Origin: Catellatospora sp. KI3
GTDB taxonomy: Bacteria > Actinomycetota > Actinomycetes > Mycobacteriales > Micromonosporaceae
Direction: 5' to 3'
Assembly: GCF_029948125.1 (NCBI RefSeq)
Contig: NZ_JASAMB010000018.1
Span: 62,001 to 126,000, forward strand
DNA: 64,000 nt
Notes under the pieces: model-generated
Told to the model about the DNA's origin: nothing
Databases searched by the model: none
What the model saw: the letters and a program-made list of their open reading frames with translations, nothing else
Made by a program: the position numbers and the translations under genes
In this document: positions 1-64,000 of the stretch, one piece after another
Layout: each line of letters begins with the position of its first letter
Position numbering within the stretch: the stretch's first letter is position 1

Positions 1-534
1 GGGCAGGTCCAGCCGCAGCCCGGCCGGCACTCCGTTGCCCGCGATCCACAGCACGGCGTTGTCGCGGGTGAAGTAGGTGTCGACCCAGGACCGCAGGTCC
101 TCCGGGCGCAGCCGGAACAGGCCCCACTCGGGGTAGCCGGGCAGGCCGTAGCCCTGCGCGCCGTAGCGCCACAGCGGCATCGACGGGTAGCCGCCCCGGC
201 TGCGGGCCTCGGTCCGCAGGATCTCCTTCTCGGTGTCCAGCCGGTGCATCGGCAGGTTGCGCAGCCCGGCGCAGACCTTGCCGAGGTACGTGACCACGTC
301 GGCCTCGCTGCCCTGCATGTGGAAGTGGGTGTAGACCGACGCGGTCGCCCCGTTGTAGTGGTAGTCGGACAGGCCGCTGTCGTGCAGCGCCAGGTGCTCG
401 ACCAGGTGCGTGATGCCGTGCGTGGGCAGCGTCTCGTCGGCCTGGCCGACCCGGAAGACCAGCCCGACGTTCATCGGGCCGGCCGTCGGCGCGACCAGCG
501 TGGGGACCCCGTCGACCTCGGTGGTGTACAGCAC
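1..534 (-). CDS. M16 family metallopeptidase, N-terminal part (cut by window start)
   Basis: Reading the minus strand from a GTG at 534 gives 178 uninterrupted codons that run off the window. Residues 43-47 read HLVEH, the inverted zinc motif HxxEH of M16 (pitrilysin/insulinase) peptidases. The downstream helix around residues 103-110 (EKEILRTE) supplies the usual third, glutamate zinc ligand. The start lies 3 nt after the stop of the TPR-like gene, so the two are probably co-translated. I see no signal peptide, so it is probably cytosolic. Only the first M16 domain is visible; length and second half are unknown. Family call is firm; substrate is unknown. Confidence 0.8.
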   Translation of the reverse strand, partial: MLYTTEVDGVPTLVAPTAGPMNVGLVFRVGQADETLPTHGITHLVEHLALHDSGLSDYHYNGATASVYTHFHMQGSEADVVTYLGKVCAGLRNLPMHRLDTEKEILRTEARSRGGYPSMPLWRYGAQGYGLPGYPEWGLFRLRPEDLRSWVDTYFTRDNAVLWIAGNGVPAGLRLDLP

Positions 535-537
535 GGG

Positions 538-1485
538 TCAGCCCTTCCTCAGCGCGATCGCGCGGTGCTTGGTGAACGACTCGGTCGCCGTGGCGCCGAA
601 GTGGGACCAGGGGAAGTCACTGGCCAGTCCACCCAGCGCCCGGAAGTGCGGCGCGGCGAGGTCGTGCCGCTCGCCCAGGCAGAACAGCGCGGCGAACAGG
701 CTGTGCGCGGTGACCCAGCCGTAGACGTTGCGGAACGACGGGTGCAGCACGGAGCGCTGCGCGGCCGCGTACAGCTCGTTGACGACCTCGGGCCGCTGCC
801 AGAAGCGGCGCCGCTCGTCCCCCTCGGTCCACACGAACTGCTCGTAGTGCGCCTCGGCGATCAGCGTCGCGTTGATCGCGCCCTCCGGCGCGGCGGCGGC
901 CCGTTCGCGCACGAACGTCCAGACCGTCTCCCAGCTGCCGCCCCACTTGGGGTAGATCTGGTTGAGGTACGCGACCTGCGCCCGGTACGAGTGCGGGTCG
1001 TGCTTGGCCACCTGGTCGTAGCGGCGGCGCGCCTCGGCCAGGCCGGTGCTCAGCCCCATCCCGTTCTTGATCCGGAAGATCCACGCGGCGGTGTGCTGCG
1101 GCTCCAGCGCGGTCACGTCGATGAGCAGCTGCTCGCCGTTGCACAGGTGCTCGCGCATGCGCGCGAACTGCTCCCGGCTGACGTGCTTGGCGAGCTTGCT
1201 GCTGCGCGCGTCCCAGGCCAGCTCCAGGCAGCGGGCGCCAAGCAGGAACTCCGGCAGGGTCGACGCCTCCTCCTCGGCGGCGGCCCTGGCCAGCATCACC
1301 TCGGCGCCGGGCACCTCTCCGACGCCCACCGCGAGCATGACCATGTCGTCGGTGCCGGGGCGGCTGTCGAAGTGCCGGGCGACGGCCGGCCAGTCGCCGG
1401 CGCGCGCGGCCGCCTTGATCGAGGCGAGCTGGGGGTACGCCGACTCGGGCCGGAAGTCGGGCGGGCTGTGCAGGGGGGTGGTCAC
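538..1485 (-). CDS. Hypothetical TPR-like alpha-helical protein
   Basis: About 315 residues, soluble, rich in alanine, arginine and tryptophan. The spacing of small and bulky residues resembles helical repeats of DUF4034/TPR-type actinobacterial proteins; no catalytic motif is seen. The frame stays open to an ATG at 1494, but a TAGGAT -10 hexamer (1493-1498 on the minus strand) overlaps that ATG. It sits 7 nt before a GTG at 1485, so I prefer a leaderless start at 1485. The stop is 3 nt before the M16 peptidase start, so the two are likely one transcript; function as a partner or adaptor of the peptidase is only inferred. Confidence 0.7.
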   Translation of the reverse strand: MTTPLHSPPDFRPESAYPQLASIKAAARAGDWPAVARHFDSRPGTDDMVMLAVGVGEVPGAEVMLARAAAEEEASTLPEFLLGARCLELAWDARSSKLAKHVSREQFARMREHLCNGEQLLIDVTALEPQHTAAWIFRIKNGMGLSTGLAEARRRYDQVAKHDPHSYRAQVAYLNQIYPKWGGSWETVWTFVRERAAAAPEGAINATLIAEAHYEQFVWTEGDERRRFWQRPEVVNELYAAAQRSVLHPSFRNVYGWVTAHSLFAALFCLGERHDLAAPHFRALGGLASDFPWSHFGATATESFTKHRAIALRKG

Positions 1486-1540
1486 CCGGCGCATCCTAGG
1501 TCAGTGTCGACCTTGGCGCAGCCCCGTATGCGCTGCTCAT

Positions 1541-1575
1541 CGGCCATCCGGCCGCCGAAGCGGGCCGGACGGCCG
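1541..1575 (-). terminator. Hairpin terminator after the Rieske gene
   Basis: Inverted repeat with 13-nt arms at 1541-1553 and 1563-1575, one mismatch and a 9-nt loop, starting 11 nt beyond the Rieske stop codon on the minus strand. There is no T-run, as is common for actinobacterial terminators. It separates the Rieske gene from the next minus-strand gene. Confidence 0.55.
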
Positions 1576-1586
1576 AGCGCTCGGGC

Positions 1587-2003
1587 TCAGTCCGACAGGA
1601 CGAACTGACCGTTCTCGACGGTCACCTTCTTGGCCGCCAGCGGGAGGGTGGCGGGCCCGTTGAGCACGCTGCCGTCCTCGGCGGAGAACTTGCTGCCGTG
1701 GCAGGGGCAGGCGATCTGGTTGCCCGCCACCGAGCCGACCTGGCACTGGCGGTGCGTGCAGACCGAGGTGAACGCCTTGTAGACGCCCTGCTGGGGCTGC
1801 ACCACGACGACCTGCGCGGTCTCGTACACCTTGCCGCCGTCCACCGGCACGTCCGTCACCGGACCGAGCAACACCGGGCTGGCGGCCGCCGACTGGCCCG
1901 CCTCGGGCGGCCCGGCCGCGCCGCCGCACGCGGCGCTCACCGCGCCCAGCCCGGCTCCGCACACCCCGGCCAGCAGCACCCGCCGCGTCGCGTGGTCGAC
2001 CAT
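1587..2003 (-). CDS. Rieske [2Fe-2S] lipoprotein, Tat-exported
   Basis: A 138-residue electron-transfer protein. The N-terminus has twin arginines (HATRRVLL) and a lipobox-like AVSAAC with Cys26, so it is probably exported folded and lipid-anchored. The Rieske motifs are complete: Cys82-x-His84 and Cys99-x2-His102 bind the cluster, and Cys87 and Cys101 can form the usual disulfide. An upstream GTG at 2027 keeps the frame open, but it overlaps an AGGAGG and is an unlikely start; ATG 2003 directly precedes the Tat signal. Such small secreted Rieske proteins are common in actinomycetes and their redox partner is unknown. A hairpin terminator follows. Confidence 0.9.
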   Translation of the reverse strand: MVDHATRRVLLAGVCGAGLGAVSAACGGAAGPPEAGQSAAASPVLLGPVTDVPVDGGKVYETAQVVVVQPQQGVYKAFTSVCTHRQCQVGSVAGNQIACPCHGSKFSAEDGSVLNGPATLPLAAKKVTVENGQFVLSD

Positions 2004-2079
2004 CCCGCACCCCCGTTTCGAGATCACCTCCTGGCGACACTAGCGGGGGTACGGGTGGCTTTGGAGCCGTTTGCGCAGG

Positions 2080-3072
2080 TCAGATGGTTACCAGCATCTT
2101 GCCGGTGTTCTCGCCGCGCATCATGCCCAGGAACGCGGCCGGGGCGTTGTCCAGCCCGGCGACGACGGTCTCCTCGGCCTTGATCCTGCCCTCGGCGTAC
2201 CACGTGCCGACCTCGCGCAGGAAGTCCGGCATCCGGTCGTCGTGGTCGCTGACGATGAAGCCGCGCATGGTGATCCGCTTGCCGATCAGCGCCATCATGT
2301 TGTCCGGCCCCGGCACGGGCTCGTTGTAACCGGCGATCCCGCCGCACAGCGCGAAGCGCGCGAACGGCTTCGCGCGGGCGATCGCGGCGGTCAGGTGGTC
2401 GCCGCCCACGTTGTCGAAGTAGACGTCGACCCCGTCCGGCGCGGCCTGCTTGAGCTGCCCGGCCACGTCGCCGTCGCGGTAGTTGAACGCGGCGTCGAAG
2501 CCCAGCTCGTCCACCAGGTGCTTCACCTTGGCCGGGCTGCCCGCGCTGCCCACCACCCGGGCCGCGCCCTTCAGCTTCGCCAGCTGCCCGGCCAGGCTGC
2601 CCACGGCACCGGCGGCGCCGGAGACGAAGACGGTGTCACCGGGCTTCATCGCGGCGATGTCGAGCAGCCCGACGTACGCGGTGAGGCCGGGCATGCCCAG
2701 CACGCCCAGGAACGCGCTCGGCGGCGCGACCGGGTCGAGCCGGCGGAACCGCTTCGCGTCGGCGGTGACCAGGTCGCGCCAGCCGTACCCGTGCAGCACT
2801 AGGTCGCCCACGGCCAGGTCCGGCGAGTTCGACGCGACCACCTCGCCGACGGCCCCGCCGTCCAGCGCCCGCCCCACCTGGAACGGCGGCACGTACGACT
2901 TCGCGTCGTTCATCCGCCCCCGCATGTACGGGTCGACGGACATGACGGTGTTGCGTACCGTCACCTGCCCCTCGCCGGGCTCGGCCACCTCGACCTCGAC
3001 CAGCCGGAAGTTGTCCGCGGTGGGCACCCCGTCCGGCCGCGAGGCCAGCTGGATCTCACGTCCTACCGTCAC
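2080..3072 (-). CDS. NADP-dependent oxidoreductase, MDR superfamily (CurA/leukotriene reductase type)
   Basis: 330 residues, zinc-independent medium-chain reductase. MSVDPYMRGRM near residue 45 and the Rossmann fingerprint around residue 150 (VSGAAGAVGSLAGQLAK) mark the prostaglandin/curcumin reductase group, which reduces the C=C bond of alpha,beta-unsaturated carbonyls with NADPH. The GTG start at 3072 overlaps the ohrR stop in a GTGA arrangement, so it is translationally coupled to the peroxide-stress regulator. Detoxifying reactive aldehydes or enones made by lipid peroxidation fits this position but is inferred. Confidence 0.9.
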   Translation of the reverse strand: MTVGREIQLASRPDGVPTADNFRLVEVEVAEPGEGQVTVRNTVMSVDPYMRGRMNDAKSYVPPFQVGRALDGGAVGEVVASNSPDLAVGDLVLHGYGWRDLVTADAKRFRRLDPVAPPSAFLGVLGMPGLTAYVGLLDIAAMKPGDTVFVSGAAGAVGSLAGQLAKLKGAARVVGSAGSPAKVKHLVDELGFDAAFNYRDGDVAGQLKQAAPDGVDVYFDNVGGDHLTAAIARAKPFARFALCGGIAGYNEPVPGPDNMMALIGKRITMRGFIVSDHDDRMPDFLREVGTWYAEGRIKAEETVVAGLDNAPAAFLGMMRGENTGKMLVTI

Positions 3073-3536
3073 GATCTCTCCTTTTCGCCCACGGCCTCGT
3101 GGGCCGCGTCGGTGATGGCGCGCAGCGTGTCCCGCAGCGCCGCCAGCTGTGGTGCGGGCACGCCGGTCGCCTCGGCGATGGCCCGCGGGATGCCGGCCGC
3201 CCGCTCCCGCAGGGCGTCACCGGCCGGGGTGAGGCCGACCAGGACCGAGCGCTCGTCGCGCGCACTGCGCGCGCGCACCACCAGCCCGGCCGCCTCCAGC
3301 CGCTTCAGCAGCGGCGACAGTGTCCCCGAGTCGAGCTGCAACGCCACGCCCAGCGCCTTCACGCTCACCTCGCCCCGCTCCCACAGCACCAGCATCACCA
3401 GGTACTGCGGGTAGGTCAGGCCGAGGCGGTCCAGCACCGGGCGGTAGAGCGCGGTGAGCGCCCGGCTGGCCGAATACAGCGCGAAGCACACCTGCTTGCG
3501 CAGGTCCAGGTCGTCGAAGGGCTCGGCGGGCGTCAT
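3069..3536 (-). CDS. ohrR: OhrR-type MarR family peroxide-sensing repressor
   Basis: 155 residues with a winged-helix MarR fold. Cys17 in KQVCFALYSASR is the reactive cysteine of OhrR proteins, which is oxidised by organic hydroperoxides and releases DNA. The DNA-binding part around residues 55-100 contains the typical DSGTLSPLLKRLEAAGLV helix-turn-helix and the DERS wing. I take ATG 3536 because homologous sequence starts there. The gene lies 4 nt after ohr and overlaps the reductase gene, giving an ohr-ohrR-reductase operon. An OhrR-like operator lies upstream of ohr, consistent with autoregulation. Confidence 0.9.
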   Translation of the reverse strand: MTPAEPFDDLDLRKQVCFALYSASRALTALYRPVLDRLGLTYPQYLVMLVLWERGEVSVKALGVALQLDSGTLSPLLKRLEAAGLVVRARSARDERSVLVGLTPAGDALRERAAGIPRAIAEATGVPAPQLAALRDTLRAITDAAHEAVGEKERS

Positions 3537-3540
3537 GGCA

Positions 3541-3954
3541 TCAGACAAGCACGAGTTCGACCTCGATGTTGCCGCGGGTCGCATTCGAGTACGGGCAGAC
3601 CTGGTGCGCGGCCTCGACCAGCGCCCGCGCCGCCTCCGGCGCCACCCCCGGCAGGCTGATCTCCAGCCGCGCGCCCAGCCCGAACCCGGCCCCGACCCGG
3701 TTGAGGTCCACCTTCGCGGTCACCTCCGAACCCTCCACGTCGGCCTTGGCCTGCCGGGCCACCAGGCGCAGCGCGGAGTGGAAGCAGGCCGCGTAACCGG
3801 CGGCGAACAGCTGCTCGGGGTTGGTGCCCGCCCCGGTCCCGCCGAGCGCCGGCGGCATGGCGAGGTCGGCCGAGAGCAGGCCGTCCGCACTGAGGATCTT
3901 GCCGTTGCGCCCGTCACCGGACGAGGTCACCACTGCCGTGTACAGAGAAGTCAT
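3541..3954 (-). CDS. ohr: Organic hydroperoxide resistance protein Ohr
   Basis: 137 residues, full length for Ohr/OsmC peroxidases. It reduces organic hydroperoxides to alcohols using a reactive cysteine pair, here Cys57 (AACFHSAL) and Cys120 (VCPYSNATRGN), with Arg16 and Glu47 in the expected activating positions. It is cytosolic, works as a homodimer and is normally recycled by lipoylated proteins. It is the first gene of the peroxide operon and the likely target of the OhrR encoded next to it. Confidence 0.95.
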   Translation of the reverse strand: MTSLYTAVVTSSGDGRNGKILSADGLLSADLAMPPALGGTGAGTNPEQLFAAGYAACFHSALRLVARQAKADVEGSEVTAKVDLNRVGAGFGLGARLEISLPGVAPEAARALVEAAHQVCPYSNATRGNIEVELVLV

Positions 3955-3971
3955 GCCTCCACCGTAGCCCC

Positions 3972-3982
3972 CAATTCAATTG
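3972..3982. promoter_or_regulatory. Candidate OhrR operator upstream of ohr
   Basis: CAATTCAATTG is an AT-rich near-palindrome in otherwise GC-rich DNA, 18 nt upstream of the ohr start codon. OhrR operators in several bacteria contain ACAATTNAATTGT-like cores, which this matches closely. Position and sequence both fit autorepression of the operon. Confidence 0.6.
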
Positions 3983-4034
3983 CCCACAACCAAACGTGAC
4001 CCGCCCGACCCGCCCTGCCCCGCCCCGCCCTTAT

Positions 4035-4099
4035 ATTGACACTGGCCTATCTACAACACGAATTCTCCGAAACCATCTTCTAGATAGGCCAGCGTCAAT
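4035..4099. repeat. Dispersed palindromic repeat, family B (copy 1)
   Basis: 18-nt arms at 4035-4052 and 4082-4099 (ATTGACACTGGCCTATCT and its complement with one mismatch) around a 29-nt spacer. A second copy is at 22663-22732 with the same arms and a related spacer. It lies between divergent genes and its right end reaches the start codon of the nuclease, so it is not a plain terminator. Confidence 0.8.
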
Positions 4100-4697
4100 G
4101 AGAATCGGAGGCGTGCGGCGGCGGCGCGGGCGGGGGCGGGAGCTGGTGGCAACCGGGTTCTGGGTGGTGGTGCTGGTGCTGGGCGGGCTCGGCTGGTGGT
4201 GGTACCAGCACACCCGTCCCGCGCCCACCGCCGCCCCGGCCCCGGGCGCTCCCCCGCCCGGCGCGCAGCAGGTCCGCGTCCAGTACCCGCTGGACGGCGA
4301 CTCGATCGCGGTCACGGCCACCCCCGGCCCGGTGGTCGACACAGCAGGGGAGGTCCAGCTGCGGCTGCTCGGCATCGACGCCCCCGAGCGGCACGGCACC
4401 GACGGCACCGCGCAGTGCTGGGCCGACCGCGCGTACGCCCGCCTGCGGCAGCTCGCCCCGCCCGGCGGCAGCCTGTGGATCCTGCCCGACACGCAGCGCC
4501 GCGACCCGTACGACCGCTACCTGGTCTATGCCTGGACCGCCGACGGCACCTTCGTCAACGCCGACCTAGCACGCCGCGGTGACGTGCGCGAACTGGCGAT
4601 CCCGCCGAACCTGGCGCACCAGCGCGAACTGCACGCCGCGGTGGAGCGGGCGCGGGCGGACCGGCACGGACTGTGGAGTACCTGCACCGGAAAGTGA
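4098..4697 (+). CDS. Membrane-anchored thermonuclease (SNase) homologue
   Basis: 199 residues from ATG 4098. A basic N-terminus and one hydrophobic segment (residues 15-36) are followed by a Pro/Ala-rich linker and a staphylococcal nuclease fold. Catalytic positions are present: Asp67 (DGDS), Arg89 and Asp94/Glu97 (RLLGIDAPE), and Arg140 (YDRYLVYAW). It should cleave DNA or RNA with calcium, at the outer face of the membrane. The start is uncertain because no Shine-Dalgarno is visible and the palindromic repeat abuts the ATG; a frame extension to 3996 is unlikely to be translated. The stop overlaps the kinase start (GTGA). Confidence 0.85.
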   Translation: MRIGGVRRRRGRGRELVATGFWVVVLVLGGLGWWWYQHTRPAPTAAPAPGAPPPGAQQVRVQYPLDGDSIAVTATPGPVVDTAGEVQLRLLGIDAPERHGTDGTAQCWADRAYARLRQLAPPGGSLWILPDTQRRDPYDRYLVYAWTADGTFVNADLARRGDVRELAIPPNLAHQRELHAAVERARADRHGLWSTCTGK

Positions 4698-5521
4698 GCG
4701 AATTATTGAAGATTTCAAGCTCCCGCGATGGCTTTGTGCCCTTCAGTACGGAAGAATCGGCGCCCGTGGAGCTCCCTATCGGCACGGCGATCGCGGGGAG
4801 ATATGTGCTGACCAGGCCTCTGGCGCGCGGTGGAGTGTCCACGGTCTATCAGGCCGTCGACGCTGCCGCGGGCCGCAGGCTCGCGGTCAAAGTGGTGGGT
4901 CCGCGCTACTCGCGGCTGATCCGCCACGAGGCGGAGATGACCCAGATGCTGCGCCACCCCCACGTCCCGAAGATCTTCGACGTGGACGTGGTGCCGGGGC
5001 CGGACGGCCGCGACATCGGCTACCTGGCCCTGGAGCTGCTGCAGGGGCAGAGCCTGAACAGCGTGCTGGACAGCGGCCCGCTGTCGGTGCCGGACGCCCT
5101 GCGTGTGGCCGGGACCGCCGCCGACGTGCTGGCGGTGGCGCACCGGCGCGGGGTGGTGCACCGGGACCTGACGCCGGGCAACGTCATGCTGACCACGACC
5201 GGGCCGAAGGTGGTCGACTTCGGACTGGCCGAGCTGATCCACCCCGGCCCGGCCCACTTCGCCAAGCCCGCCGACGACGTGTACGCGCTGGGCGCGCTGA
5301 TGTACCAGATCATCACCGGCCTGTCGCCGTACCCGCACCGGGGCAGCCCGCGCGACGCGACCGCGGTGCGCAGCCTGGCGCCGACGCCGGTGCTGGCGGT
5401 GCCGGGGCTCCCGCACGCACTGGCCGAGCTGTGCCGCGCCTGCATGGACAAGAACGCCCTGGGCCGTCCCAGCGCCCGCGAGGCCTCGTTCGCCCTCTGG
5501 ACCCTCGCCGCCCTCCGCTGA
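4694..5521 (+). CDS. Compact soluble Ser/Thr protein kinase with shortened activation segment
   Basis: About 275 residues, almost only kinase domain. Visible are the glycine loop (ARGGVSTVY, 44-52), Lys66, Glu79, the catalytic loop HRDLTPGN (156-163) and DFG (175-177). Only about 16 residues separate DFG from ADDVYALG, so the usual activation loop with its phosphorylatable Thr and SPEQ/APE motif is missing. There is no transmembrane segment or sensor domain. All core catalytic residues are kept, so activity may be constitutive or substrate-restricted. The GTG at 4694 overlaps the nuclease stop; GTG 4766 is an alternative start nearer the domain. Confidence 0.85.
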   Translation: MSELLKISSSRDGFVPFSTEESAPVELPIGTAIAGRYVLTRPLARGGVSTVYQAVDAAAGRRLAVKVVGPRYSRLIRHEAEMTQMLRHPHVPKIFDVDVVPGPDGRDIGYLALELLQGQSLNSVLDSGPLSVPDALRVAGTAADVLAVAHRRGVVHRDLTPGNVMLTTTGPKVVDFGLAELIHPGPAHFAKPADDVYALGALMYQIITGLSPYPHRGSPRDATAVRSLAPTPVLAVPGLPHALAELCRACMDKNALGRPSAREASFALWTLAALR

Positions 5522-5550
5522 CGCCCGGCCGGTGCCTATGCTCAGGACTC

Positions 5551-6285
5551 ATGAGCTTCCCGCCGTCCGCCCCGCCCCTGCCCGACGTCTCCCGGGTCCT
5601 GTGCGTGTTCGCCCACCCCGACGACGTGGACTTCGGTTCGGCCGGCACCGTGGCCGCCTGGGTCGACGCGGGCATCGAGGTGTCGTACCTGCTGGTGACC
5701 CGCGGTGACGCGGGCGGCTTCGACGACACGCCGCGCCACGAGATGCCGCTGCTGCGCGAGGCCGAGCAGCGGGCCGCCGCGGCCGCCGTCGGGGTCGAGA
5801 CCGTCGAGTTCCTGGAGGGGTACCGCGACGGCTCGGTCACCGCGTCGCTGGAGCTGCGCCGGGACCTGGTCGCCGCGATCCGCCGGCACCGGCCCGACCG
5901 CATCCTGACCAGCTCGCCGCTGCGCCGCTGGGACCGCATCGCGGGGCCGAGCCACCCCGACCACCTGGCCACGGGCGAGGCGGTGACCTGCGCGGTCTAC
6001 CCCGACGCCCGCAACCCGTTCGCGCACCCGGAGCTGGCTGCCGCCGGCCTGGCGGCCTGGACCGTCCGCGAGATCTGGTACTCCGGCGGCCCGGATCCCG
6101 ACCACGCCGTCGACGTGACCGGCGTCTTCGACCGCAAACTGGCGGCGCTGCGCGCGCACGCCTCGCAGACGTCGCACCTGCCCGATCTGGAGGGCATGCT
6201 GCGCGAGCGCCTCGGCGCCCTCGCCACCGCCCACGGCCTGCCCGGCCGCGTCTGCGAAGCCTTCACCGTCATCCGCACCGAGTAA
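5551..6285 (+). CDS. PIG-L/LmbE-family deacetylase
   Basis: 244 residues, the usual length for LmbE-like zinc N-deacetylases. The zinc motif AHPDD is at residues 21-25 and the second motif SHPDH at 134-138. Relatives remove N-acetyl groups from GlcNAc-linked molecules (mycothiol pathway MshB/Mca, or antibiotic precursors); this one lacks clear features to choose among them. A TATGCT -10-like hexamer ends 8 nt before the ATG, so it may be leaderless. A family A palindrome follows 26 nt after the stop. Confidence 0.85.
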   Translation: MSFPPSAPPLPDVSRVLCVFAHPDDVDFGSAGTVAAWVDAGIEVSYLLVTRGDAGGFDDTPRHEMPLLREAEQRAAAAAVGVETVEFLEGYRDGSVTASLELRRDLVAAIRRHRPDRILTSSPLRRWDRIAGPSHPDHLATGEAVTCAVYPDARNPFAHPELAAAGLAAWTVREIWYSGGPDPDHAVDVTGVFDRKLAALRAHASQTSHLPDLEGMLRERLGALATAHGLPGRVCEAFTVIRTE

Positions 6286-6311
6286 CCACCCCACCACCCC
6301 CCGTCCCGAAG

Positions 6312-6363
6312 TAAGGAAGGGACCCTTCTTATCGCTATCCGTAGTGGAAGGGGCCCTTCTTAA
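6312..6363 (-). repeat. Dispersed palindromic repeat, family A (copy 1)
   Basis: 52-bp element made of two short palindromes around AAGGGACCCTT and AAGGGGCCCTT, separated by a conserved spacer (ATCGCTATCCGTAG). Its reverse complement matches the copy at 7711-7763 except for one base. The two copies face each other around the riboswitch-NlpC/P60 gene. No T-run. Confidence 0.9.
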
Positions 6364-6552
6364 CGCGATCGCGGGAGGCTGTCGGCGGGCGGGGCCGAGG
6401 TACGTCACTCAAGGTGATGTAACTTTCTCCGCATAACGTGTCCAGATCGGGCACTTCGGTCAATGCGCCCTTGGGCCGGGCCGGATCCCGGGCTACCGTT
6501 GCCGACACTGGGCCGGTTCCCAGCCGCTCACCCCCGGGCGGCACCGGACCAG

Positions 6553-6712
6553 CGCCGCCGAGTCGCACCGCGCCCCGGGACCTCTCCCGAGCGGGCGCCG
6601 CGAGCCGGGGACCCAGGTTTGCATCGGGGTGAATCGGCAGTCACTCGAAGTGACTGCGGTAGGGCGCCCTTCGCCCGAACCCGTCAGCTAACCCGGTAGG
6701 CGGCTGCGGAGA
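6553..6712 (+). ncRNA. c-di-AMP (ydaO-yuaA) riboswitch
   Basis: The region holds the class hallmarks in order: a GCCGAGTC-like 5' part, GAGCCGGGGA, then GGGGTGAATCGGC, a variable stem-loop (8-bp stem at 6637-6644/6650-6657) and the highly conserved GAACCCGTCAGCTAACC with GGTAGGCGG (about 6677-6703). It ends about 15 nt before the start of a secreted NlpC/P60 hydrolase, a well-known target of this riboswitch in actinobacteria. In known cases c-di-AMP binding turns expression off, linking wall hydrolysis to osmotic and potassium status. Exact ends are approximate. Confidence 0.9.
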
Positions 6713-6726
6713 AGGGCCGACAGCAC

Positions 6727-7704
6727 TTGCCATCGCATCACGGCAGGGGGTGGCGCATCGCCGTCCGCCTCCTGGCCCCCGCCGCCGCCCTGATCGGGCT
6801 GGCCGCGACGGGCACCCCCGCCCACGCCCAACCCAGCGCCACCGACCTGCGCAAGCAGATCTCGGCCAAGTCGACGCAGCTGGAACGCGTCGTGGAGTCG
6901 TACAACAAACTCGACAGCCAGCTCAAGACGGCCCGCAGCCGGGTCGCCGAGCTCGAACGCGACCTCGGCCCGCTGCAGCAGCGCGCCGACGCCGCCCACC
7001 GCAACGTCGCCGCGATCGCGGTCACCGCGTACCAGACCGGCCGCCTGGACAGCTGGAACGCGCTGCTCGCCGGCGGCGGCCGGGACGCCACCCTGGCCCG
7101 GCTGAAGACCCTCGACCAGCTCGCCACCGACCAGCAGGAGCAGGTCACCGCGGCCCACGACGCCGCCGCCGACCAGTTCCGCACCAAGGGCGAGCTGGAC
7201 CAGCAGATCAAGGACCTGACTTCGCGGGCCGCCGCGATCGCCACCCAGCGCAAGGGGATCGAGGCCGAGCTCAGGAAGCTCCAGCAGCTGCGCCGCCAGG
7301 CGGGGCTGTCCGACGAGCGCGGCTCGAGCTACACCGGGTCGGTGCCCAAGGTCTCCGGCAAGGCCGGGGTGGCCGTGGCGTTCGCGTACCGGGCGCTGGG
7401 CAAGCCGTACGTCTGGGCCGCCGACGGGCCCAACGGCTACGACTGCTCCGGGCTGACCCTGGCCGCCTGGCGGGCCGCCGGAGTGAGCCTCTACCACCAG
7501 GCTGCGACCCAGTGGCGCGAGGTCACCCACATCAAGCGGTCCCAGCTGGCCCCCGGCGACCTCGTCTTCTACTCCGGGCTGGGCCACGTGGCGATCTTCG
7601 TCGGCAACGGCAAGGTGATCCACGCCCCGACGTTCGGCGAGGTCGTGAAGATCGCCAGCGTCGACATGATGACCCCCTACGGCTACGGCCGCGTGCGCAC
7701 CTGA
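6727..7704 (+). CDS. Secreted NlpC/P60 peptidoglycan hydrolase (RipA-like)
   Basis: 325 residues. A signal peptide (about residues 8-34, cleaved after PAHA) is followed by a long coiled coil (residues 37-190) and a C-terminal NlpC/P60 domain with catalytic Cys240 (DCSGLT) and His287 (GHVAIF). It should cut the D-Glu to diaminopimelate bond in wall peptides; the coiled coil usually restrains the enzyme. The TTG start at 6727 is preceded by GAAGGG at suitable distance. A c-di-AMP riboswitch sits in the leader. A strong bidirectional terminator follows. Confidence 0.92.
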   Translation: MPSHHGRGWRIAVRLLAPAAALIGLAATGTPAHAQPSATDLRKQISAKSTQLERVVESYNKLDSQLKTARSRVAELERDLGPLQQRADAAHRNVAAIAVTAYQTGRLDSWNALLAGGGRDATLARLKTLDQLATDQQEQVTAAHDAAADQFRTKGELDQQIKDLTSRAAAIATQRKGIEAELRKLQQLRRQAGLSDERGSSYTGSVPKVSGKAGVAVAFAYRALGKPYVWAADGPNGYDCSGLTLAAWRAAGVSLYHQAATQWREVTHIKRSQLAPGDLVFYSGLGHVAIFVGNGKVIHAPTFGEVVKIASVDMMTPYGYGRVRT

Positions 7705-7710
7705 GCAGGG

Positions 7711-7763
7711 TTAAGAAGGGGCCCTTCCGCTACGGATAGCGATAAGAAGGGTCCCTTCCTTAC
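7711..7763 (+). repeat. Dispersed palindromic repeat, family A (copy 2)
   Basis: Near-perfect inverted copy of the 6312-6363 element (one difference in 52 bp), placed 6 nt after the NlpC/P60 stop codon. Two AAGGGNCCCTT palindromes flank the spacer CTACGGATAGCGAT. Confidence 0.9.
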
Positions 7764-7770
7764 CGCACAG

Positions 7771-7800
7771 AAAAGCCCCGCCCGAATGGGCGGGGCTTTT
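7771..7800. terminator. Bidirectional intrinsic terminator
   Basis: Perfect 13-bp stem AAAAGCCCCGCCC with a GAAT loop, flanked by A and T runs, so it works on both strands. It lies exactly between the converging NlpC/P60 gene and the sigma factor gene. Confidence 0.95.
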
Positions 7801-7807
7801 CAAGCGC

Positions 7808-8749
7808 TCAGACGGCCTGGAGGCCCTCGGCGCGGGCGAGTTCCCGCAGGCGCCCCAGCGCCTGGATCTCCAGCTGGCGGATGCGCTCGCGCGAGAGCGA
7901 GAAGCGCGAGGCCACCTCGGTCAGCGAGTGCTCCCGCCCGTCCTCGAGGCCGTAGCGGGCCCGCATGATGCCGGCCGAGCGGTCGTCGAGGTGGTTGAGC
8001 AGGCCCTCGATGCGCTGGCGCTCCAGCGCCGACAGCACGATCTCCTCGGGGCTGGGCGAGTCGCGGTCGGCGACGAGGTCGCCGAGGTTGGTGTCGCCGT
8101 CGTCGCCCACCGGCGTGTCCAGCGAGACGGTGTCCTGCGACCAGCGGATCAGCTCGGTCACCCGCTCGACGGTCACGCCCAGGGCCTCGGCGATCTGCTG
8201 CGGCTCGGGCTCGCTGCCCAGCTCACGGGTGAGCTGGCGGGCGACGTTGCGCATCCGGTTGACGTCCTCGACCAGGTGGACGGGCAGCCGCACGGTCCGC
8301 TCCTGCTGGGCGATGGCACGGCTGATCGCCTGCCGGATCCACCAGGTCGCGTACGTGGAGAACTTGTAGCCCTTCACGTAGTCGAACTTCTCGACCGCGC
8401 GCACCAGGCCGGTGTTGCCCTCCTGGATCAGGTCGAGCATCGGCATGCCGGACCGGACGTAGCGGCGGGCGATCGACACCACCAGGCGCAGGTTCGCGCG
8501 GATGAACAGGTCCTTGGCCCGCTCGCCCTCGGCGACCAGCTTCTCCAGCTCCTCGCGCTTGAGGCCGCGCTTGAGCTTCTCGCCCTCGAGGAGGTGTTCG
8601 GCGTACAGGCCGGCCTCGATCGCCTTCGAGAGGTCGACCTCGGCCGCCGCGTCCAGCAGGGGCGTCCGCGAGATCTCGTGCAGGTACACACCGACGAGGT
8701 CGCGCTCCTCAGCCACCTGGTCGGTGCGCAGCATGGTCATGTTCTCCAC
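7808..8749 (-). CDS. RNA polymerase sigma-70 factor, group 2 (SigB/HrdD-like)
   Basis: 313 residues with region 1.2 (DLVGVYLHEISRTPLL), region 2 (ANLRLVVSIARRY, DLIQEGNTGLVRAVEKFDY, GYKFSTYATWWIRQAI), region 3 and region 4 (SLTEVASRFSLSRERIRQLE). The long acidic region 1.1 of the housekeeping factor is absent, so this is a non-essential HrdB-related factor. The GTG start at 8749 is set by GGGGGAGGA 8 nt upstream. The 5' side is a 307-nt intergenic region likely to hold its promoter; the 3' side shares the terminator with the NlpC/P60 gene. Confidence 0.92.
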   Translation of the reverse strand: MENMTMLRTDQVAEERDLVGVYLHEISRTPLLDAAAEVDLSKAIEAGLYAEHLLEGEKLKRGLKREELEKLVAEGERAKDLFIRANLRLVVSIARRYVRSGMPMLDLIQEGNTGLVRAVEKFDYVKGYKFSTYATWWIRQAISRAIAQQERTVRLPVHLVEDVNRMRNVARQLTRELGSEPEPQQIAEALGVTVERVTELIRWSQDTVSLDTPVGDDGDTNLGDLVADRDSPSPEEIVLSALERQRIEGLLNHLDDRSAGIMRARYGLEDGREHSLTEVASRFSLSRERIRQLEIQALGRLRELARAEGLQAV

Positions 8750-9056
8750 GTCTCGGGTCCTCCCCCGTAATCGCCGCAGGGCCTAGCGGTGCTGACACCT
8801 TCACAACAGATGACGCCCGGAGATGATTCCGCGTTGCCCATCGAAAGTGTCACGAAAAGCTGTGAACTCCCTGATACAGGCATGTCGACCTGCTGTGTCC
8901 CGGTCGGGATAGGTCCGCAATGCCCTATTTATGGGACCACGGCGCCCGCTCCGGCACAGCGACCTGTGTCACTAGAACGCTGTGACGTGCCTCGCCATTT
9001 CTTGTCGAGCTCTGAATACCCGCGCTATGACGCTTTATCCCCCGTCCGGGATCCCT
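8750..9056. other. Intergenic region upstream of the sigma factor gene
   Basis: 307 nt without a convincing gene. It is less GC-rich than its surroundings and must carry the sigma gene promoter and the 3' end of the upstream minus-strand gene. I could not define a -35/-10 pair or a terminator with confidence. Confidence 0.5.
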
Positions 9057-9668
9057 TCAGCGGGCGGTGTTCAGCGCGGGCCAGGCGGCGGACCAGATCG
9101 CGGCCGCGACGTCGTCGGGGTCACCGGCGCCGGAGACGGGCACCGCACTCGACGCTATGTCCTTGTAGGCGCTGTATGTCGCGTCCAGGTATGACATGTC
9201 CTCGTGGTCGCTGGCCCGCTCCTCGATCCGGTCGTACGCCTGCGCGGGGCCGACGTCGAGGAAGATCAGGCGGTCCGGGGCGGGGAAGACGGAGTACAGG
9301 GCGCGCACGGCGCGCTCCAGGCGGGCGCCGCCGCCGTGCACCCGCAGGCTCACCAGCTGACACGGGGTGTAGCGGTCCATCACCGCCACCCGGCCGGTGA
9401 TCCGGGCCGCCAGCAGCGAGCGCGCGATGGCCAGCCAGCGCAGCAGCGACTCGACGAACAGCAGGCCGGGGCGGCCCAGCATGGTCGCCGCGTCGCGGCC
9501 GCCGAAGCGCTGCGCCACCCGGCCGAGGAAGCGGCGGCCGCCGGCGTTGCGGCCGTACCGCGCGGGCAGCCCGGCCGCGCACAGCGCCGCCGCCAGCCGT
9601 ACCGCCTGGGTCGTCTTGCCCGACCCGTCGATTCCGACCAGCGCGACCACCCACGCATGCCCTGCCAC
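9057..9668 (-). CDS. Thymidylate kinase-like P-loop kinase
   Basis: 203 residues. A P-loop GIDGSGKTT (residues 12-20) and a DRY motif (MDRYTPCQL, about residue 96) match dTMP kinases. The C-terminal part is divergent and the LID is unclear, so the substrate could be a nucleotide or a small sugar/lipid. It is monocistronic as far as visible: a divergent membrane protein gene lies upstream and a long gap downstream. Confidence 0.75.
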   Translation of the reverse strand: MAGHAWVVALVGIDGSGKTTQAVRLAAALCAAGLPARYGRNAGGRRFLGRVAQRFGGRDAATMLGRPGLLFVESLLRWLAIARSLLAARITGRVAVMDRYTPCQLVSLRVHGGGARLERAVRALYSVFPAPDRLIFLDVGPAQAYDRIEERASDHEDMSYLDATYSAYKDIASSAVPVSGAGDPDDVAAAIWSAAWPALNTAR

Positions 9669-9730
9669 GCCCCGACGCTACCGACTGCCCGCCACCCGTC
9701 CCCGGCCGCGCCCGCGACATGGGATGCGGC

Positions 9731-9790
9731 GCACTTTCGGGGAGGGCGCGTGAATTCACGCCACGATTCGTACAGATTCCCCGAAAGTGC
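9731..9790. repeat. Palindromic repeat, family C (copy 1)
   Basis: 13-bp perfect arms GCACTTTCGGGGA at 9731-9743 and its complement at 9778-9790. Inside is a second perfect palindrome, GCGTGAATTCACGC. It lies between divergent genes. Related copies at 18458, 21537 and 46469 share the TTTCGGGGA core. Confidence 0.75.
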
Positions 9791-9882
9791 AAGAACGCGC
9801 CTGCAATTGCGCACACGCTGTGCGACCGGTACGGACTGAGGCGTGTGGCAATGGTGCGACCCCATTTATCGGAGGCGCCGCC

Positions 9883-10737
9883 ATGAGTGAAGTGCACCAT
9901 TTCGCGTACGGCTATTTCAATCCGATCGCCGCGTTCGTGCTCGCGTTCCTCGGCTCCCTGCTGGGCCTGGTCTGCACCGCGCGCGCCCGGCACGCGCGCT
10001 CGGCCGGGCGGCGGGCCCGCTGGCTGCTGCTGGCCTCGCTCGCCATCGGCGGCACCGGCATCTGGCTCATGCACTTCATGGCCATGATCGGCTTCGACGT
10101 GCCGCACAGCCCGGTGCGCTACGACCCGGTGGTCACCTTCATCAGCCTGGTGCTCGCGGTGCTCACGGTCGGGGTGGGCCTGTTCATCGCGGCGCAGGGC
10201 GGCGACGTCTCCCCGGTGCGGATCGTCACCGGCGGCGGCTTCACCGGCCTGGGCGTGGTCGCGATGCACTACACCGGCATGGCCGCCATGCGCGTGGCCG
10301 GGCACATCGGGTACGACCCGGGCCTGGTCGGCGCGTCCGTCGCGATCGCGGTGGTCGCCGCCACGGTGGCGCTGTGGTTCGCGGTCTCGGTGCGCAGGCT
10401 GTCGTCGATCGCGGGCGCCGCGGTGGTCATGGCCGTGGCGGCGTGCGGCATGCACTACACCGCGATGGCGGCGGTACGGGTGCAGCTGGGCGGCGACGGC
10501 CGGGTGGCCGGGATCAGCCCGTTCGTGCTCATCGTGCCGATCGTCCTGCTGGCCGCGCTGGGGCTGATCACCACGCTGTTCAGCGCGCTGCAGGCGATGA
10601 CCCAGGAGGAGTTCGAGGGCGAGCCCGGCCGCCCCCGCCACCGCATGTCCCTGTCGACCGTCGTACCGGCCCAGCGGGCCACCGGCCACGCCCCGGTCCG
10701 CGCCCACGCCCACCGCGCCGCCGGGGTCGGCCGCTGA
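9883..10737 (+). CDS. MHYT-domain integral membrane sensor protein
   Basis: 284 residues, about seven hydrophobic helices with the paired repeats that define the MHYT domain: MHFMAM, MHYTGMAAM and MHYTAMAAV. Conserved His and Met residues near the outer face are proposed to bind copper and sense a diatomic gas or redox state. No GGDEF/EAL or kinase output domain is attached; the C-terminal 50 residues are a basic, disordered tail. ATG 9883 is chosen because GGAGG lies 7 nt upstream; a longer frame from 9787 runs through the palindromic repeat. Confidence 0.88.
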   Translation: MSEVHHFAYGYFNPIAAFVLAFLGSLLGLVCTARARHARSAGRRARWLLLASLAIGGTGIWLMHFMAMIGFDVPHSPVRYDPVVTFISLVLAVLTVGVGLFIAAQGGDVSPVRIVTGGGFTGLGVVAMHYTGMAAMRVAGHIGYDPGLVGASVAIAVVAATVALWFAVSVRRLSSIAGAAVVMAVAACGMHYTAMAAVRVQLGGDGRVAGISPFVLIVPIVLLAALGLITTLFSALQAMTQEEFEGEPGRPRHRMSLSTVVPAQRATGHAPVRAHAHRAAGVGR

Positions 10738-10801
10738 CGGTCGTCCACAGTCCACAAAAGAGGCACAGCGCATCTCGCGTTGATCGGATATAAACACCGG
10801 C

Positions 10802-11527
10802 ATGGAGGCCACCACACCCGCGTACCTGTTGACCATGCCGCTGCACGCGATCACCGAGGTGCTCGGCGAGCAGGGGCTGCGGGACCGGTTCGCCCTGGAG
10901 ATACACCGGCTGCCCGAGGAGGACCAGGCGGTGCTGACCGACGCGATGGAGCTGACGTCGCGGCTGCACGAGGGGCAGCGCCGGGTGCGCGAGCCGTACC
11001 TGAACCACGTGCTGCGGGTGGCCATCCGGATCATGTGCTACTACCACGTGACCGACCGGGACGTGCTGATCGCGGCGCTGCTGCACGACGCGGTCGAGGA
11101 CCAGCCGTGGCGGCTGGCGGGCGTGCCGGACAAGCAGGGCCCGGCGCCGCACGACGCCGCCCTGGCCGAGGTCGAGCGGCGCTACGGCGCCCGGGTGGCC
11201 CGGCTGGTCGACGCGGTCACCAACCCGGTCTACACGCCCGACCGCGACCACGACGAGCAGTACCGCGAGCACGTGGTCGAGTCGCTGGACGCCGAGCCGT
11301 GGGCCCGGATCATCAAGGTCTCCGACTTCACCGACAACGGGGTCGGCATCGTGCACACCACCGGGCCGAAGGTGATGCGGGCGGCGGTCAAGTACTCGCC
11401 GCTGGTGCCGCTGCTGCGCGAGCTGGTGTCCCGGGCCGACACGCCGCTGCCCGGCGAGGTCAAGACGCACATCTTCCGTCAGTTCGACCTCGCCGAGCAG
11501 CGCTTCAGAGCCATTCTCGGGGAGTGA
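10802..11527 (+). CDS. HD-domain phosphohydrolase, RelA/SpoT hydrolase-like
   Basis: 241 residues. The metal-binding pattern His69, His95-Asp96 (LLHDAVED) with the ED pair at 99-100 and a later KVSDFTDN resembles the (p)ppGpp hydrolase domain of RelA/SpoT and the small hydrolase MESH1. There is no synthetase, TGS or ACT domain, so a stand-alone alarmone hydrolase is plausible but not proven. TATAAA at 10789-10794 lies 7 nt before the ATG and no Shine-Dalgarno is seen, which suggests a leaderless transcript. It converges on nrdB. Confidence 0.8.
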   Translation: MEATTPAYLLTMPLHAITEVLGEQGLRDRFALEIHRLPEEDQAVLTDAMELTSRLHEGQRRVREPYLNHVLRVAIRIMCYYHVTDRDVLIAALLHDAVEDQPWRLAGVPDKQGPAPHDAALAEVERRYGARVARLVDAVTNPVYTPDRDHDEQYREHVVESLDAEPWARIIKVSDFTDNGVGIVHTTGPKVMRAAVKYSPLVPLLRELVSRADTPLPGEVKTHIFRQFDLAEQRFRAILGE

Positions 11528-11530
11528 GGG

Positions 11531-12547
11531 TCAGAAGTCCTCGTCCAGGCTCACGGTGCCGCCGACGGCGACCTGGTAGGCGGTCACCCGGCGTTCGAAG
11601 AAGTTGGCCAGCTCCTGCACGTCCTGCAGGGCCATGAACGGGAACGGGTTGCCCGAGCCGAACCGGGCGGGCAGCCCCAGCCGGGCCAGCCGCTGGTCGG
11701 CGACGTACTGCAGGTACTCCCGCATGTCGGCCTGGGTCATGCCGGGCAGCCCCGCCCCGCACAGATCCTCGGCGAACGCCAGCTCCGCCTCGACCGCCTC
11801 CTCCATCATCCGGGTGACCGCCTTGCCCAGCTGCTCGTCGAACAGCTCCGGCTCCTCGGCCCGGACCGTGTCGACGACGGCGAAGGCGAAGTCCATGTGC
11901 ATGGACTCGTCGCGGAACACCCAGTTGGTGCCCGCCGCGAGGCCGTCGAGCAGGCCGCGCGAGCGCAGCCAGTAGACGTACGCGAAGGCGCCGTAGAAGA
12001 ACAGGCCCTCGATGCAGGCGGCGAAGCAGATCAGGTTGAGCAGGAACCGGCGCCGCTCGTCGACGGTGGTCAGCGCCGGCAGGTCGAACACCGAGTCGAT
12101 CCACTCGAAGCAGAACCGCGCCTTGCGGGCGATCGACGGGATGTTCTCCACCGCGTCGAACGCCTCGGCCCGCGCCGCGTCGTCGGGCAGGTACGTGTCC
12201 AGCAGGGTCAGGTAGAACTGGACGTGCACCGCCTCCTCGAACAGCTGGCGGCTCAGGTAGAGCCGGGCCTCCGGGGCGTTGATGTGGCGGTACAGGTTCA
12301 GCACCAGGTTGTTGGCCACGATGGTGTCGCCGGTGGCGAAGAACGCGACCAGGCGGTTGACCAGGTGCCGCTCGCCCTCCGACAGCCCGGCCAGGTCGGG
12401 CAGGTCGGCCGACAGGTCGACCTCCTCGACGGTCCAGGTGTTGCGGATGGCGGCGCGGTAGCGCTCGTAGAAGTCCGGGTAGCGCATCGGCCGCAGGGTC
12501 AGGTCCAGGCCCGGGTCCAGCAGCATCTTCTTCTCGGTCACTGGCAT
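11531..12547 (-). CDS. nrdB: Class Ia ribonucleotide reductase, beta (radical) subunit
   Basis: 338 residues, typical length. Diiron ligands and the radical site follow the class Ia pattern: Asp74, Glu105, His108 and radical Tyr112 (E-x2-H-x3-Y), then the second set around EGLFFYGAF and ESMHMDF. It makes the tyrosyl radical needed by NrdA to convert NDPs to dNDPs. The C-terminal VSLDEDF is the likely docking tail. The ATG at 12547 overlaps the nrdA 3' end by 10 nt, so the two are co-translated and share control by NrdR and the cobalamin riboswitch. It ends 3 nt from the convergent HD gene. Confidence 0.96.
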   Translation of the reverse strand: MPVTEKKMLLDPGLDLTLRPMRYPDFYERYRAAIRNTWTVEEVDLSADLPDLAGLSEGERHLVNRLVAFFATGDTIVANNLVLNLYRHINAPEARLYLSRQLFEEAVHVQFYLTLLDTYLPDDAARAEAFDAVENIPSIARKARFCFEWIDSVFDLPALTTVDERRRFLLNLICFAACIEGLFFYGAFAYVYWLRSRGLLDGLAAGTNWVFRDESMHMDFAFAVVDTVRAEEPELFDEQLGKAVTRMMEEAVEAELAFAEDLCGAGLPGMTQADMREYLQYVADQRLARLGLPARFGSGNPFPFMALQDVQELANFFERRVTAYQVAVGGTVSLDEDF

Positions 12548-15018
12548 GCCTCGCAGATCTCCGGGTTCTCCAGGTTGAACTCGATCAGCCCCTTGGCCGC
12601 CAGCAGCGGCTGCGCCGACGCGACCGGCGCACCGCCGCTCGTCGCCGCGCCGCCTGCGGCGGCGTTAGGAAGGGACCCTTCTACTACGGATTCCGATAAG
12701 AAGGGTCCCTTCCTTACGCCGGTGGTGGTTTTGGCGATGGAGGTGGCGGGGCGGGAGCGCAGGTAGTAGGTGGTCTTCAGGCCGCGCCGCCAGGCGTAGG
12801 CGTACATCGAGGAGAGCTTGCCGATCTCCGGGGCGGCCATGAACAGGTTCAGCGACTGCGACTGGTCGATGTAGGGCGCCCGCGCGGCGGCCAGGTCGAT
12901 CAGGGCGCGCTGCGGCAGCTCCCACGCGGTGCGGAAGCGGGTGCGCAGCTCGGCCGGGATCTCCTCGATCCCGGCGATCGAGCCCTCGGCGGCCAGGATG
13001 CGCTCGCGCAGCGGCCCGGTCCACAGGCCCCGCGCCTTCAGCTCCTCCACCAGGTACCGGTTGACCTGGAGGAACTCGCCCGACAGGGTCTCGCGCTTGA
13101 ACACGTTGGCCACCGGCGGCTCGATGCACTCGGCGCAGCCGGCGATCGAGGCGATGGTGGCGGTCGGCGCGATCGCGATGAGCAGCGAGTTGCGCAGCCC
13201 GGTGCGGGCGACCTTCTCCCGCAGCGCCGCCCAGGCCCGCGGGTCGGTGTGCGCCGCGTCGGCCCAGTGGTCGGGGTGCAGCACCCCGCGCGCGGCCCTG
13301 GTGTCGGCGTAGGTCGGGTGCGCACCGAGCCGCACGGCCAGGTCGGCGCTGGTGTCGTACGCCGCGAGCGCGATCTGTTCGGCGATGCGGGTGGACAGGG
13401 CCAGCGCCTGCGGCGAGTCGAAGTCCAGGCCGAGGGTGAAGAACACGTCGGCCAGGCCCATCACGCCCAGGCCGATCGGCCGCCAGCGGCTGTTGGCCCC
13501 GGCCGCCTCGCCCGTCGGGTAGTAGGACAGGTCGATGGTGCGGTCCAGGACGCGGACCGCGACGGTGACGGTGTCGCGCAGGGCGGCCCAGTCGACGCCG
13601 TCCGGGCCGCAGTGGGCGGCCAGGTTGATCGAGCCGAGGTTGCACACCGCGGTCTCGTCGTCGCTGGTCACCTCCAGGATCTCGGTGCACAGGTTGGACA
13701 GGTGCACCGTGTTGCCGGGCACGGCGGTCTGGTTGCAGGTGCGGTTGGCGGCGTCCTTGAACGTCATCCAGCCGTTGCCGGTCTGGGCCAGGGTGCGCAT
13801 CATGCGGCCGTACAGCTCGCGGGCGGGCAGCGTACGCACGGCCAGGCCGGCCGCCTCGGCGGCGCGGTACGCCGCGTCGAACCCGTCGCCCCACAGGTCG
13901 ACCAGCTGCGGCACGTCCTTCGGGTCGAACAGCGACCAGCTCGCGTCGGCCTCGACCCGGCGCATGAACTCGTCCGGCACCCAGTTGGCCAGGTGCAGGT
14001 TGTGGGTGCGGCGGCTCTCGTCGCCGGTGGAGTCGCGCAGCTGCAGGAAGTCGTCCAGGTCGGCGTGCCAGGTCTCCAGGTAGACGCAGGCCGCGCCCTT
14101 GCGGCGGCCGCCCTGGTTGACCGCGGCGACGCTGGCGTCCAGCGTGCGCAGCCACGGCACGATGCCGTTGGACAGGCCGTTGGTGCCCCGGATGAGCGAG
14201 CCGCGGGAGCGGATGCGCGACCACGCCACCCCGATGCCCCCGGCGTACTTCGACAGCCGGGCGATCTGGCCGTAGCGCTCGTAGATCGACTCCAGCTCGT
14301 CGCGGGGCGAGTCGAGCAGGAAGCAGCTGCTCAGCTGCGGGCGCCGGGCCCCGGCGTTGAACAGGGTCGGCGAGCTGGGCAGGTAGGCCAGGCGGCTGAG
14401 GATGGCGTACAGCCGGGCGACCTCGGCGACGCTGCCGGGCAGGCGCAGCCCGGCGGTGCTGGCGGAGCCGACCTCGCCCATCAGGCCGCAGGCCACGCGC
14501 AGCAGGAAGTGCTGCGGGGTCTCCAGCACCCGCCGGGTCACCGGGTGGCGCAGCAGGTATCGGTCGTAGACGGTGCGCAGGCCGAAGTACTCGAAGCGGT
14601 CGTCGGCGGCCGGGTCGACCAGCTCGGCCAGCTCGGCGGAGTTGACCGCGACGAACGCGGCCAGGTCGTCGGCGAGCAGGCCCGCCTCGTGCCCGGCCCG
14701 GACCGAGTCGGCGAAGTCGCGTACGCCCTGGGTCGCGGCCTCGTCGGCGATGTGCGCCGCGAGCAGGCGCGCGGCCAGTCTGCTGTACGACGGCTCCCGC
14801 ACCACCAGCGCCGCGGCGGTCTCGATGGCGCGCAGCCGCAGGTCGGCCTCGGTGGCACCGGGCCACACCCCGGCGAGCACGGGCGCCAGCACCGTGTCGG
14901 GGTCCAGGTCGGGCAGGCCCTGCGCCGCCGCCCCGAGCTGCTGTGCGAGTCTGTCCGCCGGTGCGGCGTCCCAGGTCGTCGTGCCGGTCGGCGTACCGGC
15001 CATAATGGTGCTGGTCAA
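12538..15018 (-). CDS. nrdA: Class Ia ribonucleotide reductase, alpha subunit, with in-frame palindrome insertion
   Basis: 826 residues. Catalytic landmarks are present: the SSC cysteine, NLCTE with the thiyl Cys and Glu, VCNLGSIN with the redox partner Cys, the Tyr dyad in KTTYYLRSRPAT, and a C-terminal CEAC pair that re-reduces the active site. Between the Tyr dyad and the CEAC tail, about residues 768-785 (VRKGPFLSESVVEGSLPN) are encoded by a family A palindrome. The insertion keeps the frame and lies in the mobile linker. Start: TTG 15018 has GAGGGG at good distance; ATG 15003 is the alternative. A cobalamin riboswitch and NrdR boxes precede it, as known for the Streptomyces nrdABS operon. 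Confidence 0.95.
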   Translation of the reverse strand: MTSTIMAGTPTGTTTWDAAPADRLAQQLGAAAQGLPDLDPDTVLAPVLAGVWPGATEADLRLRAIETAAALVVREPSYSRLAARLLAAHIADEAATQGVRDFADSVRAGHEAGLLADDLAAFVAVNSAELAELVDPAADDRFEYFGLRTVYDRYLLRHPVTRRVLETPQHFLLRVACGLMGEVGSASTAGLRLPGSVAEVARLYAILSRLAYLPSSPTLFNAGARRPQLSSCFLLDSPRDELESIYERYGQIARLSKYAGGIGVAWSRIRSRGSLIRGTNGLSNGIVPWLRTLDASVAAVNQGGRRKGAACVYLETWHADLDDFLQLRDSTGDESRRTHNLHLANWVPDEFMRRVEADASWSLFDPKDVPQLVDLWGDGFDAAYRAAEAAGLAVRTLPARELYGRMMRTLAQTGNGWMTFKDAANRTCNQTAVPGNTVHLSNLCTEILEVTSDDETAVCNLGSINLAAHCGPDGVDWAALRDTVTVAVRVLDRTIDLSYYPTGEAAGANSRWRPIGLGVMGLADVFFTLGLDFDSPQALALSTRIAEQIALAAYDTSADLAVRLGAHPTYADTRAARGVLHPDHWADAAHTDPRAWAALREKVARTGLRNSLLIAIAPTATIASIAGCAECIEPPVANVFKRETLSGEFLQVNRYLVEELKARGLWTGPLRERILAAEGSIAGIEEIPAELRTRFRTAWELPQRALIDLAAARAPYIDQSQSLNLFMAAPEIGKLSSMYAYAWRRGLKTTYYLRSRPATSIAKTTTGVRKGPFLSESVVEGSLPNAAAGGAATSGGAPVASAQPLLAAKGLIEFNLENPEICEACQ
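12665..12717 (+). repeat. Family A palindromic repeat inside nrdA (copy 3)
   Basis: About 53 bp with arms TAGGAAGGGACCCTTCT and its complement around a spacer close to CTACGGATTCCGATA. It is homologous to the intergenic copies and read through by nrdA as about 18 sense codons. Confidence 0.92.
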
Positions 15019-15129
15019 CGTGCGCTGCCCCTCGTCTCAAGCGGGGAACGGCACGCCGGAGCGCGGCGATGCCCGGCCAGGGGCACGCGCGATCCACCGT
15101 GGACCGTCCCGCGCGGCCCGGTGTGTACG

Positions 15130-15156
15130 GCGCGCACGGGTCAGGTCCGTGCGCGC
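15130..15156 (-). promoter_or_regulatory. Candidate expression-platform hairpin of the cobalamin riboswitch
   Basis: Perfect 10-bp stem (GCGCGCACGG at 15130-15139 with 15147-15156) and a 7-nt loop, immediately 3' of the aptamer on the minus strand and about 110 nt before the nrdA start. It could act as the attenuator or form the alternative structure. No U-run follows, so the mode of control is open. Confidence 0.55.
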
Positions 15157-15159
15157 ACG

Positions 15160-15395
15160 CTGGCAGGTCTTCGGACTCGTGGGCACGGTCGGTCGACCCG
15201 GCTTCGCGTGCCGGGTCTGGTCGACCCCCTAACCCGCCGCTTCCCGGGCCGGCCGGCCCAGTGCTGCTCCGCGAGGTCGCGTCCTCGCGGGGCGGGTTCG
15301 TTCCCACTCACCGCTGCGGGGCAGTCCCGGAGTCGCACCGGGTTCCCTGTTGTCGCGGCAGCCTCGCGGAGGCCCGGCACAGGCCGGACCGTCGC
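15160..15395 (-). ncRNA. Cobalamin (B12) riboswitch of nrdAB
   Basis: On the minus strand the leader has the conserved core GGGAAcCCGGTGCGACTCC, then GACTGCCCCGCAGCGGTGAG with TGGGAAC, the GCACTGG box, and the 3' closing segment GAGTCCGAAGACCTGCCA (ending at 15160-15178). These are diagnostic of adenosylcobalamin riboswitches. In Streptomyces a B12 riboswitch represses the class Ia nrdABS operon when the B12-dependent class II enzyme can be used, so the same logic is expected here. Boundaries are approximate. Confidence 0.93.
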
Positions 15396-15490
15396 GATGG
15401 CGGCTGCCGCACGGCCCCACCCGACCCGGCCTGCGGCGATCGCGGTGAGCGATCGTCACGTTGCCGGAGGGGTGGACCAGCGATGTCCTC

Positions 15491-15538
15491 ACACTACATG
15501 TAGTGGGTGGGCCGTGAAAGCGACCCCACATAGAGCAC
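15491..15538 (-). promoter_or_regulatory. nrdAB promoter with tandem NrdR boxes
   Basis: ACACTACATGTAGTGG (15491-15506) is a near-perfect NrdR box. A weaker match (ACCCCACATAGAGCAC, 15523-15538) begins 32 bp away, the usual three-turn spacing of NrdR box pairs. A possible promoter overlaps: TTTCAC (15514-15519 region, minus strand), a 17-nt spacer and TAGTGT at 15491-15496. NrdR with dATP would block this promoter. The promoter assignment is weaker than the box assignment. Confidence 0.7.
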
Positions 15539-15617
15539 GGCGTGTCGTCAATGGAGCATAAACGGTGGCGTCGATACATGAACGCGGCGGGCACGCTCAG
15601 GTGGTCTGAGCGGTCGG

Positions 15618-16076
15618 TCAGCAGGCGCAGGAGGCGCCGCTGGCCGGGGCGGTCAGCGGGTCGACGGAGTTGTGCCGGAGGCCGAGCGGGGTCCGGGTGG
15701 GGAAGCCTTCGCGGACCCAGTACTCATAGCCGCCGATCATCTCCTTGACCGGGTGGCCGAGGCGGGCGAACGCCAGCGCGGCCCGGGTCGAGCCGTTGCA
15801 GCCCGGACCCCAGCAGTAGGTGACGACGACCTGGTCAGGGCCGATCAGCTCGGCGGCACGGGCCGGAATCTCGGCGGTCGGCAGGTGCACCGCGCCGGGG
15901 ATGTGACCCTGCTCCCACGCCTCCAGCGAGCGGGTGTCGACCACGACCACGCCCGGCGTGCCGGCCTCGAGGTCGGCGTGCACGTCGGAGACGTCGGTCT
16001 CGTAGGACAGCTTGGCGGCGAAGTGGGCGATCGCCAGGTCGCGGGCGGCGGGCGCGGTGGACAGCACGGCGGACAT
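15618..16076 (-). CDS. Single-domain rhodanese (sulfurtransferase)
   Basis: 152 residues from ATG 16076 (GGAG 8 nt upstream). Residues near VVVVDTRSLEAWEQGHIPGAVHLP are the rhodanese CH2-A motif, and YCWGPGCNGSTRAA holds the active-site Cys loop with a second Cys in the loop. It carries persulfide sulfur in the cytosol; the acceptor is unknown. The C-terminus ends in a Cys pair (SCAC), possibly metal- or sulfur-handling. It is divergent from the GlxA regulator gene with about 105 nt between them, which suggests that the regulator controls it. Confidence 0.85.
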   Translation of the reverse strand: MSAVLSTAPAARDLAIAHFAAKLSYETDVSDVHADLEAGTPGVVVVDTRSLEAWEQGHIPGAVHLPTAEIPARAAELIGPDQVVVTYCWGPGCNGSTRAALAFARLGHPVKEMIGGYEYWVREGFPTRTPLGLRHNSVDPLTAPASGASCAC

Positions 16077-16181
16077 GTCGTTTCTCCAGGTGGTCGGTGG
16101 TGCGGCGGGCAAGGACCATCCTGCGGGCGTACGCGATCACGCAGAAGTGGCGGTAACGCCGCTGTCCGCTAACATCTCGCC

Positions 16182-17165
16182 ATGCCGTCGCCCGTCCGCC
16201 TGGAGACCCGCCCCCGCCACCGCGTCGCCGTGCTGGCCTTCGCCGGCATGGCCCCGTTCGAGCTCGGCTGCGTGGTCGAGGTGTTCGGCCTGGACCGGCC
16301 CGAACTCGGCGTCCCCTGGTACGACCTGGCCGTCTGCGCGCAGACGCCCGAGCCGCTGCCCGCCGTCGGCGGGTTCAGCATCACCGCCGCCCACGGGCTG
16401 GACGTGCTCGCCGCCGCCGACACCGTGATCGTGCCGGGCGTGGCCGACGTCCGGTCGGCCGTCCCGGCCGAGCTGATCGCGGCGCTGGGTACGGCCGCGA
16501 TCCGGGGCGCCCGCATCGTGTCGATCTGCTCGGGCGCGTTCGCGCTGGCCGCCGCGGGCCTGCTGGACGGGCTGGCCGCCACCACGCACTGGCGCTACGC
16601 GGCCCTGCTGCGCGAGCGGTACCCCCTGGTCGAGGTCACCCCCGACGTGCTCTACGTCGACAACGGGCAGGTCGTCACCAGCGCGGGCAGCGCCGCCGGG
16701 CTGGACGTCTGCCTGCACCTGGTGCGCCGCGACCACGGGGCGCAGGTCGCCAACAGCGTGGCCCGGCGGCTGGTGCTGCCGCCGCACCGCGACGGCGGGC
16801 AGGCGCAGTTCATCGAGTCGCCGGTGCGCGAGCTGCCCGGCGACGACGGCGTGGCCCGCGCGATGGCCTGGGCCCTGGCCCACCTGGATCAGCCGCTGAC
16901 GGTGGACGCGCTCGCCGCGCGGGCGCACCTGTCGCCCCGGACGTTCCTGCGCCACTTCGCCCGGCACACCGGCACCAGCCCGATCCGCTGGCTGATCGAG
17001 CAGCGGATCGCGGCGAGCCTGCCGCTGCTGGAGGCGGCGGACGCGCCGGTGGAGGCGGTCGCCACGGCGGTGGGCTTCGACAGCCCCGTCACCTTCCGGC
17101 ACCACTTCGGACGGTGCATGCGCACCTCGCCCTCGGCCTACCGGCGCACGTTCCGCGGCCGGTGA
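16182..17165 (+). CDS. GlxA-family transcriptional regulator (DJ-1/PfpI domain + AraC HTH)
   Basis: 327 residues. The N-terminal half is a class I glutamine-amidotransferase-like domain with the nucleophile-elbow Cys in SICSGAFALA (about residue 111); the C-terminal half carries two AraC helix-turn-helix units (DALAARAHLSPRTFLRHF and VATAVGFDSPVTFRHHF). It resembles FtrA-type activators. In Streptomyces an AraC-like gene (nrdS) belongs to the B12-controlled nrd operon, so this nearby regulator may be a rearranged equivalent, but that is not shown. TAACAT lies 6 nt before the ATG, suggesting leaderless expression. Confidence 0.88.
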   Translation: MPSPVRLETRPRHRVAVLAFAGMAPFELGCVVEVFGLDRPELGVPWYDLAVCAQTPEPLPAVGGFSITAAHGLDVLAAADTVIVPGVADVRSAVPAELIAALGTAAIRGARIVSICSGAFALAAAGLLDGLAATTHWRYAALLRERYPLVEVTPDVLYVDNGQVVTSAGSAAGLDVCLHLVRRDHGAQVANSVARRLVLPPHRDGGQAQFIESPVRELPGDDGVARAMAWALAHLDQPLTVDALAARAHLSPRTFLRHFARHTGTSPIRWLIEQRIAASLPLLEAADAPVEAVATAVGFDSPVTFRHHFGRCMRTSPSAYRRTFRGR

Positions 17166-17218
17166 GCCCGGCGGATCCGGTGCCGCCCCCGTAAAACGGC
17201 ACCGGATCCACCGGGCTC
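17164..17218. terminator. Strong hairpin terminator after the GlxA gene
   Basis: 22-bp stem (17164-17185 with 17197-17218, one G-T wobble) and an 11-nt loop, starting at the stop codon of the regulator. No T-run is present. Confidence 0.75.
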
Positions 17219-17363
17219 AGCGCGCGCCCCTCCCGGGTCCCCCTACGTACAGGACACGCGCTGAGACCCTTCGATGGTTGCCATCTTGCGCGAACTTCGG
17301 TCCGTTGGTAGAAAAGTTTCGCTGCGCGGGTTCCATCCACCTTCCCACTGTGGAGCGAACCCC

Positions 17364-18437
17364 ATGTCCCCACTGTCCCGACGCAACGTCTTCCGGGGTG
17401 CCGTCATGCTCGGCACCGGCGCCGCTCTGGGCGGACTCGAACTCGGCATCGCCGGTCCGGCCGCCGCCGCGATCGCCGCGCCGACCATCGCCAGCTGCGC
17501 CACCTGGGGCGCCCGCAACCCGTCCTCGACGCTGTCGCAGATCGCCACCGACGCCAACAAGATCGTCATCCACCACACGGCGACGGCGAACTCGACCGAC
17601 TACTCGCAGGCGCACGCGTACGCGCTGGCCAGGTCCATTCAGAACTACCACATGGACAGCAACGGCTGGTCCGACACCGGCCAGCACTTCACGGTCAGCC
17701 GCGGCGGCTACATCACGGAGGGCCGCCACTACAGCCTGTCCCACCTGACCAGCGGCAACGGCATGGTCGTCGGCGCGCACTGCCCCGGCCAGAACGACCA
17801 GGGCATCGGCATCGAGAACGAGGGCACGTACACCTCGGCCACCCCGCCCGCCACGCAGTTCAACAAGCTCGTCGACCTGTGCGCCTACATCTGCGACCGG
17901 TACGGCATCGCCGCCACGAAGATCTACGGGCACCGCGACTTCATCTCCACCGCCTGCCCCGGCGACGCCTTCTACGCCCAGCTGCCCGCGCTGCGCTCGG
18001 CCGTGGCGGCCAAGCTGTCCGGCGGCACCGCCTGGTCGACCATCGTGGACAACAGCTCGGCGGGGTTCAGCGCCTCGGCGAACTGGGCCACCTCCACCTA
18101 CTCCAGCCAGCGCTACGGCGCCGACTACCGGTACGCCACCCCGGTCGCCGCCAGCGACCCGGCGTACTACTCGGCGACCCTGCCCAGCGCCGGCAACTAC
18201 AAGGTGGAGACCTGGTATCCGGCCGACGCCGGGTACAACGCGGCCACGCCGTTCATCGTGTACAGCTCGGCGGGCAGCCAGACCGTCACGGTGAACCAGA
18301 CGACCGGCGGCGGCGCGTGGCGCAGCCTCGGCACGTTCGCGTTCTCGGCCGGGGCGCAGCAGCTCGTCGCGGTGAGCCGCTGGACCTCCGGCACCCAGTA
18401 CGTCATCGCCGACGCCCTCCGCATCACCCGCGCCTGA
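17364..18437 (+). CDS. Tat-exported N-acetylmuramoyl-L-alanine amidase with golvesin-like C-terminal domain
   Basis: 357 residues from ATG 17364 (GGAG upstream). Twin arginines in SRRNVFRG start a Tat signal ending near residue 38. The Amidase_2 domain (about 45-215) has zinc ligands His70 or His71 (VIHHTA), His190 (GHRDF) and Cys198 (ACPGD). Residues 225-357 form a beta-rich golvesin/Xly-type domain (DNSSAGFSASANW) likely to bind the wall or a polysaccharide. It cuts the sugar-peptide amide bond of peptidoglycan outside the cell. Role in self-remodelling or lysis of competitors cannot be decided. Confidence 0.92.
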   Translation: MSPLSRRNVFRGAVMLGTGAALGGLELGIAGPAAAAIAAPTIASCATWGARNPSSTLSQIATDANKIVIHHTATANSTDYSQAHAYALARSIQNYHMDSNGWSDTGQHFTVSRGGYITEGRHYSLSHLTSGNGMVVGAHCPGQNDQGIGIENEGTYTSATPPATQFNKLVDLCAYICDRYGIAATKIYGHRDFISTACPGDAFYAQLPALRSAVAAKLSGGTAWSTIVDNSSAGFSASANWATSTYSSQRYGADYRYATPVAASDPAYYSATLPSAGNYKVETWYPADAGYNAATPFIVYSSAGSQTVTVNQTTGGGAWRSLGTFAFSAGAQQLVAVSRWTSGTQYVIADALRITRA

Positions 18438-18457
18438 CCGGCGCGCCGATGCAGGGT

Positions 18458-18517
18458 GCAGTTTCGGGGAAAGTGCACGAATCTTGCGCGCCTTTCGCGC
18501 ACTTTCCCCGAAACTGC
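18458..18517. repeat. Palindromic repeat, family C (copy 2)
   Basis: Perfect 19-bp arms (GCAGTTTCGGGGAAAGTGC at 18458-18476, complement at 18499-18517) between the converging amidase and SARP genes. It may serve as a bidirectional terminator, although no T-run exists. Confidence 0.8.
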
Positions 18518-18532
18518 CGCTACCCCACCGGG

Positions 18533-20542
18533 TCAGGACAGGTCGACGGTGGCGCGGAGGCGGCGGGCCTCGGCGAGGTACGCGTCGGACAGGCCGTGGC
18601 GGCCGTCGCCGCGGTGCAGCTCGCCGAGGCGGTGCGCGGTCTGGGCCTGGGCGCGCCGGTCCCCGATCCGCTCGAAGATCTCCAGGGCCGTGGTGAGCCG
18701 GTCCACGGCCGACTCCGGCGCCTCCAGCCCGGCCAGGTCGGTCAGGCAGTACGCGGCGCAGTGGCTGTCCCCCAGCCCCGCGAACCGGTCCAGGGCCGAG
18801 GTCAGCGACGCCCGCGCGTCGCTCAGCTCGCCGCGGCGCAGCCGGGTCAGGCCCAGCTGCCGGGTCAGCAGCGCGGTGCGGTGCTCGTCGCCGATCTCCT
18901 CGGCGATCGTCAGGCCCGCCGTGAAGTGGTGCTGCGCCATCGCCAGCTCGCCCCGGGCCAGGCACACCATGCCCAGCGCGCCCTGGGCGTACGCCTCGCC
19001 ATGGCGGTGCGCCAGCTCGGTGTAGGCCGCCAGGGCCTGCTCGTAGCAGTCGTACGCCTCGTCGAACTCGTCCCGGACGCGGTGCACGGTGCCCAGCCCG
19101 GCCAGCGCCGCGGCCAGCCCGTGCAGGTTGCCCAGGCGCGCGAACAGCAGGCGGGACCGGCTGAACGCCTCGCCCGCGTGGGCGTAGTCGTCGCGGTACA
19201 GGTGCAGCTGCCCGAGCCCGCGCAGGGTGACCGCCTCGCCCAGCGGATTGCCCGCGGCCCGGCAGGCCGCCAGCGCCGCCCGGTGCGTCTGCTCCCACTC
19301 GGCCGTGTGCCCGCCCAGGTCGAACCAGGCCACCATGGCGTGCGCCAGCTCCCAGGCCAGGTCGTCCAGGCCGGTCGCGGCGGCCGCGGCGACCGCGCCC
19401 AGCAGGCCGTCCCGCTCGGCGGCGAACCAGGCGATGGGGTCGCGGGTCAGCTCGTCGGCGTCGGGCACCGGCCACCGCGCGGCCACGGTCAGGCCGGGGC
19501 CGAAGACCTGCGGCGGCAGCCCCGCACCGGCCCGCTCGGCCAGCATCAGGTATCCGCCCAGCACGCGGCTCAGCGCGGCCTCGATGCCGTCGCCGGGCAG
19601 GTCCGGCGCCAGCAGGCCGACCAGCACCGGCATGCCGTAGCGGGGACGGCCCAGACGGTCCGGCCCGGCCGGGCGCAGCAGCCGGCCCCGGTCGAGCGCC
19701 TCGATCACCTCGGTCGCGTCGCGCCGGTCCAGCAGCGCGGCGGGCACCCAGGCCGGGACCGCCGTCGCGCCCAACCGGGCCAGGCCGCGCAGCACCACGG
19801 CGGCCGCCCCGTCGAGCCGCTGCGTGTCGGCGCTGGTGCCGTGCTCGACCAGCAGCGTGCGGTGCACGCGGCGCAGCGGCTCGCCCGGCTCCACGCCCAG
19901 CTCGGCGGTGAGGGTGCGCCGCGCCACCGCGTACGCCGACAGCGCCTCGGCCCGCTGCCCCGCGTCGCGCAGCGCCGTCACCAGCAGCAGCCAGGCCTGC
20001 TCGCCGAGCGGGTCCTCGGCGACCAGCTGCCGCAGCTCCTCCAGCGCCTCGTCGGGGCGCCCCGCCTCGATGCACAGCCGGGCCCGCTGCTGGCGGGCGG
20101 CCCGCCGCAGCTCGACCAGGCGGCTCACCTCGCCGCTCCACAGGGGCGAGGAGGGCAGGTTCTCCACCGGCTCGCCCCGCCACAGCCGCAGCGCCTGCTC
20201 GATCGCCGGGCGGTCGGTGCCGCGCGCGTGCCGCTCGAAGCTCAGCGCGTCCAGCTCCGCCTCGGCCAGCTCCAGCCGGTAGCCGGGCGGCAGCCGACGC
20301 AGCCGGTGCTCGCCCAGCAGCGCCCGCAGCGAGCTGACGTACGTCTGGACGTTGGCCAGGGCCGAGCGCGGCGCCTCCTGCGGCCACAGCACCTCGACCA
20401 GGTGGTCGACGGAGACGGTGCGGCCGTGGTGCAACGCCAGCGTGGCCAGCAGCTGCCGGGGCTTCACGCCGTCCACAGGCACCGTCGCACCGCCCAGCCG
20501 CAGCTCCAGCGGTCCAAGGATGCCCAGTTCCAGCCGATCCAT
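18533..20542 (-). CDS. AfsR/SARP-family regulator with TPR domain
   Basis: 669 residues from ATG 20542. An OmpR-type winged helix (about 5-95, DGVKPRQLLATLALH) is followed by a bacterial transcriptional activation (BTAD) domain (about 98-245). A middle region without a recognisable NB-ARC P-loop and about six TPR repeats (about 400-650) complete it. Such proteins activate secondary-metabolite or stress genes; here no biosynthetic cluster is adjacent. The gene is divergent from the M23 peptidase gene, with about 200 nt of shared promoter region, so that gene is a candidate target. A longer upstream frame is not credible. Confidence 0.9.
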   Translation of the reverse strand: MDRLELGILGPLELRLGGATVPVDGVKPRQLLATLALHHGRTVSVDHLVEVLWPQEAPRSALANVQTYVSSLRALLGEHRLRRLPPGYRLELAEAELDALSFERHARGTDRPAIEQALRLWRGEPVENLPSSPLWSGEVSRLVELRRAARQQRARLCIEAGRPDEALEELRQLVAEDPLGEQAWLLLVTALRDAGQRAEALSAYAVARRTLTAELGVEPGEPLRRVHRTLLVEHGTSADTQRLDGAAAVVLRGLARLGATAVPAWVPAALLDRRDATEVIEALDRGRLLRPAGPDRLGRPRYGMPVLVGLLAPDLPGDGIEAALSRVLGGYLMLAERAGAGLPPQVFGPGLTVAARWPVPDADELTRDPIAWFAAERDGLLGAVAAAAATGLDDLAWELAHAMVAWFDLGGHTAEWEQTHRAALAACRAAGNPLGEAVTLRGLGQLHLYRDDYAHAGEAFSRSRLLFARLGNLHGLAAALAGLGTVHRVRDEFDEAYDCYEQALAAYTELAHRHGEAYAQGALGMVCLARGELAMAQHHFTAGLTIAEEIGDEHRTALLTRQLGLTRLRRGELSDARASLTSALDRFAGLGDSHCAAYCLTDLAGLEAPESAVDRLTTALEIFERIGDRRAQAQTAHRLGELHRGDGRHGLSDAYLAEARRLRATVDLS

Positions 20543-20746
20543 CGCCAACCCACCCAGGAACACATGACCGAAGCGTCGATGATCGCCGCTAGTGAGCCTA
20601 CGCGTGGTCGCCTGATCGGGCCAGAGCGCCGAGCTGAACGGCTGTAGTCGTTCTGGAGTCGGTCTGGAGCGCGGGAGGTGAGGCTGTGCCCACCCCGCGC
20701 AGCACGCGATCCGGTATCCACCCACGACCGTGAGGAGCATCCCCCC

Positions 20747-21523
20747 GTGCACCGTCACCACATCCGGCTGGCCGTAGTCCTGCTGGCCGCCGCCGCGGCA
20801 CTGGCCGTACCGGCCGCGCCGGCGATGGCCGCGCCGACGTTCAAGGTTCCGTTCCCCTGCAACCAGTCGTGGTCCGGGCAGACCCGCTCCGACCACAGCC
20901 CGGCCTACGCGGTCGACTTCAACCGCACCGACGACCTGGGCGACCCCGTCGTGGCCAGCGCGCCCGGCACCGTGGACGTGGTGACCAACCTCGGCAGCAC
21001 CAGCTACGGCAAGTACGTCCGGATCAACCACGGCAGCGGCTACACCACGTACTACGCGCACCTGAACAGCTTCAACGTGTCCGTGGGCCAGACCGTCAAG
21101 TACGGCACCGTCATCGGCTACGTCGGCTCGACCGGCGGCTCGACCGGCCCGCACCTGCACTACGAGCAGCGGCTCAACGGCAACGACATCCAGGTGAAGT
21201 TCAACGGCGTGACCGCGCTGTACTGGGGCACCAAGACGTACAAGAGCGACAACGGCTGCTCCGGCGGCGCCGCCGACGGCACCGTCAACACGGCGGGCTC
21301 GCCGCTGACGGTCCGCTCCGGCCCGGGCACCGGCTACAGCTCGGTCGGCACCGTCGCCGACGGCGCCTCGATCGACATCTTCTGCCAGACCACCGGCACC
21401 ACGGTCACCGGCACGTACGGCACCAGCAACATCTGGGACCGGATCGGCAGCGGCCGCTTCGTCTCCGACGCCTACGTGTACACCGGCTACGACGGCTTCA
21501 TCCCCGGCGTCCCGCGCTGCTGA
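20747..21523 (+). CDS. Secreted M23 peptidase with C-terminal SH3b domain
   Basis: 258 residues from GTG 20747, preceded by GAGGAG 9 nt upstream. A signal peptide is cleaved near residue 28. The LytM-type M23 domain has zinc and catalytic residues His50 and Asp57 (HSPAYAVDF), His105 and the pair His136/His138 (HLHYE). A bacterial SH3 domain (about 195-250, SPLTVRSGPGTGYSSVG) probably targets the wall. It should cut glycine-containing or stem-peptide bonds of peptidoglycan outside the cell. Confidence 0.92.
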   Translation: MHRHHIRLAVVLLAAAAALAVPAAPAMAAPTFKVPFPCNQSWSGQTRSDHSPAYAVDFNRTDDLGDPVVASAPGTVDVVTNLGSTSYGKYVRINHGSGYTTYYAHLNSFNVSVGQTVKYGTVIGYVGSTGGSTGPHLHYEQRLNGNDIQVKFNGVTALYWGTKTYKSDNGCSGGAADGTVNTAGSPLTVRSGPGTGYSSVGTVADGASIDIFCQTTGTTVTGTYGTSNIWDRIGSGRFVSDAYVYTGYDGFIPGVPRC

Positions 21524-21536
21524 CCGGCTCCTTTCG

Positions 21537-21598
21537 TGCAGTTTCGGGGAAACTGCGCGAATAGCGGGCTTCAGACCAGCACTTTCCCCGAAACTGCA
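21537..21598. repeat. Palindromic repeat, family C (copy 3)
   Basis: Perfect 16-bp arms TGCAGTTTCGGGGAAA at 21537-21552 and its complement at 21583-21598, beginning 13 nt after the M23 stop codon. It directly abuts a second, unrelated hairpin. Confidence 0.8.
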
Positions 21599-21637
21599 GC
21601 CGTCTCGTCCCAGGGGGTGTCCCGGGGCGAGACGGCT
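21598..21637 (+). terminator. Hairpin terminator downstream of the M23 gene
   Basis: Perfect 10-bp stem AGCCGTCTCG (21598-21607) with 21628-21637, a 20-nt loop, then TGTC. Together with the preceding palindrome it makes a tandem hairpin stop. Confidence 0.6.
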
Positions 21638-21707
21638 GTCACGTCTGCGCCGGTCAGCGGGGCGCCGGTCGGTAGGATGCGCCGGGGTCGGGCGGGGAGG
21701 TGCACGG

Positions 21708-22601
21708 ATGGCGGCGGTGACGGTCGCCGCCGTGCCCGAGGCGCTGACCGACGCGTACGCCCGCTGCCGTGACCTGCACCGCCGCCACGGCCGCAGCTAC
21801 TACCTCGCCACCCGCCTGCTGCCCGCGTGGAAACGGCCGCACGTGCACGCGCTCTACGGGTTCGCCCGCCACGCCGACGAGATCGTCGACAGCACCGACC
21901 CGGTCCCGGTCGCCGAACGCGCCCGCCGCCTGCGCGACTTCGCCGACCGGTGCACCGCCGGGCTGCGCGGCGCCCCGGTCGACGATCCGATCCTGCCCGC
22001 CGTGCTGCACACGGCGGCCGTGTTCGCCCTGGACCCGGCCGACTTCACGGCGTTCTTCGACAGCATGGCGATGGACCTGACCGTCAGCCGGTACGCCGAC
22101 TACCCGGCGCTGCTGTCGTACATGGAGGGCTCGGCGGCGGTGATCGGCACGCTGATGCTGCCGCTGCTCGAGCCCGCCGACCCGGCCTCGGCCCGGGAAC
22201 CGGCACGGCAGCTCGGACTGGCGTTCCAGCTCACCAACTTCCTGCGCGACGTCGCCGAGGACCTGGCCCGCGACCGCGTGTACCTGCCGCAGCAGGACCT
22301 GGCCCGGTTCGGCGTGACACCGGCCGACCTCTACGACGCCGCCGCCCGCCGCCGGGCCACCGCGCCGATCAAGGCCCTGATCGGGTACGAGGTCGAGCGG
22401 GCCCGCGCGCACTACGCCGCCGCCGTCCCCGGCCTGTCGCTGCTCCCCGGCGCGTCCGGCACCTGCGTTCGCGCCGCGTACGCGCTCTACGCCGCGATCC
22501 TGGACGAGATCGGGCGCGCCGACCACGACGTGTTCGCCCGCCGCGCGGTCGTCCCGGCGTACCGCCGCGCCACCCTCCTCACCCGCACCCTCCTCACCTG
22601 A
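21708..22601 (+). CDS. Phytoene/squalene synthase family protein
   Basis: 297 residues. Both aspartate-rich motifs of head-to-head prenyl synthases are visible: RHADEIVD (about 54-61) and NFLRDVAEDLARDRVYLP (about 178-195), which bind the diphosphates of two prenyl chains through magnesium. Products in the family are phytoene, squalene or presqualene diphosphate; no other isoprenoid gene is adjacent, so the product cannot be assigned. GGGGAGG lies 9 nt before ATG 21708. Confidence 0.88.
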   Translation: MAAVTVAAVPEALTDAYARCRDLHRRHGRSYYLATRLLPAWKRPHVHALYGFARHADEIVDSTDPVPVAERARRLRDFADRCTAGLRGAPVDDPILPAVLHTAAVFALDPADFTAFFDSMAMDLTVSRYADYPALLSYMEGSAAVIGTLMLPLLEPADPASAREPARQLGLAFQLTNFLRDVAEDLARDRVYLPQQDLARFGVTPADLYDAAARRRATAPIKALIGYEVERARAHYAAAVPGLSLLPGASGTCVRAAYALYAAILDEIGRADHDVFARRAVVPAYRRATLLTRTLLT

Positions 22602-22662
22602 CCCTCCCCGTCCGACCGTCGCAGCCGCCCATCCCGTCCGCCCCGCCCCGGCCCCCGCCTTT

Positions 22663-22732
22663 ACATAAACGCTGGCCTATCCAGAGGAGTGATTTGCCCG
22701 AACCCGTCCTCTAGATAGGCCAGCGTTTATGT
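22663..22732. repeat. Dispersed palindromic repeat, family B (copy 2)
   Basis: Perfect 18-bp arms ACATAAACGCTGGCCTAT (22663-22680) with 22715-22732, and a 34-nt spacer of which 18 of the last 24 bases match the spacer of copy 1. Located 61 nt after the prenyl synthase gene. Confidence 0.8.
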
Positions 22733-22813
22733 GAGGGCGGGGTCAGGAGGGTGTCGGGTGGCTGTTGGGGGGTGCTGGGGGGTGTGGGAGGGGTGCTTCG
22801 CGCCCGCGAACGG

Positions 22814-22916
22814 CGATCTTCGCCGAAGATCGGCTCCTGCGGTCGGAGCACCGCGATTGGCCACTGCCTTCGTCCGCAGACGGCGATCATCCAATGGAGA
22901 TCGCCGTCTGCGGACG
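22814..22916. repeat. Intergenic GATCGC/GCGGTC repeat cluster, family D (copy 1)
   Basis: Contains a near-palindrome CGATCTTCG with its complement (22814-22832) and a perfect 18-bp inverted repeat (CGTCCGCAGACGGCGATC at 22871-22888 with 22899-22916). The whole 22602-23038 gap has no gene; it holds only repeats of families B, D and A. Confidence 0.65.
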
Positions 22917-22980
22917 GAAGGCCCGCGCCAGCTGGATCACCGGCGCGTTTCGCATTCTCCGACGCCCTGGAGCAGGACGT

Positions 22981-23030
22981 TGGGAAGGGCCCCTTCCTGT
23001 ACGCAGAGCGGCGAGAAGGGGCCCTTCCTT
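22981..23030 (+). repeat. Dispersed palindromic repeat, family A, subtype 2 (copy 4)
   Basis: GGGAAGGGCCCCTTCC and GAGAAGGGGCCCTTCCTT flank the spacer TGTACGCAGAGCGGC. The spacer matches the 42662 copy, not the GGATAGCGAT type, so two subtypes exist. It lies just past the 3' end of the ThuA-dehydrogenase gene. Confidence 0.85.
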
Positions 23031-23038
23031 GCTCACGG

Positions 23039-26000
23039 CTACGGGGAGTAGACCTCGAACTCGAAGAGGCTGTAGCCCCAGGCGGTGGCGCGGGTGGTGC
23101 CGTTGACGCGGACGTAGCGGCCCGAGCCGGTCAGGCCGGTCAGGTCGTCGGTGCCGCCGTCACCGCCGGTGACGGAGCGGATCGTGGTCCAGGTGGTGCC
23201 GTCGGTGGACGTCTGCACCTGGTACGCCGACCCGTACGCCGCCTCCCAGAACAGCCGCACCCGGCTGATCGGCATGACGGAACCGAGGTCGACCCGGATC
23301 CACTGGGGGTCGCTGAACGCGCTCGACCAGCGGGCGCCGGTGGTGGCCCCGTCGACCACCGCGCTCGCGGGCGTGCCCGCGTTCTCGGTGGTGGAGGCGG
23401 TGACCGGCTTGTTCAGCGCCACGTTGGTCGAGGTCGGCGGGGTGGTGCCGCCGCCGTAGACCTCGAACGACCACAGTGAGTAGCCGTAGGCCGTGGCCCG
23501 GGTGGTGCCGTAGACGCGGACGTAGCGGCCCGAGCCGGTCAGGCCGGTCAGGTCGTCCGTGCCGCCGTCGCCGCCGGTCACCGAACGGATGGTGGTCCAG
23601 GTGGTGGCGTCGTTGGACGTCTGCACCTGGTACGCCGACCCGTACGCCGCCTCCCAGGTGAGCTTCACCTGGTTGATGGTCTTGGTCGAGCCCAGGTCCA
23701 CATAGATCCACTGCGGGTCGCCGAACGCGCTGGCCCAGCGGGTCGTACCCGATCCGTCGACCGCCGCCGAGGCGGGCGTGCCCGCGTTCTCGGTGCTGGA
23801 GGCGAAGGCGGGCCGGTTGCGGGCGAGGTCGCCGCCCGGGTCCGGCGGCTGGGTGCCGCCCGGCCCGAAGGTGAACTCGTCGATGTCGAAGAGTGAGCCG
23901 GCCGCGCCCTTGAACACGAGGTACAGCGGGCCGGAGGTGGTGGACGGGGTGATGGTGCCGGTGGCGGTGACCCAGTTGGCCCAGCCGCCGGTCGGTGCGA
24001 CCGCGATCGTGCCCGCCAGCGGGCCGGTGGCCGAGCCGGTGCGGAACTCGATCGTGCCGCCGACTCCGGCCGAGGCGACCCGGGCGGAGACCGTGGTGAC
24101 CCCGGTCAGGTTGTACGGCGTGAACGAGATCCAGTCCCCGTTCTCGATGTACCCGACCGCCGCCCCGCCGTTGGCCCCGGCGCCCGCGCTGGGCTGCACG
24201 CCCTGGCTGGCGCCGAAGTGCTCGGCCTGCCGCGTACGCGGCTGGGTGACGCTGGTGGCGTGCGTGGTCAGCGCGGGCTGGCCGTTGGCGCCGTTGTCGG
24301 TGTACTCCGCGTCGAACACCCCGAAGATGTTGGCCGCGGTGTCGTGCTCACCGTCCTTGGTCGTCTGGATCGAGCCCGTACACCCGTTCTTGCTGGTGAT
24401 CGGGTGGCCGTGGGTGTCGTGGCCGAGCACGTAGCTGACCTTGACCCGGGCGCAGTCGATCGTCCCGTCCTCCGGGTCGACGACCGTGACCTGGTAGTTC
24501 ACCGTGTCGCCGAAGCTGAACACCTGGCCGTTGGCGGGCAGGGTCAGCGTGACGGTCGGCGCGTTGTTGCCGACCGTGATGATCACGCTGGCGTTGCCGG
24601 TCTTGCCCGTGCTGTCCTTCACGGTCAGCGTCGCGGTGCGCTGGCCGACCGTGCTGTAGGTGAAGCTCGGGTTGGCCGCGGTCGAGTCCACCGTGCCGTT
24701 GGTGTCGAAGTCCCAGGCGTAGGTGAACGGGTTGCCGTCGGGGTCGTAGGTGCCCGCCGAGGAGAAGGCGACCGTCAGCGGCGCGCCGCCCGAGGTCCGG
24801 CTCGGGGTCACCACGGCCACCGGCGGGCGGCCCTGGCGCGCGTACTCGATGCGGTAGACCGCCGAGTTGGCGTCGCCGCCGAACCAGCCGGTGCCGTAGT
24901 CCAGGACGTAGAGCGCGCCGTCGGGGCCGAACTCCATGTCCATGATCTGCGTGCCGGTCCACGGGAACGGGTTGATCTTCAGGTACTTGCCGTCGGCGCC
25001 GACCACGAAGTTCTTGATCCAGCGACCGCCGAACTCACCGTGGAAGTAGGTGCCGTTGTAGTACGCCGGGAACGCCACCGGGGAGGTGTTGTTCGGGTCG
25101 TACCGGTAGACCGGCCCGCCCATCGGGGCCATGCCGCCGCCGCCCATGTCGGCCGGGCTGCCGCCGTTGTACGGCACCCAGGCCGGGGTCAGCGCGGGCA
25201 GCGTGGTGATGCCGGTGTTGTTGGGCGAGTTGTTGGTCGGCCCGCCCGCGCAGTTGTACTTGCCCAGCGACGGCCCGTTCGGGAACACCCACTCGCCGTA
25301 CGCGTCGCCGAAGCTGGAGCAGTAGGGCCAGCCGTAGAAGCCCGGCGCGGTGATGCGGCTGATCTCGACCTGGGCCGCGGGGCCCCGGTTCGGGTCGGCC
25401 GTGCCCGCGTCCGGCCCGTAGTCGCCGAGGTACACCACGCCGGTGCCCTTGTCGACGCTCATCCGGAACGGGTTGCGGAAGCCCATCGCGTAGATCTCGG
25501 GCCGGGTCTTCGCGGTGCCCGGCGCGAACATGTTGCCGGAGGGGATGGTGTAGCCGCCGGCGGCGCTGGGCTTGATGCGCAGCACCTTGCCCCGCAGGTC
25601 GTTGCTGTTGGCCGCGGTGCGCTGCGCGTCGTAGGCCGGGTTGCGGTCGGGCCGCTCGTCCAGCGGCGAGAAGCCCGCCGAGTCGAACGGGTTCGAGTCG
25701 TCGCCGGTGGACAGGTACAGGTTGCCCGCGGCGTCGAAGTCGATGTCGCCGCCGACGTGGCAGCACATGCCCCGGCTGGTCGGCACGTCCAGCACGGTCA
25801 CCTGCGAGGCCGGGTCGATGGTGTTGTCGGCCCGGACCGTGAACCGGGCCAGCCGGTTCACCCCGTTCCACGGCGCGAAGTCGGCCGCGGTACCGGTCGA
25901 CGGCGCGTCGCCGGCGGGTGTGGACAGCGGCGGCGCGTAGTAGATGTACACCCAGCGGTTGGCGGCGAAGCCGGGGTCTGCCTTGATGCTCTGCATCCCC

Positions 26001-26974
26001 TCCTCGTCGTGGCTGTACACCGGCAGCGTCAGCGCCACCTTGGTGTTGCCGTCGACGTCGGTGTAGCGGACCACGCCCTCGCGCGAGGTGTGCAGCACAC
26101 CCCGGTTCGGCAGCACGGTCAGGCCCATCGGCTCGCCCGTCTCGGCCGCACCCTTGGCCAGGGTGACCTGCGAGAAGTTGCTGCTGACGGTGGCGCCGCA
26201 GTCGGCGGCCACCGTCCCGGCCGCGGTCCGGATGCCGCCGAGCAGGTGGGTCCGGAAGTTGGCCTCGCTGTAGCTCTCGATGGTGTGGCCGCCGCCGGTG
26301 TACCAGGCACGGCCGCCGTCGTAGTTCTGGCACCACGCGATCGGGTGGTCGACGCCCATCGAGCCGCCCGGGTAGCTGGTCTCGTCGAGGGTCGCCAGCA
26401 CGTGCGCCTTGCCCCGCACGTTCGTCTGGTACGAGTACCACTCGTCGAACCGGTTCCACTTCTCCGGCAGGGAAGCCGTCGACGGGTGGACGTGGTCGGC
26501 CACCTTCACGGTGGCGTTGGCCGGGGCGGGGTGGTTGCTGAAGTACGCGCCGACCAGGTTGCCGTACCAGGCCCAGGTGTACTCGGTGTCGGAAGCGGCG
26601 TGCACGCCGACGTAGCCGCCACCGGCGCGGATGTAGCGCTCGAACGCCGCCTGCTGCGTGGCGTCGAGCACGTCACCGGTGGTGGACAGCCAGATCACGG
26701 CCTTGAAGCGGGCCAGGTTCGCGTCGTTGAACTGGGCCGCGTCCTCGGTCGCCTCGACCGCGAAGTTGTTGGCGGTGCCGAGCTGCTGGATCGCCGTGAT
26801 GCCGGCGGGGATGGAGTCGTGCCGGAAACCGGCGGTCTTGGAGAAGATCAGGACGGTGAAGTCGGGTGCCGCGCTGGCCGGAGTGGCCGAGTACGCGGAT
26901 CCCGCCACCACCAGCGCCGCGGTCGCGAGGACGCTCAGGAGTCGGCGCCATCCCGGGGGACGGTTGGTGCGCAT
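23039..26974 (-). CDS. Giant secreted ThuA - PQQ-type sugar dehydrogenase - PKD - CBM protein
   Basis: 1311 residues. Order: signal peptide (1-36); ThuA domain, a glutaminase-like fold (about 37-250, with GGGYVGVHAASDTEY); a six-bladed GSDH/SGL beta-propeller (about 265-710) related to soluble PQQ sugar dehydrogenases; a PKD domain (about 715-805); a beta-sandwich segment; a CBM6-like domain (about 915-1035, GYIENGDWISF); and two almost identical F5/8 type C (CBM32) domains (about 1053-1173 and 1185-1311). It probably oxidises or processes carbohydrate outside the cell while bound to polysaccharide. It is the last gene of the minus-strand sugar locus, 137 nt after the isomerase. Confidence 0.88.
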   Translation of the reverse strand: MRTNRPPGWRRLLSVLATAALVVAGSAYSATPASAAPDFTVLIFSKTAGFRHDSIPAGITAIQQLGTANNFAVEATEDAAQFNDANLARFKAVIWLSTTGDVLDATQQAAFERYIRAGGGYVGVHAASDTEYTWAWYGNLVGAYFSNHPAPANATVKVADHVHPSTASLPEKWNRFDEWYSYQTNVRGKAHVLATLDETSYPGGSMGVDHPIAWCQNYDGGRAWYTGGGHTIESYSEANFRTHLLGGIRTAAGTVAADCGATVSSNFSQVTLAKGAAETGEPMGLTVLPNRGVLHTSREGVVRYTDVDGNTKVALTLPVYSHDEEGMQSIKADPGFAANRWVYIYYAPPLSTPAGDAPSTGTAADFAPWNGVNRLARFTVRADNTIDPASQVTVLDVPTSRGMCCHVGGDIDFDAAGNLYLSTGDDSNPFDSAGFSPLDERPDRNPAYDAQRTAANSNDLRGKVLRIKPSAAGGYTIPSGNMFAPGTAKTRPEIYAMGFRNPFRMSVDKGTGVVYLGDYGPDAGTADPNRGPAAQVEISRITAPGFYGWPYCSSFGDAYGEWVFPNGPSLGKYNCAGGPTNNSPNNTGITTLPALTPAWVPYNGGSPADMGGGGMAPMGGPVYRYDPNNTSPVAFPAYYNGTYFHGEFGGRWIKNFVVGADGKYLKINPFPWTGTQIMDMEFGPDGALYVLDYGTGWFGGDANSAVYRIEYARQGRPPVAVVTPSRTSGGAPLTVAFSSAGTYDPDGNPFTYAWDFDTNGTVDSTAANPSFTYSTVGQRTATLTVKDSTGKTGNASVIITVGNNAPTVTLTLPANGQVFSFGDTVNYQVTVVDPEDGTIDCARVKVSYVLGHDTHGHPITSKNGCTGSIQTTKDGEHDTAANIFGVFDAEYTDNGANGQPALTTHATSVTQPRTRQAEHFGASQGVQPSAGAGANGGAAVGYIENGDWISFTPYNLTGVTTVSARVASAGVGGTIEFRTGSATGPLAGTIAVAPTGGWANWVTATGTITPSTTSGPLYLVFKGAAGSLFDIDEFTFGPGGTQPPDPGGDLARNRPAFASSTENAGTPASAAVDGSGTTRWASAFGDPQWIYVDLGSTKTINQVKLTWEAAYGSAYQVQTSNDATTWTTIRSVTGGDGGTDDLTGLTGSGRYVRVYGTTRATAYGYSLWSFEVYGGGTTPPTSTNVALNKPVTASTTENAGTPASAVVDGATTGARWSSAFSDPQWIRVDLGSVMPISRVRLFWEAAYGSAYQVQTSTDGTTWTTIRSVTGGDGGTDDLTGLTGSGRYVRVNGTTRATAWGYSLFEFEVYSP

Positions 26975-27111
26975 GGACAGAAGTCCTTCCGGTGAGGGGC
27001 AGGGGCGTGCGCCAGTGCACGTCCCATGTCACAGCCCCCGCCGCGGGTGCGGCGGGGGTGTTGCCCACGCGCTCACCGGCGCGCGTGAGTGTCGGTGGTG
27101 CCCGCCGCGTC

Positions 27112-28116
27112 TCAGTCGGAGCTGAAAGCCGCGTCGAAGGAGGCGGTGGGCGGATCGAAGAGCAGGTTGCGTACGAAGCCGAGCGCCTGCGGCGCCCCGA
27201 CGAGCCGGTCCATGCCGGCGTCCTCCCATTCGATCGAGATGGGGCCGTCGTAGCCGATGGCGTTCAGCGCGCGGAAGCAGTCCTCCCACGGCACGTCGCC
27301 GTGGCCGGTGGAGACGAAGTCCCAGCCCCGGCGCAGGTCGGCCCAGGGCAGGTGCGAGGACAGGATGCCGCGGCGGCCGTCGCCCATGCGCACCTTGGTG
27401 TCCTTGCAGTCCACGTGGTAGATCCGGTCCGCGAAGTCGAGGATGAACCCGACCGGGTCGCAGCCCTGCCACACCATGTGCGAGGGGTCCCAGTTCAGCC
27501 CGAACGCGGGACGGTGGCCGATGGCCTCCAGGGTGCGCCTGGTGGTGTGGTAGTCGTACGCGATCTCGCTGGGGTGCACCTCGTGCGCGAAGCGCACGCC
27601 GACGGAGTCGTACACGTCGAGGATGGGGTTCCAGCGGTCGGCGAACTCCGCGTAGCCCGCGTCCACCATGGACGCCGGGACCGGCGGGAACATCGCCACG
27701 TAGTGCCAGATCGGGGAACCGGTGAAGCCCACCACCGTGTTCACGCCGAGCTTGGCCGCGGCCCGGGCCGTGTCGGCCATCTCCTGGGCGGCGCGCTGCC
27801 GGACGCCCTCCGGCGAGCCGTCGCCCCAGATCCGAGCGGGCAGGATGCCCTTGTGCCGCTCGTCGATCGGGTTGTCGCAGACCGCCTGGCCCGCGAGGTG
27901 GTTGGAGATCGCGTAGACGCTCAGGCCGTACTTGTCGAGCTGGTCGCGCTTGCGCTGGACGTAGGTCTCGTCGGACAGCGCCTTGTCGACCTCGAAGTGG
28001 TCGCCCCAGCAGGCGATCTCCAGCCCGTCGTAGCCCCACTCCGACGCCAGCCGGCACACCTCCTCGAACGGCAGATCGGCCCACTGGCCGGTGAACAGGG
28101 TGATGGGTCGTGGCAT
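27112..28116 (-). CDS. Sugar phosphate isomerase/epimerase-like TIM barrel
   Basis: 334 residues of the xylose isomerase-like/AP endonuclease 2 fold. Metal-site motifs include [29 protein letters not shown] and [11 protein letters not shown]. It is likely to isomerise or epimerise a sugar or keto-sugar in the cytosol; relatives occur with Gfo/Idh dehydrogenases and ThuA proteins in 3-keto-sugar and inositol catabolism. CGGAG precedes ATG 28116. A hairpin lies between it and the dehydrogenase gene upstream in the same direction. Confidence 0.85.
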
Positions 28117-28181
28117 CGGTCGTGCTCCGTTTCCCGGGACGAAGGGTGGTGCGATGACGTGCTACGTAGTGGGTGACGGGA

Positions 28182-28206
28182 CCCGGCCGGTCGGCGTCCG
28201 GCCGGG
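28182..28206 (-). terminator. Intra-operon hairpin between dehydrogenase and isomerase genes
   Basis: Perfect 9-bp stem (CCCGGCCGG at 28182-28190 with 28198-28206) and a 7-nt loop in a 101-nt gap on the minus strand. It may end part of the transcripts or protect the upstream message. Confidence 0.45.
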
Positions 28207-28217
28207 CCCCGCCACGT

Positions 28218-29408
28218 CTATCCGGTGACGTGCTCCACCGGGGTCCAGGAGGAGCCCGTGTCGGCGGAGCGCTGCACCGCGTCGAGGACCAGCTGCACGC
28301 CCAGCGCGTCGGTGAACGACGGGGCCGGGTCGGTGCCGTCGGCGATCGCCTGGACGAAGTCGCGCATCTGGTGGGTGAAGGAGTGCTCGTACCCGATGAT
28401 GTGGCCGGGCGGCCACCAGGCCGCCAGGTACGGGTGCTCCGGCTCGGTGACCAGGATCTTCGTGAAGCCCTGCTCGGCCGAGGGCCGGTCGTTGTCGTAG
28501 AACTCCAGCTCGTTGAGGCGCTCGAGGTCGAACACCAGCGACCCCCGCGAGCCGTTGATCTCGACCCGCAGCGCGTTCTTGCGCCCCGTCGCGAACCGGC
28601 TCGCCTCGTACGTCGCGATGGCCCCGCCGGACAGCCGCGCGGTGAAGACCGCGGCGTCGTCGACGGTGACCTTCCCGAGCGCACCGCCGCCGGTGGAGGC
28701 AGCCAGCCCGCTGGCCTCCCCCGGCAGCGGCCGCTCGGTGATGAAGGTCTCGGTCACCGCGCTGACGCCGGCGATCAACTGACCCGTGACGTACTGGGTG
28801 AGGTCGATGATGTGCGCGCCGATGTCACCCAGCGCACCCGACCCGGCCCGCTCCCGCTGCAACCGCCAGACCAGCGGGAACTCCGGATCGATGATCCAGT
28901 CCTGCAGGTAGGCGGCGCGGACGTGGCGGATGGTGCCGAGCCGTCCCGCCTCGATCATCTGCCGCATCAACGTGACCGCCGGAACCCGGCGGTAGTTGAA
29001 CCCGCAGATGGTGCGTACGCCCAGCGCCCGCGCCGCGTCCGCGGCCGCGACCATCGCCTTCGCCTCGGCCACCGTGTTGGCGAGGGGTTTCTCGCACAGC
29101 ACGTGCTTGCCGGCGGCGAGGGCGGCGATCGCGATCTCGGCATGGCTGTCGCCCGGGGTGCAGACGTCGATCACGTCGATGTCGTCCCGCGCGATCAGCT
29201 CGCGCCAGTCCGTGACGTGGTCGTCCCAGCCCAGGCGGGCGGCGGCTGCAGCGACCTTCTCCTGGTCGCGGCCGGCCACCGCCGCCATCCGGACCCGCAG
29301 CGGCAGGTCGAAGACGCGATTCACGGTACGCCACGCCTGGGAGTGCGCGGCGCCCATGAAGGCGTAGCCGACCATGCCGATCCGCAGTTCTCTGTCTGAA
29401 GTGGACAC
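28218..29408 (-). CDS. Gfo/Idh/MocA family NAD(P)-dependent dehydrogenase
   Basis: 396 residues. The N-terminal Rossmann fold (IGMVGYAFMGAAHSQAW) and the hallmark CEKPLAN at about residue 108 identify the family, with the catalytic region DIGAHIIDLTQYV near residue 195. It oxidises or reduces a sugar or cyclitol carbon with NAD(P). The GTG start at 29408 has AAGGAG upstream and lies 39 nt after the binding-protein gene, so it is in the transport operon and probably acts on the imported substrate. Confidence 0.9.
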   Translation of the reverse strand: MSTSDRELRIGMVGYAFMGAAHSQAWRTVNRVFDLPLRVRMAAVAGRDQEKVAAAAARLGWDDHVTDWRELIARDDIDVIDVCTPGDSHAEIAIAALAAGKHVLCEKPLANTVAEAKAMVAAADAARALGVRTICGFNYRRVPAVTLMRQMIEAGRLGTIRHVRAAYLQDWIIDPEFPLVWRLQRERAGSGALGDIGAHIIDLTQYVTGQLIAGVSAVTETFITERPLPGEASGLAASTGGGALGKVTVDDAAVFTARLSGGAIATYEASRFATGRKNALRVEINGSRGSLVFDLERLNELEFYDNDRPSAEQGFTKILVTEPEHPYLAAWWPPGHIIGYEHSFTHQMRDFVQAIADGTDPAPSFTDALGVQLVLDAVQRSADTGSSWTPVEHVTG

Positions 29409-29447
29409 GGGGTGGGGCTCCTTCTTGGATCAGTGACCAGGCTGCGA

Positions 29448-30503
29448 TCAGAAGCCGAGCTTGAGGTACGAGCTCGCGTTCTCCTTGGTGATCGTCTCCG
29501 AGGCGAGGATGATCTCCTTCGGCACCGCGAGCTCGACCAGGTCGGCCATGCCGCGGCCCTGGCCCAGCAGGCGGGCCAGCGAGATCGCCGACGACGCCAT
29601 GGACGGGCTGTAGGTGACCGTCGCCTTCAGCACGGTCTTGTCGGCGGCGATGTCCTCGATCGCCTTCTTGGAGCCGGCGCCGCCGACCATGAAGAATTCG
29701 CTGCGGCTGGCCGCGGTGATCGCGGCGAGCACGCCGATGCCCTGGTCGTCGTCGTGGTTCCAGATCGCGTCGATCTTCGGCAGCGCCTGGAGCATGTTCG
29801 CCGCCTCCTTCTGACCGGAGTCGGCGGTGAACCGGGCCGCGCGCCGGTTCGCGACGGTGAAGCCGTACGTCTTCAGCGCCGCCGCGAAGCCCTGGCTGCG
29901 CTCCTGGGTCAGCTCCAGCTCGTCCATGCCGGCGATCTCGCCGATGACCGGGCTGGCCACGCCCTTGGCCTTGAGCGTCTTGCCGATGTAGTGGCCGGCG
30001 GCCACGCCCATGCCGTAGTTGTCGCCCTTGATCTGCAGGCGGTAGGCCAGCGCGTCCGGGAAGGCGCGGTCCAGGTTGACGACCGGGATGCCCGCCTCCA
30101 TGGCCTTGAGGCCGAAGGCGTTGAGCTCCTTGCCGTCGTGCGGCAGCAGCACGATCACGTCGGGCTTCTCGGCGATCAGGGTGTCGAGCGCGGCACGCTG
30201 GGCGGCCGCGTCCTTGCCTGCCTCGACCTGCTTGAACGTCACGTCCGAGTACGCCGCGGCCTGCGCCTTGGCGTTGTTGGTGATCGCGGCGATCCAGCCG
30301 TGGTCGGCGGCCGGGGCGGAGAAGCCGATGGTCACGGCCTTGCCCGCGGCGGCGTTGGGGTTGGTGTTGTCGGCGCCCTTGGTCTGCGCCACGGCGGGCG
30401 GCGCCTCGTTGCTGGTGCAGGCGGCGAGGAGGGCACCGGCGCCGACCGCGCCCGCGCCGAGGAACAGGCGACGGCGGGACACGTCGGGGTTCTGCTTGGT
30501 CAT
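29448..30503 (-). CDS. Sugar ABC transporter substrate-binding lipoprotein (RbsB-like), Tat signal
   Basis: 351 residues. SRRRLFLGAGAVGAG is a twin-arginine signal and LLAAC places the lipid on Cys29. The mature part is a type I periplasmic binding protein (VTIGFSAPAADHGWIAAI, DVIVLLPHDG). It captures a monosaccharide or cyclitol for the adjacent ATPase and permease. AGGAGG lies just before ATG 30503. It is separated from the permease gene by 95 nt that include a small hairpin, as expected for a highly translated binding protein. Confidence 0.92.
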   Translation of the reverse strand: MTKQNPDVSRRRLFLGAGAVGAGALLAACTSNEAPPAVAQTKGADNTNPNAAAGKAVTIGFSAPAADHGWIAAITNNAKAQAAAYSDVTFKQVEAGKDAAAQRAALDTLIAEKPDVIVLLPHDGKELNAFGLKAMEAGIPVVNLDRAFPDALAYRLQIKGDNYGMGVAAGHYIGKTLKAKGVASPVIGEIAGMDELELTQERSQGFAAALKTYGFTVANRRAARFTADSGQKEAANMLQALPKIDAIWNHDDDQGIGVLAAITAASRSEFFMVGGAGSKKAIEDIAADKTVLKATVTYSPSMASSAISLARLLGQGRGMADLVELAVPKEIILASETITKENASSYLKLGF

Positions 30504-30598
30504 TTACGACCTCCTGGTCGTCACGAGGGTGTGTTCGGTCAAGCGGCTGTCGCACGCGACAGTCGCCCCAGGTGGAGCAGGGTGAGCGGGTTTCGGTC

Positions 30599-31639
30599 CT
30601 ATGGAGCGGGTGTTGCCGCGGCCGCCTCGGGCGGTGCGCCCGCACGGGTCAATCCGTGCCTGCGGGCGAACTTGGTGACGGAGTCGAACCGCAACTGCTG
30701 GACCAGGACGGCGGTCACGATGATCGCGCCCTTGACCATGTTCTGGACCTCGGTGGGCAGGTTCGCGATGGCGAACAGGTTGGTGATCGTGGAGAACACG
30801 ATCACGCCGAGCAGCGAGCCGACGATCGTGCCGCGCCCGCCGGAGAGCAGGGTGCCGCCGATGATCGCCGCGGCGATCGCGTCGAGTTCGTACAGGTCGG
30901 CCGCTGCGGCCTGGGCCGAGGTGGCGAGGGAGGTGAGCATGATGGCGGCGATGCCGGCGCACAGGCCCGACAGCGCGTACAGGGCCAGGGTGTGTCCGCG
31001 GACGTTGATGCCCGCCAGGCGGGCCGCCTCCGGGTTGCCGCCGACGGCGATGGTGCGCCGCCCGAAGGTGGTGCGGTTGAGCAGCACCCAGCCCAGGGCC
31101 GCCACCACCAGCAGCATGATGACCAGCATCGGGATGCCGAGGATGCGCGTGGTGGCGATGCTGTTGATGAACGCGTCGTTGGAGATCTGCGTCTGCTTGC
31201 CGGAGATCTGGGCGGCCAGACCGCGGGCGGCGACCAGCATGGCCAGGGTGGCGATGAAGGGCACCAGCTTGCCGTACGCCACGAGCAGGCCGTTGACCGC
31301 GCCCGCGCCGATCCCGACGGCCAGCGCCGTGAAGATCATGCCGACGGTGCCGTAGCTCTGCGTGGCGTAGGTGGTGGCCCACACGCCGCACAGCGCGATC
31401 AGCGCGCCGACGGACAGGTCGATGCCGCCCCCGATGATCACGAACGTCATGCCGATGGCCACCACGCCGACGGCTGCGGCCTGCGTCATGATCACAAGTA
31501 CGTTGTTGGTGACCCACTTGGGGTCGCCGTACAGCTCGGGCCGGATGAACGCGCCGATGGCGAACAGCGCCAGCAGCACCCCGACCAGCCCGAGGTTGCG
31601 CCGCAGCGGCTCCCGGGCCTCATCTCTCCACCAGCTCAC
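30599..31639 (-). CDS. Sugar ABC transporter permease (RbsC-like)
   Basis: 346 residues with about 8-10 membrane segments and the BPD_transp_2 signature (GMTFVIIGGGIDLSVGALIAL; GGNPEAARLAGINV; IIGGTLLSGGRG). It forms the inner-membrane channel of the ribose-type importer. The GTG start overlaps the TGA of the ATPase gene (GTGA), so the two are translationally coupled. Confidence 0.93.
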   Translation of the reverse strand: MSWWRDEAREPLRRNLGLVGVLLALFAIGAFIRPELYGDPKWVTNNVLVIMTQAAAVGVVAIGMTFVIIGGGIDLSVGALIALCGVWATTYATQSYGTVGMIFTALAVGIGAGAVNGLLVAYGKLVPFIATLAMLVAARGLAAQISGKQTQISNDAFINSIATTRILGIPMLVIMLLVVAALGWVLLNRTTFGRRTIAVGGNPEAARLAGINVRGHTLALYALSGLCAGIAAIMLTSLATSAQAAAADLYELDAIAAAIIGGTLLSGGRGTIVGSLLGVIVFSTITNLFAIANLPTEVQNMVKGAIIVTAVLVQQLRFDSVTKFARRHGLTRAGAPPEAAAATPAP

Positions 31640-33276
31640 GCCTGCTCCTCAGTACGTTCGTCAGTGGCGGTGAGCGAGCCCGCCATCACGAGATCGAGAA
31701 CGTCCTCCTCGGCCAGGCCCTCGGCGGGGGCCGTGTGCACTACCCGGCCCTCCCGCATCACGAGCACCCGGTCCGACAACCCGAGCACCTCGGGCACCTC
31801 ACTGGAGACCAGCAGCACGCCGACGCCCTGGTCGGCCAGGCCGCGGATCACCTGGTACAGCTCCGCCCGGGCGCCCACGTCGACGCCCCGGGTCGGCTCG
31901 TCCAGCAGCAGCAGCCGGGTGCCGCCGAGCAGCCAGCGCCCGACCACCACCTTCTGCTGGTTGCCGCCGGACAGGGTGCGCACGGCCCGCCGCACGTCGC
32001 GCGGGCGCAGCTCCAGCAGGTCGGCGATCTTCATCGCCTCGGCCTGCTCGCGCCCGGCGTCGGTGAACCCGGCCGTGGCGAACCCGCTGAACGTGGTCAG
32101 CGTCATGTTGCGGTAGATCGGCTCGCCCAGCAGCAGCGCCTGGCTCTTGCGCTCCTCGGGCGCCATGCCGAGCCCGGCCCGCACCGCCGCGGCGACATTG
32201 CCCGGCGGCAGCGGGCGGCCGCCCACGGCCACCGTCCCGGCATCGGGCGTACGCGCCCCGAACACCGTCTCCAGCAGCTCCGACCGGCCCGAGCCGACCA
32301 GCCCGGCGATGCCCACGATCTCCCCGGCGCGCACGTCCAGGTCGACGTCGGCGAACTCGCCGGTGCGCCCCAGCCCGCGCACCGTAAGCAGAGGAACGTG
32401 GGGAGTCCCTTGGCCCGCCGCTTGAGCGGCGGCGGGCCGGGACGAGCCATGTTCCTTCTCGCCCGGCTCCTGCTGGGCCCGGGGCGGGAAGACGTACTCG
32501 ATGGAGCGGCCGGTCATCCGGCTGACCAGGTCACGGGTCGGGGTGGTCCGCGCGGGCAGGTTCACCGCGGAGGTGCGCCCGTCCTTGAGCACGGTGACCC
32601 GGTCGCCGATCTCGCGGATCTCCTCCAGCCGGTGCGAGATGTAGACCACCGCGATGCCCTGCGCGGTCAGCTCCCGGATGATCCGGAACAGGTTGCCGAC
32701 CTCGTCATGGGCCAGCACCGCGCTGGGCTCGTCCATGATGATCAGCTTGGCCTCGTGCGACAGCGCGCGGGCCATGCTGACGATCTGCTTGCCCGCCGCG
32801 GGCAGCGAGCGGACCAGCCGCCGCGCCGGGATCTCGCCGTGCCCGAGCCGCCCCAGCAGCTCGCGGGTCTGCCGCGCGGCCGTCCCCTTCTGCACGAACC
32901 CGAGACTGCGCGGCTCGTGTCCGAGGTAGACGTTCTCGGCGACGCTCAGGTAGTCGACGAGGTCGAGCTCCTGGTAGATGGTGGCGATCCCGGCCTTCAT
33001 CGCGGCCTGCGGCGAACCGAACGACACCTGCTCGCCCAGCCACTCGACCCGGCCCTCGTCGGGGCGGTGCACCCCGGCCAGCACCTTGATCAGCGTGGAC
33101 TTGCCCGCGCCGTTCTGACCCAGCAGGCAGTGCACCTCACCGGCGCGCACCTCCAGCTCGACGCCGTCGAGCGCGCGTACGCCAGGGAAGGTCTTGACCA
33201 CTCCCGACAACCGCAGCACGACCTCACCGGCCTCCTGCGCACCCGACGCCGGGGCGTCCATCAGCAACTCGCTCAT
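31636..33276 (-). CDS. Sugar ABC transporter double ATPase (RbsA/MglA-like) with inserted linker
   Basis: 546 residues from ATG 33276 (GAGGAG upstream). Two ABC domains: the first with Walker A GQNGAGKS (53-60) and Walker B LIIMDEPSA, the second with the degenerate GLVGSGRSE loop and LSGGNQQKV typical of RbsA. The linker between them carries about residues 274-294 (from KEHGSSRPAAAQ to GTPHV), encoded by an imperfect 63-bp palindrome. Relatives would run straight from a PGE-like sequence into LLTVRGL. It energises import of a sugar through the RbsC-type permease. Confidence 0.93.
   Translation of the reverse strand: MSELLMDAPASGAQEAGEVVLRLSGVVKTFPGVRALDGVELEVRAGEVHCLLGQNGAGKSTLIKVLAGVHRPDEGRVEWLGEQVSFGSPQAAMKAGIATIYQELDLVDYLSVAENVYLGHEPRSLGFVQKGTAARQTRELLGRLGHGEIPARRLVRSLPAAGKQIVSMARALSHEAKLIIMDEPSAVLAHDEVGNLFRIIRELTAQGIAVVYISHRLEEIREIGDRVTVLKDGRTSAVNLPARTTPTRDLVSRMTGRSIEYVFPPRAQQEPGEKEHGSSRPAAAQAAGQGTPHVPLLTVRGLGRTGEFADVDLDVRAGEIVGIAGLVGSGRSELLETVFGARTPDAGTVAVGGRPLPPGNVAAAVRAGLGMAPEERKSQALLLGEPIYRNMTLTTFSGFATAGFTDAGREQAEAMKIADLLELRPRDVRRAVRTLSGGNQQKVVVGRWLLGGTRLLLLDEPTRGVDVGARAELYQVIRGLADQGVGVLLVSSEVPEVLGLSDRVLVMREGRVVHTAPAEGLAEEDVLDLVMAGSLTATDERTEEQA
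32393..32455. repeat. 63-bp palindromic insertion in the ATPase linker
   Basis: Outer arms GGAACGTGG (32393-32401) and CCATGTTCC (32447-32455) pair with one mismatch. An inner stem GGCCCGCCGC (32412-32421) pairs perfectly with 32429-32438. Length is exactly 21 codons and the reading frame is kept. It is unrelated in sequence to family A. Confidence 0.75.
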
Positions 33277-33319
33277 GCCCGCTCCTCGCTTCGCCGCCAC
33301 GCGGCCACGCTCCGGATGT

Positions 33320-34510
33320 TCATGACGCCTGCTCGAAGGCGATCTCGCTGGCCAGCACCGCCGCACCGGCGACACCGGCGCGCGGGCCCAGCTCCGACAG
33401 CACCAGCGGCAGGTTCCCGGTGGCCAGCGGCAGCGAGCGCCGGTACACCACGCTGCGGATCTCCGCGAGCATGATGTGCCCGAGCTGCGCCAGGCCGCCA
33501 CCGATGACGATCATCGACGGGTTGACGAAGCTGACCAGCCCGGCCAGCACCGTGCCGACCCGGCGCCCGCCGTCGCGGATCAGCTGCACGCAGGTGACGT
33601 CGCCCTCGATCGCACCCACCGCGACGTCCGTCGCGGTGACCACACCGTGCTGGGCCAGCCGCTCGGCCAGTGCCGGCGAGGCGCCCGAGCGGGCCGCCGC
33701 AGTGGCCTCGCGGGCCAGCGCGGCACCGCTGAACACGGCCTCCAGGCAACCGATGTTGCCGCAGGTGCAGACCGGGCCGTTCGCGTCCACCTGGATGTGG
33801 CCGATGTCGCCCGCGCACCCGTCGGTGCCCCGGTAGACCTCACCGGACAGGAAGATGCCGCAGCCGATGCCGGTGCCGATCTTCAGGAACAGGTAGTTGT
33901 CGACGGAGTGGGCCACGCCGCCGTGCCGCTCCCCCACCGCCATGATGTTCACGTCGTTGTCGACCACCGCCGGGCACCCGTGCTCCCGCGTCAGCAGCTC
34001 GCGCACGGGATACCGGTCCCAGCCGGGCATTATCGGCGGTGATACGGGCACCCCGTCCCGGAAGCTCACCGGACCGGGCACCCCGATGCCGATGCCGTCC
34101 AGGTGCGTGAACGCACCCTCCACCTTGGCCTTGGCCAGCAGCTCGTTGACCCGCTGCAGGATCACCTTCGGACCGCTGCGGATGTCGGCGACCTCGCTGT
34201 AGTGCGCCACCGGCTCCAGCCGCCCGTTGGTCACCTCGACGTCGATCGAGGTGGCGCCCAGGTCGACCCCGGCGAAGCGCATGCCCGGGTTCAGCTCGAC
34301 CAGGGTCGAGCGGCGCCCGCCGCGCGACTCGGCCGGACCGGCCTCGGCGACCTGGCCGCCGGTGACGAGCCGGTCCAGTTCGGCCAGCAGGCGCGGCCGC
34401 GGGATGTCGAGCCGGTCGGCCAGCTCCGCGCGCGAGAGCGCGCCCTCGTCGCGCAGCAGCCGCAGCACGCGCACGTGCAGCGGATCCCAGAGCGCTCGGG
34501 CGAGGCTCAT
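33320..34510 (-). CDS. ROK-family transcriptional repressor
   Basis: 396 residues from ATG 34510 (AAAGGTGG just upstream). An N-terminal winged helix (about 10-60, LSRAELADRLDIPRPRLLAELDRL) is followed by a ROK sugar-kinase-like domain with GVDLGATSIDVEV, GIGVPGPV, and the zinc-binding CTCGNIGCLE. Such XylR/NagC-type proteins sense a sugar. It lies 43 nt before the ATPase gene in the same direction, and so probably controls the transporter and catabolic genes downstream together with its own promoter. Confidence 0.9.
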   Translation of the reverse strand: MSLARALWDPLHVRVLRLLRDEGALSRAELADRLDIPRPRLLAELDRLVTGGQVAEAGPAESRGGRRSTLVELNPGMRFAGVDLGATSIDVEVTNGRLEPVAHYSEVADIRSGPKVILQRVNELLAKAKVEGAFTHLDGIGIGVPGPVSFRDGVPVSPPIMPGWDRYPVRELLTREHGCPAVVDNDVNIMAVGERHGGVAHSVDNYLFLKIGTGIGCGIFLSGEVYRGTDGCAGDIGHIQVDANGPVCTCGNIGCLEAVFSGAALAREATAAARSGASPALAERLAQHGVVTATDVAVGAIEGDVTCVQLIRDGGRRVGTVLAGLVSFVNPSMIVIGGGLAQLGHIMLAEIRSVVYRRSLPLATGNLPLVLSELGPRAGVAGAAVLASEIAFEQAS

Positions 34511-34610
34511 CCGGCCACCTTTCACCTGTTCGGACGACAGCGAATGTGTTGTGTCGCACAGGTTACGAGCTTTCGCCGATCCCGTCCATAGCTTCTAGCG
34601 GATTCTTCGT

Positions 34611-34636
34611 AACTTTTGTTTGATCATTCAGAAGTT
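34611..34636. promoter_or_regulatory. Candidate operator upstream of the ROK gene
   Basis: AT-rich imperfect palindrome (AACTTTTG ... CAGAAGTT with one mismatch, 10-nt centre), 101 nt before the ROK start codon, in the only AT-rich stretch of the region. ROK repressors bind such AT-rich inverted repeats; assignment is by position and symmetry only. Confidence 0.4.
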
Positions 34637-34958
34637 CGAGAGAAGCCGCCAGAACGTTGATCTTCAATGGTGAGGTCGGTCGTTGTGGTTCTTGGCTCCG
34701 AGCTGCGCTGATGCGCCGGGACGGCGCCGGGGCGGGCGACGGCCGAGAAAGTCCGCGCCGCGAACTCGCGCCCGGCGCCCGCTCCGACCGCGCCCCAGCG
34801 GAAGATCAGCGTGCGCGGTCACACCCTCCACAGGGACCCGAGTTTCCGACCGCCGACGCCGATCAAGGCGCCCAGATTGCCCCTGCGCTCCGAAAGTCCC
34901 GGCCCGACCCTCGCCCGAAGATCAGCCGCTGCGGTCGGAAGGCGGGTTTCAACCCGTC

Positions 34959-35012
34959 GTTTCGACCGCAGGGAGCGATCTCGGGACGGAGATCGCCCCC
35001 TGCGGTCGAAAC
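34959..35012. repeat. Intergenic inverted repeat, family D (copy 2)
   Basis: 24-nt arms (34959-34982 and 34989-35012, one mismatch) containing TGCGGTCGAAAC and GGCGATCTC. The 34640-34958 stretch before it has no gene but several degenerate AGATC and CTGCGGTC units of the same kind. Confidence 0.75.
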
Positions 35013-35032
35013 AAGCCGAGGGTGGGCCGGGC

Positions 35033-35518
35033 TCAGCGCTGCCGCATGCGCTGCTCCTGCCAGCGCTGCAGAGCGGTGCCCAGCTCGTCCTCGACGAAGC
35101 GGAAGAAGTCGCGCATGTCGGCCACCCGCTCCCCCGCCGCGGTGCCCTCACCGCCCGCCGCCGCGATGACCTTGTCGGCCTCGTCGGAGAACTGCCCGTA
35201 GAAGCTGCGCTTGGCGATGGTCACGCCGTACCAGGGCTCGGCGGGCAGGCGGTAGAAGTCGCGCCGGGAGCCGGGCACGGGGTCGCGCACGACGAAGCCC
35301 AGGTGCATCAGGTACTTGACGGCGCCCGAGATCGCGGCCGCACTCACCCCGAGCCGCTCGGCGAGGTCCCCCGCGCTCAGCGAGGACTCCTCGGCGCCCA
35401 TCATCGTCAGCAGCACCCGCGAGGCCATCCGGGGGAAGCCCATGTCCGCGAGCATCATCGCCATGTGCTCCACCGAGCGGCGCACACCGTCCTCGTCACG
35501 CGTCACGTCATCGCTCAT
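35033..35518 (-). CDS. GbsR-like MarR-family transcriptional regulator
   Basis: 161 residues. The winged helix lies at about 45-100 (LSAGDLAERLGVSAAAISGAVKYL, then RRDFYRL). Residues 105-160 form a helical dimerisation tail. GbsR-like regulators in actinomycetes often control neighbouring transporters or membrane genes; no such partner overlaps here. The ligand is unknown. It ends 20 nt from a family D palindrome. Confidence 0.85.
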   Translation of the reverse strand: MSDDVTRDEDGVRRSVEHMAMMLADMGFPRMASRVLLTMMGAEESSLSAGDLAERLGVSAAAISGAVKYLMHLGFVVRDPVPGSRRDFYRLPAEPWYGVTIAKRSFYGQFSDEADKVIAAAGGEGTAAGERVADMRDFFRFVEDELGTALQRWQEQRMRQR

Positions 35519-35615
35519 CGTGAGTGATCATAACAAGGTTTCGTGTGTTCACGACTTTGTGAAGATCCAGGGACGGCCGCGGCGGGCAGGGCGACCTGCG
35601 GCCGGACGCGGCGAA

Positions 35616-35641
35616 GGCCCGGTCCGAGCGGATACCGGGCC
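35616..35641 (-). terminator. Hairpin terminator after the small membrane protein gene
   Basis: Perfect 8-bp stem GGCCCGGT (35616-35623) with 35634-35641 and a 10-nt loop, 18 nt past the stop codon on the minus strand. Confidence 0.5.
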
Positions 35642-35659
35642 CTCGGGAAGGTGGCGCGC

Positions 35660-36136
35660 CTACGCTGCTTTGGCCGTGGCCGTGACGGCGCCGACGATCC
35701 ACCCGGCGAACAGGCCGTACGCAGAGCCGCCGGCCGCGGTCTGGAACGCCCCCACCAGGGTCGGGTTGGCGATGATGAAGGAGGTGAGGAAGGCCGCCAG
35801 CGCCGATGCGAAGATCAGCGCGGACCAGCCCAGGAAGAATCCGGCGGTGCCCCCGCTGACGGCCTTCGCGACCACCCCGAGGATCAACGCCACGAACAGG
35901 ATCAGCAGCAGTGCCCGGAGGTCGTTGGCCAGCAGCTGGCGCATGGCCCTGCTGGAGCCGTCGACCGGACCGAACGCCCACTGCGGCCAGGTCAGCACCC
36001 GCAGGAACCAGCCCCACGCGCTGTCCGGGTTGGTGTGGTTGTGTACCCACTCCACGAAAGGCTGGTTGCCGAATACGAGGACCAGCGCCGCAGTGGCGAT
36101 GATCCCGAGCCCAGTCACCGTACGTGCTTTCGCCAT
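35660..36136 (-). CDS. Small integral membrane protein, unknown function (paralogue of 45931-46428)
   Basis: 158 residues with four hydrophobic segments. Loop 1 carries an NPDSAWGWFLRVLTWPQW stretch and the end reads YGLFAGWIVGAVT. The protein aligns over its length with the one at 45931-46428 (shared GWS.IFA.ALA..LT.FI and YGLF.GWIVG). I do not recognise a named family. ATG 36136 is chosen because it starts right before the first helix; upstream in-frame residues are not membrane-like. It is transcribed alone, between two hairpins. Confidence 0.75.
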   Translation of the reverse strand: MAKARTVTGLGIIATAALVLVFGNQPFVEWVHNHTNPDSAWGWFLRVLTWPQWAFGPVDGSSRAMRQLLANDLRALLLILFVALILGVVAKAVSGGTAGFFLGWSALIFASALAAFLTSFIIANPTLVGAFQTAAGGSAYGLFAGWIVGAVTATAKAA

Positions 36137-36221
36137 GGTGAGAACGATAGGCTGCGCAACTCGCATATGTCGATGCAGCCATATCATGTCGTTTCCGCCG
36201 CAACCATCAACAACCGGGATA

Positions 36222-36245
36222 CGGGTCACCGCAACCGGTGACCCG
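36222..36245 (-). terminator. Hairpin terminator after the DM13 gene
   Basis: Perfect 10-bp stem CGGGTCACCG (36222-36231) with 36236-36245 and a CAAC tetraloop, beginning 5 nt past the stop codon on the minus strand. Confidence 0.7.
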
Positions 36246-36249
36246 GTCC

Positions 36250-36828
36250 TCAGGCTTGCAGCGGCGCGGCGGCGAGGGAGAAGGCTGAGCCCTGGCTCCA
36301 GATGGCCACGCTGCGGAAGGTCTTCGGATCGACGCCGCTGGGCACCTCATAGACCTGCGTGCCACTCGTGCCCTTGAGCTTGCCCAGCTCCACGTGCTTG
36401 CCGTCGGCGAACACGCGCGCACCGTCCTTGCCCGGCCGCACCGCCTGGTCGGACAGCCACACGCGCAGGTCCGAGCCGCCGGAGGTGACCAGGTCGCGCA
36501 GGATGACCTGGTAACGGCCGTCGGGCAGCCACACCACCTCGACGACGCCCTTGCCGGCCTGCTCCTGCGACACCAGTTCGCCCTGCGCGACGACCACGGC
36601 GACGGTCTTGTGCGGATCCTGGGCCGGCACCTGCCCCGGCGCCGGGGAGGCCGCCGCGCCGCCGGGCCCGCCGTCGGCGGCCGCCTCGGTGGCGCCGTCG
36701 TTCCAGGTGCCCGGGTCGAACAGCTTCGAGGGGCCGACGAAGTACAGGCCCAGCGCCAGGGCCAGCACCACCACCCCGGCCCCCACCTGGTACAGCGGAT
36801 TGCGCAGCAGCTGCTTCAAACGTCCCAC
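36250..36828 (-). CDS. Membrane-anchored DM13-domain protein
   Basis: 192 residues from GTG 36828, which has GGGAG 7 nt upstream; a TTG at 36852 is the alternative. One N-terminal transmembrane helix (PLYQVGAGVVVLALALGLYFV), an Ala/Gly/Pro-rich linker, then a DM13 domain (about 90-192) with DLRVWLSDQ, ELGKLKG.SGTQVYEVP and FRSVAIWSQGSAFSLAAAPL. DM13 is thought to act in extracytoplasmic redox or electron-transfer steps. The conserved Cys of some DM13 domains is absent (IWSQG). Confidence 0.8.
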   Translation of the reverse strand: MGRLKQLLRNPLYQVGAGVVVLALALGLYFVGPSKLFDPGTWNDGATEAAADGGPGGAAASPAPGQVPAQDPHKTVAVVVAQGELVSQEQAGKGVVEVVWLPDGRYQVILRDLVTSGGSDLRVWLSDQAVRPGKDGARVFADGKHVELGKLKGTSGTQVYEVPSGVDPKTFRSVAIWSQGSAFSLAAAPLQA

Positions 36829-36960
36829 TCTGTTCTCCCACCCTTCGCGCAAACGCTAACCCGAGCTCCGGGTGCGGCGGATCCCCGCGTTCGCGGATCG
36901 TAAGGGTACGGTCGGCGGCGAGGGCGGGCCACCCGGCCGATCACGCCGTACGCTCGCGCT

Positions 36961-37662
36961 ATGGCCACCCGTGTGCTCGTCGTGGACGACGATCCGACCG
37001 TCAGCGACGTGGTGCGCCGCTACCTGGAGCACGCCGAGTTCGAGGTGGAGCTGGCGGCCGACGGGCCGGGTGCGCTGGAGGCGTACCGGCGGCACCGGCC
37101 CGACCTGGTGATCCTCGACCTGATGCTGCCCGGCGTGGACGGGCTGGAGGTGTGCCGCCGGATGCGCGCCGACGGCGCCGCGCCCGTGCCGATCATCATG
37201 CTGACCGCGCTCGGCGAGGAGACCGACCGCGTCTTCGGCCTGGAGCTCGGCGCCGACGACTACGTGACCAAGCCGTTCTCGCCGCGCGAGCTGGTGCTGC
37301 GGGCCCGGTCGGTGCTGCGCCGGACCTCCCCGGCCCCGGCCGCGGCGCCCCTGCTGGTCGACGGCGACCTGCGGGTCGACCCGGTCGCGCGGATCGCGAA
37401 GCTGGCCGGGGCGGAGCTGGCGCTGACCGTACGCGAGTTCGACCTGCTCGTCTTCCTGATGTCGCACCCCGGCGTCGCGCTGCGCCGCGACCGGCTGCTG
37501 GAGTCGGTCTGGGGCTGGACCTTCGGCGACCAGTCGACCGTGACCGTGCACGTACGGCGGCTGCGCGAGAAGATCGAGGCCGACCCGGCCGCGCCCCGCC
37601 GCATCCAGACGGTGTGGGGCGTGGGCTACCGCTACGAACCGGCCGGCGGCGGCGGTGCGTGA
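36961..37662 (+). CDS. OmpR-family response regulator
   Basis: 233 residues. The receiver domain has the acidic pair DDD (8-10), phospho-acceptor Asp near 53 (VILDLMLPG) and Lys in DYVTKPFSP; the C-terminal winged helix (about 135-225) ends with WGVGYRYEP. TACGCT lies 6 nt before the ATG and no Shine-Dalgarno is seen, so it may be leaderless. It overlaps the sensor kinase gene by 8 nt and is surely its partner. Confidence 0.94.
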   Translation: MATRVLVVDDDPTVSDVVRRYLEHAEFEVELAADGPGALEAYRRHRPDLVILDLMLPGVDGLEVCRRMRADGAAPVPIIMLTALGEETDRVFGLELGADDYVTKPFSPRELVLRARSVLRRTSPAPAAAPLLVDGDLRVDPVARIAKLAGAELALTVREFDLLVFLMSHPGVALRRDRLLESVWGWTFGDQSTVTVHVRRLREKIEADPAAPRRIQTVWGVGYRYEPAGGGGA

Positions 37663-38659
37663 CGTACTGCTGCTCCTGGTGGCCGCCCTGGGCGGCGCGG
37701 CGGTGGTGTGGCTGCCCGGCGCGCTGCTGCTGCGGCTGCTGCACCGGCGCTCGATCACGCTGAACATCTGCGTGCTGCTCGCGGTGACCGTGCTGGCGAC
37801 GCTCGCCGGGGTGTTCGCGGCGGCCGGGGGCATGTTCATCTCGCCGCACGACCTGACCGTGCTGCTCATCGTGGTGCCGCTGGCAGGGCTGGTCAGCCTG
37901 GCCATCGGCTGGTGGCTGGGGCGGCGGCTGGCCCGCTCGGCGATGTGGGCCGAGGACGCCCGCGCGCACGAGCGCCAGGTCGAGGCGGGCCGCCGCGACC
38001 TGGTCGCCTGGGTGTCGCACGACCTGCGTACGCCGCTGGCGGGCATGCGGGCGATGGCCGAGGCGCTGGAGGACGGCGTGGTCAGCGACCCGGCCACCGT
38101 CGCCGAGTACCACCGGCGCATCCGTACCGGCACCGACCGGATGGCGGCGCTCGTCGACGACCTGTTCGAGCTGTCCCGGATCAACTCCGGGGCGCTGCGG
38201 CTGTCGCCGGTGGACGTGCCGCTGGGCGAGGTGGTCTCCGACGCCGTCGCCGCGGCCGCGCCGCTGGCCGCGGCCCGGCACGTGCGCCTGGTGACCGAGC
38301 CCGGCAGCTGGCCGCTGGTGCGCGCCAGCGAGCCGGAGCTGTCCCGGATCGTGGCGAATCTGCTGCTCAACGCCATCCGCTACACGCCGTCGGAGGGCAC
38401 CGTGACCGTCACCGGCGGCCGGGACGCCGAGGGCGGCTGGCTCGCGGTCGCCGACACCTGCGGCGGCATCACCGACACCGACCTGCCCCGGGTGTTCGAC
38501 GTGGCGTTCCGGGGCGCGAAAGCGCGGACCCCCGCCGGCGACACTGCCGGCGGGGGTCTGGGCCTGGCCATCGTGCGTGGTCTGGTGGAGGCGCACGGGG
38601 GCCGCGTCGAGGTGCACAACGTAGGCGAGGGCTGCCGGTTCGAAGTCAGGCTGCCCTAG
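37655..38659 (+). CDS. Two-component sensor histidine kinase
   Basis: 334 residues. Two N-terminal helices pairs (about 2-30 and 40-90) give a membrane domain with very small outer loops. The H box is VSHDLRTPLAGMR (about 118-130); N box NLLLNAIRYTP, G1 VADTCGGI and G2 GGGLGLAIV follow. The lack of an extracellular sensor domain suggests an intramembrane-sensing kinase. The signal is unknown. Confidence 0.93.
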   Translation: MRDVLLLLVAALGGAAVVWLPGALLLRLLHRRSITLNICVLLAVTVLATLAGVFAAAGGMFISPHDLTVLLIVVPLAGLVSLAIGWWLGRRLARSAMWAEDARAHERQVEAGRRDLVAWVSHDLRTPLAGMRAMAEALEDGVVSDPATVAEYHRRIRTGTDRMAALVDDLFELSRINSGALRLSPVDVPLGEVVSDAVAAAAPLAAARHVRLVTEPGSWPLVRASEPELSRIVANLLLNAIRYTPSEGTVTVTGGRDAEGGWLAVADTCGGITDTDLPRVFDVAFRGAKARTPAGDTAGGGLGLAIVRGLVEAHGGRVEVHNVGEGCRFEVRLP

Positions 38660-38690
38660 CCGGGCGGGGTTCGGGACAACCGCGCCGGGC

Positions 38691-39245
38691 TCACACCACG
38701 CCTTTGCCGTACCCCACCTCGACGATGCGGCGGGCGGTCGCGTCGTACTGCGACAGGTCGGTCGGGGCGTAGGTGCCCAGACCGTCGACGTACCGGTTGA
38801 ACATGCAGAACGCGGCGGCGATGAGGACCGTGTCGTGCAACTCCAGGTCGGTGGCGCCCTCGGCCTTGGCGGCGTCGATCAGCTCGGTGGTGACCTTGCG
38901 GCCGCTCACCTGCACCGCGGCGGCCACGTGCAGCAGCGCGCGCAGCTTGTCGCTGATCGGGGCGGTGGCCAGGTCGGTGCGGACCTGGCGGACCAGCTCC
39001 ATCCCCTCCGGCAGCCACGCGGCCGCGAACGCCGAGTGCGAGTTGCAGCAGAAGTCGCAGTCGTTGAGGCCGGAGACGTACGCCGCGATCAGCTCGCGCT
39101 CGCCCTGGGTCAGGGTCGGGTGCGGCGCCCGCAGCAGCGCCTCGGCCAGTGCGTTGAGCGGTGCCGCCGTCTCGGGGCGGTAGCGCATCGGCCCGCTGAT
39201 GCCAGGCACCTGGGTCTCGTCCACGCCAAGGTCGATGTGTGCGAT
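38691..39245 (-). CDS. AhpD-like carboxymuconolactone decarboxylase family protein, probable AUC start
   Basis: About 184 residues. The CxxCxxxH redox motif is CDFCCNSH (residues about 63-70), typical of peroxidase-related AhpD-like proteins. GTG 39224 has no Shine-Dalgarno. Seven codons upstream lies an ATC (39243-39245) preceded by AGGAG at an ideal 9 nt, and the extra residues AHIDLG resemble the conserved N-terminus I know from this family (MAHI-like). A TAG stop lies just above. I therefore place the start at the ATC; GTG 39224 is the conservative alternative. It probably helps peroxide or thiol defence. Confidence 0.85.
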   Translation of the reverse strand: MAHIDLGVDETQVPGISGPMRYRPETAAPLNALAEALLRAPHPTLTQGERELIAAYVSGLNDCDFCCNSHSAFAAAWLPEGMELVRQVRTDLATAPISDKLRALLHVAAAVQVSGRKVTTELIDAAKAEGATDLELHDTVLIAAAFCMFNRYVDGLGTYAPTDLSQYDATARRIVEVGYGKGVV

Positions 39246-39448
39246 GACGTCACTCTCCTAATCCGCCCGCGATCGATTCACTCGCGACAATCCTAACGCG
39301 ACAGTCGGCCTCGGTATCCTGCCTGATCGGAGGGGGCCGCGTCCACTCCGATCGTGCGGCGGCCCGGCCGGGCCGCACTACCAGCGGCTCTGCCGACGCG
39401 CACGGTTGCGTATGGCTGGCCCGGATCGTCCGGTGCGACGCTTTTCCG

Positions 39449-40588
39449 GTGACCGATGCCGATGCGATACGCCATGGGGCACTGGCCCGGACCGAGGTGC
39501 TGCATGACCGGCTGCGCGAGCTGGTGTCCCTGGAGTCCCCACCCGGTGACACCGCGCGGCTGTCCCGCTGCGCGGACCTGCTGGAGGAGTGGGGCACCGC
39601 GATCCTGGGCCGCCCGGCCCGGCGGATCAGCGTGGACGGCCTGCCGCACCTGCTGTGGCCCGCGACCGACCAGCGGGTACTGCTGCTCGGCCACTACGAC
39701 ACGGTGTGGCCGGCCGGGACGGTCGAGGAGTGGCCGTACGCGGTGACCGGCGGCATCGCCAGCGGGCCGGGCGTGTGCGACATGAAGTCCGGCATCGTGC
39801 AGCAGCTCACCGCGCTGGAGCTGCTCGGCGACACCTCCTCGGTCGGCCTGCTGCTCACCTGCGACGAGGAGACCGGGTCGCCGACGTCCCGGCCGCTGAT
39901 CGAGGAGCAGGCCGCCCGCTCGCGCGCGGTGCTGGTCGGCGAGCCGAGCACCGAGTCCGGCGCCCTGAAGATCGCCCGCAAGGGCGGTTCGGTGTACCGG
40001 ATCTCGGTCAAGGGCCGGGCCGCGCACGCCGGGGTGGAGCCGCACCGGGGCGTCAACGCCGCCGTCGAGCTGGCCCACCAGGTGCTGGCGGTGCAGGCGC
40101 TGGCCGCGGGCGGCACCAGCGTGACCCCGACCGTGCTCAGCGCGGGCACCATGACCAACGTGGTGCCCGAGAGCGCGGCCCTGGCCGTGGACGTGCGCGC
40201 CTGGACCGCCGCCGAACTGGACCGGGTCGACCGGATGATCCACGCGATCACGCCCCGGCTCGCCGACGCGGTGCTCACCGTCGGCGGCGGCGTCAACCGG
40301 TACCCGCTGCAGCCCGAGGTGACCAAGACGCTGTTCCAGCTGGCGCAGGAGGCGGCGCGGGCGCTCGGCCAGCCCGAGCCGGAGGGCGCCTGGGCGCCGG
40401 GCGCCTCGGACGCCAACTTCACCGGCTCGGTGGGCGTGGCCACCCTGGACGGGCTGGGCGGGGTGGGCGGCGGCTCGCACAGCCGGACCGAGTGGGTGGA
40501 CGTGAGCCAGCTGGCACCCCGCACCGCCCTCCTGGCCGCCCTCATCGACCGCATCCTCACCACCCCCGCCCGCCACCCCCGCCCCTGA
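39449..40588 (+). CDS. M20-family metallopeptidase (carboxypeptidase G2-like)
   Basis: 379 residues. Zinc-site motifs of M20 enzymes appear in order: GHYDTVW (metal His/Asp), GVCDMKSG, CDEETGS (catalytic Glu and metal Glu), GEPST, and a C-terminal GGGSHSRTEW. A dimerisation lid lies at about 180-285. It hydrolyses an amide bond of a small N-acyl amino acid or dipeptide in the cytosol. A family A palindrome begins 2 nt after the stop. Confidence 0.9.
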   Translation: MTDADAIRHGALARTEVLHDRLRELVSLESPPGDTARLSRCADLLEEWGTAILGRPARRISVDGLPHLLWPATDQRVLLLGHYDTVWPAGTVEEWPYAVTGGIASGPGVCDMKSGIVQQLTALELLGDTSSVGLLLTCDEETGSPTSRPLIEEQAARSRAVLVGEPSTESGALKIARKGGSVYRISVKGRAAHAGVEPHRGVNAAVELAHQVLAVQALAAGGTSVTPTVLSAGTMTNVVPESAALAVDVRAWTAAELDRVDRMIHAITPRLADAVLTVGGGVNRYPLQPEVTKTLFQLAQEAARALGQPEPEGAWAPGASDANFTGSVGVATLDGLGGVGGGSHSRTEWVDVSQLAPRTALLAALIDRILTTPARHPRP

Positions 40589-40590
40589 GG

Positions 40591-40640
40591 TAAGGAAGGG
40601 ACCCTTCTTATCGCATTCCGTAGCGGAAGGGCCCCTTCCC
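40591..40640 (-). repeat. Dispersed palindromic repeat, family A (copy 5)
   Basis: Same orientation as the 6312 copy: TAAGGAAGGGACCCTTCTT, spacer ATCGCATTCCGTAGC, then GGAAGGGCCCCTTCC. Located 2 nt downstream of the M20 peptidase stop. Confidence 0.9.
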
Positions 40641-40785
40641 AACTCCCCTCCACCACCTGGCGGCGCGCCATCCGTCCAATTTGGCAACGGTCGGCGCGTT
40701 GTGGCGGGTCGCGGGGGTGACCGCGGTTACGCTCGCGCCGGTCGCGGCATGCGCGGCCGGGTCGCGAGCGAGAGGGCATGGCCGC

Positions 40786-41889
40786 ATGGGCACAGGCAGC
40801 GCACCGCGGTTCGGGGTCGAGGAGGAGTTCCTCGTCGTCGATCCGCTGACCCGGGGGCCGGTGCCCCGGGCGCAGGAGGTCGTGGACGCGGCCAGGCCGC
40901 AACTGGGCGGCTGCGTCTCCGGCGAGATCACCACCTGGCAGCTGGAGACCCGGACCGAGCCGTGCGCCAGCGCGGCCGAGGTGCTGGACCAGCTGCGCCA
41001 GGCGCGCACGGAGGTCTGCAAGCAGGCCCGCGACCTGGGGGTACGGGTGATCGCCTCCGGCACGCCCGTGCTCGGCGCCACGCTGCCGCCCCCGATGACG
41101 CAGGGTCCCCGGCAGACGCGCGGGCAGGAGTCGTTCCGGGGGCTGCACGACGAGCTGGCCATCTGCGCCCTGCACGTGCACGTCGAGCTGCCCGACCGCG
41201 ACCACGCGGTGCGGGTGAGCAACCAGCTGCGACCGTACCTGCCGGTGCTGCTGACCCTGACGGCGAACTCGCCGTACTGGGACGGGCGGGACTCGGGGTA
41301 TGCCAGCTGGCGCACCATGACCTGGCCGCGCTGGCCGGTGGCGGGCCCGCCGCCGGAGTTCGCCTCGGCCGCGCACTACGACGAGGTGGTGGAGACGCTG
41401 CTGGCGGCCGGGGCGCTGGTGGACCGGGGCACCGTCTTCTGGGACGTGCGCCCGTCGGCCAGCCACCCGACGCTGGAGGTCCGCGTCGCCGACGTGCCGA
41501 TCACCGCCGAGGAGTCGGCGCTGTACGCCGCGCTGGTGCGGGCGCTGGTGGCGCACCTGTCGGCCCGGGTCGAGGAGGGCGCGGCCAGCCCGCAGATCCC
41601 CGGCGAGCTGATGCGGACGGCGTACTGGCGGGCGGCCCGGGACGGGCTGTGCGGGGACGGGCTCGATCTGCGCACCGGGCGGCTGACGCCCGCGTTCGAG
41701 CTGGTCGACCGGATGCTGGCCGAGGTCGGTCCGGTGCTGGCGGCCAACGGCGACGCCGAGTCGGTCACCGGGTGGCTGGCGTCGCTGCGGCACGGCGGCA
41801 TCGGCGCCCAGCGGCAGCGGGCCGCGCAGCGGCGGCAGGGCAAGCTGACCGACGTCGTCGACTACCTCGCCGAGCACACCGCCGGCTGA
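40786..41889 (+). CDS. Carboxylate-amine ligase, glutamate-cysteine ligase 2 (YbdK) family
   Basis: 367 residues from ATG 40786. The family signature FGVEEEFLVVDP opens the protein; GEITTWQLETRTEP, CALHVHVELPDRD and RPSASHPTLEVRVADVP are the other conserved blocks of the GCS2 fold. Members join glutamate to cysteine or another amine with ATP. In actinomycetes the physiological product of YbdK-like proteins is not settled. An upstream in-frame extension to 40681 looks non-coding. Confidence 0.9.
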   Translation: MGTGSAPRFGVEEEFLVVDPLTRGPVPRAQEVVDAARPQLGGCVSGEITTWQLETRTEPCASAAEVLDQLRQARTEVCKQARDLGVRVIASGTPVLGATLPPPMTQGPRQTRGQESFRGLHDELAICALHVHVELPDRDHAVRVSNQLRPYLPVLLTLTANSPYWDGRDSGYASWRTMTWPRWPVAGPPPEFASAAHYDEVVETLLAAGALVDRGTVFWDVRPSASHPTLEVRVADVPITAEESALYAALVRALVAHLSARVEEGAASPQIPGELMRTAYWRAARDGLCGDGLDLRTGRLTPAFELVDRMLAEVGPVLAANGDAESVTGWLASLRHGGIGAQRQRAAQRRQGKLTDVVDYLAEHTAG

Positions 41890-41972
41890 CGTAAAGAGCT
41901 TTTTGGCAATACTCGGCTCGTATGCGCGTACGCGATGCTGGTTCGCAGCCCACTCCCCTCGGGAGGTATGCC

Positions 41973-42626
41973 ATGACCAGCATCGCGACCGTGCCGTTGC
42001 CGGTACGCCGCAAGTCCGACGCCGCGATGGCCCGCACCGCGCGGGGCTTCGCCGACCGGATGGTGAGCCGGCGCTCCATTCGCGACTTCTCCGCCGAACC
42101 GATCCCCGCCGGCGTGGTCGAGGAGGCGATCCGGGCCGCGGCCAGCGCCCCCAGCGGCGCGAACCTGCAGCCCTGGCGCTTCGTCGTGCTCACCGACCCG
42201 GTGCGCAAGCGGATGCTGCGCGAGGCGGCCGAGGCGGAGGAGCGCGCGTTCTACTCCCGGCGCGCCTCGACGGAGTGGCTGGAGGCCGTCGCGCCGATGG
42301 GCACCGACTGGCGCAAGCCGTTCCTGGAGACGGCCCCGGCCGTGATCGTGGTGTTCGAGGTGCACAAGGGCCCGAACTCGCCGAAGCCGTACTACGTCAA
42401 GGAGTCGGTGGGCATCGCGGTCGGCATGATGATCACGTCGCTGCACCTGTCCGGGCTGGCCACGTTGACGCATACGCCGAGCCCGATGGGGTTCCTCAAC
42501 GAGGTGTGCCAGCGTCCGGCGGAGGAGCGCGCCTGCGTGGTGATCCCGGTGGGCTTCCCCGCCGACGAGGTCCGCGTGCCGGACCTGTCCCGCAAGCCGC
42601 TGTCCGAGGTGATGGTGCGCCTGTGA
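41973..42626 (+). CDS. Nitroreductase family FMN oxidoreductase
   Basis: 217 residues from ATG 41973 with GGGAGG upstream. FMN-binding motifs are SRRSIRDFSAEPI (about 33-45), ASAPSGANLQPW (about 57-68) and the C-terminal GFPADEVRVPDLSRKPL. The family includes nitro/quinone reductases and dehalogenating iodotyrosine deiodinase-like enzymes; the Glu-rich EEAEERAFYSRR segment resembles the lid of the latter. Its substrate is not known. Confidence 0.9.
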   Translation: MTSIATVPLPVRRKSDAAMARTARGFADRMVSRRSIRDFSAEPIPAGVVEEAIRAAASAPSGANLQPWRFVVLTDPVRKRMLREAAEAEERAFYSRRASTEWLEAVAPMGTDWRKPFLETAPAVIVVFEVHKGPNSPKPYYVKESVGIAVGMMITSLHLSGLATLTHTPSPMGFLNEVCQRPAEERACVVIPVGFPADEVRVPDLSRKPLSEVMVRL

Positions 42627-42661
42627 GTCCGCCCCGGCCCGCCGCCTTCGGGCCGCCGGGT

Positions 42662-42712
42662 GAAGAAGGGCCCCTTCTACGTCGCAGAGCGATGAGAAGG
42701 GGCCCTTCCTTC
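42662..42712 (+). repeat. Dispersed palindromic repeat, family A, subtype 2 (copy 6)
   Basis: GAAGAAGGGCCCCTTC and GAGAAGGGGCCCTTCCTT around the spacer TACGTCGCAGAGCGAT. It lies between the converging nitroreductase and monooxygenase genes. Confidence 0.9.
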
Positions 42713-42716
42713 TGTT

Positions 42717-44276
42717 TCAAGCGCGCGGGAGCTGGGTGGTGAAGAACTCGCGGAGCGGGTCGACGTGCCGCTCCGGCCGCCGCCACTCGGCGAGCAGATC
42801 CTCCAGCAGGTGCAGCTCCTCGACGCGGGTCGTCCCCCGGTAGCGCCGGACCACCGGGTGGATGAAGGCGCTCTCACTGGCCCGGTCCGGCTGGGGGTGG
42901 CGCTCGATGGCGAAGACGTCGCCGTACTCGTCGCGGCCCCAGCGCAGGCCGAACGTGTAGAAGTGCGGCTCGTCGGCGAAGCGGCTGACCGCGTAGTCCT
43001 CGGGCAGGTCGACGTAGTGGCGCACCTGGCCCGTCTCCTGGTCCACCACGAGCGCGTCGACCAGGAACTCGAACTGGGTCCACAGCGCCGAGCTCCAGTT
43101 GATCCGGTCCAGCACCAGATCGGTGAGGACGGTCGGGTCGGCGGCGACGGCGTCGTGCGGCAGCGGGGTCTGCTCGTACCGCTCGACCAGCAGCGCGGTC
43201 AGGGTGCGCAGGTTGTACCGGAAGCCGTCGATGAAGGCGGAGGACGCCTTCTTGAAGTCGCGGTCCTGGGCCAGCGTGCCCGCGAAGTAGAGCCCGTCCA
43301 CGTTGGTGGACTGCCAGTCGGGGCGGGTGGTCGGCATGCGGCCGCTGGCCACCAGGTCGGGCCGGCAGTCCGCGCCGAAGACCGAGGTGTCCATGGCGAA
43401 GCCGGTGCAGCGCAGCACCGACTCGTACTCCATCACGGCGGTCTCGCCGTCGGCGTGGGTGTAGGTCAGGTGCACCTCGAGGTTGCCGTTGTCCAGCGGC
43501 CTGATCTCGTCGATGGTGCAGTCGAGCACCGAGTGCAGCGTCTTGAACTGGTAGCTGTCCAGGACCGCGCCGTGGTGGCCGCGTACGTCGCCGGGGTGCT
43601 TGGTGTTCCAGGACAGGCGCAGCGGGCGCGGGCTGGCCAGGTGGATCATCGCGGCATGGCCGAGCATCGACGAGGCGGTCTCGAACGCCGAGTTGCCCTT
43701 GCCGAGGATGAGCACCCGCTGGTTGGCGTAGTGGGCCGGGTCGGTCTCCATCGACTCGTACCCGGTGACGTGCTCGATGCCCTTGATCTGCGGCACGTTC
43801 GGCCGCTGCCAGCCCGACGCCATGATGACGCACTCGGCCGCGTACGTGCCCTGGCCGGTGTGGACCAGGAAGCCGTCGCCGTCGCGGTCCACGCGGGTCA
43901 CGTCGGTGCCGTAGCGGACCCGCAGGTCGTGGTGGACGGCGAAGTCCTCCAGGTAGCGCACGATGTCGTCGGCGTGCGGGAAGTACTCGCCGCTGTACTT
44001 CGGGAACGGCAGGTCGGCCGGTTCGTGCAGCAGCGAGTTCCAGTCCCAGCGCAGCCGGATCTCCGGATCGGTGCTGGTGGTGTGCACCTTGTTGATGGAG
44101 ATCAGGCGCCGGTGCCTCGGGAACTGCCGGAAGAAGGCCGCCGGGGCCGCCTCACGCTCCAGGGTCAGGTAGTCGCAGCCGCGCTGCTGCAGGTAGTAGC
44201 TCAACTGCAGGCCCGCCGGGCCTGCCCCGACGATGAGGTACCGGTGTCGCCCCTGCACCGGGTGGATATCGGTCAT
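42717..44276 (-). CDS. FAD-dependent monooxygenase-like oxidoreductase (FMO/FOXRED2 type)
   Basis: 519 residues from ATG 44276 (GGGGAG 5 nt upstream); a GTG one codon earlier is possible. A FAD-binding GAGPAGLQ lies near residues 16-23, an NADPH-binding GKGNSAFETA at about residue 193, and TGF plus YFAGTLAQDRD give the later flavin contacts. It likely oxygenates or reduces a small metabolite in the cytosol. It is divergent from the lactonase gene, with a short GTGTC-type inverted repeat between them. Confidence 0.87.
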   Translation of the reverse strand: MTDIHPVQGRHRYLIVGAGPAGLQLSYYLQQRGCDYLTLEREAAPAAFFRQFPRHRRLISINKVHTTSTDPEIRLRWDWNSLLHEPADLPFPKYSGEYFPHADDIVRYLEDFAVHHDLRVRYGTDVTRVDRDGDGFLVHTGQGTYAAECVIMASGWQRPNVPQIKGIEHVTGYESMETDPAHYANQRVLILGKGNSAFETASSMLGHAAMIHLASPRPLRLSWNTKHPGDVRGHHGAVLDSYQFKTLHSVLDCTIDEIRPLDNGNLEVHLTYTHADGETAVMEYESVLRCTGFAMDTSVFGADCRPDLVASGRMPTTRPDWQSTNVDGLYFAGTLAQDRDFKKASSAFIDGFRYNLRTLTALLVERYEQTPLPHDAVAADPTVLTDLVLDRINWSSALWTQFEFLVDALVVDQETGQVRHYVDLPEDYAVSRFADEPHFYTFGLRWGRDEYGDVFAIERHPQPDRASESAFIHPVVRRYRGTTRVEELHLLEDLLAEWRRPERHVDPLREFFTTQLPRA

Positions 44277-44410
44277 CACGTCTCCCCATACGTTTCCATG
44301 TCCGGAGGAAACCTTTCGCAGTCATGTCGATGTGTCAATGCGACACACGAGAAAAGCTCAGCTCCGACCGGGTGGATCTCGACTCCGGACGGCGTAATAG
44401 ACTGCCCGGC

Positions 44411-45433
44411 ATGGCGATGACCGGGCACGAACTCGTCTACATCGGCGCGTACACCGAGGAGGGGGTGCCCGGGATCACCGGCTGGCACCGCGACCCGGAC
44501 ACCGGGGCCCTCACCCGGGCGCCCCACGGCGACGCCCCCGCCACCGACACCTCGTTCCTGGCCTGGCACCCCACCGGCCCCTGGCTGTACGCGGCCAGCG
44601 AGTTCGCCGGCGAGGTCCTGACCTACGCCGTGGGCCCCGACGGCGCGCTGACCCACCTGGCCACCCGACCGACCGGCGGTGAGCCGTGCCACCTGAGCGT
44701 GGACGCCACCGGCCGCTGGCTGGCGGTGGCCAACTACGGCGGCGGCTCGGTGGCGCTGTTCGAGCTCGCCGCCGACGGCACACCGGAGCCGCGGGACCTG
44801 GTCCGGCACAGCGGTAGCGGCCCCGACCCCGAGCGCCAGGAGGCCGCGCACGCGCACCTGGCGCAGTGGCTGGGCGACGTGCTGTGGGTGACCGACCTCG
44901 GCACCGACCAGGTCGTCCGGTACACGGTGGCGCAGGGGCGGCTGCACCACGCCGACGCCGTGGCGTTCCCGGCCGGGATGGGCCCGCGCTGGCTGACCGC
45001 GCACCCCGACGGGGGCGTGTTCGTCGCGGGCGAACTGGACGCGACCGTGGTGGGCTGCACCATCGCGGACGGCGTGCTGCGCCCCGAGCACGTCTATGCT
45101 GCGGCGCTGACCCTGCCCGAGCAGGAGCGGACCTACCCCAGCCACATCGAGTGCTCGGCCGACGGCCGGTTCGTCTACCTGGCCAACCGCGGACCCGACT
45201 GCCTGACCGTGTTCGCCGTCGACGGCGCGAAGCTGGTGCCGGTGGCCGACGCGCCCGCGGGCGGGCGGTGGCCGCGCCACTTCGCCCAGGTCGATGACCT
45301 CATCTATGTGGCGAACCAGAAGGGCGACTCGGTGACCGTGCTGCGGGTCGATCCGCGCACGGGCGTTCCGGCGCCCACCGGGGCCGAGGTCGGTGTGGCC
45401 GCGCCCGCCTGCGTGCTGCTGCCGAGGCGCTGA
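44411..45433 (+). CDS. 6-phosphogluconolactonase-like beta-propeller lactonase (YbhE family)
   Basis: 340 residues forming a seven-bladed propeller, with the family pattern VYIGAYTEEGVPGI, EPCHLSVDATGRWLAVANYGG, GMGPRWLTAHPDG and YPSHIECSADGRFVYLANRG. Members hydrolyse 6-phosphogluconolactone or related sugar lactones; residues alone do not prove the substrate. ATG 44411 matches the expected N-terminus. Confidence 0.85.
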   Translation: MAMTGHELVYIGAYTEEGVPGITGWHRDPDTGALTRAPHGDAPATDTSFLAWHPTGPWLYAASEFAGEVLTYAVGPDGALTHLATRPTGGEPCHLSVDATGRWLAVANYGGGSVALFELAADGTPEPRDLVRHSGSGPDPERQEAAHAHLAQWLGDVLWVTDLGTDQVVRYTVAQGRLHHADAVAFPAGMGPRWLTAHPDGGVFVAGELDATVVGCTIADGVLRPEHVYAAALTLPEQERTYPSHIECSADGRFVYLANRGPDCLTVFAVDGAKLVPVADAPAGGRWPRHFAQVDDLIYVANQKGDSVTVLRVDPRTGVPAPTGAEVGVAAPACVLLPRR

Positions 45434-45525
45434 CGCCGGGCCGGGCGATTATCGGCGAACCTCCCCGGACGCCGCCGAACCAGGTCGATACTGGCCAGGA
45501 GCAGGCATGATCACGGGAGGCGTAC

Positions 45526-45822
45526 ATGATCGGCTCGATCATCTGGGGCATCATCGGCGGCGCCATCGTCGGCTACCTGGGTCGGCTGCTGCTGCCCGGT
45601 CGCCAGAACATCTCGGCGCTGACCACGGTGCTGGTGGGCATCCTGGCCGCCACCCTGGGCGGCATCATCGCCACCTGGCTCGGCGTGGGCGAGACCAAGG
45701 GCATCGACTGGATCCGCCACATCATCCAGCTGATCCTGGCCATGATCTTCGTGTACCTGGCCGCCAAGATGAGCGCCGGCCGCCATCAGAGCCAGCCGCC
45801 GGTACAGCGACGCACCCCCTGA
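45526..45822 (+). CDS. GlsB/YeaQ/YmgE-family small membrane protein
   Basis: 98 residues with three transmembrane helices and the glycine-zipper pattern IIWGIIGGAIVGYLGRLLLPG typical of the transglycosylase-associated (GlsB) family, linked to envelope stress. The extra hydrophobic third segment is followed by a polar tail. GGGAGG precedes ATG 45526. Confidence 0.88.
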   Translation: MIGSIIWGIIGGAIVGYLGRLLLPGRQNISALTTVLVGILAATLGGIIATWLGVGETKGIDWIRHIIQLILAMIFVYLAAKMSAGRHQSQPPVQRRTP

Positions 45823-45930
45823 CCCCCGCCGTCTCGGGCGCACGTCCGCTGTGCGCCCGGGCAAGAAGCATCTTTAGGACACATTGGGCAGGCGAGTTTA
45901 CCGATCGCCGGGTACGGCTATCGGGGCGGC

Positions 45931-46428
45931 ATGGTACTCACTGCTTCGCGATACCGCACCGCGACCGGTGCGGGCGTCATCGCCGCGCTGATCCTGGTGC
46001 TGGTCTTCGGCAGCCCCGTCTACCGGGACTGGGCGCACGACAACGCCGACCCCAACACCGCGGGCGGCTGGTTCCTCAACCTGCTCGCGTGGCCGGCGTG
46101 GAGCTTCGACGCCGACTCGTCCGTGCAGGACGTGCTCGCCGCGGACCTCAAGGCGATCCTGGTGGTGGTCTTCACCGCGCTCTTCCTCGCCCTGACCACC
46201 GGTGCGCAGCTGGGTGCCGCTCGCGGCACGTTCAGCCAGCTGATCGCGGGCTGGTCCGGCTACATCTTCGCGGGCGCGCTGGCCGGTCTGCTGACCGCGT
46301 TCATCCGCTCGGACGCGTCCCTGCTCGGCGGCTTCCAGGCCGCGGGCACCGGCGCGATCTACGGCCTGTTCGTGGGCTGGATCGTCGGCGTGGCCACCCT
46401 GGGCCACCGCCGCGGCTCGGCTCCGTGA
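45931..46428 (+). CDS. Small integral membrane protein, unknown function (paralogue of 35660-36136)
   Basis: 165 residues, four hydrophobic segments, with the loop NADPNTAGGWFLNLLAWPAWSF and the ending YGLFVGWIVGVAT. It is clearly homologous to the protein at 35660-36136 from end to end. No named domain recognised. A 28-bp perfect palindrome follows 40 nt downstream. Confidence 0.78.
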   Translation: MVLTASRYRTATGAGVIAALILVLVFGSPVYRDWAHDNADPNTAGGWFLNLLAWPAWSFDADSSVQDVLAADLKAILVVVFTALFLALTTGAQLGAARGTFSQLIAGWSGYIFAGALAGLLTAFIRSDASLLGGFQAAGTGAIYGLFVGWIVGVATLGHRRGSAP

Positions 46429-46468
46429 CGGCTGGCACCACCCCCGTACTCCCCTCCCGCACCCGTAG

Positions 46469-46530
46469 CACCGTTTCGGGGAAACCGCCGCCTCCGCTCC
46501 CCCGGAGGCGGCGGTTTCCCCGAAACGGTG
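46469..46530. repeat. Palindromic repeat, family C (copy 4), 28-bp perfect stem
   Basis: Arms 46469-46496 and 46503-46530 are perfectly complementary over 28 bp with a 6-nt loop; the outer part holds the family core GTTTCGGGGAAA. The transcript would form an exceptionally stable hairpin, likely ending transcription of the membrane protein gene. Confidence 0.88.
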
Positions 46531-46570
46531 TCCAGGGCCGTTGCTCCGTCCGGCGTGTAGCGTGCGGCGG

Positions 46571-46981
46571 ATGGAGATGGAGTTCGACCCCGCCGGCGGC
46601 ATGAACGGCGCACTGGCGGACCGGATGGGCATGAAACTGCTGGAGGCGACGCCGGAGCGGCTGGTCGCCACGATGCCGGTAGAGGGCAACACGCAGCCGT
46701 TCGGGCTGCTGCACGGCGGCGCCTCGTGCGTGCTGGCCGAGACGCTGGGCTCGATCGGGGCGAGCCTGCACGGCGCCACCATCGGGCGGCCGTTCGCGGT
46801 CGGCGTGGAGATCAGCGCCACCCACCACCGGGCCGCGCGCGAGGGCCTGGTCACCGGGGTCGCGACCCCGCTGCACCGGGGCGGCAGCGTGGTGACGTAC
46901 GAGATCGTCATCACCGACGAGGAAGAGCAGCGCATCTGCACCGCCCGCCTGACCTGCCTGCTGCTGAACCAGCGCAGGTAG
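46571..46981 (+). CDS. Hotdog-fold thioesterase (PaaI/YdiI type)
   Basis: 136 residues. The motif FGLLHGGASCVLAETLGS is the acyl-CoA thioesterase signature with the catalytic acidic residue (Glu in AET). It hydrolyses a small aromatic or hydroxyacyl-CoA thioester. TAGCGT ends 7 nt before ATG 46571, suggesting a leaderless transcript. Confidence 0.87.
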   Translation: MEMEFDPAGGMNGALADRMGMKLLEATPERLVATMPVEGNTQPFGLLHGGASCVLAETLGSIGASLHGATIGRPFAVGVEISATHHRAAREGLVTGVATPLHRGGSVVTYEIVITDEEEQRICTARLTCLLLNQRR

Positions 46982-47010
46982 CCCGGCGCGGCCGGCAGAC
47001 CGACGACCTC

Positions 47011-47062
47011 GCGCGCTCACACCTCATCTGGTGTAGCCACACCCCAGCAGGTGTGAGCGCGC
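47011..47062. terminator. Bidirectional hairpin between thioesterase and azoreductase genes
   Basis: Perfect 14-bp arms GCGCGCTCACACCT (47011-47024) and 47049-47062, with an inner GGTGT/ACACC stem. It lies between converging genes. Confidence 0.65.
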
Positions 47063-47071
47063 CCGTTCAGG

Positions 47072-47722
47072 TCAGACCAGCGCATCCGCTCGCGGCAGGA
47101 ACGACGCGCCGAGCTCCCGCGCCTGCGCCAGCGCCGCGGTCAGCGCCGCCTCGCGCAGGTCGGGCGTGATGTCCATCGGCTGGGCGTTGACGAACGCCAC
47201 GTCGGTGATGCCGACGAAGCCGAAGACCGTGCGCAGGTAAGGCTCCTGGAAGTCGAGGGCGTGCAGGTAACCGCCGGGCGAGTAGTCGCCGCCCCGCGAG
47301 GTCACGCAGACCATCTTCTTGCCGGTCACCATCGGCACCGGGGTGCCGGTCTCGTCGTACCGGAACAGGTAGCCGGGCTGCACCACGCAGTCGATGTAGT
47401 ACTTCAGCGCGTACGGGATGCCGAAGTTCCACATCGGCGCCGTGATGACGTACGCGTCGGCGGAGGTGAAGTGCTCGATCAGCGACTCGATCTCGCGCCA
47501 CGACTCGGCGTGGTTGCGGTCGATCGGACGGCCGACCATGAGGGTGTACTTGGCCTCGATGTTGTCGCCCGCCATCGCGGGCAGGTCGTGGCGGTACAGG
47601 TCGATCACGTCGACCTCGACGCCGCTGTCGCCCTCGACCACGGCGTCGATGAACTCCTGCGCGATCCGCAGCGTGTGGGACTGCTCGCCGCGAGGGGTCG
47701 CCACGATATGAAGAATTCGCAC
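47072..47722 (-). CDS. FMN-dependent NADH azoreductase/quinone reductase (AzoR-like)
   Basis: 216 residues, flavodoxin-like fold. The FMN phosphate site is at the N-terminus (ATPRGEQSHTLRIA), with APMWNFGIPYALKYYID and TSRGGDYSPGG as the further AzoR blocks. It reduces quinones and azo compounds with NADH, usually for protection against electrophiles. GTG 47722 has GGGAG upstream. Confidence 0.92.
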   Translation of the reverse strand: MRILHIVATPRGEQSHTLRIAQEFIDAVVEGDSGVEVDVIDLYRHDLPAMAGDNIEAKYTLMVGRPIDRNHAESWREIESLIEHFTSADAYVITAPMWNFGIPYALKYYIDCVVQPGYLFRYDETGTPVPMVTGKKMVCVTSRGGDYSPGGYLHALDFQEPYLRTVFGFVGITDVAFVNAQPMDITPDLREAALTAALAQARELGASFLPRADALV

Positions 47723-47824
47723 TTACCGGCTCCCTGAATGGGGTGGCGAAAAGGCCAATGTAGAGCCGTCGTCGCTGCTCGGGAGCCGAGTGTCAGGTTA
47801 TGGCAGGCGTATTGGTGAATAGTT

Positions 47825-47865
47825 GGGCGCGGCTCCGCGATCCGGGTGATGGCGGAGTCGCGCCC
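47825..47865 (-). terminator. Hairpin terminator after the PLP enzyme gene
   Basis: 14-bp stem GGGCGCGGCTCCGC (47825-47838) with 47852-47865 (one G-T wobble) and a 13-nt loop, 24 nt beyond the stop on the minus strand. Confidence 0.6.
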
Positions 47866-47889
47866 ACGTCGCGTATAAGCGTCGGACGG

Positions 47890-49353
47890 CTACCAGGACG
47901 GACGCTGCAGCAGGCTGACGAACTCGACCAGCAGCCGCTCCCGCAGCCGCGGCGGGGCGGCGGACAGCACCGTGTTCACCACCGCCAGGCGCGGTGCCGC
48001 ACCCGGCTCCCCGCCCAGCCCGAGGCTCTCCGCCAGGCCGCCGACCAGCTCCGGGGTGAGCTGGTCGGGCTGCAGGTGCGCCGCCATCGCCAGCAGCTCC
48101 TCGGGCAGCCGGACCGGGCCCTGCGCCCGCGCCGCCGCGGCCGCCTCGGCCAGCGCCGGACCGAACTGCGCCACCTGCGGCGCGACCGACGCGGTCACGG
48201 TCAGGTGGATGCTGGCCGGGATGCCCTCGAACGGCAGCTGCGGCTGGGTGTGCCAGCCGCGCGCGGCCAGCTCGTCGGCCAGCACGAACAGGTCCAGCTC
48301 GGGATCGTCGGAGGTCAGGCAGACCACGGTGTAGTCGGCCGGGGTCAGCAGCCGCAGCCCGTCGGTCGCGGCCACCGCCGCGGCCAGGCCGGTCACCGCG
48401 TCGCGGGTCTGCCGGGCCAGCTCCAGGTAGCCCTCGTCGCCCAGGTGCCGCAGCGTCGCGAACGCCGCCGCGATCGGCCCGCCGGAGCGGGTCGACGAGA
48501 TCACCGGGTTGATCATCGTGTACCCGGGCCAGTCGGCGAAGGCGAAGTACTGCGGGCGGCGCAGGCTCGCGTCGCGGTGCAGCAGCACCGACACGCCCTT
48601 GGGGGTGTACGCGTACTTGTGCAGGTCGACCGACATGCTGGTCACGCCCGGCACCGCGAAGTCGAACGCGGGCATGTCCAGCCCGATCCGGCGCAGGAAC
48701 GGCAGCGCCCAGCCGCCGAAGCAGGCGTCCACGTGGCAGCGCACGCCCCGCTGCGCCGCGATCGCCGCGATCTGCCCGACCGGATCGACCACCCCGTGCG
48801 CGTACGACGGCGCCGAGCACGCCACCAGCACCGTCTCCGCCGTGATCGCGGCGGCGACCGCGGCCGGGTCCGGCACGCAGGTCACCGGGTCCACCGGCAC
48901 CAGGTCCAGCTCGACGCCCAGGTAGTGCGCCGCCTTCGCGAACGCCGCGTGCGCGGTCGACGGGATGACCAGGCGCGGGTGCGCGATCTCGGGGTGCGCG
49001 TCGCGGGCGGTCTTCACCGCCAGGATCAGCGACTCGGTGCCGCCGCTGGTCACCGAGCCGACCACGTCCGGCGCGGCCGTGCCCGGACCGGCGCCGAGCA
49101 CCCTCGCCGCCGCCGCGACCAGCGCGTTCTCGGTGGCCAGCAGCGACGGGAAGGCGGTCGGGTCCAGGCCGTTGACGTGCGCCGACAGGGCGTACGCCGA
49201 CATCGCCAGCTGGTCCAGCCCGGCCCGGGCCGGGTCGTACACGTAGGCGAACAGGCGGCCGCCGTGCGTGGGCAGGTCGGCCGAGCGCAGTCCGCGCAGC
49301 TCGGCGAGCACCTGCTCGGCGGGGATTCCCTGGGGCGGCAATGCGTCGATCAT
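47890..49353 (-). CDS. PLP-dependent decarboxylase/lyase (sphingosine-1-phosphate lyase-like)
   Basis: 487 residues of the group II decarboxylase fold. SGGTESLILAVKTAR (about 103-117) binds the cofactor phosphate, HVDACFGG (207-214) stacks on the ring, and Lys246 in DLHKYAYTPKG is the Schiff-base residue. The overall pattern is closest to sphingosine-1-phosphate lyases and tyrosine/glutamate decarboxylases. Its ATG overlaps the transporter stop by 4 nt (ATGA), so transporter and enzyme are co-translated and probably share a substrate. Confidence 0.88.
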   Translation of the reverse strand: MIDALPPQGIPAEQVLAELRGLRSADLPTHGGRLFAYVYDPARAGLDQLAMSAYALSAHVNGLDPTAFPSLLATENALVAAAARVLGAGPGTAAPDVVGSVTSGGTESLILAVKTARDAHPEIAHPRLVIPSTAHAAFAKAAHYLGVELDLVPVDPVTCVPDPAAVAAAITAETVLVACSAPSYAHGVVDPVGQIAAIAAQRGVRCHVDACFGGWALPFLRRIGLDMPAFDFAVPGVTSMSVDLHKYAYTPKGVSVLLHRDASLRRPQYFAFADWPGYTMINPVISSTRSGGPIAAAFATLRHLGDEGYLELARQTRDAVTGLAAAVAATDGLRLLTPADYTVVCLTSDDPELDLFVLADELAARGWHTQPQLPFEGIPASIHLTVTASVAPQVAQFGPALAEAAAAARAQGPVRLPEELLAMAAHLQPDQLTPELVGGLAESLGLGGEPGAAPRLAVVNTVLSAAPPRLRERLLVEFVSLLQRPSW

Positions 49354-50753
49354 GCGGGCACCCTATCTGCTGCGGTGGTATCCGCCGCGACCTGCACCGA
49401 TGCGAGTCGCTCCGGGGTCAGGTCGTACCGGCGCAGCAGCAGCACCACCGGTCCCACCAGCAGCGCCGGCACCACGGTGAAGCCGAGCAGCACGCCCAGC
49501 CGGGCGGTGTCCGACTGCGCCACTGCGGTGCCGCTGTCGGAGGACACGTACCCGGTGAGCTGCAGGACCAGGGCGTACAGGCCGGGGCCCAGAGCCAGGC
49601 CCAGGGTCTCCCCCGCCGTCCACAGGCCGGTGAACACGCCCGCCTGGCGGCGGCCGGTGCGGGCCGCGTCGTAGGCGACGCAGTCGGGCAGCATCGCCAT
49701 CGCGAACACCTGCTGGCCGGCGTACCCGACGCCGATCAGGCCGGTCACCACGTACGCGACGACCGGCGGCACCGAACCGGCGAGCACCAGCGCCAGCGCC
49801 CCGCCCGCGAACAGCACCGAGGCCAGCACCAGCGACCGGCTCTTGCCCAGCCGCGCGCCGACCCGGCTCCACAGCGGCATGACCAGCAGCGCCGGACCCA
49901 CGAAGCAGGCGAACAGCAGCGTCGGCCCGTCCTCCGGGCGGTGCAGCACGTGGTCGGCCAGGTACTTGACCCCGGCCAGCATCGTGGCCACCCCCACCGA
50001 CTGCACCACGAACACGGTCAGCAGCACGGTGAACGGGCGGTTGGCCCGTACCACGGCCAGCTGCGCCCGCAGCGACGGCTCGCTCTCCGTCACCCGCCCG
50101 GTCGGCGCCTTCGCCGTACCGAAGAACGCGCCCAGGGACCCGGCCACGATCAGCGCCGCCACGAACAGCCCCATCCACCGGTGCCCGGCGACACCCCCGC
50201 CGGTGCTGTTCACCACCATCGGCGCCACCGCACCCGACACCAGGATCGCGATCGCCAGCACCGCGACCCGCCAGGTCATCAGGCGGGTCCGCTCGCTGTA
50301 GTCCTCGGTCATCTCAGCGGGCATGGCGACATACGGCACCTGGAAGAACGCGTACGCCGTCGCCGTCGCCAGGAACGCGACCGCGACATACACCGGCGCC
50401 GCCGCCCCCGTCCCGAACGGACCGGCGAACATCAGCGCGAACAGCACAGCCACGCCCAGCCCGGCGAACAGCAGGTACGGCCGCCGGGCACCCCAGCGCG
50501 ACACGGTCCGGTCGGAGACCCGCCCGGCCACCGGGTTGATCAGCACATCCCAGGCCTTGGGCAGCAGCACCAGCAGCCCGGCGAAGCCCGCCGCGACGCC
50601 GAGATTGTCGGTCAGGTACGGCAGCAGCAGCAGGCCCGGCACGGTGCCGAACGCACCGGTGGCCAGCGAGCCCAGCGCATAGCCGGCGCGCACGCCCCCG
50701 GGCAGCGGCCGCTCGGCGGCGCTGACCTGGGACGGAGAGGGGGACACGGTCAT
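49350..50753 (-). CDS. GPH-family (MFS) transporter
   Basis: 467 residues with 12 membrane helices. The GPH/MFS_2 signatures are WDVLINPVAGRVSDRTVSRWGARRPY after helix 2 and FFQVPYVAMPAEMTEDYSERTRL after helix 4. GPH proteins move sugars with a cation, while the animal MFSD2 branch carries lysolipids and sphingosine-1-phosphate. It is the first gene of a two-gene operon with the PLP enzyme. Confidence 0.9.
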   Translation of the reverse strand: MTVSPSPSQVSAAERPLPGGVRAGYALGSLATGAFGTVPGLLLLPYLTDNLGVAAGFAGLLVLLPKAWDVLINPVAGRVSDRTVSRWGARRPYLLFAGLGVAVLFALMFAGPFGTGAAAPVYVAVAFLATATAYAFFQVPYVAMPAEMTEDYSERTRLMTWRVAVLAIAILVSGAVAPMVVNSTGGGVAGHRWMGLFVAALIVAGSLGAFFGTAKAPTGRVTESEPSLRAQLAVVRANRPFTVLLTVFVVQSVGVATMLAGVKYLADHVLHRPEDGPTLLFACFVGPALLVMPLWSRVGARLGKSRSLVLASVLFAGGALALVLAGSVPPVVAYVVTGLIGVGYAGQQVFAMAMLPDCVAYDAARTGRRQAGVFTGLWTAGETLGLALGPGLYALVLQLTGYVSSDSGTAVAQSDTARLGVLLGFTVVPALLVGPVVLLLRRYDLTPERLASVQVAADTTAADRVPA

Positions 50754-50972
50754 GGTCGCGGATGGTACGCGGCGCAGGTCACACCCAGAAGAGCCACCAC
50801 GAGACTTCTTCGCCTTTTCACGAAGCCCGGCGCCGGGACCGCCCCCGCGCGGCGCACATCACAACGGCACATCACCGGATGCGGGAATGCGGTCGACCCC
50901 TTGATCCTTCATGAATCATGTACCGGACCGCCGCTTCCGCGGCCCGGCCCGACAGCACTGGAGCTGGTGACC

Positions 50973-51593
50973 ATGACCGAACAGCTGGGCATCCGTACGC
51001 AGGTGACCGTGCCGCTGCGCTTCCCCGACGGATTCACCGTCGACGCCCGGGTCTTCACCTTCACCGGCCTGGCCGACGGCAAGGAGCACATCGCGCTCGG
51101 CCTCGGCGACCACCGGGGCGCGCCGACGCCACTCGTCCGCGCCCACTCCGAGTGCATGACCGGGGACGTCTTCGGCTCCGCCCGGTGCGACTGCGGGCCC
51201 CAGCTGCGCGAAGCCGTCCAGCGCATCGCCGAGCGCGGCGGCTACCTGCTCTACCTGCGCCAGGAGGGCCGCGGCATCGGCCTGTACGCCAAGCTCGACG
51301 CGTACGCGCTGCAGGACACCGGCCTGGACACGTACGCCGCGAACCGGGCCCTGGGCTTCGGCGACGACGAGCGCGACTACACCGCGGCCGCGCAGATGCT
51401 GCGCGCCCTGGGCGTGCCACGCGTCGACCTGCTCACCAACAACCCGGACAAGCCCAGCCAGCTGCGCGACCACGGCATCGAGGTCGCCGACGTGGTCCCC
51501 ACCGGCGTCCACGCCGCCCCCGACAACCTCAACTACCTCCTCGCCAAGGTCACCCACACCAACCACACGATCGCACTCCCCGTCCCCGCCTGA
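50973..51593 (+). CDS. ribA: GTP cyclohydrolase II
   Basis: 206 residues. Zinc cysteines Cys61, Cys72 and Cys74 (SECMTGDVFGSARCDC), RQEGRGIGLYAK and DLLTNNPDK are all present, so it is complete and should convert GTP to the riboflavin precursor 2,5-diamino-6-ribosylamino-pyrimidinone phosphate. There is no fused DHBP synthase domain and no other rib gene nearby, so it may be an extra copy used for a specialised flavin or deazaflavin-like product. GGAG lies 9 nt before ATG 50973. Confidence 0.93.
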   Translation: MTEQLGIRTQVTVPLRFPDGFTVDARVFTFTGLADGKEHIALGLGDHRGAPTPLVRAHSECMTGDVFGSARCDCGPQLREAVQRIAERGGYLLYLRQEGRGIGLYAKLDAYALQDTGLDTYAANRALGFGDDERDYTAAAQMLRALGVPRVDLLTNNPDKPSQLRDHGIEVADVVPTGVHAAPDNLNYLLAKVTHTNHTIALPVPA

Positions 51594-51616
51594 CACCACA
51601 CCACCGCCCGCACTTA

Positions 51617-51658
51617 GCGCGGAACCCGTGGCGCGGAACCCGTGGCGCGGGACCCGCG
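51617..51658. repeat. 14-bp tandem repeat, three units
   Basis: GCGCGGAACCCGTG occurs at 51617-51630 and 51631-51644 exactly, then once more with two changes at 51645-51658, just after ribA. Confidence 0.85.
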
Positions 51659-51671
51659 GCACCTGGCGCGT

Positions 51672-51754
51672 GGCGCCGCCAAGATCGCTACCTGTGGTCA
51701 TTTCCCGCACTTCACAGCCAGGAAATGACCGCTGGTAGCGATCTTGGCGGCGCC
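51672..51754. repeat. Intergenic inverted repeat, family D (copy 3)
   Basis: 34-nt arms (51672-51705 and 51721-51754, two mismatches) carrying AAGATCGCTACC and GGTCATTTCC. Further degenerate units (TGACCGCAGA...GCGATCAT) follow to about 51930. The 51594-52144 gap holds only repeats and a terminator. Confidence 0.85.
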
Positions 51755-51990
51755 GCCCGGTGGTGATCAGCGCCTGCGGTCAGAAACCGGGTTTCGGCGC
51801 CAAAGCCGTGCAGGAAAGTGACCGGAGATCGCGATCTTAGGGTCCTCTCCCGGTGATGATCGCCGCCAGTGGACAAATCAGGGGCTTATAGCCGAGCAAC
51901 TGACCGCAGACTGCGATCATCGCGCACGAAGATCCACCCGATGCCCCGGCCACCAGGCGAAAATACCCGATGCCGGAACAAGCGTGGCGA

Positions 51991-52024
51991 ATACGGGCCG
52001 GGAGTGCAGACTCCCGGCCCGTAT
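51991..52024. terminator. Perfect hairpin upstream of the mannanase 3' end
   Basis: 14-bp perfect stem ATACGGGCCGGGAG (51991-52004) with 52011-52024 and a 6-nt loop, between the converging ribA and mannanase genes. Confidence 0.6.
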
Positions 52025-52033
52025 CCGCTGATG

Positions 52034-52130
52034 CCGCCGCGGTCGGCTACCGCCGTAGCCGGCTTTCGCTGTGGCGGCCACCGCCGCGGTCGGCTGGTGT
52101 CGTAGCCGGCTACCACTGTGGGCGGCTGGT
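52034..52130. repeat. Two-copy direct repeat of about 47 bp
   Basis: CCGCCGCGGTCGGCT, five variable bases, then CGTAGCCGGCT occurs at 52034-52064 and again at 52081-52111, each followed by a similar CTGTG..GCGGC tail. It lies just 3' of the mannanase stop. Confidence 0.75.
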
Positions 52131-52144
52131 GTCACCGGGTGGTG

Positions 52145-54121
52145 TTATTCGGCGCGGACGTGGTCCAGGTCGAAGGAGCCGGGGCTGATCCAGAGGTAGA
52201 TGGCGTGTACCTCGTTGAGCAGGCTCGGGTCGCAGGACAGGCCGCTGTGCAGGTCGACCTCGACGATGGACCGGGCGGTGTCCTGGTTGACCCAGTTGAA
52301 CGGGCCCTGGCACCAGGTCCAGGACGGCCCGGCCTGGAGCACGATGCTGGTGGACGTGCCGGCGGCGTACGTCCGCAGGTCGTACTTGACGTACGACTTG
52401 CCGGACAGGTCCACCGCCGCCGGGAACGACACCCCGAACCACCCGCCGTCGGCGCCGTCGGCGTGCAGCCCCGCCGCGCCGTCGGTGACGAAGGCGGTCT
52501 GCGGGCTGAGGGTGCCCGCGTTGGCCTGCCAGCTGCCCGCCGCCCACCCGTCGACCCCGGTCTCGAACGAGGCCAGCGGGATCGCGGCGGTCGGGTCGGG
52601 CAGCACGGTCACCGTGATGTCGGCGGGGTTGGACAGCCGGGCGGCGGTGTCGCGGATGGTGTACGAGACGGTCGCCTTCCCGCTCCACCCCTGCTCCGGC
52701 GTGAAGGTGACCACCCCGGCCGCGTCCAGGGCGAACGTGCCGCCGGTGACGGTGCGGCCGGTCTGGCGGCCGTCGACGGCCGGGTCGAGGTCGATCCGGT
52801 CGGCGCGCACGTGCGTCTGGTACGCGATGTCGTTGGCCGCCGGGCTCAGCGTCGCCGCCTCGCCGTACGGCACCACGGCGGTGTCGTGGTCGGCGACCGG
52901 CGGGAACGTGCGCACGCCCGAGCTGATGATCTTCCCGGCGTTGGTGATGGTCTGGCACACCGGGCTCGGGCAGGCGACGGTGAAACCGTCGTAGTCCGGG
53001 TACATCGTCCCGTCGTCCTGGACGCCGTTGAGCATCCAGTAAAGGAACCCGTCGCCGCCGTCGCGCGAGGCGGCGCCGGTCCAGGCCTGGTAGGTCGGGT
53101 TGCGGCTGGCCTTTTCGCGCCAGCCGAACTCGCCCGCCATGACCGGCTTGCCCGCCAGCTTGGCGTCGCGGGTGTGCCGGGCGATCCAGTCGGTGCCCCA
53201 CTGCGCGGTGCGGTTGCCCCAGCCGTCCGGGTACAGGTGGTACGAGACCACGTCGACTGCCGCGAGCCGGGCCAGCGCGTTGGAGTCGACGCCCTCGCCG
53301 CAGTTCACGGTCCAGTCCGCGGAGGTCGCGTCGTCGCAGTAGAAGCCCTCGTCGCCGACGCCGGCCAGGTGCCTGCGGTCGACGCTCTTGACGTGCCGGG
53401 TCATCTCGTCGGCCCAGGTGGTGAGGGTGGCCGGGGTGCACTGCGCCGACGGCGGGTACAGGCCGGAGCCTTTGCAGCGCGGCTCGTTGCCCAGCTCCCA
53501 CATCATGATCGTGGGGTCGTCGCGGTAGGCCAGCCCGGTCAGCGGGTTCACCCTGGTCAGCAGGTGGGTGATCCAGTCGCGGTACCAGCCGCGGATGACC
53601 GGGTCGGTGTAGAAGTCGTCGTGGTTGTCGGCGCCCGCCCAGCGGACGTACTGGTCGATGCCGCCGAAGTCGGACCAGTTGTTGGTGAACGGGATGATCA
53701 GCTTGACGCCGCTGCGACCCGCCTTCCAGATCACGTAGTCCAGCCGCTGCAGCCCGTCCGGCCCGTCGTTGTACGCGGGCTTCGCGCCGTCCCAGTACTG
53801 GAAGTAGACGCCGTTCTTCTTACCCGAGACCGAGCCGGTGTCGTCGGCGTTGCCGATGTCGAGCCAGCCCCAGGTGCGCAGCACCGTCTGGCCGGACACC
53901 TGCGCGCGGGCGAAGACGTCGTCGACCATCGCCTGCGACGAGTACATCAGGTAGTAGTTGTTGCTGCCCGCGAAGCGGAACGGCTTGCCGTCCAGCTTCA
54001 GGTCGCTGCCGCTGCGGGTGACGAAACCGTCGTGGCGGCCCCCGGCTTGAGCGGGGGTGCCGGCGGTGCCGAGCAGCAGAACGAGCGCCCCGGCGGCGGC
54101 CGCCAGGATCCTTCGGTTCAT
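52145..54121 (-). CDS. Secreted endo-beta-1,4-mannanase (GH5) with C-terminal binding domain
   Basis: 658 residues. Signal peptide 1-26 (PAQA). The GH5 barrel (about 30-415) has the acid/base Glu213 in WELGNEP and the nucleophile Glu331 in MAGEFGW, the arrangement of GH5 mannanases. A beta-sandwich/Ig-like segment (about 430-515) and a jelly-roll domain (about 518-658, ETGVDGWAAGSWQANAG) probably bind mannan. It cuts extracellular beta-mannan to oligosaccharides for the importer encoded in the same operon. It starts 31 nt after the beta-mannosidase gene. Confidence 0.9.
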   Translation of the reverse strand: MNRRILAAAAGALVLLLGTAGTPAQAGGRHDGFVTRSGSDLKLDGKPFRFAGSNNYYLMYSSQAMVDDVFARAQVSGQTVLRTWGWLDIGNADDTGSVSGKKNGVYFQYWDGAKPAYNDGPDGLQRLDYVIWKAGRSGVKLIIPFTNNWSDFGGIDQYVRWAGADNHDDFYTDPVIRGWYRDWITHLLTRVNPLTGLAYRDDPTIMMWELGNEPRCKGSGLYPPSAQCTPATLTTWADEMTRHVKSVDRRHLAGVGDEGFYCDDATSADWTVNCGEGVDSNALARLAAVDVVSYHLYPDGWGNRTAQWGTDWIARHTRDAKLAGKPVMAGEFGWREKASRNPTYQAWTGAASRDGGDGFLYWMLNGVQDDGTMYPDYDGFTVACPSPVCQTITNAGKIISSGVRTFPPVADHDTAVVPYGEAATLSPAANDIAYQTHVRADRIDLDPAVDGRQTGRTVTGGTFALDAAGVVTFTPEQGWSGKATVSYTIRDTAARLSNPADITVTVLPDPTAAIPLASFETGVDGWAAGSWQANAGTLSPQTAFVTDGAAGLHADGADGGWFGVSFPAAVDLSGKSYVKYDLRTYAAGTSTSIVLQAGPSWTWCQGPFNWVNQDTARSIVEVDLHSGLSCDPSLLNEVHAIYLWISPGSFDLDHVRAE

Positions 54122-54152
54122 GTGCGTGCTCCTTGGGAGGGGTGGGGTGGGG

Positions 54153-56594
54153 TCAGGTGCGCGCGATGTCGTTGACGCAGCGCAGCACCGGCCGGGCGGC
54201 CAGGGCTGCCGGGTCGCCGAGCGCGGCGCCGGTCACCGTGAAGGTCGCCGACTCCCCCGGCAGCAGGGTGACCAGGGCCTGGTCCACCTGGGCCGCCGGG
54301 TCGAGCCGGTCGGGGCTGAGCACGAGGTCGCGCAGGATCGTCCCGGCCGTGACGGTCACCTCGTACGCGGTGCCGCCGCGCACGACCTTCGCCTCGTACC
54401 GGGCCGGCGGGTAGTCGATCTCGTGGTCCTCGGCGAAGAACCACAGCGCGGTCTCCTCGCCGGCGGTCGCGCGCAGCAGCTCCCCGGTCCGGTCGCCGCA
54501 GGCGGCGACGTCGGCGGGCAGCGGCACGGTGACCGCCGAGCGGGGCGCGACGGCCAGCGCGACCTCGGTCCGGGCCAGGGCGTCGCCGCCCAGGCCGTGC
54601 CGGGTCACCACGGCCTGGGCGGTCCAGACCTGGTCGGTGTCGTTGACCGCGACCAGGGCCGGGCCGTCCGGCCGGGGCTGAATGGTGAGCAGGTGCGGGG
54701 CGAACGACCGGCGCAGCGCGTGCCAGAGCGGCTTGCGCCGCCCGTCGCCGTCGACGGCCGCCCAGGACGTGACCGGCCAGCAGTCGTTGAGCTGCCAGAC
54801 GATCGCGCCCATGTTGTGCGGGGTGTGCGAGCGGAAGTGCTCCAGCGCCAGGCTGATCGCGCGGGCCTGGTTGAGCTGGGTGAGGTAGTGCCAGTCGTCG
54901 AAGTCGGCGGGCAGGGGCAGGTGCGCGTCGAGCCCGCGCCGCAGCTTCAGGTCGCCGTCGATCGCCTTCTGGTGGTGCCGCATGCCGGGTGAGTCGCTGG
55001 CCAGCGGCTCGTCGCGCAGGGCGCGGCGCAGCGTGGCGTACGCGGGGGGCGCCTGGAAGCCGAACTCGGCCACGAACCGCGGCACGCTGTCGCGGTAGTG
55101 CGTGTAGTCGATCCGGTTCCACACCTCCCACAGGTGGGTGGTGCCGTGGTCGGGGTCGTTGGGGTGCAGGTCGTCGCGGCCAGACCAGGGGCTGCCCGGC
55201 CAGTACGGCCGGGTCGGGTCCAGTTCGGCCACGATGGACGGCAGCAGTCCGTGGTAGAAGCCCGCACCCCAGCTGCGCCCCTGCAGCCGCTCCGGCCAGC
55301 CCCAGTCGGCGAAGCCCCAGATGTTCTCGTTGTTGCCGGTCCAGGTCACCAGGCTCGGGTGCGACGCCAGGCGCACCACCTGCTCGCGCGCCTCGGCCGC
55401 CACCTCGGCCGCGAACGGCTCCTCCTCCGGGTACGCCGCGCACGCGAACAGGAAGTCCTGCCCGACCATGAGCCCCAGCTCGTCGGCGAGCTCGTAGAAG
55501 TCCTCGGACTCGTAGCGGCCGCCGCCCCATACCCGCAGGTAGTTGATGTTGGCGGCGCACGCCTGCTGGAAGCGCTCGGCCAGGCGCTCGCGGGTGATCC
55601 GGGTGACGAAGGTGTCGTCGGGGATCCAGTTGACGCCCTTGACGTAGACGGGCCGGTCGTTGACGACCACGGTGTACGGCGTGCCGTGCGCGTCGGGCGC
55701 CGTGTCCAGCCGTACCGTGCGGAAGCCGACCCGGCGCTCCCACCGGCCCAGCTCGCGCCCGCCCCCGGTGGCCAGCACCACCCGCAGCGGGTACAGCGGC
55801 TGCTCGCCGTAGCCGCGCGGCCACCACCGCCGCACGTCCGGCACCTCCACGTGCAGCACCGTGGTGATCTGCCCGGCGGGCACCGCGCCGATCACGGTGA
55901 TCCCGTCGATCTCGGCGGTGACGGTCAGCGCCTCGGCGGAGGCGCGCTCCACCTCGACGTGCAGCTCGATCCGGCCGGTGGCGCCGTCGACGGTGACCAG
56001 CGGGCGGACCTGCGCCAGCCGCGCCGTGGACCAGCTGTGCAGCCCGATCGGCTGCCAGATCCCGGCGGTGACCAGCGTCGGGCCCCAGTCCCAGCCGAAG
56101 TTGCAGGCCATCTTGCGGATCAGGTTGTACGGCTCGTCGTACGCCCCCGGCCGGGCGCCCACCTGCCGCGCCATCGCGGCCGTGTAGTCGTACGCGGAAT
56201 CGAATGTGATCTTGAGGTCGTTGTGCCCGTGGTTGAGCGCCGAGCGCAGGTCGAAGCGGTAGCCGCGGTGCATGTTCGCGGTCCGGCCGATCTCGACTCC
56301 GTTGAGCTCCAGCACGGCCACCGTGTCGAGTCCGGCGCAGACCAGGTCGATCCGGTCGTCGCCGGGGCCGGCCCACTCGAACCCGGTCCGGTACTCCCAC
56401 CGGGTGCGGCCGATCCAGGCGAGCCGGTCCTCGTTGTCGTCGAGGTACGGGTCCTCGATCAGCCCGGCCGCGAGCAGGTCGGTGTGCACGCACCCCGGCA
56501 CGCTCGCGGGCACCCCGGTGACCTCGACCGGGGTGTCCCGGGCGGACACGGTCCAGCCCCGGTGGAGCCGGACCATGCTGCTTGCTGTCGCCAT
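54153..56594 (-). CDS. Beta-mannosidase, GH2
   Basis: 813 residues, the full GH2 architecture (jelly roll, Ig-like, TIM barrel, C-terminal sandwiches). Acid/base Glu423 lies in TGNNENIWGF and the nucleophile Glu510 in RFVAEFGFQ; ACNFGWDWGP is a beta-mannosidase marker. No signal peptide is visible, so it works in the cytosol on imported manno-oligosaccharides. Its ATG at 56594 overlaps the permease stop by one base (TGATG), showing translational coupling to the transporter. Confidence 0.93.
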   Translation of the reverse strand: MATASSMVRLHRGWTVSARDTPVEVTGVPASVPGCVHTDLLAAGLIEDPYLDDNEDRLAWIGRTRWEYRTGFEWAGPGDDRIDLVCAGLDTVAVLELNGVEIGRTANMHRGYRFDLRSALNHGHNDLKITFDSAYDYTAAMARQVGARPGAYDEPYNLIRKMACNFGWDWGPTLVTAGIWQPIGLHSWSTARLAQVRPLVTVDGATGRIELHVEVERASAEALTVTAEIDGITVIGAVPAGQITTVLHVEVPDVRRWWPRGYGEQPLYPLRVVLATGGGRELGRWERRVGFRTVRLDTAPDAHGTPYTVVVNDRPVYVKGVNWIPDDTFVTRITRERLAERFQQACAANINYLRVWGGGRYESEDFYELADELGLMVGQDFLFACAAYPEEEPFAAEVAAEAREQVVRLASHPSLVTWTGNNENIWGFADWGWPERLQGRSWGAGFYHGLLPSIVAELDPTRPYWPGSPWSGRDDLHPNDPDHGTTHLWEVWNRIDYTHYRDSVPRFVAEFGFQAPPAYATLRRALRDEPLASDSPGMRHHQKAIDGDLKLRRGLDAHLPLPADFDDWHYLTQLNQARAISLALEHFRSHTPHNMGAIVWQLNDCWPVTSWAAVDGDGRRKPLWHALRRSFAPHLLTIQPRPDGPALVAVNDTDQVWTAQAVVTRHGLGGDALARTEVALAVAPRSAVTVPLPADVAACGDRTGELLRATAGEETALWFFAEDHEIDYPPARYEAKVVRGGTAYEVTVTAGTILRDLVLSPDRLDPAAQVDQALVTLLPGESATFTVTGAALGDPAALAARPVLRCVNDIART

Positions 56595-57535
56595 CACGAT
56601 TTGACCGCACCCTCCATGATGCCGCGGACGATCTGCCTGCCCCCGACTACCAACATCAGAATCAACGGCAGGGTGGCGACGAGCGCTCCTGCCAGCACCC
56701 GGCGGTAGAGCACGTAGTTGCCGCTGGCCAGGTCGAACAGGGCCACCATCGAGGTGGGGTAGTCGGAGCCGCCGAGGGTGATCAGCGGCCACTGGAAGTC
56801 GTTCCAGGTGCCGACGAAGGTGAGCAGGCCCAGCACCGCCAGCGCGGGCCGGATCGCGGGCAGCACCAGGCTCCAGTAGATGCGCATGGTGGTGGCGCCG
56901 TCGACGCGGCCGGACTCGATCAGCTCGTCGGGCACCGCGCCGATGATGAACTGCCGCATGTAGAACACGCCGAACGCGCTGACCAGGCCGGGCACGATGA
57001 CCGCGAGCAGGCTGCCGTTCCAGCCGCCCTCGCCCTGGCCGGGCAGCTTGCCCATCAGGATGTACAGCGCGACCACGCCGAGCTGGTTGGGCACGGTCAG
57101 GGTCAGGATGACGATGAGCATCAGCACCCTGCTGCCCTTGAACCGCAGCTTGGCGAAGGCGAACCCGGCCACCGAGCAGAAGAACAGGATCGACACCGTC
57201 ACCAGGGTCGACACGATCACGCTGTTGAGCAGCGACTCGGCGAAGTAGACGTCCTCGAGGGTGAACACCTCGGTCAGGTTGGTGCCGAGGTTGTCACCGG
57301 GCAGGAAGCGCGGCGGGATGTCGGCCAGCGCGGCGTCGGTGCTGGTCGCGATGACGAACATCCAGTAGATCGGGTACGCCGAGATGAGGAAGAACGCGGT
57401 GAGCAGGACGTACGTCCAGGCGCCCGCCGGGGTGTCCTGCGGGGCGCGGCCCAGTTGGGAGGGCCTGATTCTGCGTACCCGCGCGGGCGGGGTGGCGGGC
57501 GGCGCGGTGCGCTCCCGGTCGACGGTCGTGGTCAC
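56594..57535 (-). CDS. Carbohydrate ABC transporter permease (MalG-like)
   Basis: 313 residues from GTG 57535, with GGAGGAGGA upstream. Six membrane helices and the EAA loop around DELIESGRVDGATTMRIYWSLVLP. The N-terminal 45 residues are a polar extension. It pairs with the MalF-like permease, whose stop it overlaps (GTGA), to import manno-oligosaccharides. Confidence 0.93.
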   Translation of the reverse strand: MTTTVDRERTAPPATPPARVRRIRPSQLGRAPQDTPAGAWTYVLLTAFFLISAYPIYWMFVIATSTDAALADIPPRFLPGDNLGTNLTEVFTLEDVYFAESLLNSVIVSTLVTVSILFFCSVAGFAFAKLRFKGSRVLMLIVILTLTVPNQLGVVALYILMGKLPGQGEGGWNGSLLAVIVPGLVSAFGVFYMRQFIIGAVPDELIESGRVDGATTMRIYWSLVLPAIRPALAVLGLLTFVGTWNDFQWPLITLGGSDYPTSMVALFDLASGNYVLYRRVLAGALVATLPLILMLVVGGRQIVRGIMEGAVKS

Positions 57536-58464
57536 CGACGTCCTCCTCCGAGCCGGTTCGCCACCAGCGCGTTGAGCCCGGCGACGAGGACGATGATCAG
57601 GAACAGGGCCCAGGACATCGCCGCGGCGTAGCCCAGGTTGAGGTTCTTCCAGCCGACCTTGTAGATGAGCTGGGCGATGGTCTGCCACTCGCCGTTGGAG
57701 CCGCCGGTGGCCGCCGCCGGGTTGGCCTCAAACAGCATCGGCTCGGTGAACAGCTGCAGCCCGCCGATGGTGGACAGCACCACCGTGAAGATCACGACCG
57801 GCAGGATCATGGGTACGGTCACCCGCCACAGCTGCTTCCACGCGCCCGCGCCGTCCAGGGCCGAGGCCTCGTAGATGTCGCGCGGGATGGTCTGCATCGC
57901 CGACAGGTAGAGCAGCGCGTTGTAGCCGATCCACTTCCAGTTGACCATGGTGGCGATGGCGATCCAGGACTGCGCCTTCCCGGCCCGCCAGTCCAGCGGG
58001 TCACTCGGGTCGTTCAGCCCGATCAGCGACAGCACCCAGTTGGCCACACCGCTGTTCTTCGAGAAGATCACCAGGAAGACCAGCGTGGACGCGGTCAGCG
58101 GCGTGATGTACGGCAGCAGCATGCTCACCCGGAACCAGATCTTGCCCTTGAGCTTTCGGTTCAGCAGGTGCGCGATGCACACCGCGGCGAACAGCTGCGG
58201 CACCGTGGACAGCACGAAGATGCCGAACGTGTTGAACAGCGCGTTCCAGAAGTCCTCGTCGCCGGTCAGGCGCTCGAAGTTGGCCAGCCCGGCCCAGCCG
58301 TCCTGGGCGGGGTCGTCCAGCCGCCAGGTGCGCAGGGCCACGATCCCGTTGAAGACCAGCGGGAACAGGCCGAACACGGCGAAGAGGATGAAGAACGGAG
58401 CGACGAGGACGTACGGCATCTGCCGCACGTCGAAGCGGTGCAGCCGGTGTGACAACCCGCGCAC
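57532..58464 (-). CDS. Carbohydrate ABC transporter permease (MalF-like)
   Basis: 310 residues with six membrane helices and the EAA loop YEASALDGAGAWKQLWRVTVP. It forms the membrane channel with the MalG-like protein. No ATPase gene is present in the operon; in actinomycetes such importers commonly use a shared MsiK-type ATPase encoded elsewhere. Confidence 0.93.
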   Translation of the reverse strand: MRGLSHRLHRFDVRQMPYVLVAPFFILFAVFGLFPLVFNGIVALRTWRLDDPAQDGWAGLANFERLTGDEDFWNALFNTFGIFVLSTVPQLFAAVCIAHLLNRKLKGKIWFRVSMLLPYITPLTASTLVFLVIFSKNSGVANWVLSLIGLNDPSDPLDWRAGKAQSWIAIATMVNWKWIGYNALLYLSAMQTIPRDIYEASALDGAGAWKQLWRVTVPMILPVVIFTVVLSTIGGLQLFTEPMLFEANPAAATGGSNGEWQTIAQLIYKVGWKNLNLGYAAAMSWALFLIIVLVAGLNALVANRLGGGRR

Positions 58465-58511
58465 GATTACCTCCAGTTAACCGAGATCGGTCGATATGAT
58501 GCGGCGCGGGC

Positions 58512-58548
58512 GAAGAGGTGGACGCCGTAGGGAGACGCCCACCTCTTC
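58512..58548 (-). terminator. Intra-operon hairpin after the binding-protein gene
   Basis: Perfect 10-bp arms GAAGAGGTGG (58512-58521) and 58539-58548, between the binding-protein stop and the first permease. Such hairpins usually keep binding protein in excess over permease. Confidence 0.6.
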
Positions 58549-58572
58549 AGATCCCCACTGCAACGCGGCGGG

Positions 58573-59847
58573 TCAGGCCTTGGCCGCCTTGTCCGCCTCC
58601 TTGAGCGCCTGGGCCCAGGCGTCAGCGGACTTGGTCGTGCCGGCCTGCACGGAGTTGATGACGTTCTCGACCGCGACGCGGGTCGGGCCGTTCTTCTTGC
58701 CCAGGTACTGCGGGGTCAGGCCCTCCGCGGTCTTGCTGAAGATCTGGCCAACCGGGGCGTTGCTGAAGAACGGGTTCTTGAAGTCGGCGATGGCCGGGTC
58801 CTTGTACAGGGCCGGCTGGGAGGGCAGGTTGCCGACCTTCTTGAAGATCTCGATCTGCTGCTCGGGCTGGATCAGCCACTCCAGCAGCTCATACGCCTCG
58901 GCGGTGTGCTTGCCGGACTTCGGGATGGTCAGGAAAGAGCCGCCCCAGTTGCCGCCGCCGCCCGGGATCGCGGCCACGTCCCACTTGCCGGAGGTGTCCG
59001 GCGCGGTGTTCTTGATGTGCCCCTGCATCCAGGCCGGGCAGGCCAGCACCGCGAAGTCGCCCTTGACGAAGCCCGCGTTCCACTCCGGCGACCAGGCCGC
59101 CAGGTTCGCCGACAGGCCCGCGTCGATGGCCTTCATGGTGGTGTCGAAGGCGATCTTCGGACCGCCCTCCATCTTCAGCGCCTCGGACTCGTCGTAGAAG
59201 CCCACCGGCTGCTGGCCCAGGATCGGGTTGAACATGTTGGTGGCGTTGTCGAGGAACTTCTTCTTCGACTTGGCGGTGTAGTCCTGGCCGACCTTGATGA
59301 ACTCGTCCCAGGTGGGCCACAGCGCCGAGACCGCGTCGCGCTCGACGGGCAGGCCCGCGGCCTTGAACAGGTCGGTGCGGTAGCACATGGCCAGGCCGCC
59401 GACGTCGGTGCCGAGGCCGATCTGGGTCTTGCCGTCGGCCGACAGCGACTGCTTCCACTTCCAGGGCAGGTACTTGTCCTGGTACTTGCCCGCGCCCTTG
59501 TCCAGCAGGTTGACGAACTTGTCGGCCTGGCTGCGGAAGCTGACGACGAAGCCCTCGTCGATGGCGGCGATGTCGGCCGCGCCGGAGCCGGCGATCAGCT
59601 TCTTCTGCAGGTCTTCGTGCTGCGCGTTGTATTCGCCCGAGTTGAGGACGATCTTCACGTTCGGGTGTGCGGCTTCGTACTTGGCCTTGAGCTCGTCGAG
59701 GCCGAAGTCGCCCCAGAAGGCGATCTTCAGCTCGACCGGGCCGCCGGGCTTGGCGGGCTCGTCCCCGCCCTTGCAACCGGCGAGGACCACGGCGCCGACG
59801 GCAAGGACTGCGGTGACTACGGCCCAACGGGACCTGGTCAGTCGCAT
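58573..59847 (-). CDS. Extracellular solute-binding lipoprotein for manno-oligosaccharides
   Basis: 424 residues from ATG 59847 with GGAGG upstream. The lipobox VVLAGC anchors Cys25; the mature protein is a MalE-type type II binding protein (LKIAFWGDFGLDELKAKYEAAHPNVKI; LTIPKSGKHTAEAYELLEWL). It heads the mannan operon. Specificity for beta-manno-oligosaccharides is inferred from the GH2 and GH5 genes downstream. A LacI-type operator lies 18 nt upstream. Confidence 0.9.
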   Translation of the reverse strand: MRLTRSRWAVVTAVLAVGAVVLAGCKGGDEPAKPGGPVELKIAFWGDFGLDELKAKYEAAHPNVKIVLNSGEYNAQHEDLQKKLIAGSGAADIAAIDEGFVVSFRSQADKFVNLLDKGAGKYQDKYLPWKWKQSLSADGKTQIGLGTDVGGLAMCYRTDLFKAAGLPVERDAVSALWPTWDEFIKVGQDYTAKSKKKFLDNATNMFNPILGQQPVGFYDESEALKMEGGPKIAFDTTMKAIDAGLSANLAAWSPEWNAGFVKGDFAVLACPAWMQGHIKNTAPDTSGKWDVAAIPGGGGNWGGSFLTIPKSGKHTAEAYELLEWLIQPEQQIEIFKKVGNLPSQPALYKDPAIADFKNPFFSNAPVGQIFSKTAEGLTPQYLGKKNGPTRVAVENVINSVQAGTTKSADAWAQALKEADKAAKA

Positions 59848-59864
59848 GGCATCCTCCGTACCAT

Positions 59865-59878
59865 TTGGAGCGCTCCCA
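59865..59878. promoter_or_regulatory. CebR-like LacI-family operator of the mannan operon
   Basis: TTGGAGCGCTCCCA matches the Streptomyces CebR box TGGGAGCGCTCCCA at 13 of 14 positions and lies just upstream of the binding-protein start codon. The regulator gene is not in the window. The flanking 59878-60050 region is unusually AT-rich (for example ATTAATATATATTG) and probably holds the promoters of this operon and of the divergent arfB. Confidence 0.8.
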
Positions 59879-60109
59879 TATATAGCGAAGCGTCTACTGA
59901 ACCGGATAAGTGGCCTTACGCTACGAGGGCGGTGTCGATGTGTCAACCGGGGGTCTTTTCCGTGACGGTGTTGTGACGTGGGCCATCAAAACCGATTAAT
60001 ATATATTGGGTTGTGTCGATATTAGTTCGCTAAAACGGGGTGTGCACACGCTCTCCGTGGGGCATGATCGTCGCGTGGCGTACGGCGACCGGGAGGGGTG
60101 AGGCGAGCC

Positions 60110-60538
60110 GTGGCACAGGATCTGATGATCAGCGAGCATGTCGTCATACCCGGTAGCGAGCTGCGGGAACGGTTCTCGCGTAGCTCCGGGCCGGGCGGGC
60201 AGGGGGTCAACACGGCCGACAGCCGGGTGGAGCTCTCCTATGATGTGGAGCGCTCCCACGCGCTGTCGGAGCCGCAGCGCCTGCGCGCGCTGGCGCAGCT
60301 GGCCAACCGGCTCGTCGACGGCGTGATCACCATCGCCGCCAGCGAGCACCGGGCCCAGCTCGCCAACCGCGAAGCCGCCCGCGAGCGGCTGGCCGCCCTG
60401 CTGCGCGCCGCCATCGCCCCGCCCCCGGCCCCGCGCCGCCCGACCAAGATGAGCAAGGGCGCGCACGCACGCCGCCTGCAATCCAAGCGCCACCGCTCCC
60501 TGACCAAGCAATCCCGCCGCACCCCACCCGGCGACTGA
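60110..60538 (+). CDS. arfB: Alternative ribosome-rescue factor ArfB (GGQ peptidyl-tRNA hydrolase)
   Basis: 142 residues. The release-factor motif SSGPGGQGVNTADSRVEL lies near residues 26-43; its GGQ hydrolyses peptidyl-tRNA. The tail is strongly basic (KMSKGAHARRLQSKRHRSLTKQSRR), as in ArfB, where it enters the empty mRNA channel of stalled ribosomes. GTG 60110 is favoured by GAGG 7 nt upstream. A second CebR-like box lies inside the gene at about 60245-60257. Confidence 0.92.
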   Translation: MAQDLMISEHVVIPGSELRERFSRSSGPGGQGVNTADSRVELSYDVERSHALSEPQRLRALAQLANRLVDGVITIAASEHRAQLANREAARERLAALLRAAIAPPPAPRRPTKMSKGAHARRLQSKRHRSLTKQSRRTPPGD

Positions 60539-60546
60539 CCCGGGAC

Positions 60547-60635
60547 GCCGGGGGCGCCGGGGGCGCCGGGGGCGCCGGGGGCGCCGGGGGCGCCGGGGGC
60601 GCCGGGGGCGCCGGGGGCGCCGGGGGCGCCGGGGG
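60547..60635. repeat. 9-bp tandem repeat, about 9.9 units
   Basis: GCCGGGGGC repeated nine times exactly plus a partial tenth unit, immediately after arfB. The pure array is a likely length-variable locus. Confidence 0.95.
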
Positions 60636-60917
60636 ATGATCGCTGATCGGGGTCGGAATGTGTGCTTGAGGCGCGGGTTTTGACCGGGGACGCCGATCAC
60701 CGTTGGGAGATCGGCCGGTGCGGTCAGAATGCGGGGAAACGGCCGGAGGCGATGCAGATGAGTGACCGCAGACAGTGATCTTCGAGGCCGTTGTCCCGGG
60801 ATGCGGGACAGCCGACCGGCATCGATAGTTGTGACTGCACCTGGACTGTCCAAAGACGGCGATCTTGATGGTCGGCGCGGAAGGGCGGGGACGGGGGCGG
60901 CGCGCGCCCGGGGGTGG
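60636..60917. other. Non-coding region with degenerate family D units
   Basis: No gene supported. Contains scattered GATCGC/GATCACC and TGCGGTCAGAA or TGACCGCAGA units like those at 34.9 and 51.7 kb. An open minus-strand frame here is only the echo of the 9-bp repeat (Arg-Arg-Pro). Confidence 0.6.
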
Positions 60918-61265
60918 TCAGGTGCGGGACTGGCGGACGGCGGGGGTGACGTCGGCGAGGGCCGCGAGCTTGAGGAACAGGCCGCAGGCGGTCTGGGCCT
61001 GGACGCGGCGCTGGTAGGCGCGGCTGGCCACGGCCGTCGCGTCGGCGGCCACGTCGAGCCGCCAGGCCCAGGCCAGCCGGTTCACCCGGTACACCTCGGG
61101 CTCGGTGTCGGTCAGGGCCGCGCGCAGCACCTCCACCGCGGTGATGCACTCGCCGACGTCGGCGTACCCGGACGCGGAGCGGCCGAGATCGCGGTTGTTG
61201 CTGGACAGCAGGCGCCAGGTGACGCCCATCGGCGCCCGCTCGTAGAACTCGAACCGAGCGGTCAC
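60918..61265 (-). CDS. Small DUF1508/YegP-like protein
   Basis: 115 residues from GTG 61265 (GGGGA upstream). The N-terminal half ([36 protein letters not shown] in pieces) resembles the beta-alpha unit of YegP/DUF1508 proteins, FEFY...WRL..SN...i..S..Y. The rest is a helix with no motif. Function unknown; DUF1508 proteins are small cytosolic proteins of unclear role. A longer frame to 61376 is possible. Confidence 0.6.
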
Positions 61266-61395
61266 CGACGATCCCCGTTCTGCCAGACGGTCCGGGGCAA
61301 TGGCCGCACACCGGATCAGATCACCGTCACCCGGCAACGTGGACGGAATCTGGCCATACGGTGAACAGGACGTCATCCAACAGGCGAAGAGCCGA

Positions 61396-62358
61396 TCACA
61401 GCACCGCCCCGCCCAGTTCGGGGAAGACCTTGCCCACCTTGCCCAGCAGGTACTCGCCGTAGGTTCCGGTGAAGGCGCGCAGGTCCTGGCCGTCCCAGCG
61501 GTCCCGGCCGTCGTCGCCGGTGCGGGCCCGGCCGGGCAGCGGCGGCACCGCGGCGGTGAACGCGGGATCGAAGAAGAACGGGAAGGACAGGCGGTCGCGA
61601 CCGCTGGTGTTGCGTACCCGGTGCGGTGTCGACCGGTACCACCCGCCGGTGAGCCGGTCGAGCATGTCGCCGATGTTGCACACGAACGTGCCCGGCACCG
61701 GCGGCGCCTCGATCCAGCCGCGCGGGGTCTTGACCTGCAGCCCGCCGTTGTCGTCCTGGGCGAGCAGCGTGAGCAGGCCGTAGTCGGTGTGCTCGCCCAC
61801 GCCCCAGCCGTCGTCGCCGTCGGGCGCCGGCGGGTAGTGGAAGATCCGGAACAGCACGGTCGGGTCGGCGGTGTATCCGGCGGCGAAGTACTCCTCGTCC
61901 AGGTCCAGGCTGACCGCCACCCCGCGCATGACCTCCTGTGCCACGGCGGTGAGGGTGTCGAGACAGGTCAGCACGAGCGGGCCCAGCTCGGGCACCCCGG
62001 CCGGGAAGAGGTTGCGGCCGTGCAGCGGGAGGCCGGCCCGTACCCGGGGGTCGTCGTCGGGCAGTTCGGTGCCGAAGTAGAGGCCCTCCTTGAGGTCGGG
62101 GCGGCCGGAGGTCAGCTCGCCGCCGACCGGGAAGAAGCCGCGCCAGGCCCGGCCGCCGCGCGCCATCGCCAGCTCCAGCTTGTCGGCCTCGGGCAGCGCG
62201 AAGAACTCACGCGCGGCCGCGTCGAGCTGTTTCAGCAGCTCATCCGGCACTCCGTGCCCGGTCAGGTAGAAGAAGCCGCTGTCGCGGCAGGCCGCGCGGA
62301 TGCCGTGCGCCACGGTGGTACGCGGCTGGGCCAGGTCGATGATCGGCAGGCTGCTCAC
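61396..62358 (-). CDS. 2-oxoglutarate/Fe(II)-dependent oxygenase (isopenicillin N synthase family)
   Basis: 320 residues from GTG 62358 (GAGGATGG upstream). Iron ligands His190 and Asp192 (GEHTDYG) and His246 (STPHRV); 2-oxoglutarate contacts Arg256 and Ser258 (RLSF). The N-terminal DIOX_N domain contains [13 protein letters not shown]. It hydroxylates or oxidises a small molecule; many actinobacterial members are uncharacterised. It stands alone here. Confidence 0.9.
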
Positions 62359-62580
62359 GACCCCATCCTCGCGCACCCGGCGGTGCCGCGCGACGGTCTC
62401 GGCATACCCCGAATAGGGCCGCCCGGCTGTATGCACCGTGCGGCGGTCAACCGTCCGATCGTCGGTCAACCAGTCCCTCCACCTGCGACGGAAATGCGTC
62501 AGGTGGTCAACCCAAAGGGCCATTCAACGGTCTGTTCACACATGGAAGGGTGAGGCCGAAGCAACGACTAGGAGGAACGC

Positions 62581-64000
62581 ATGCGTACAAGCATCAAGCC
62601 ACGGGGGCTGCGCTCCGCCGGAAGGTTGAGCGTGGTCGCCGCCATGGCGGTCGGCGGGGTCCTCGTAGGAGCGGCCCCGGCGCACGCGACGGCCACCAAG
62701 ACCGTTGCGTTCTACAGCATGGACGAGTCCTCGGGCGCGACCGTGCTGGTGGACAGCAGCGGCAACGGGAAGAACGGCACCATCGGCGACGAGGTGGCCA
62801 CCGGCACGCTGTACGCCGGAGCCACGGGTCACCGGTTCGCCGTGCACCTGCCGGAGGACAAGGAGTACGTGCCGGGGCACGTCAACACCGTCCCGCACAC
62901 GAACGACTTCAACCCCGACGCGGGCGACTTCTCGTTCACCATCCGCTACCGGACCACCTACTCCTTCGGCAACATCATGCAGAAGGGGCAGGGCAGCCAG
63001 GTCGGCGGCTACTGGAAGTTCGAGGCGCCGGGCGGCAGCCCGAAGTGCCTGTTCCGGGGCGCCGACGGTGCCTCGCGCACCGGCTACATGGACGGCACGA
63101 TCAATGACGGCCAGTGGCACACCGTCACGTGCAACCGCACCTCGGCGTACGTCGAGATGTTCGTCGACGGGGTGCGCACCAGCCGCCTCAACGGTCCGAC
63201 CGGCACCATCAACAACCCTCGGCCGCTGTCCATCGGCGGCAAGAGCGCGTGCGACGGTGCCACTGTCACCTGCGACTACTTCGTCGGTGACATCGACTAC
63301 ATCAAGATCCTGAAGGGGGCGGGCGGGGCGGCCAACGCCAACCCGGTCGCGAACCTCGCGCCGAGCTGCACCGGTCTGATCTGCTCGCTGTCGGGCTCGG
63401 GCTCCACCGACTCCGACGGCGCGGTCCAGAACTACGCCTGGAACTTCGGCGACGGCACCAGCGCCGACACCGACAGCGTCCCGGCCACGTCGCACACCTT
63501 CGCGGCGGCCGGCACGTACAGCGTCACGCTGACCGTCACCGACGACCGGGGCGCCACCGACACCGACACCCAGCAGGTCACCGTCGCGCCGATCCCGGAG
63601 AAGATCTCCTTCGTCGGGCAGGCCACCGCGAACGCCAACGCCACCCAGCACGCGGTGACGGTGCCGTCCTCGGTGCAGGCGGGCGACCGGCTGCTGCTGG
63701 TCCTCAGCCAGAACACGCACGCCACCGCCGGTGCGCCGGCCGGAGTGACCGGCTGGACCCAGCTGGACCGCCTCGACGGCGGCTACGCCACCACGACCGT
63801 GTGGACCAAGGTCGCGGCGGCCGGGGACGCGGGCACCCAGGTGCGGGTGACGCTGTCGGCGCAGTCGAAGGGCAACTTCGTCGTCGCGGCGTACCGCGGC
63901 GTCGGCGGGGTGACCTTCGCCAGTGCCACGGACATCGCCAGCAGCGCGGGCCGGATCACGCCGACCACGGCGGTGACCGGGAGCCAGAGCTGGGGCGTGT
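62581..64000 (+). CDS. Secreted LamG/PKD-domain protein, 3' end cut by window
   Basis: 473 codons visible, open to the window end. AGGAGG precedes ATG 62581. Signal peptide (about 1-38, PAHA), a LamG/concanavalin-like jelly roll (about 42-245, VAFYSMDESSGATVLVDSSG), a PKD domain (about 255-340, YAWNFGDGTSAD...TVTDDRGA) and the start of another beta-sandwich domain. It binds carbohydrates or cell-surface polymers outside the cell. Any catalytic domain would lie beyond the window. Confidence 0.88.
   Translation, partial: MRTSIKPRGLRSAGRLSVVAAMAVGGVLVGAAPAHATATKTVAFYSMDESSGATVLVDSSGNGKNGTIGDEVATGTLYAGATGHRFAVHLPEDKEYVPGHVNTVPHTNDFNPDAGDFSFTIRYRTTYSFGNIMQKGQGSQVGGYWKFEAPGGSPKCLFRGADGASRTGYMDGTINDGQWHTVTCNRTSAYVEMFVDGVRTSRLNGPTGTINNPRPLSIGGKSACDGATVTCDYFVGDIDYIKILKGAGGAANANPVANLAPSCTGLICSLSGSGSTDSDGAVQNYAWNFGDGTSADTDSVPATSHTFAAAGTYSVTLTVTDDRGATDTDTQQVTVAPIPEKISFVGQATANANATQHAVTVPSSVQAGDRLLLVLSQNTHATAGAPAGVTGWTQLDRLDGGYATTTVWTKVAAAGDAGTQVRVTLSAQSKGNFVVAAYRGVGGVTFASATDIASSAGRITPTTAVTGSQSWGV

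Follow-up and report, generated by a model that had tools for sequence, protein, structure and literature searches.

How does a short palindromic repeat come to lie in frame within the gene of a ribonucleotide reductase, and what lets it stay there? The question is raised by nrdA of the soil actinobacterium Catellatospora sp. KI3, which lies in a stretch of 64 kb that was analysed as a whole and is referred to here as the window. The genome containing it, a draft of 8.2 Mb in 96 contigs, is designated G000 and is one of the 11 Catellatospora genomes (G000 to G010) used for comparison within the genus. The features concerned are compiled in Table 1.

Table 1. Features of the nrdA locus and copies of the repeat family in the window
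Feature	Position	Strand	Basis and remarks
nrdB, beta subunit, 338 aa	11531..12547	-	PF00268, E 5.4e-82; ORF list
nrdA, ribonucleoside-diphosphate reductase alpha subunit, 826 aa	12541..15018	-	stop codon 12538-12540
Palindromic element	12664..12717	-	54 nt, type A arms GGGACCC...GGGTCCC, in frame in nrdA
Cobalamin riboswitch	15162..15374	-	RF00174, 48.8 bits, cut-off 31.5; upstream of nrdA
Family copy	6311..6364		not in frame in a gene
Family copy	7710..7763		not in frame; also in G005 at the orthologous place
Family copy	22979..23032		not in frame; corresponding gap holds type A in G005, type C in G009
Family copy (site 102590)	40590..40643		not in frame; long form in the corresponding G005 gap
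Family copy	42660..42713		not in frame; also in G005

The palindrome in nrdA

The in-frame palindrome described in an earlier note on this DNA is real, although one base longer than first given. Its minus-strand reading, VRKGPFLSESVVEGSLPN, comprises 18 codons and corresponds to NrdA residues 768-785, which were correctly placed between the tyrosine pair (Y751-Y752) and the cysteines of the CEAC tail (C822-x-x-C825). If the palindrome is translated, KGPFLSESVVEGSLPN would be the peptide found in NrdA. In the element 21 of the 27 mirror positions are paired, and two of the six frames through the 54 nt are free of stops, namely the frame used and one on the opposite strand. The assignment of nrdA is based on PF02867 (E 1.2e-184), PF00317 and TIGR02506, the latter above its cut-off, and nrdB lies downstream and overlaps the end of nrdA. 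A known RNA family at the element was rejected, as the comparison gave only sub-threshold microRNA look-alikes.

A high-copy repeat family in Catellatospora sp. KI3

The unit consists of two AAGG-nnn-CCTT arms flanking a 20-nt core, 54 nt in all. Exact copies with both arms number 164 in G000 as opposed to none for the same pattern read backwards, so that the family lies far beyond chance; a looser pattern with type A arms (GGGnCCC) finds 176, and such pattern searches overlook decayed copies. The consensus of 44 aligned copies is GTAAGG-AAGGGnCCCTT-C-TTATCG..CCGTAG..G-AAGGGnCCCTT-C-Y-Y-AAC, the ends of which, GTAAGG and C-Y-Y-AAC, form terminal inverted repeats. The bases just 5' of the element are weakly G-rich, and no target consensus beyond this was seen among the 44 copies; nor was a target duplication obvious at the one site inspected, the nrdA junction compared with G009. 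The search for a mover covered the RAYT domain Y1_Tnp, which was found in six of the 11 genomes, gave no match in G000, G002, G005, G007 or G009, and was therefore rejected as the mover of the element in G000.

The window holds five further copies, none of them in frame in a gene; for the copy at 22979, the reverse search from G009 to G000 gave no collinear flanks. In-frame scoring relied on a codon model made for this analysis and trained on 31 long ORFs of the window. Among 71 distinct copies examined out of roughly 170, some of them picked by likeness to the nrdA copy, three lie in frame within coding sequence: those in nrdA, in fdhD and in the gene of an unnamed 475-aa protein without a Pfam match at 0.001 or an NCBIfam match, named here gene X. 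The other 68 have one coding flank (35), coding flanks on both sides whose frames do not connect (19) or none (14), which bears out the earlier description of the family as mostly intergenic. Since the same model called in-frame coding at 2024 of 3000 positions drawn at random from the window's contig, the family strongly avoids genes, and the in-frame copies look like survivors of this avoidance. Open frames at C45, C18 and C67, obtained by tblastn as candidate in-frame copies, failed the coding score.

Occurrence of the element in NrdA

The nrdA site is filled in eight of the 11 Catellatospora genomes (G000, G005, G001, G003, G004, G006, G007 and G010) and empty in G009, G002 and G008. A clean gap in a near relative, proposed earlier as a check, is present in G009, whose tail has 60 residues compared with 77 in G000. 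An assembly or sequencing artefact, for which one could cite that high-identity repeats can mislead assembly and that the genome is a draft, is so improbable that we dismiss it, because eight assemblies with differing sequences carry the element, the frame is kept in all eight, and two of the carriers, C. vulcania and C. coxensis, were also met as named records. Nor is the event special to the KI3 genome, since besides these Catellatospora genomes NrdAs of some Micromonospora and Plantactinospora contain the element.

In the NrdA-core tree of the genus, G000, G005 and G009 form one clade, whose internal branching order is unsettled, and the other eight genomes form a second, referred to here as clade II, in which G002 and G008 are sisters. 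At the nrdA site these two encode VRK in other codons (GTG CGC AAG), which may be a scar or native. The offsets of the junction codons between the clades are small (TTTG-V, TTG-A, TT-V). Among six clade II species the identity is 0.926 for the element, 0.946 for the core and 0.663 for the linker after the element.

When 110 NrdA loci were read, within and beyond the genus, element-like DNA was recognised in the tail of 12. Ten of these rows are from Catellatospora, and two of the ten duplicate genomes already represented; the remaining two are Plantactinospora alkalitolerans (L113) and Micromonospora solifontis (L114). At the protein level the peptide pattern was matched by 11 of 211 NrdA clusters, the window's own included, which stem from two protein searches, each scoring 7999 proteins and listing the top 120. 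Among the 182 NrdA cores chosen for a tree, 22 are carriers. They fall within Catellatospora, within a clade that unites Micromonospora and Plantactinospora siamensis and, in the case of L113, within a separate NrdA group. These 22 rows are not 22 independent cases, L114 and P0143 being identical in the tree; the P-numbered NrdAs outside Catellatospora are known by peptide alone, DNA being at hand for L113 and L114, and L119, an RRG variant, was included manually, its DNA not matching the element pattern. On this tree, built with FastTree and with 55 of 170 forks weak, the history of the element takes at least eight changes, or 27 losses if a single gain is assumed.

The peptide starts 1-5 residues past a TT/AT pair in all 22 carrier rows and at the identical codon in 15 of them. 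This position is more exact than tolerance alone needs, and it hints at target choice or common descent.

In-frame copies in other genes

A search for the recurring peptide in other proteins, as the earlier note had proposed, was successful: FdhD, the gene X protein and a GT87 glycosyltransferase of G005 (PF09594, locus L273, type A arms) contain it in the same frame, and the element has the same orientation and frame in their genes (xRKG..) as in nrdA. In FdhD it occurs in eight of the 11 genomes and is absent from G001, G004 and G009. Gene X, present in ten of the 11, contains a short element in G000, G005, G003, G007 and G002 and a long form in G008, with remnants in G010 and G006 and none in G009 (G004 was left out of this count). 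A 19-bp palindrome in gene X of G009 was considered as a second repeat family and discarded, as its pattern occurs once in the 11 genomes. The peptide is present in 16 of 112 FdhD linkers, parsed from the best 120 of 8000 scored, and those carriers among the listed matches that have an organism name belong to Catellatospora.

Among 48 copies in loci of the other genomes of the genus, chosen by matches to the type B or C patterns defined below, the codon model placed four in frame, namely gene X of G003, fdhD of G008, fdhD of G006 and the GT87 gene. The G006 fdhD copy was scored on the wrong strand, and candidate L167, which overlaps this match, was set aside because it looks like the same copy on that strand. 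The model also misses true cases: it scored none of 26 further copies in syntenic DNA (seven in G005, two in G009, eight in G003 and nine in G008) as in frame, although the real in-frame nrdA copy of G003 is one of them.

These data bear on the idea that the peptide itself is functional, in docking or as a redox relay, with the palindrome arising incidentally as selection acts on the protein. It would account for RKG..EG-like peptides in NrdAs of several genera and for an element almost as conserved as the NrdA core. However, the same peptide in the unrelated FdhD, gene X and GT87 proteins, its absence from three of 11 congeners and from most of the 211 listed NrdA clusters, and the 68 of 71 examined copies that are not in frame all speak against it. 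In clade II nrdA, moreover, the eight element codons outside the arms all vary, with the residue changed in four of them. We therefore consider a functional peptide very unlikely.

Subtypes, long form and hairpins

The arms define subtypes whose frequencies differ between genomes. Type A arms number 176 in G000, 80 in G005, one in G004 and none in the other eight genomes. Type B (both arms GGTGCCC on one strand; counts are sums of both strands) is absent from G000 and G009, occurs once in G005 and 8 to 52 times elsewhere, while type C (GGGCACC...GGTGCCC) was counted once in G000, 46 times in G005, 34 times in G009 and 86 to 200 times elsewhere. The in-frame copies are of type A in G000 and G005 and have GGGCACC arms in clade II, so that their subtype tracks the common subtype of each genome, which implies either rewriting of the copies where they stand or renewed insertion into the sites they occupy. 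The arms GGGCCCC and GGGCACC are one base apart. The short in-frame copies of clade II have the type B right arm in all 12 cases read (six in nrdA, three in gene X, three in fdhD), with type C being roughly four to eleven times commoner than type B in this clade; of four long in-frame copies, two have the type B right arm, one GGGCGCC and one GGTGCCC.

The long form, of about 87 nt, continues behind the left arm with GTCGGCTCGCGTCAGCGAGACGAGCAG.. The copies in G002 fdhD and G008 gene X span 29 codons and exceed the short form by 33 nt, and in these two genes long and short forms alternate between the sisters G002 and G008. Its core gave 53 listed exact matches in nine of the 11 genomes, not all of them within elements.

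Predicted hairpins have medians of -23.1 kcal/mol for type B (n = 28) versus -34.6 for type C (n = 25), and those of the in-frame copies in clade II are at least as strong as those of other type B copies. In G000 the values are -34.8 for nrdA and -36.0 for gene X, compared with -29.5 for type A copies outside genes (n = 68); a weak hairpin is thus not a rule for in-frame copies. The strong predicted fold in G000 nrdA, 117 nt upstream of the nrdB start, could suggest a functional hairpin in the nrdA-nrdB mRNA, acting in coupling, stability or termination and in frame by chance. Its strength is not kept, the value being -24.2 in G005 nrdA and ranging from -18.5 to -29.3 across the six nrdA copies of clade II, and a conserved hairpin was rejected for this reason. 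Furthermore, only 25 of 59 type A copies have arms whose centre bases pair, and three congeners lack the element in nrdA, so that such a role seems highly improbable.

Orthologous sites

The 14 copies on the window's contig (185 kb) were compared with syntenic DNA, with collinear flanks required. Loose matches included, G000 sites are also filled at 8/12 places in G005, 2/12 in G009, 2/8 in G003 and 1/5 in G008, and in the reverse direction G000 is filled at 5/6, 0/1, 2/4 and 1/5 places, respectively. The nrdA site belongs to this comparison and is one of the two shared with G003. Shared sites often differ in subtype or length: G000:C10:128220 is of type A in G000 and G005 and of type C in G003 and G008, with well-matching downstream flanks, and the gaps of sites 47928 (G005) and 30760 (G009) contain the long form. 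Occupied places are thus kept or refilled while their sequence changes. Rewriting and re-insertion at occupied places are not separable with these data, and we favour neither strongly.

Two rival accounts of the in-frame copies were considered. In the first, insertion is recurrent and homing-like: the linkers of NrdA, FdhD and gene X would hold a target, and the copies of the clades would be independent insertions of the then-active subtype. The scatter of carriers over three or more distinct regions of the NrdA tree, each beside relatives lacking the element, argues for it, as do the identical codon in 15 of 22 rows, the small junction offsets between the clades and the filling of orthologous intergenic places by differing subtypes or lengths. 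In addition, a copy at C12:129118-129171 of G000 is identical to the nrdA element over 54/54 nt, and this exact distant pair suggests recent copying. However, the target consensus offers nothing beyond the weakly G-rich preceding bases, and the same place would have to be targeted twice within the genus, in three genes and in one orientation. We regard this account as possible but somewhat less likely than not.

The second account assumes that each gene received the element once, before the genus diverged, followed by concerted rewriting in place, with losses from nrdA in G009 and in G002 and G008. It would explain why matching places of NrdA, FdhD and gene X are filled in both clades and why the in-frame subtype equals that of the genome; VRK in G002 and G008 could then be a scar, and the arms GGGCCCC and GGGCACC differ in a single base. 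A repeat of 54 nt is short for homologous gene conversion, which counts against rewriting in place. In clade II nrdA all ten arm codons are unchanged, silent positions included, which faintly suggests that the DNA is what is maintained and not the peptide, but this reaches just p = 0.047 against core rates. Intergenic sites also turn over, as only two of eight alignable sites, nrdA included, are shared with G003. This course of events is likewise possible, though somewhat less likely than not.

The redox tail and the role of NrdAB

In the AlphaFold2 model of NrdA, residues 752-826 have a pLDDT below 50, which is in line with a disordered tail but is weak evidence, the model being modest (mean 69.9, pTM 0.74) with core stretches also below 50. 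The earlier note held that the flexible linker tolerates the insertion or has its reach tuned by it. Tolerance is in line with the low tail pLDDT. Tuning finds no support: element-free NrdAs have tails of up to 80-82 residues, so that the added length stays within range, and length alone gives no signal and was rejected as one.

In the interpretation that we prefer, the palindrome would have reached nrdA by insertion and would be translated as part of NrdA with little effect on catalysis. The insertion would survive because the disordered redox-tail linker accepts an 18-residue peptide, and selection would remove insertions elsewhere in NrdA, hence the clustering of survivors at one spot. Resident copies would be renewed to the current subtype of the genome, either by gene-conversion-like rewriting or by loss and re-insertion. 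The conservation of the element near core level counts against this interpretation, as it is more than a purely neutral passenger needs.

The dispensability of the enzyme is also relevant here. The locus combines NrdA and NrdB domains, the tyrosine pair, the C-terminal cysteine pair and the riboswitch, and we take its NrdAB to be class Ia, going by the Streptomyces counterpart and general knowledge. A B12-dependent NrdJ is encoded elsewhere in G000 (NF005122 above cut-off), so NrdAB as the sole essential reductase was ruled out. According to the passages available, Streptomyces has an nrdABS operon in which NrdAB with a B12 riboswitch likewise stands beside a class II NrdJ, and NrdAB is suggested to act when NrdJ is inactive (PMC4991794); unlike there, the tail linker here bears a repeat. 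By this analogy, the riboswitch upstream and NrdJ elsewhere make NrdAB probably a backup reductase, and its earlier designation as an essential protein is doubtful. A backup role may ease the survival of insertions in NrdA.

Comparison with known repeat systems

The nearest parallel in behaviour, compared by description and from excerpts of the literature, is the RPE of Rickettsia, palindromic repeats lying in frame in unrelated genes, with a recurring peptide and typically in non-structured segments (PMC10969869; PMC2996958). Both have many copies per genome and encode a common peptide where they lie in frame in unrelated genes, here nrdA, fdhD, gene X and the G005 GT87 gene. Unlike the RPE, with about 150 nt and nearly half of the copies in genes in the excerpts seen (PMC10969869), the element is 54 nt in its short form, is rarely in frame and resides in a large GC-rich genome. 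The earlier note named Rickettsia for in-frame palindromes, but they are not confined to that genus, since Wolbachia and Methanocaldococcus jannaschii are also named in the parts consulted (PMC2996958).

As in REPINs, paired palindromic units surround a spacer, can form hairpins, reach a high copy number and are mostly extragenic, as far as the passages describe them (PMC8049555); in contrast to the REPIN/RAYT system, G000 has no Y1_Tnp match and some copies lie inside proteins. A GTAG or CGTC tag at one end is reported as a further trait of that system (PMC3733652). Short length, inverted repeats at the ends and the coexistence of long and short forms are shared with MITEs, although neither a target duplication nor a parent insertion sequence was identified here, and the arms are GC-rich whereas MITEs are typically AT-rich in the excerpts seen (PMC10969869). 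PARCELs are coding palindromes in flux within and between genomes, as here, but the passages describe domains repeated in tracts, for the most part in proteins of the membrane or cell surface (PMC2996958) as opposed to a single unit in enzyme linkers. Among the titles listed from the open-licence literature, up to 20 per search, none concerns in-frame palindromes in Micromonosporaceae. Taken together, the family is probably a REPIN/MITE-like element, mostly intergenic, that is tolerated in disordered linkers and there behaves like the coding palindromes of Rickettsia.

Implications

A bolder proposal, which we think rather doubtful, is that scattered palindromes, the in-protein copies included, are rewritten in place to match one subtype per genome by element-directed copying, independent of RAYT in this genome, with certain disordered linkers, the NrdA redox tail above all, as standing docking sites refilled across genera. 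If true, one family of selfish DNA would go on altering the tails of the same enzymes.

Coding palindromes, previously described from Rickettsia, Wolbachia and one archaeon as far as the available passages go, now extend to large GC-rich genomes. Here relatives with and without the element, a variety of subtypes and lengths, and the repeated use of a single linker of one enzyme come together. With this system one can test by what route short selfish DNA gets into proteins, whether it is renewed there, and whether it has any effect on an enzyme of well-known mechanism; the nrdA case illustrates a way in which selfish repeats may become part of proteins.

Sequence context of the element copies

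When 44 copies of the nrdA element from the Catellatospora sp. KI3 genome were set in one orientation, the 20 bases before them were found to be C-rich and the 20 bases after them G-rich. Small hairpins, such as CGCCGGAGGCG, are frequent in the right flanks of these 44 copies. The long form has the core CGTCGGCTCGCGTCAGCGnGACGA, which is also present without the surrounding element arms at two loci, L334 and L344, where it apparently lies upstream of a gene. The window itself also has three copies of another palindromic repeat, GTGCAGTTTCGGGGAAA...TTTCCCCGAAACTGC, which makes up a second family beside that of the nrdA element. The two regions with inverted repeats around TAGGCCAGCGTTTATGT have part of their sequence in common. 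These repeats of the window are listed together with other features in the table.

Location of repeats and other features
Feature	Location	Strand	Score
c-di-AMP riboswitch	window 6586-6718		61 bits
Second palindromic repeat family, GTGCAGTTTCGGGGAAA...TTTCCCCGAAACTGC	window 9729-9793, 18456-18520, 21536-21600		
Inverted repeats around TAGGCCAGCGTTTATGT	window 4023-4065 and 22638-22757		
Tandem repeat, nine-base unit GCCGGGGGC, ~10 units	window 60530-60646		
GT87 glycosyltransferase with in-frame element	L273, 2024-3043	-	

Linkers and NrdA tails

In the GT87 glycosyltransferase, the element is flanked by segments that, as judged by eye, appear to span the membrane. Gene X, encoding a 475-aa protein, carries in the close relative G009 (L242) a perfect 19-bp palindrome, in frame and in about the same linker as the element elsewhere; this palindrome is unrelated to the element family, and its pattern matched once across the 11 Catellatospora genomes. 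The peptide ALLTLSVGESD is frequent in element-free NrdA tails of Micromonospora (P0125-P0152); it is similar to the element peptide's right half and could be a relic.
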